This document shows positions 1 through 12,859 of a stretch of DNA of 12,859 nucleotides, in pieces. The notes under the pieces were generated by a model. It ran no database searches and was not told where the DNA came from. It was given only the letters and a program-made list of their open reading frames with translations. This stretch comes from Rhodoluna sp. (GTDB lineage Bacteria > Actinomycetota > Actinomycetes > Actinomycetales > Microbacteriaceae). Numbering within the stretch: the stretch's first letter is position 1; each line of letters starts with the position of its first letter. A program made the translations under genes and the position numbers. The stretch is taken from the NCBI GenBank assembly GCA_023260375.1, contig JALQVK010000123.1, forward strand, positions 1 through 12,859. Direction: 5' to 3'.

Positions 1-1489
1 CTACACCTGTCAAAAGGTCGAGGATTTGACCTTGTTCACGCAAAGACTTTGGAGACTTGAAATTTGCTTTGATTACTAGGTCATCAAGTTTGCCCTGAAG
101 CGTCGAAAACTGCTGGGAGTGCAGTTCCTTTGCAAGTTGAGCAATGTCTTGCAATTGCTCTTCACTTTCAAATCTGGCGCCGAACCACGAACTATCGGCT
201 GGCCCGTACTTGAAAAGTCCGGCAGCCTCAGCCTTCTCAAGCAGTTCTAAAGCAGCGCTCCGAGACCGAAACCGGTTTAGTCCGTCGAGGCCTATCCGCG
301 CAACCGTGGTCGGGGCGTTGGGCATTGAAGCTAGTCTGGCCAGATTTTCGAGCACTTCAAGAAGTGAATGTCCGATCGAATCATTGCGCTTGGCTAAGTT
401 TTCAAGGTACGACTGAAGCTGACTCGACGCAGAATCCTGTTTAACCCCTGCAGCGACTAAGTCCACCGACTGAGCTTTCTCAAAGCGAGAAATAGCTCCA
501 ACGACATCTAGCCAGATACTTGAACTTCTAACCAACAAACCGTTCAAACCAAGATTTGCGAGTCTTTCGGAGAGTTCATTGATGGTTTGACGTCTCGGAG
601 TGACCACCAAAACACGTTTTCCATCGTGTACTAAAGCGGTCAAAACATTGACGACGGTCTGCGTGTAACCCGAACCAGGCAAGGTCTCCACAGCGAAGCT
701 GTCGCCTCTTATGGCTCTGGACACAATTCGTTTTTGAGTCGAATCTGCGTCGGCAACCAATCTCGGCTCTTCGTAAATTTCTTCGTTGACCTCAGGAACT
801 TCGGCTACCTCAGAAAGTTGGCGAAGTAACTGATTTCCTTCAAGACGAATGTCGGCTTCCATCAGAGTTGGCTCGACTGCAAAGTTGCCAATCACCAACG
901 CGCGTTGAAATTGCACATTTGCGTCATCAGCTAGCAAGGAGGCAATGTAATCGATGACGTCGATAGGTAACAAGTCAGTTGCATTGCTCAGTAAAGCCAA
1001 AACCTTGGACGAATTAAGGCTCACGCCGTAGGTGTTAACGAGAGCGGCAACCAAAGCCGGGTTGACAAATGGAGATCCCGCTCTGGTTACTTCGAAATCG
1101 TCCGTTTTGCGAATCAACTGAACCGGCCAGAGCAAAATTGGAAGATTCAGGTCGAAACCATCTTTTTCCAAACTAGCCAAACCGCCAACCAGATAGCTGG
1201 TGTGAATTCCGAAGTTGTCCAGATGATGGACCGCTTTTGCTTTGATTCTTTTAGCTGTGTTTAGCGCCTTTGAAAAGGCCAGAGGCTCTCTCACCAGGTT
1301 GGAAAGGAGCGATGTTCCGCTCGAAGTGAACTGAGCGATTCCGCTTGGGTGGGAGCGTTCCAAGTCGATTTGCCCGAAATCATTGAACGCGAAATTTATG
1401 AGCCCATTGGTTTTGCCAATGTCCCGAATCTCTCGGATCCACGCGTCCCAGTTAATTCTCGAGTTGATTGACTTGTCTTCCACACTCAT
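1..1489 (-). CDS. DUF4011-type superfamily 1 helicase-like ATPase, N-terminal part (cut by window edge)
   Basis: The reading frame stays open for 496 codons from an ATG at 1489 to the left edge, so the C-terminal part is outside the window. Residues about 10-130 resemble the DUF4011 N-terminal region of large actinobacterial helicase-like proteins: a segment around 80-105 (KAKAVHHLDNFGIHTSYLVG) is followed by a hydrophobic LPILLWPVQL strand. Residues about 248-310 look like the start of a superfamily 1 (Dna2/Upf1-like) ATPase: STQKRIVSRA (Q-motif position), a Walker A-like loop at 270-278, then a motif Ia-like strand VLVVTPRRQ at 293-301. The loop reads LPGSGYTQT, with Tyr275 where the catalytic lysine normally sits. 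Residues 340-480 are helical and probably an insertion within helicase domain 1. Motifs II-VI would lie off the window, so activity cannot be judged. The SD is weak. The start sits 39 bp from the divergent tRNA gene. Family assignment is by recognition; the function is unknown. Confidence 0.75.
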   Translation of the reverse strand, partial: MSVEDKSINSRINWDAWIREIRDIGKTNGLINFAFNDFGQIDLERSHPSGIAQFTSSGTSLLSNLVREPLAFSKALNTAKRIKAKAVHHLDNFGIHTSYLVGGLASLEKDGFDLNLPILLWPVQLIRKTDDFEVTRAGSPFVNPALVAALVNTYGVSLNSSKVLALLSNATDLLPIDVIDYIASLLADDANVQFQRALVIGNFAVEPTLMEADIRLEGNQLLRQLSEVAEVPEVNEEIYEEPRLVADADSTQKRIVSRAIRGDSFAVETLPGSGYTQTVVNVLTALVHDGKRVLVVTPRRQTINELSERLANLGLNGLLVRSSSIWLDVVGAISRFEKAQSVDLVAAGVKQDSASSQLQSYLENLAKRNDSIGHSLLEVLENLARLASMPNAPTTVARIGLDGLNRFRSRSAALELLEKAEAAGLFKYGPADSSWFGARFESEEQLQDIAQLAKELHSQQFSTLQGKLDDLVIKANFKSPKSLREQGQILDLLTGV

Positions 1490-1507
1490 AGGCTAATCGC
1501 CTAAAGG

Positions 1508-1513
1508 TATATT
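1508..1513 (+). promoter_or_regulatory. Candidate -10 box for the tRNA-Arg gene
   Basis: TATATT lies 15 bases upstream of the mature tRNA 5' end, which is compatible with a short 5' leader trimmed by RNase P. No convincing -35 hexamer is visible at the right distance. The AT-rich core reads as a possible -10 on the minus strand too (TATACC), where it could serve the divergent helicase-like gene. Weak evidence. Confidence 0.35.
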
Positions 1514-1528
1514 TGGTTGAAGCCACAA

Positions 1529-1600
1529 GCCTCCGTAGCTCAGTGGATAGAGCAGAGGTTTCCTAAACCTTGTGCGGAAGTTCGATTCTTCTCGGGGGCA
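1529..1600 (+). tRNA. tRNA-Arg (anticodon CCU)
   Basis: The sequence folds as a full cloverleaf. The acceptor stem GCCTCCG pairs with CGGGGGC with one U-G wobble. The D stem is GCTC/GAGC around an AGTGGATA loop. The anticodon stem GAGGT/ACCTT carries the 7-base loop TTCCTAA, giving anticodon CCU at positions 34-36. A 4-base variable loop follows, then the T stem GGAAG/CTTCT around TTCGATT, and discriminator base A at 1600. The 3' CCA is not encoded. This tRNA reads the AGG arginine codon. Its 3' end lies only two bases from the stop codon of the convergent HNH gene, so there is no room for a dedicated terminator. Confidence 0.96.
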
Positions 1601-1602
1601 CA

Positions 1603-2106
1603 CTATGCAGCGGTCGGTAGCCCCAGAAACACATCCCACTCGGGTTCTACGCGCTCAACCCCTCTGACCAACCACTGCATTCCTGTCGGCATCTTTGGGG
1701 TCACCTTAAGTTCCCAGCCGAGCTCATGTAACGTTTGGTCGCTCTTTTGGTTATTGCAACGGAAGCAGCAGGCCACCAGGTTGTCCCAGGTGTCTGTTCC
1801 CCCCTTAGATTTGGGCTGAACATGATCAATCGTGTTTGCCGCTTTGGAGCAATAGGCGCAGCGCCAACCGTCACGACGCAACACCCCTCGTCGGGTCACG
1901 GGAATTTTGCGAGTGTTAGGCACTCGGACATAACGACTCAAGAGGATTACTGAAGGCAGTTTCAAAGTCTCCGTTGCGCTGTGAACTTCCAACTCTCCGG
2001 CACCTGCTAGTACTGTTGCCTTCTGATTCAAGACCAAAATTAACGCTCGCTTGAACGAAACCACGCCAAGTGGTTCATAACCCGCGTTCAAAACTAGTGT
2101 TCTCAT
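1603..2106 (-). CDS. HNH endonuclease family protein (167 aa)
   Basis: The product belongs to the small stand-alone HNH endonucleases common in Actinobacteria, which open with MRTLVLNAGYEPLG. The nuclease core is at residues 81-123: a zinc-knuckle CAYC at 83-86, the catalytic-site DH pair at 94-95, the WDNL asparagine at 109, and a second zinc pair at 114/117 within CFRCNNQK. The frame is open further upstream, but ATG at 2106 is chosen because TTAGGAGG precedes it by three bases and the family N-terminus begins there. The upstream extension would place the start inside a terminator hairpin. The gene is preceded by a leader ORF and terminator that together look like an attenuator. It is convergent with the tRNA gene at a 2-bp gap. 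The in vivo substrate is unknown; metal-dependent DNA nicking or cutting is inferred from the fold. Confidence 0.9.
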   Translation of the reverse strand: MRTLVLNAGYEPLGVVSFKRALILVLNQKATVLAGAGELEVHSATETLKLPSVILLSRYVRVPNTRKIPVTRRGVLRRDGWRCAYCSKAANTIDHVQPKSKGGTDTWDNLVACCFRCNNQKSDQTLHELGWELKVTPKMPTGMQWLVRGVERVEPEWDVFLGLPTAA

Positions 2107-2118
2107 GATCCTCCTAAC

Positions 2119-2149
2119 AAAAAACGCGCCACCAAAAAGGTGACGCGTT
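2119..2149 (-). terminator. Intrinsic terminator / attenuator hairpin ahead of the HNH gene
   Basis: On the minus strand, arm AACGCGTCACC (2149-2139) pairs over 11 bp with GGTGGCGCGTT (2133-2123) around a TTTTT loop, and a run of six T (2124-2119) overlaps the stem end. One pair is a U-G wobble on the minus strand but a C-A mismatch on the plus strand, so the structure is specific to minus-strand RNA. The stem begins one base after the first base of the leader ORF stop codon. The HNH SD starts two bases after the T-run. A terminator placed between a leader ORF and a structural gene is the expected layout of an attenuator. Confidence 0.8.
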
Positions 2150-2198
2150 AGCAGACGCAAATAGCTTGAAGTTGTATCCGATGGTGCTTACGGTCCAC
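2148..2198 (-). CDS. Candidate 16-residue regulatory leader peptide ending Cys-Val-Cys
   Basis: The ORF starts with GTG at 2198 after TTAGGAG with a 5-base spacer and encodes (f)M-DRKHHRIQLQAICVC before a TAA at 2150-2148. Two of the last three sense codons are TGC (Cys). The stop overlaps the first bases of the terminator stem ahead of the HNH gene, so a ribosome held at the Cys codons would cover the 5' arm and favour read-through. From general knowledge, actinobacteria use short leader ORFs with C-terminal Cys codons to control sulfur-related genes, some with an Arg/His-rich motif followed by Ile-x-Leu; this peptide has a similar flavour. The downstream gene here is a nuclease rather than a sulfur gene. 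Translation is inferred from the SD, the repeated SD module and the geometry. It could instead be a chance ORF. Confidence 0.6.
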   Translation of the reverse strand: MDRKHHRIQLQAICVC

Positions 2199-2220
2199 GA
2201 GTACTCCTAACAAGAAACTT

Positions 2221-2237
2221 GGTCTTAGGTTAAGACC
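2221..2237. repeat. Perfect 7-bp inverted repeat upstream of the leader ORF
   Basis: GGTCTTA-GGT-TAAGACC is a perfect 7-bp inverted repeat with a 3-base centre, lying 11 bases upstream of the leader-ORF SD. It could be an operator for a dimeric repressor or a hairpin at the 5' end of the leader RNA. It contains TTAGGTTA, which resembles half of a DtxR-type iron box, but the other half does not match, so that reading is not supported. Confidence 0.5.
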
Positions 2238-2245
2238 ACAGGACT

Positions 2246-2267
2246 AAAAAACCGCGATTGCCACGGT
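2246..2267 (-). terminator. Intrinsic terminator of the NlpC/P60 gene
   Basis: On the minus strand, ACCGTG pairs with CGCGGT (6 bp, one U-G wobble) around a 5-base loop, and the run of six T ends at 2246. It lies 17 bases after the stop codon of the NlpC/P60 gene. As the wobble is an A-C mismatch on the plus strand, it is directional. It separates this gene from the leader/HNH unit, which implies that the latter has its own promoter between about 2200 and 2245 or depends on read-through. Confidence 0.7.
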
Positions 2268-2284
2268 AACGATTTAGTGAACTT

Positions 2285-3175
2285 TTACTTGTAAATGCGA
2301 ACAAAGTGAACCGCATAAGGTTCGTCGTAAATCTCAGCAAGTTTCACTGTGTCACCCGGCTTGGGAGCATGGATCATGTTCCAGCCTCCGGCGTAAATAC
2401 CGATGTGACCACCGTCATTCCAAACCACTAGGTCACCTGGCTGAGCATCCTTGGCATGAATAAGCTTTCCGCGAGCGCTTTGGGCATGAACTGAATGAGC
2501 TAGTGAAATACCAAACTGAGCCCATACGTAGCGAGTAAAGCCAGAACAGTCGAATCCAGCTGGCGTTGAACCACCGAAAACATAGGGAACTCCGATGTAC
2601 TTTGAGGCAACTTTAATGATTTGAGCGCCTGTCACCGAATCGTAAGGTGGGTTCTTCAAATAGTCCTCAGCGGTGTAACCACTCCAAGCGCGGTATCGAC
2701 TGAGAGTAGCGTTACGGAGAGCTGCCGCAGTAGTTGTTTTCGCACCCCCGCGATCAGTTACGGTCTGATTTCCAAGGTTATCGACAACTAAACCTTGAGT
2801 GTCTTGGTTGAGGTTTGACGCACCATTTAATGCCGTGATGGCCGGACTAAAAGCGTAGGCAGGCAGGGTGAAAGCCGCGAAAAGACCGGCTGCCACTGAA
2901 AAAGTTAGAGTGCTGGTCAAGTTCCGGCGGAAAGTCTTACGGCTAACGCCCGAAACAATACGAGAAGTGAAGGAAACCGACTTGCCTTCACGGACCGCAT
3001 TCTCAACTTCAAGCATTCTGGAAACCCGCTCGGCGCTCTTTGCGGCTCGAGCTTCGGCGCGTGAGCGCTTTGCTGCTTGCTTATCGAGGACGGATTTACG
3101 ACTGGTCAGTTCAAACTGCTCTAAGACGTTTACCTTAACGTCTGCACGTCGTCGCCCGCTTGGCTTTTTGGCCAA
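2285..3175 (-). CDS. NlpC/P60 (C40) peptidoglycan endopeptidase, secreted or membrane-anchored
   Basis: The C-terminal 120 residues form a C40 papain-like cell-wall peptidase domain. It has nucleophile Cys210 in the DCSGF motif, His257 in GHIGIY, and His269 in MIHAP as the third active-site residue. The N-terminus is unusual: about 85 very basic, Ala/Lys/Arg-rich residues, probably helical, come before a hydrophobic segment at 87-108 that ends in an AYA signal-peptidase-like site. The protein is therefore exported or anchored, with a long cytoplasmic N-region. Residues 110-180 are a linker. Family members cut the stem peptide between D-Glu and the diamino acid during wall remodelling. The start is TTG at 3175, fixed by CGGAGG six to seven bases upstream and by the MAKK-type opening. 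The gene follows the IdeR-like gene by 68 bp with no terminator between, so co-transcription is possible. Confidence 0.92.
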   Translation of the reverse strand: MAKKPSGRRRADVKVNVLEQFELTSRKSVLDKQAAKRSRAEARAAKSAERVSRMLEVENAVREGKSVSFTSRIVSGVSRKTFRRNLTSTLTFSVAAGLFAAFTLPAYAFSPAITALNGASNLNQDTQGLVVDNLGNQTVTDRGGAKTTTAAALRNATLSRYRAWSGYTAEDYLKNPPYDSVTGAQIIKVASKYIGVPYVFGGSTPAGFDCSGFTRYVWAQFGISLAHSVHAQSARGKLIHAKDAQPGDLVVWNDGGHIGIYAGGWNMIHAPKPGDTVKLAEIYDEPYAVHFVRIYK

Positions 3176-3184
3176 AGCTAACCT

Positions 3185-3196
3185 CCGTGTTCACGG
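3185..3196. repeat. Short inverted repeat overlapping the NlpC/P60 SD region
   Basis: CCGTG-TT-CACGG has perfect 5-bp arms and a 2-base centre, and its left arm abuts the CGGAGG SD of the NlpC/P60 gene. The centre is too small for a good RNA hairpin, so if functional it is more likely a protein-binding site. The evidence is limited to symmetry. Confidence 0.25.
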
Positions 3197-3243
3197 TCGT
3201 TGGAAGACTAACTTTACCTCAAAACAGGGGGTTAAGCCATTTG

Positions 3244-3936
3244 CTAGGCGTCGACGTAGAAGTGCAACGCTATGTCGTGGTCTACCGCAAGGCCTTCTGC
3301 CGAACCGGTGGCGCTTATAAAAAGTCGACCATCGGCGTGTTCCACGTCTAACTTTGCACCCGGGACAATCCCCAAAAGCTTTAGCTGATTCAAAAACTCC
3401 GGATCAATTTGGATCGGTTCGCCGATTCTGCGAAGTGTAAGTTCTCGAGCTCTTCCGTCTTGGTCTAGGACCTTGAGCAAACTGGCACATCCGTCGGTGA
3501 AACCCGGGTTTAGTTCCAACCCGAGCTCATCAAGACCTGGAATCGGGTTGCCATAAGGTGAACGGTCAGGAGCATCGATTAAGCCAATGATCTTGCGTTC
3601 AACCTGCTCGCTGATCACGTGTTCCCAGCGACAGGCTTCTTCGTGAACAAACTCCCAGTCAAGCCCAATCACGTCGGCTAATAACCTTTCGGCAAGGCGG
3701 TGTTTACGCATGACCCGCGTGGCCTGCGACAAGCCCTCGGCGGTGAGTTCGAGCTGGCGGTCATCTCTGACCAGCATTAGGCCGTCGCGTTCCATGCGCG
3801 CCACAGTTTGAGAAACAGTTGGCCCGGAGTGGCCTAGTCGCTCAGATATTCTGGCGCGCATTGGGACCTGACCTTCTTCGATCAGTTCTAGGACGGTACG
3901 CAAATACATTTCAGTGGTGTCAATTAGATCGTGCAC
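3244..3936 (-). CDS. DtxR/IdeR-family iron-dependent transcriptional regulator
   Basis: The full-length 230-aa protein matches the IdeR/DtxR layout. An N-terminal winged helix-turn-helix has recognition segment SGPTVSQTVARMERDGL at 37-53. A dimerisation/metal domain follows at about 65-140, with a C-terminal SH3-like domain at about 150-230. All metal ligands of this family are present at the same numbering: Met10, Cys102, Glu105 and His106 for the primary site; His79, Glu83 and His98 for the ancillary site. The Met10/Cys102 combination fits an Fe(II) sensor better than an MntR-type Mn sensor. Such proteins repress siderophore, uptake and storage genes when iron is replete. The start is GTG at 3936, preceded by GGAAGGAG with a 7-base spacer. 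The gene is divergent from serC across 42 bp. No clear DtxR box is visible in that gap, so autoregulation is not supported here. Confidence 0.93.
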   Translation of the reverse strand: MHDLIDTTEMYLRTVLELIEEGQVPMRARISERLGHSGPTVSQTVARMERDGLMLVRDDRQLELTAEGLSQATRVMRKHRLAERLLADVIGLDWEFVHEEACRWEHVISEQVERKIIGLIDAPDRSPYGNPIPGLDELGLELNPGFTDGCASLLKVLDQDGRARELTLRRIGEPIQIDPEFLNQLKLLGIVPGAKLDVEHADGRLFISATGSAEGLAVDHDIALHFYVDA

Positions 3937-3966
3937 GAGCGAACTCCTTCCTGCGCTTTCGTCAAG

Positions 3967-3972
3967 GATAAT
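3967..3972 (+). promoter_or_regulatory. Candidate -10 box giving a leaderless serC transcript
   Basis: GATAAT matches TATAAT at five of six positions and lies six bases before the serC ATG, so the predicted transcription start falls on or next to the A of the start codon. An AAGGA stretch at 3964-3968 lies ten bases before the ATG, so a leadered transcript from further upstream cannot be excluded. No convincing -35 box is visible. Confidence 0.45.
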
Positions 3973-3978
3973 TGACTC

Positions 3979-5094
3979 ATGAGCGAAATTATCATTCCTA
4001 ACAACCTGCTACCCGTCGATGGCCGCTTTGGCTGTGGACCTTCGAAAGTTCGACCTGCTCAACTTGCTGCGTTTGCCAGCGAAGGCGCCGAACTTATGGG
4101 AACCTCGCACCGTCAAGCTCCGGTGAAGAATTTGGTGAAGCGGGTTCAGGATGGGCTCATGAGCCTGTTTCACAACCCAGAAGGCTACGAAATCGTTATT
4201 GGCAACGGTGGCTCGACCGCTTTTTGGGATGTTGCTGCGTTTTCGCTGGCCGAACAAAAGGCTCAGAACTTGGTGCATGGCGAGTTCGGCAACAAGTTTG
4301 CCAGCGCCCTCAGTGCCCCTTGGCTAACCAAGCCAACAGTCCTGAATGGTGAGCCTGGCTCACGCCTCGAACTTGAGGCTGAGGCCGGTGTTGACATCTA
4401 CGCCTACCCACAGAATGAAACCTCTACCGGCGTGGTCACTCCCGTGAAGCGCGTAGCTGGGGTCGACTCTGGTGCCCTATTCCTTACCGACGCCACCTCG
4501 GCCGCGGGCGGAATCGACTTCGACCCACTGGAGACCGACGTCTACTACTTCGCACCACAAAAGAACTTCGCCTCAGACGGCGGTCTCTGGTTTGCGCTGA
4601 TGTCACCAGCCGCGATTGAGCGCGCCGAACGAATTGATGCTTCCGACCGTTACATTCCAGAGTTCTTGAGTCTCAAAACCGCGATCGACAATTCGCGTCT
4701 GAACCAGACCCTCAACACCCCAGCGATTTCGACTTTGTTCCTTTTGGCCGAGCAGATTGACTGGATGAATGAAAACGGCGGACTCGCCTGGGCCGACGCA
4801 CGAACCAAGGAAGCCAGCTCGCTTATTTACAACTGGGCTGAAAACAATAAGTTTGCTACCCCATTTGTTTCCAACCCAGCCCACCGCTCTCAAGTAGTTT
4901 CAACAATTGACTTCGAGGGAATTGATGCAGCAGCAATTTCAAAGGTCCTGCGTGCCAACGGAATCGTAGATGTTGAACCATACCGAAAACTCGGACGCAA
5001 CCAACTTCGAATTGCAACTTTCACCGCCACTGACGCAGCGGATGTAGCCCAGCTACTCAAGGCCATCGATTATGTAATCGAGCACATCGCCTAG
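3979..5094 (+). CDS. serC: Phosphoserine aminotransferase SerC
   Basis: This PLP enzyme converts 3-phosphohydroxypyruvate and glutamate to phosphoserine in serine biosynthesis; the same family acts in de novo pyridoxal phosphate synthesis in some bacteria. The 371-aa length fits the actinobacterial SerC group. Visible marks are the N-terminal RFGCGPSKVRP loop (16-26), the GTSHRQAPVK segment (41-50), GNGGSTAFWD (75-84), the LTDATSAAGG strand bearing the cofactor aspartate (169-178), and PQKNFASDGG with Schiff-base Lys195. The C-terminal HRSQVVSTIDF and GRNQLRIATF strands complete the fold. The start at 3979 is supported by the family N-terminus and a -10 box six bases upstream. The stop codon overlaps the GTG of the next gene by one base (TAGTG), which implies translational coupling. 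Confidence 0.95.
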   Translation: MSEIIIPNNLLPVDGRFGCGPSKVRPAQLAAFASEGAELMGTSHRQAPVKNLVKRVQDGLMSLFHNPEGYEIVIGNGGSTAFWDVAAFSLAEQKAQNLVHGEFGNKFASALSAPWLTKPTVLNGEPGSRLELEAEAGVDIYAYPQNETSTGVVTPVKRVAGVDSGALFLTDATSAAGGIDFDPLETDVYYFAPQKNFASDGGLWFALMSPAAIERAERIDASDRYIPEFLSLKTAIDNSRLNQTLNTPAISTLFLLAEQIDWMNENGGLAWADARTKEASSLIYNWAENNKFATPFVSNPAHRSQVVSTIDFEGIDAAAISKVLRANGIVDVEPYRKLGRNQLRIATFTATDAADVAQLLKAIDYVIEHIA

Positions 5095-5321
5095 TGAAGT
5101 TTTTCGTCAAGGAAGAAGACCGTCAGCCAGATCCGGCTCCGGTTAAAAGTAATGCCAGAGCAGTTGCTCTGGCAGGACTTGTAATTTGGGCTCTCGCCTT
5201 AGTTATTTTTCTTGTTTTTCCGGCGACTCTTCCAGCTGAAAAATCGTGGTGGCTTGCGACCTGCGTCGTCGGCTTGGTCTTGGGTATCGTCTTCTACGTC
5301 AAATTCGGTAGAGGCAAGTAA
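5094..5321 (+). CDS. DUF2530-family small two-TM membrane protein
   Basis: The 75-aa protein opens with a charged stretch (KEEDRQPDPAPVK, 6-18) typical of the DUF2530 family, followed by two hydrophobic segments at about 23-43 and 51-70 and a basic end (KFGRGK). The predicted topology is two membrane passes. The function is unknown; the family is often found next to serC in actinobacteria (from memory). The GTG start shares its first base with the serC stop, and no SD is visible, so translation probably depends on re-initiation by ribosomes leaving serC. Its last 123 bases lie antisense to the 3' end of the convergent DUF3027 gene. Codons of the two genes are in the same register, so U-centred hydrophobic codons here face A-centred polar codons there. 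Confidence 0.82.
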   Translation: MKFFVKEEDRQPDPAPVKSNARAVALAGLVIWALALVIFLVFPATLPAEKSWWLATCVVGLVLGIVFYVKFGRGK

Positions 5322-5765
5322 TACCTCTTCGGCGTGTTCGATGGTTTCCTCTTCAGGTGCATCAACCAAATCGATCGGCTGCCCTTCAGTTTCTTCCTCT
5401 GATTCGTCCTCTTCCAAAGCTTCCTCAGCCTCAGCAGCTTCGGCAGCAGCTTGTGCTTCTAACTCGGCCTGAAGCGCTTTGTAGTCGGCAAGTCGTTCCG
5501 ACCATGGAATCCACTTTGGTGCAATTAATGCTCCATCTCCAGGCATCATTACTACCTCAGAGATTGTTGGCTCTTGGCCTTCCGGCTGATAGATAGTTAC
5601 TGACCAGAACCAGCCAACGTACCCACGAAGCGTGCTTTCAAAGATGTAGCTGCGCAGACCCGGTTCTTCTTCATCGGTACGAATGTAGCTACCGACGGCA
5701 CGACGACCACCGGTTAGGCGCGCAGCCTCACCAGCGTATTCGCTTAGATCCTTGAGGTTACTCAT
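5199..5765 (-). CDS. DUF3027-domain protein with acidic C-terminal tail
   Basis: The conserved part is residues 1-95. It includes GYVGWFWSVTIYQ (48-60), TISEVVMMPGDGALIAP (67-83) and KWIPWSERL (84-92), the signature of DUF3027, an actinobacterial family of unknown function. Residues 98-165 are a long Glu/Ala-rich acidic region, probably helical or disordered, and the protein ends with a basic KSRRKNKKNN tail. At 188 aa it is shorter at the N-terminus than many family members as I remember them. The ATG at 5765 overlaps the stop of the upstream cold-shock gene by 8 bases (GATGAGTAA) without a clear SD, which implies translational coupling. The last 40 codons are antisense to the DUF2530 gene. 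A link to the cold-shock protein is suggested only by operon position. Confidence 0.85.
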   Translation of the reverse strand: MSNLKDLSEYAGEAARLTGGRRAVGSYIRTDEEEPGLRSYIFESTLRGYVGWFWSVTIYQPEGQEPTISEVVMMPGDGALIAPKWIPWSERLADYKALQAELEAQAAAEAAEAEEALEEDESEEETEGQPIDLVDAPEEETIEHAEEVLLASTEFDVEDDTQDQADDAGRKPPRFFSWKSRRKNKKNN

Positions 5766-6141
5766 CTAGGTCATCGGCAACGCGTCGCAGGATTGCTGCA
5801 ATACGACGTGCCTTCTCCGGCTCTGGTCGGCGGCCATTCTTGAACGATGGGCCAAGTCCGTCCAGTAGACGAATCAAATCTTGAACAACCGCAGCCAAAT
5901 CGTCTGCGTTGCGACGGTTCGCCTGCACGAGAGAAACCGGTGCTTCCAGAATGCGAACACTCATTGCCTGGGCTCCGCGCTTTGAATCAACGACGCTGTA
6001 TTCAATACGGGTGCCGTTCTTGACCGCGGTCATTCCATCGGGTAGCGCCGACGCGTGCAGGTAAACCTCGGCACCTTCATCGGACTGGATGAATCCAAAA
6101 CCCTTGACGTCATCAAAAAACTTCACTTTGCCGGTTGGCAT
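5758..6141 (-). CDS. Cold-shock domain protein with C-terminal extension
   Basis: Residues 1-67 form a cold-shock (OB-fold) domain that binds single-stranded RNA/DNA: GKVKFFDDVKGFGFIQ carries RNP1 (KGFGFI, 13-18) and VYLHAS (26-31) is RNP2, with Phe replaced by Tyr at its second position. Classic Csp proteins stop near 67 residues; this one has 60 more, a helical charged segment (about 75-125) rich in Arg/Asp/Glu. Actinobacteria commonly carry such a 125-135 aa form next to DUF3027 and XPB genes, from memory of mycobacterial gene order. Likely roles are nucleic-acid chaperoning and relief of RNA structure. The SD GGAGG with a 7-base spacer precedes ATG 6141. It is followed by the coupled DUF3027 gene. 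Confidence 0.92.
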   Translation of the reverse strand: MPTGKVKFFDDVKGFGFIQSDEGAEVYLHASALPDGMTAVKNGTRIEYSVVDSKRGAQAMSVRILEAPVSLVQANRRNADDLAAVVQDLIRLLDGLGPSFKNGRRPEPEKARRIAAILRRVADDLDE

Positions 6142-6147
6142 TCGTGC

Positions 6148-6174
6148 ACCTCCATGTGTTGAACCTCCATTTTA
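6148..6174 (-). promoter_or_regulatory. Cold-shock gene promoter and duplicated SD-like element
   Basis: On the minus strand, TAAAAT (6174-6169) is a good -10 candidate and would start the transcript near 6162, giving a leader of about 20 bases. The octamer ATGGAGGT occurs twice (6170-6163 and 6155-6148). The second contains the SD used for the start at 6141; the first overlaps the -10 box. The 63-bp gap to the divergent membrane-protein gene holds both promoters. Confidence 0.5.
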
Positions 6175-6198
6175 CCGACCCTTTGAGACAGGTATCCT
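6171..6198 (+). promoter_or_regulatory. Candidate promoter for the membrane protein-XPB operon
   Basis: TTTACC (6171-6176) and TATCCT (6193-6198) are spaced 16 bp apart, and the -10 ends six bases before the ATG at 6205. The predicted mRNA is therefore leaderless or nearly so, although AAGG immediately before the ATG could act as a minimal SD. The -35 overlaps the -10 candidate of the divergent cold-shock gene, so the two promoters may compete. Confidence 0.4.
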
Positions 6199-6204
6199 AA
6201 AAGG

Positions 6205-6432
6205 ATGGCAAACTCAGGCAATGGTCGTGCTCGACTAGAAAACATCCTCGCTGCAATGGCGGTCGGTTTATTGGCAATTTCGGTCCTTTCCATCATCGGA
6301 TTGATGCTGCTCAGCAAACTTATTGACACGTCCTATTTCATTTTGATTCCTTACATCGGTCTACCGACTTCTGCACTGTTGATCATCGTTCTTTTGGTTC
6401 TACAGATTCGCAAGAAAAGCGGTTCCAACTAA
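6205..6432 (+). CDS. Small two-TM membrane protein of unknown function
   Basis: The 75-aa product has a polar N-terminus (MANSGNGRARLEN), a hydrophobic segment at about 13-37, a short loop with an aspartate, a second hydrophobic segment at about 46-68 and a basic RKKSGSN end. I recognise no functional motif; similar short proteins occur in Microbacteriaceae next to XPB-type genes, but I cannot name the family. It starts six bases after a -10-like TATCCT. The next gene begins three bases after its stop without an SD of its own, so it may serve partly to deliver ribosomes to the XPB-associated gene. Confidence 0.75.
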   Translation: MANSGNGRARLENILAAMAVGLLAISVLSIIGLMLLSKLIDTSYFILIPYIGLPTSALLIIVLLVLQIRKKSGSN

Positions 6433-6435
6433 TCC

Positions 6436-8181
6436 ATGAGTGAACTCCGGCAGCTTGTCGAAGCACTTAGAGGGTTGTCTGACGACGACCTTCGAGCGCT
6501 CGTTGCAGCTCGCCTGATTCCAATCGGAAATATTGAGGATTTCTATTCGCTCGCCGAAATTCTGAACTCCCCGAAAAGTTACTCATCGGTAATTGGTTCA
6601 CTCAGCAGATCTCAGCTGGCTTCGCTTTCAGCGCTTTCCGTGGGTGAGAAGATCGGCTCGGCAGAGTTCGAAAGCCTGCTCCGATTGCAACTGGTTTACC
6701 AAGACGCCGGGCGGCAAAAAGCCTACGAGCAACTTCTAGAACAGCTGAAGAGCAACAAAGCATTCACGAGAAGTTTGAGAATTATTGGTGAACAGCCGAT
6801 TCCGCCAAGCCAGACCGAGATTGACCGAAACTGTGGGCTAGTCGCTTTTGAGACTATGCAGTCTCTAACCGAATTGATTTTTGATTTGGAAAAACACCTC
6901 ATTCGAGAAGTCGGTAAAAGTGGCGTTGGTCTCCCAGATGTAAAACGGCTTGCGAATGCACTTGGTAAGCCAAACGATTTTGCAAAAAACATTTTTTCTT
7001 TAGCCAGCCGCCTTGAATTGATGGCCTTGAACAACGGTCGCCACCTCCTAACTGCCGAAGCTCTGGAATGGTTGGAACTTGACCAGCTTGGGAGAATGCA
7101 AATTCTTTACCGCAGCTTCGCAGAACTTTTAGGCGCCGAACTTCTTGGTGAACTAAAGGCATTCAAATCTGGTCAGTCACTAAAACTTTGGCTCGAGGAA
7201 CAATTTCCTCTTGCGGAAAACACGGTTGGATCACGAATTGGGATGATCTTGCGAAGCGCCGAAAGTTTCGGTCTAACCTTCGAGGGTCACTCGGCTTCTT
7301 GGTTTGCTGAAGGAATTACCAGCGGCAAGACCTTAGGCAAATTACTTTCGCCTCACTTACCAGCCGTGCAGGATCGAATCATTCTCCAAGCCGATCTGAG
7401 CATCATTGCGCCAGGACCGTTACCTACTAAAACCGAATCGCTATTGAGACGATTTGCTAACACCGAAAATATCGGGCTGGCCTCGAGTTACCGCCTGAGC
7501 GCCTTGAGTGTTTGCCACGGTCTGGAAACGGGTCTGAGCACAGAAGAAATCTCAAAAATTCTTTCCGACGCTTTCGGCGCCAAGCTACCCCAGCCAGTTG
7601 AATATCTTCTAGCAGAAGTGAATAATCGCTTCGGTCGCCTGGTCATAGTTGAGGCCAAATTGGGCGAAAGCCGATCTTTTATCCAAAGTTCCGACAACGT
7701 GTTGCTAACTGAAATCGGAAATGATCCGCGACTTCGCCCCTTCTCTCTGATTCGTCCTAGCAACGAAAAGTTGAGTTGTCGGTTTGAACCCTCAGTGGTG
7801 TATTTCGGGTTACGCGAATGTGGCTACTTGGCAATTCGCCATGACGAAAATGGCAAAGTGATTTCACCAATTGAAGCTTCAGAGACCGCTAAGGCTCAAA
7901 ATGCGTTCAATAAATGGGACGAGCGTATTGCGAAATTCCGTGAGGCTGATTTGAGTTCGTCCAAAGCCGGGAACGATGAGGTAATGACTCGTCAGGTACA
8001 AATGGCTATTCGAAATAAGGCAAAACTTTCCATCACGGTAAATCGTCCAGATGGCACCCAGATTGTCATTGAACTGGAACCCAGTGGAATCGCAAACGGT
8101 CGCCTGCGTGGGCTAGACCGAAAGGCCCAGGTCGAACGAACCTTGCCGTTGACCACCATTGCGGCCATATCTCTGGCTTAG
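6436..8181 (+). CDS. XPB/Ssl2-like helicase-associated protein
   Basis: This 581-aa protein corresponds to the conserved actinobacterial partner encoded beside XPB (the mycobacterial Rv0862c type, by recognition). It has no Walker motifs and so is not itself a helicase. Residues 1-300 are mainly helical with winged-helix-like stretches (GVGLPDVKRLANALGKPNDF, 163-182). Residues about 310-405 form the XPB/Ssl2 helicase-associated domain (RIILQADLSIIAPGPLP, ending in NRFGRLVIVEA). The same type of domain recurs at the N-terminus of the next gene's product. The C-terminus (about 520-580; RLRGLDRKAQVERTLPL) resembles a WYL-like beta domain, often a nucleic-acid or ligand sensor. The gene starts three bases after the preceding stop and ends nine bases before XPB, so the two are surely co-expressed. 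Its role in repair is inferred from context. Confidence 0.87.
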   Translation: MSELRQLVEALRGLSDDDLRALVAARLIPIGNIEDFYSLAEILNSPKSYSSVIGSLSRSQLASLSALSVGEKIGSAEFESLLRLQLVYQDAGRQKAYEQLLEQLKSNKAFTRSLRIIGEQPIPPSQTEIDRNCGLVAFETMQSLTELIFDLEKHLIREVGKSGVGLPDVKRLANALGKPNDFAKNIFSLASRLELMALNNGRHLLTAEALEWLELDQLGRMQILYRSFAELLGAELLGELKAFKSGQSLKLWLEEQFPLAENTVGSRIGMILRSAESFGLTFEGHSASWFAEGITSGKTLGKLLSPHLPAVQDRIILQADLSIIAPGPLPTKTESLLRRFANTENIGLASSYRLSALSVCHGLETGLSTEEISKILSDAFGAKLPQPVEYLLAEVNNRFGRLVIVEAKLGESRSFIQSSDNVLLTEIGNDPRLRPFSLIRPSNEKLSCRFEPSVVYFGLRECGYLAIRHDENGKVISPIEASETAKAQNAFNKWDERIAKFREADLSSSKAGNDEVMTRQVQMAIRNKAKLSITVNRPDGTQIVIELEPSGIANGRLRGLDRKAQVERTLPLTTIAAISLA

Positions 8182-8190
8182 GCTAGAAGG

Positions 8191-9825
8191 ATGACTTCAG
8201 GACCACTAATCGTTCAGAGCGACAAAACTGCTCTGCTGGAAGTGGACCACCCTTCGGCGGCCGACGCCCGTCATGACCTTTCGATTTTTGCCGAACTTGA
8301 GCGCGCACCAGAGCACATCCACACCTATCGAATAACGCGTTTGGGTTTGTGGAACGCTCGAGCTGCCGGCCATGATTCCGATTTCGTCCTAGACGTTTTG
8401 GATAAATACGCGAAGTTTGCGGTGCCCGCTGGTGTGCGAAACGAAATTGTAGACACCATGTCTCGCTACGGGCGACTCTCGATCATTCGCGATGAAGAAC
8501 AGCGCCTAATGCTGCACTCGAAAGATCGTGCGGTGCTCGTGGAGGCGTCGAAACAACCGAAAATCGCAGCCCTTTTAGAGGAGCCGATTGACAGTGAAAA
8601 CTTCGCGATTGCGCCTTGGGCTCGTGGGCAAGTAAAGCAGGAGCTGCTAAAACTTGGCTGGCCAGCCGAGGATTTTGCAGGCTATGCACCTGGTACACCT
8701 CACGATATTGCTCTCAATGAAATCGGTTGGAACATTCGTGATTACCAAACCAATGCGGTTACCAAGTTTTGGGATGGCGGTTCGGGTGTAGTAGTTCTCC
8801 CATGTGGTGCTGGCAAAACCATTGTTGGTGCCGGTGCCATGAGCGTTGCCAAAACCAACACTCTAATTCTGGTGACCAACACCGTCTCGGCTCGCCAGTG
8901 GAAGAGTGAACTTCTGAAACGTACCACTCTTACCGAAGACGAAATCGGCGAGTATTCGGGCTCAGTCAAGGAAATAAAGCCAATCACCATTGCCACCTAC
9001 CAAATCTTGACCACCAAGAGTAAAGGCGAGTTTGCCCACCTGGCACTACTCAATGCCAACGACTGGGGTCTCATAATCTACGACGAAGTGCATTTGCTGC
9101 CGGCACCAATTTTCAAGATGACTGCCGATCTTCAGGCACGTCGTCGTCTTGGGCTCACTGCAACCCTGGTTCGAGAAGATGGAAAAGAGGGTGAGGTTTT
9201 CTCTCTCATCGGCCCGAAGCGCTTCGACGCCCCTTGGAAGGACATTGAAGCGCAAGGCTACATCGCACCTGCTGCCTGTTTTGAGGTGCGAGTAGACCTA
9301 CCAGGCGACGTTCGCATGGACTACGCGATTGCCAACCAGGAAGACCGCTATCGCCTAGCTGCCTGCGCCTCGGCAAAAATCGATGTGATTAGCCAATTGT
9401 TGAAGAAACATGTCGGCGAGCCCACTTTGGTAATTGGACAGTACCTAGATCAACTACACGAAGTAGCAGCCCAGCTTGATGTGCCTTTGATCACCGGACA
9501 GACACCGGTCGAGGAACGTGAGCGCCTCTTTCAGGGTTTCCGCGATGGCGAATTGAAGACTTTGGTGGTTTCTAAGGTTGCCAACTTCTCAATTGACCTT
9601 CCAGAGGCTTCTGTGGCTATTCAGATTTCCGGTTCATTTGGCTCTCGTCAAGAGGAAGCCCAACGCCTTGGGCGTTTACTTAGACCGAAGGCTGACGGAC
9701 GTGCGGCTAGTTTCTACACCATCATTTCGCGCGACACCGTTGACCAAGACTTTGCTCAGAACCGCCAGCGCTTTCTGGCTGAGCAGGGGTATAGCTACGA
9801 AATCCTCGACGCCCACGCACTTTAA
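8191..9825 (+). CDS. DNA repair helicase XPB (superfamily 2, 3'-5' helicase)
   Basis: This is a full-length 544-aa bacterial XPB. An N-terminal damage-recognition/associated region covers residues 1-120. The two RecA-like domains follow, with RDYQ (Q motif, 183-186), Walker A CGAGKT (205-210), DEVH box (298-301), GLTATL (motif III, 321-326) running directly into the XPB-specific RED motif (328-330), and motif VI QRLGRLLRPK (491-500). XPB unwinds DNA 3' to 5' in ATP-dependent repair; in bacteria its pathway is less defined than in eukaryotic TFIIH. The start at 8191 has AGAAGG just upstream. The gene is third in a tight unit with a small membrane protein and the XPB-associated protein. No terminator is visible before the two-component genes 65 bp downstream. 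Confidence 0.95.
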   Translation: MTSGPLIVQSDKTALLEVDHPSAADARHDLSIFAELERAPEHIHTYRITRLGLWNARAAGHDSDFVLDVLDKYAKFAVPAGVRNEIVDTMSRYGRLSIIRDEEQRLMLHSKDRAVLVEASKQPKIAALLEEPIDSENFAIAPWARGQVKQELLKLGWPAEDFAGYAPGTPHDIALNEIGWNIRDYQTNAVTKFWDGGSGVVVLPCGAGKTIVGAGAMSVAKTNTLILVTNTVSARQWKSELLKRTTLTEDEIGEYSGSVKEIKPITIATYQILTTKSKGEFAHLALLNANDWGLIIYDEVHLLPAPIFKMTADLQARRRLGLTATLVREDGKEGEVFSLIGPKRFDAPWKDIEAQGYIAPAACFEVRVDLPGDVRMDYAIANQEDRYRLAACASAKIDVISQLLKKHVGEPTLVIGQYLDQLHEVAAQLDVPLITGQTPVEERERLFQGFRDGELKTLVVSKVANFSIDLPEASVAIQISGSFGSRQEEAQRLGRLLRPKADGRAASFYTIISRDTVDQDFAQNRQRFLAEQGYSYEILDAHAL

Positions 9826-9852
9826 GACACGCAGAAAACACCCAAGCAACAT

Positions 9853-9889
9853 TCAGGGTTCTCACAGGTTCGCGGAGGAAACTCTCAGG
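9853..9889 (+). promoter_or_regulatory. Helically phased AGG repeats upstream of the response-regulator gene
   Basis: AGG occurs at 9855, 9866, 9876 and 9887, i.e. spaced 11, 10 and 11 bases. Three copies sit in similar contexts: TTCAGG, TCACAGG and CTCAGG. The third copy (GGAGG) is probably the SD. OmpR/PhoB-family regulators bind tandem direct repeats spaced about one helical turn, so this could be an autoregulatory site for the adjacent regulator. No confident -10/-35 pair is seen. Inference from spacing only. Confidence 0.35.
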
Positions 9890-9890
9890 T

Positions 9891-10586
9891 ATGGAACCAA
9901 TCAAGATTCTCGTAGTAGATGATGAACCAAACATTAGAGACCTCCTCGCAAGCGGATTGCGCTTCGCTGGCTTCTCCGTCCTTGCCGTTGGAAACGGTAA
10001 TGATGCCGTCGTGGCAGCTGAAAAAGGTAACCCCGACCTGATTCTTCTGGACGTCATGCTTCCGGACATGAGTGGTTTCTCGGTAACCAAGAAACTTCGT
10101 TCCATGGACATCATGGCACCGGTGCTTTTCCTAACCGCCCGCGACGAAGTAGAAGACAAAATCACCGGCCTCACTGTTGGCGGCGACGACTACATGACCA
10201 AACCATTCAGCCTGGACGAAATCATCGCCAGAATCAACGCAATCCTTCGCCGTACCAAGGTAACTTCCGTTGAAAAGAGCATCATCGAAGTAGGAGAAGT
10301 CCGCATCGACGAGGATGCCCACGAAGTCTTCGTAAACGAGACCCCGGTTGAACTATCCCCCACCGAATATCAGCTCCTTCGTTTCCTCATGGAAAACGCG
10401 AACCGGGTGCTTTCGAAGTCCCAGATTCTAGATCACGTTTGGGAGTATGACTTCAACGGAGAAATGGGTATCGTCGAATCGTATGTGTCCTACCTGCGCA
10501 AGAAGCTTGACCCGCTAACCAGCGAGCCAGTTTTGGTCACCAAGCGTGGACACGGTTACATGTTCAAGTCGACGAAAAAGAAATAG
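9891..10586 (+). CDS. OmpR/PhoB-family response regulator
   Basis: The 231-aa protein has an N-terminal receiver domain (1-120) with the acidic pocket Asp10-Asp11, phosphoacceptor Asp54 in LLDVMLP, Thr82 in FLTARD, Tyr101 and Lys104 in DYMTKPF. The C-terminal winged-helix DNA-binding domain (about 132-228) shows the classic VELSPTEYQLLRFLM, SKSQILDHVW, IVESYVSYLRKKLD and KRGHGYMF segments. It binds DNA as a phosphorylated dimer and controls target genes for its partner kinase. Resemblance is to the MprA/TcrX group of actinobacterial regulators, but the specific orthologue is not certain. A GGAGG lies 12 bases before the ATG, rather far; the repeat region just upstream may also be its operator. 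The kinase gene follows after three bases. Confidence 0.95.
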   Translation: MEPIKILVVDDEPNIRDLLASGLRFAGFSVLAVGNGNDAVVAAEKGNPDLILLDVMLPDMSGFSVTKKLRSMDIMAPVLFLTARDEVEDKITGLTVGGDDYMTKPFSLDEIIARINAILRRTKVTSVEKSIIEVGEVRIDEDAHEVFVNETPVELSPTEYQLLRFLMENANRVLSKSQILDHVWEYDFNGEMGIVESYVSYLRKKLDPLTSEPVLVTKRGHGYMFKSTKKK

Positions 10587-10589
10587 TTA

Positions 10590-12059
10590 ATGAATAGGAA
10601 GTTAGCCAGCGGTTGGGCCAAGGTTTCCCTTCGCACTAAGTTGACCGCACTTTCGGTTGCGATCATTGGCCTGCTTCTTGCTATTTCAAGTGCCGGTACC
10701 ATGTCGTTGCTGGCAACTTACATGCAGCGAAACACTGACACCGTGCTCCTTGCCAGCGCTGATGCACTCAGCGATGAGTTACCAGACCAAATCTCCACTC
10801 GAGTATTCACCGGGCAGTTAGTCCTGCCAGATCTTCCTAGCGACTACTACATCGCTTATCTCGACTCAAATGGCACACTGCTGAGAGGGATTTTCGCGGG
10901 ATCAAACAAAAACCGCGTATTCCCAAATCTAAGCAATTTCACATTGCCAGAGGTCACCAGAATTGCTGGTGTTCCATTCGAAATCGACAAGCTTGGAAGA
11001 CCAACCCCTGGTGTTGACGAAACCCACGGCTGGCGAATTGTGGCAGTTCCTACATCAAGCTACGCGGGTTCATTAGTTATCGCTCTTCCAGTTTCCGGAA
11101 ACCATGCACTAATCGCTCAGTATCGAACCATCGGAACCGGTTTTGGTCTCTTGCTTTTGATCCTGAGCGCTCTGGCGATTTGGTTCACCATAACTTCCGC
11201 TTTGCGGCCACTTAAGGAAGTCGAGCGCACAGCCGCTGCTGTTTCGGCTGGAAAAATCGACAGCCGCTTGGTCGAACAATCGCCCAAAACTGAGGTCGGA
11301 CGTATCAACATTGCACTGAACTCAATGCTTGAAAGTATTCAGAGCGCGCTTGACGCTCGTGGAAAGGCACTTGATCAAATGCGTCGATTCGTCTCCGACG
11401 CTTCTCACGAACTCCGCACACCTCTGGCCTCGGTTCGTGGTTATGCCGAACTCTACCGAATGGGCGCTTTGAAAGATAAGGCAAACCTAGACGATGCAAT
11501 GGGAAGAATTGAAGCCGAGGCCATTCGAATGGGTGGACTCGTCGACAGCTTGCTCACCCTTGCCAGACTCGATGAGGCAACTCAGATGAACTTAGTTGAA
11601 ACCGACCTAGTTCCAATTGCCTTGGACGCGGCCAAGGATGCTTCGGTAGCGGAGTACAAGCGCAAGATTGTGGTCACAAACTTCCAAGGCGAAACCTTGG
11701 ATGAAAACCACCACCTAAACGCTTGGGTCGATGCCATGGCCTTCCGGCAGGTGCTAACCAACCTTTTAGCGAATGCCAGTAGATTCAGTCCGAAAGATGG
11801 AACCGTTGAACTAGTGCTCGGTCTTCAGGGTCACAAGATTGCAGTTGAGGTTCGCGATCACGGCGAAGGTATTCCTGATCAGCTTCGTGAAAAAGTCTTC
11901 GAGCGCTTCTTCCGCGCCGATAACTCACGCAACCGCGAAACCGGTGGTTCGGGTCTAGGGCTTTCGATTGTGAAGACAATTCTCGATCGCCACAAGGCTT
12001 CAATCATTGCCTTGGAAACCCCTGGTGGCGGAACCACCATGCGCATCACGCTTTCCTAG
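10590..12059 (+). CDS. Sensor histidine kinase (HAMP-HisKA-HATPase_c)
   Basis: The 489-aa membrane kinase partners the response regulator encoded immediately upstream. TM1 lies at about 18-40, an extracytoplasmic sensor region at about 45-178 and TM2 at about 180-202. A HAMP linker follows (about 203-255, with LRPLKEVERTAAAVSAG). The HisKA dimerisation domain has phospho-acceptor His273 in SDASHELRTPLAS. The ATPase domain has Asn395 in the N box (NLLANASRFS), DHGEGIP (423-429, G1), FERFFR (437-442, F box) and GGSGLGLSIVK (452-462, G2). All catalytic motifs are intact. The stimulus is unknown; the sensor domain shows no recognisable ligand motif. It starts three bases after the regulator stop with no good SD, so translation is probably coupled. 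Confidence 0.95.
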   Translation: MNRKLASGWAKVSLRTKLTALSVAIIGLLLAISSAGTMSLLATYMQRNTDTVLLASADALSDELPDQISTRVFTGQLVLPDLPSDYYIAYLDSNGTLLRGIFAGSNKNRVFPNLSNFTLPEVTRIAGVPFEIDKLGRPTPGVDETHGWRIVAVPTSSYAGSLVIALPVSGNHALIAQYRTIGTGFGLLLLILSALAIWFTITSALRPLKEVERTAAAVSAGKIDSRLVEQSPKTEVGRINIALNSMLESIQSALDARGKALDQMRRFVSDASHELRTPLASVRGYAELYRMGALKDKANLDDAMGRIEAEAIRMGGLVDSLLTLARLDEATQMNLVETDLVPIALDAAKDASVAEYKRKIVVTNFQGETLDENHHLNAWVDAMAFRQVLTNLLANASRFSPKDGTVELVLGLQGHKIAVEVRDHGEGIPDQLREKVFERFFRADNSRNRETGGSGLGLSIVKTILDRHKASIIALETPGGGTTMRITLS

Positions 12060-12068
12060 TTATCCACA
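12060..12068 (+). promoter_or_regulatory. Perfect DnaA-box sequence
   Basis: TTATCCACA, the canonical 9-mer DnaA box, starts on the base after the kinase stop codon, in the 58-bp gap before the WXG100 gene. Only one copy is visible, so this is not an origin. It could be a chance match (about one in ten for a window this size on both strands) or a DnaA regulatory site. Confidence 0.4.
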
Positions 12069-12117
12069 TATTCTGTAACTCTCTAAAAACAAATACAGGC
12101 TTTAGCAACATTGAGCC

Positions 12118-12405
12118 ATGACAATTTTCAGAGTAGACAGCGAGCAGGTTCTCGCTGCAAACAGCAACATTCAGGTAACCATCGGCAAACTTCAGAGCGA
12201 AGTTGAATCTCTCTATTCCCAACTCCAGAGCCTCGAAGGATCTTGGCAAGGAGCCGCTGCAACAAGTTTTCAAGAACTGGTGAAACGCTGGCGCTTAACC
12301 GCCAATACCGTTGAACAGCAGCTCGGTGAAGTGGGTCGCGCGCTAGCACTGGCCGCTCAGCAATACAACGACATCGAGCAGGCCAACCTTCGCCTATTCA
12401 TCTAG
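12118..12405 (+). CDS. WXG100-family (ESAT-6-like) type VII secretion target
   Basis: The 95-aa length and predicted helix-turn-helix hairpin match the WXG100 family. The turn has the WxG motif Trp43-Gln-Gly45 (LEGSWQGAAATSF), and the C-terminal helix carries the secretion-signal pattern YxxxE at Tyr83-Glu87. The protein lacks a Sec signal peptide. Family members are exported by ESX/type VII systems as dimers, or act as chaperones/partners for larger toxins. No EccC ATPase, second WXG gene or LXG toxin is visible here, so its secretion route is unknown. No strong SD precedes ATG 12118. It is preceded by a two-component system and followed by a terminator shared with groEL. It could be controlled by that regulator, but this is only positional inference. 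Confidence 0.9.
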   Translation: MTIFRVDSEQVLAANSNIQVTIGKLQSEVESLYSQLQSLEGSWQGAAATSFQELVKRWRLTANTVEQQLGEVGRALALAAQQYNDIEQANLRLFI

Positions 12406-12411
12406 GCAAAG

Positions 12412-12445
12412 AAAAACGGCGGGCTCTTTCGAGTCCGCCGTTTTT
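12412..12445. terminator. Bidirectional intrinsic terminator between the WXG100 gene and groEL
   Basis: ACGGCGGGCTC (12416-12426) pairs with GAGTCCGCCGT (12431-12441) over 11 bp, with one G-U, around a TTTC loop. It is flanked by an A-run (12412-12416) and a T-run (12441-12446), so it works for both convergent genes. Confidence 0.92.
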
Positions 12446-12456
12446 TAGTTCTTGAC

Positions 12457-12859
12457 TTAGAAGTCCATGCCGCCGCCCTGAGGCATAGCAGGTGCTGCAG
12501 GCTCAGGCTTGTCGGCAACTACTGCCTCGGTGGTTAGGAACAGACCAGCAATCGAAGCTGCGTTCTGAAGAGCCGAACGAGTCACCTTTACAGGGTCGTT
12601 GATTCCGGCCTTCATCATGTCAACGTACTCTCCGGTTGCGGCGTTTAGACCGTGACCTGAAGCTAGATTGGCAACCTTCTCGGCAACAACACCAGGCTCT
12701 AGACCTGCGTTGATGGCGATCTGCTTTAGCGGAGCTGCGATGGCAACGCGACCAATGTTCGCACCGGTCGCTTCGTCGCCAACTAGGTTCAGGTTGTCGA
12801 ATGCAGCCTTGCCAGCCTGTAGAAGTGCTACACCACCGCCGGCAACAATGCCTTCCTCA
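12457..12859 (-). CDS. groEL: 60 kDa chaperonin GroEL, C-terminal part (cut by window edge)
   Basis: Read from the window edge, the last 134 residues contain [63 protein letters not shown] and [13 protein letters not shown], the equatorial-domain C-terminus of GroEL. The protein ends [10 protein letters not shown]. This Gly/Met-rich tail marks the housekeeping (GroEL2-type) chaperonin rather than the His-rich GroEL1 tail found in some actinobacteria. GroEL forms the double-ring ATP-dependent folding chamber with GroES. The stop is TAA at 12459-12457, followed by a shared bidirectional terminator. The 5' part and any HrcA/CIRCE control lie outside the window. Confidence 0.97.

Follow-up and report, generated by a model that had tools for sequence, protein, structure and literature searches.

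Introduction

The whiB7/wblC leaders of actinobacteria are attenuators that act through an upstream open reading frame (uORF) and respond to ribosome-targeting drugs. Polycysteine short-ORF attenuators of mycobacteria were reportedly described by Canestrari in 2020, and IshB is said to have been defined by Altae-Tran in 2021. Passages in two papers describe the ilvB leaders of actinobacteria as leader-peptide (ribosome-mediated) transcription attenuators (PMC1262725, PMC13236596), a passage in another assigns to the omega RNA of IsrB 3' hairpins with a Shine-Dalgarno (SD) sequence (PMC9581776), and IshB is treated in part of a fourth (PMC12477157).

The leader analyzed here precedes an HNH nuclease gene in a 12,859-nucleotide stretch of Rhodoluna sp. 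DNA, which we call the window. Like whiB7/wblC it is an actinobacterial uORF for which sensing of translation itself is plausible, but it has another target and another leader. With the ilvB attenuators it shares a short ORF, an intrinsic terminator and a downstream gene; it differs from them in that the stop codon often lies at the terminator base, in having no conserved antiterminator and no run of one amino-acid codon, and in having a nuclease as its target. The window's copy has Cys codons near its stop, as do the mycobacterial polycysteine attenuators and the cys leader peptides (the latter in passages of PMC1262725), but these codons are not conserved and the target is no sulfur gene. 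As in the IsrB omega RNA, a PLMP-domain protein goes together with a hairpin directly before its own ribosome binding site (RBS), but the hairpin here (H3) is a lone 7-bp hairpin with the loop AGCCG or AGCCA and without a HEARO match, and the protein, unlike IsrB, has no RuvC domain. IshB agrees with our protein in having PLMP plus HNH, no RuvC and a length of about 170-180 aa, whereas the gene studied here is widespread and chromosomal.

Results

Organization of the leader in Rhodoluna sp.

The initial annotation had read on the minus strand an SD, a GTG ORF, a terminator, a U-run, a second SD and the HNH gene, and every one of these elements was found there in that order (Table 1). Scanned for an SD-led ORF with its stop at the foot of an intrinsic terminator, the 12.9-kb window gave this one place and 100 dinucleotide shuffles gave none. 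The RNA between a point shortly upstream of the leader and the start of the HNH gene (2245-2100) has a better fold than all of its 200 shuffles (z -3.7). ORF length and stop position are identical in all five members of the window's clade, the start codon being GTG in the window and ATG in the other four. A sigma-70 consensus scan found no promoter at the leader; the T, A, C and T of TAnnCT upstream of the uORF are invariant in the five clade leaders. The short GCGT/ACGC hairpin that had been proposed for the Cys-codon region is present and is the best fold of its stretch, as a similar hairpin is in two of the four nearest relatives (L175, L177), but it is nothing special, such pairing being rarer in the family than in shuffles. 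A palindrome, TGGTCTTAACCTAAGACCA (2220-2238, minus strand), overlaps the -10-like element and is absent from the four nearest relatives aligned.

Table 1. Features of the leader and the genes beside it, in window coordinates
Feature	Position	Strand	Basis
-10-like element TAACCT, candidate own promoter of the leader	2227..2232	-	TAnnCT comparison
Shine-Dalgarno TTAGGAG of leader ORF	2204..2210	-	sequence; clade forms TTAGGAG, TAAGGAG or TTAGGGG
Leader ORF, GTG start, 16 codons plus stop, VDRKHHRIQLQAICVC-stop = (GTG)DRKHHRIQLQAICVC-stop	2148..2198	-	ORF reading and clade comparison
AUA (Ile) codon within conserved HHRIQ stretch	2175..2177	-	clade alignment; family-wide in-frame AUA over-use
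UGC-GUC-UGC (Cys-Val-Cys) of leader ORF; TGC codons at 2159-2157 and 2153-2151	2151..2159	-	found in this form in the window genome alone
Intrinsic terminator hairpin, 11 bp (7 G-C), loop of 5, 5' arm starting inside leader stop codon	2123..2149	-	hairpin call and comparison
U-run of terminator	2119..2124	-	sequence
Shine-Dalgarno AGGAGG of HNH gene, directly after terminator, without the H3 of other lineages	2110..2115	-	sequence and R1 search
Putative PLMP+HNH nuclease gene, 167 aa, IshB-like, ATG at 2106	1603..2106	-	Pfam, profiles, AlphaFold model
Terminator-like hairpin (7 pairs, 4 G-C) of upstream NlpC/P60 gene, between that gene and leader	2251..2267	-	pattern match only

Elsewhere in the window, a protein at 2-1489 (minus strand), which runs off the window end, weakly resembles the models of anti-phage ProA and Hhe, falling well short of the cut-offs, and a strong intrinsic terminator (12415-12442, plus strand) follows a WXG100 gene and faces a convergent gene at 12457-12858.

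An ORF-terminator unit recurs across the Microbacteriaceae

The view of the leader ORF and terminator as an attenuator-like unit of the HNH gene gained support from comparison, which shows the pair to recur through the family. The upstream regions compared were 120, the window's included (30 loci and 90 more, hand-picked for spread from the match list). Of these regions 109 have an intrinsic terminator by our call, as against 19 of 120 shuffles, and in 106 of these 109 leaders its end lies 56-134 nt before the HNH gene, the distance in the window being 16. The terminator arms differ between genera and still pair (GGCACTGTC/GACAGTGCC, GGCGCTGTC/GACGGCGCC, AGCACCGTC/GACGGTGCT). After L007 and L029, in which the best call was another hairpin, and eight leaders without a call had been placed by typed patterns, 117 leaders were available; relative to the terminator base, the uORF stop falls at -6 to +2 in 56, at +3 to +20 in 26, beyond in 34 and before in 1. 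When reading frames were compared over 125 non-redundant leaders, the ORF frame had its first stop at -6 to +2 relative to the terminator base in 77, the other frames in 3 and 12; stop position had helped to choose the start, so that this result is partly built in. Most of the uORFs belong to a single type, which reads M...R(S/T)IQTVDARALFFIRHSSQ... in many high-GC genera and ...PAKHEFQHxHIVCPCQ... in much of the window's genus. The leader ORFs of L096, L104, L115, L136 and L144 are very rich in His codons (e.g., MGTMRHHSHHCFHHHCAWNC) and stand before the same HNH gene.

Among named loci, for which there was no shuffle control, a terminator was present within 330 nt in 29 of 36 Microbacteriaceae (carriers include Microbacterium oxydans, Cryobacterium arcticum and Frondihabitans sp. 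Leaf304), 5 of 10 Micrococcaceae, 1 of 20 Streptomycetaceae and 1 of 1 Brevibacteriaceae; two Micrococcaceae terminators that were inspected, 191 and 231 nt away, look unrelated. The unit thereby looks like a feature of the Microbacteriaceae, with His-rich forms, judged by eye, in some neighboring families. An Rfam search of the window and of 20 loci holding gene and leader gave no family match for the leader; L10_leader and STnc390 came up below threshold (E 2.4 and 4.2) and were regarded as chance matches.

Comparison also shows a marked bias towards one codon. AUA is a codon decoded by a tRNA-Ile with lysidine. It occurs 101 times in frame in the 125 non-redundant leaders versus 16 and 11 times out of frame, and makes up 101 of the 211 Ile codons of the leader ORFs versus 17 of 384 in HNH stretches (118 of 60 nt and 64 longer, with seven loci counted twice). 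Synonymous codon changes numbered 76 of 257 in frame versus 50 of 252 and 45 of 246 out of frame.

A plain intergenic terminator, or a spurious ORF, with no regulation by translation would agree with the weak codon-position signal, 139 of 359 changes over 36 disjoint pairs falling in third positions (p 0.018). It fits poorly with the stop position and the AUA frame bias, with the similar distance from terminator to HNH gene in 106 of the 120 leaders, and with the upstream gene having a terminator-like hairpin of its own, and we consider it improbable. The AUA bias would be expected of a translation-stress or rare-codon sensor, in which slow AUA decoding or ribosome-targeting drugs shift the ribosome and so the terminator, while hairpins only shape the leader. 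AUA is strongly over-used in frame and invariant in the window clade, and uORF control of whiB7/wblC has already been published. Such a sensor is nevertheless rather unlikely, although worth keeping in view: the codon is present in 85 of the 125 leaders, not in all, its AUACG context may be an RNA motif, a ribosome standing at AUA would not obstruct the terminator, and no conserved antiterminator was found.

The leader ORF and cysteine

It had been proposed from the single genome that the Cys codons of the leader sense cysteine, and conservation of these codons had been named beforehand as decisive. Comparison of the leaders before orthologous HNH genes showed that the ORF and the terminator are conserved but the Cys codons are not. 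The four nearest leaders (MGRMHHRIQLQVLCVS, MCHQHHRIQPQATHVS, MAFQHHRIQLQADFAR and MAHQHHRIQLQAACAR, each followed by a stop; HNH identity 94, 87, 77 and 77%) share with the window the 16-codon ORF, the stop position and the terminator, and none of the four keeps both Cys codons, the residues at codons 14 and 16 being C..S, H..S, F..R and C..R. The invariant core of the clade's leader ORFs consists of the codons CAC CAT CGG ATA CAA. Among the 61 leaders called in the genus (five calls, L189, L191, L202, L215 and L223, are doubtful; L218, which has no terminator, and G525 were left out), the window's is the only one with Cys as its last residue and the only one with two Cys in the last four codons. 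His and Cys together make up 414 of 3631 residues in the leader ORFs versus 227 in shuffles; a His or Cys sensor was rejected on composition because frame 2 is equally His-rich.

In a cysteine-responsive attenuator, a ribosome starved of Cys-tRNA would halt at UGC and mask the 5' arm of the terminator, and the nuclease gene would be read. The window itself invites this reading, with two UGC codons just before the stop and a terminator beginning at the stop; CPCQ or CCQ is found further from the stop in many other leaders of the genus, and Cys-run leader peptides precede cys genes in actinobacteria according to passages of PMC1262725. The loss of the codon pair in all four nearest relatives, the confinement of a Cys-ending leader to 1 of 61 and the identity of the downstream gene, an HNH nuclease and not a gene of sulfur or cysteine metabolism, speak against it. 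The leaders compared thus give no sign of sensing cysteine; the proposal is contradicted by the comparison, and we hold it to be highly improbable.

Two hairpins accompany the unit in most relatives

In most relatives a hairpin, H3 (GCCUGCA-AGCCG-UGCAGGC, inside an outer UCGA/UCGA helix adjoining the SD), stands just before the HNH RBS, and a second, H1, lies within the uORF near its start (AUCCA-AACCG-UGGAU or AUCCG-CACCA-UGGAU; in the genus GUGC-CNNCCAA-GCAC-like). Comparison shows covariation in both. For H3, 89.8% of cells in 58 sequences are paired versus 77.3% in shuffles, with two-sided changes in 79 cells versus 28 in shuffles and 7-21 when the stem was slid; of the two loop C residues, one is conserved in 140 and the other in 131 of 143 non-redundant sequences. 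For H1, 427 of 492 cells in 82 leaders from outside the genus are paired (72% on average and at most 75% in shuffles), counted at columns that we named ourselves after RNAalifold had returned no structure for the H1 family alignment, so that the count leans towards that structure; two-sided changes number 62 versus 11-34 when slid, and the loop CC is kept in 76 and 81 of the 82. A hairpin detector applied to the uORF region was positive in 128 of 171 leaders versus 16.4 in shuffles. H3 is present in 139 of the 171 and both hairpins in 114, the detector overlooking H1 in some of the leaders in which H3 is kept.

A covariance model of H3, R1, was searched against 14 whole genomes with no more than 150 candidates scored in each. 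The best match (E <= 3.4e-4) fell at the HNH leader in 13, of which nine leaders belong to the model's alignment and four (G035, G041, G078, G222) do not; the window's genome, 73% complete, gave no match. Seven other matches were obtained in the 14 genomes, six at E 0.4 or worse and one at 0.006; the latter, a second match in G087, was taken as chance, its 3-kb locus having no HNH-type motif. By this comparison H3 is near-exclusive to the gene in those 13 genomes, and over the 14 its tie to the HNH gene appears nearly exclusive.

A search with R1 over 53 sources, namely the window plus 52 of 61 loci outside the family, gave eight matches, the best at E 0.66 and none at the H3 place, and H3 outside the family therefore rests on a loop-plus-stem detector. 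With this detector, whose pattern was drawn up after reading sequences from outside the family, hairpins were found in 13 of 37 leaders from other orders versus 0.65 expected, several of the 13 being close kin, in 5 of 24 from other families of the order versus 1.2 expected, one of the five being a terminator, and in 54 of 79 named loci. In 19 of the 20 Streptomycetaceae loci the gene is preceded by CGGCGCG-AGCCA-CGCGCCG, in 3 of 8 Arthrobacter loci by GAGGGC-AGCCG-GCCCUC, and ACGCG-AGCCA-CGCGU occurs in some uncultured actinobacteria (L159, L327, L346). Common descent of these H3-like hairpins with H3 is likely. A kinship of H3 with HEARO was dismissed, no likeness being seen by eye.

Loop letters of H1 and H3 do not track each other; of the 114 leaders that carry the two hairpins, 80 combine A in H1 with G in H3. 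Presence of the two hairpins is associated in the genus (33/4/9/15, p 3.7e-5, kinship ignored) and shows no association outside it (p 0.69). On a quick gene tree the H3 segment was lost at least three times in the genus, in the window clade, in the L189/L191/L215/L223 clade and in the L205/L206/L210/L213 clade. H1 was undetected in 12 of the 13 leaders of these clades, the exception being a short hairpin in L176; a sign test on independent losses of H1 and H3 had too few pairs. The terminator is retained in all 13, and the uORF is short where its call is sound (16 codons in five leaders, 19 in five; L189 and L191 were called in the wrong frame, with a likely ORF of 20 codons, and L223 was not properly called). 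Judged by these relatives, the window's leader is a reduced, stripped-down copy of the family element.

The nuclease gene and its protein

The HNH gene was found in 270 of 299 genomes of the family at E <= 0.001 (a few weak matches, E 1e-6 to 1e-3, may be other HNH genes), in 63 of 67 genomes of the window's genus, in 44 of 89 of an order sample at E <= 1e-30 and in 91 of 118 of a class-level sample at E <= 1e-25. The window's gene adjoins a tRNA-Arg(CCT) at 1529-1601 (plus strand), and this tRNA lies next to or near the gene (3.3-3.5 kb fetched) in 16 of 19 family loci scanned and 0 of 4 outside the family. Pfam assigned only HNH families to the 167-aa protein, with no RuvC, and its profile matches were HNH of the IscB and Cas9 type. 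Residues 1-64 of the AlphaFold model match the PLMP domains of IscB (9k30_A, 50 residues at 1.8 Å; 7xht_A, 50 at 2.2 Å). With an N-terminal PLMP domain and an IscB/Cas9-kind HNH without RuvC, as in IshB-like proteins, it looks like a PLMP+HNH (IshB-like) nuclease on these profiles and this model.

The resemblance to IscB raises the question of whether the leader RNA is a structured partner of the nuclease in an omega-RNA-like RNP, with the terminator making its 3' end and gene control a by-product. The RNA of IscB and of IsrB lies immediately upstream of the gene, and termination would release a short RNA holding H1. That RNA would lack H3, because H3 lies beyond the terminator; the gene persists in the window's lineage, which lacks both hairpins; and neither the window nor any of 20 loci with gene and leader gave a HEARO (RF02033) match, although the model matches in 4 of 119 genomes of the phylum (0 of 14 control genomes). 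We give such a partner RNA little chance. It is possible, and we suggest it tentatively, that the nuclease instead binds the CC-pentaloop hairpins of its own leader (AGCCG/AGCCA/AACCG/CACCA) via PLMP, H1 gating translation of the leader ORF, so transcription, and H3 gating translation of the nuclease itself.

Ribosome position and the terminator

A conserved antiterminator was sought as pairing of four or more pairs between the terminator 5' arm and upstream sequence in 130 non-redundant leaders, and was not found. Pairing with the 30 nt upstream was present in 71 of 130 leaders versus 94.4 in mononucleotide shuffles, and with the 45 nt upstream in 90 versus 99.2; a classical antiterminator was rejected, pairing being rarer than in the shuffles. 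The feature that recurs is a uORF that reaches the terminator. A ribosome at a stop codon covers about a dozen nucleotides 3' of it. Since the uORF reaches the terminator and a stop-bound ribosome would cover the 5' arm, the simplest logic is that translation keeps the terminator open.

We propose that RNA polymerase starts upstream of the leader ORF and that a ribosome translating this ORF to its stop would cover the 5' arm of the terminator, letting polymerase read into the nuclease gene; were the ORF untranslated or the ribosome held upstream, the terminator would form. The likeliest slow spot for the ribosome would be the in-frame AUA codon. Most of the family may have a second input in H1 at the ORF start and H3 before the nuclease RBS, which have a CC-containing loop in common; a single protein probably binds both, the simplest candidate being the nuclease via its PLMP domain, and this would be autoregulation, exerted through H1 on transcription and through H3 on translation. 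The window's lineage would have lost H3 and H1 and kept a bare ORF-terminator switch. In this scheme we infer the transcription start, translation, the direction of control and the binding protein. Overall, we put at slightly better than even (about 0.55) the probability that the leader is a ribosome-position attenuator of a PLMP+HNH (IshB-like) gene with ancestral autoregulation via H1 and H3 and is no cysteine sensor.

Discussion

A guess about cysteine made from one genome is replaced here by a family-wide leader without an Rfam match, attached to a widespread gene. A literature search by title or abstract start, with most subscription journals outside it, found nothing on the leader of such an HNH gene. 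The larger find is a leader element that covaries and belongs to a widespread PLMP+HNH nuclease gene, which may regulate itself through it. If the PLMP+HNH protein does bind the hairpins, the RNA-binding role of PLMP would extend past transposon-borne OMEGA systems, and the relation of PLMP+HNH proteins to RNA-guided nucleases would become testable. The leader would then be a free-standing cis-regulatory counterpart of the partnership between IscB/IsrB and omega RNA, and the nuclease gene would be held under a double autoregulatory lock, transcriptional and translational.
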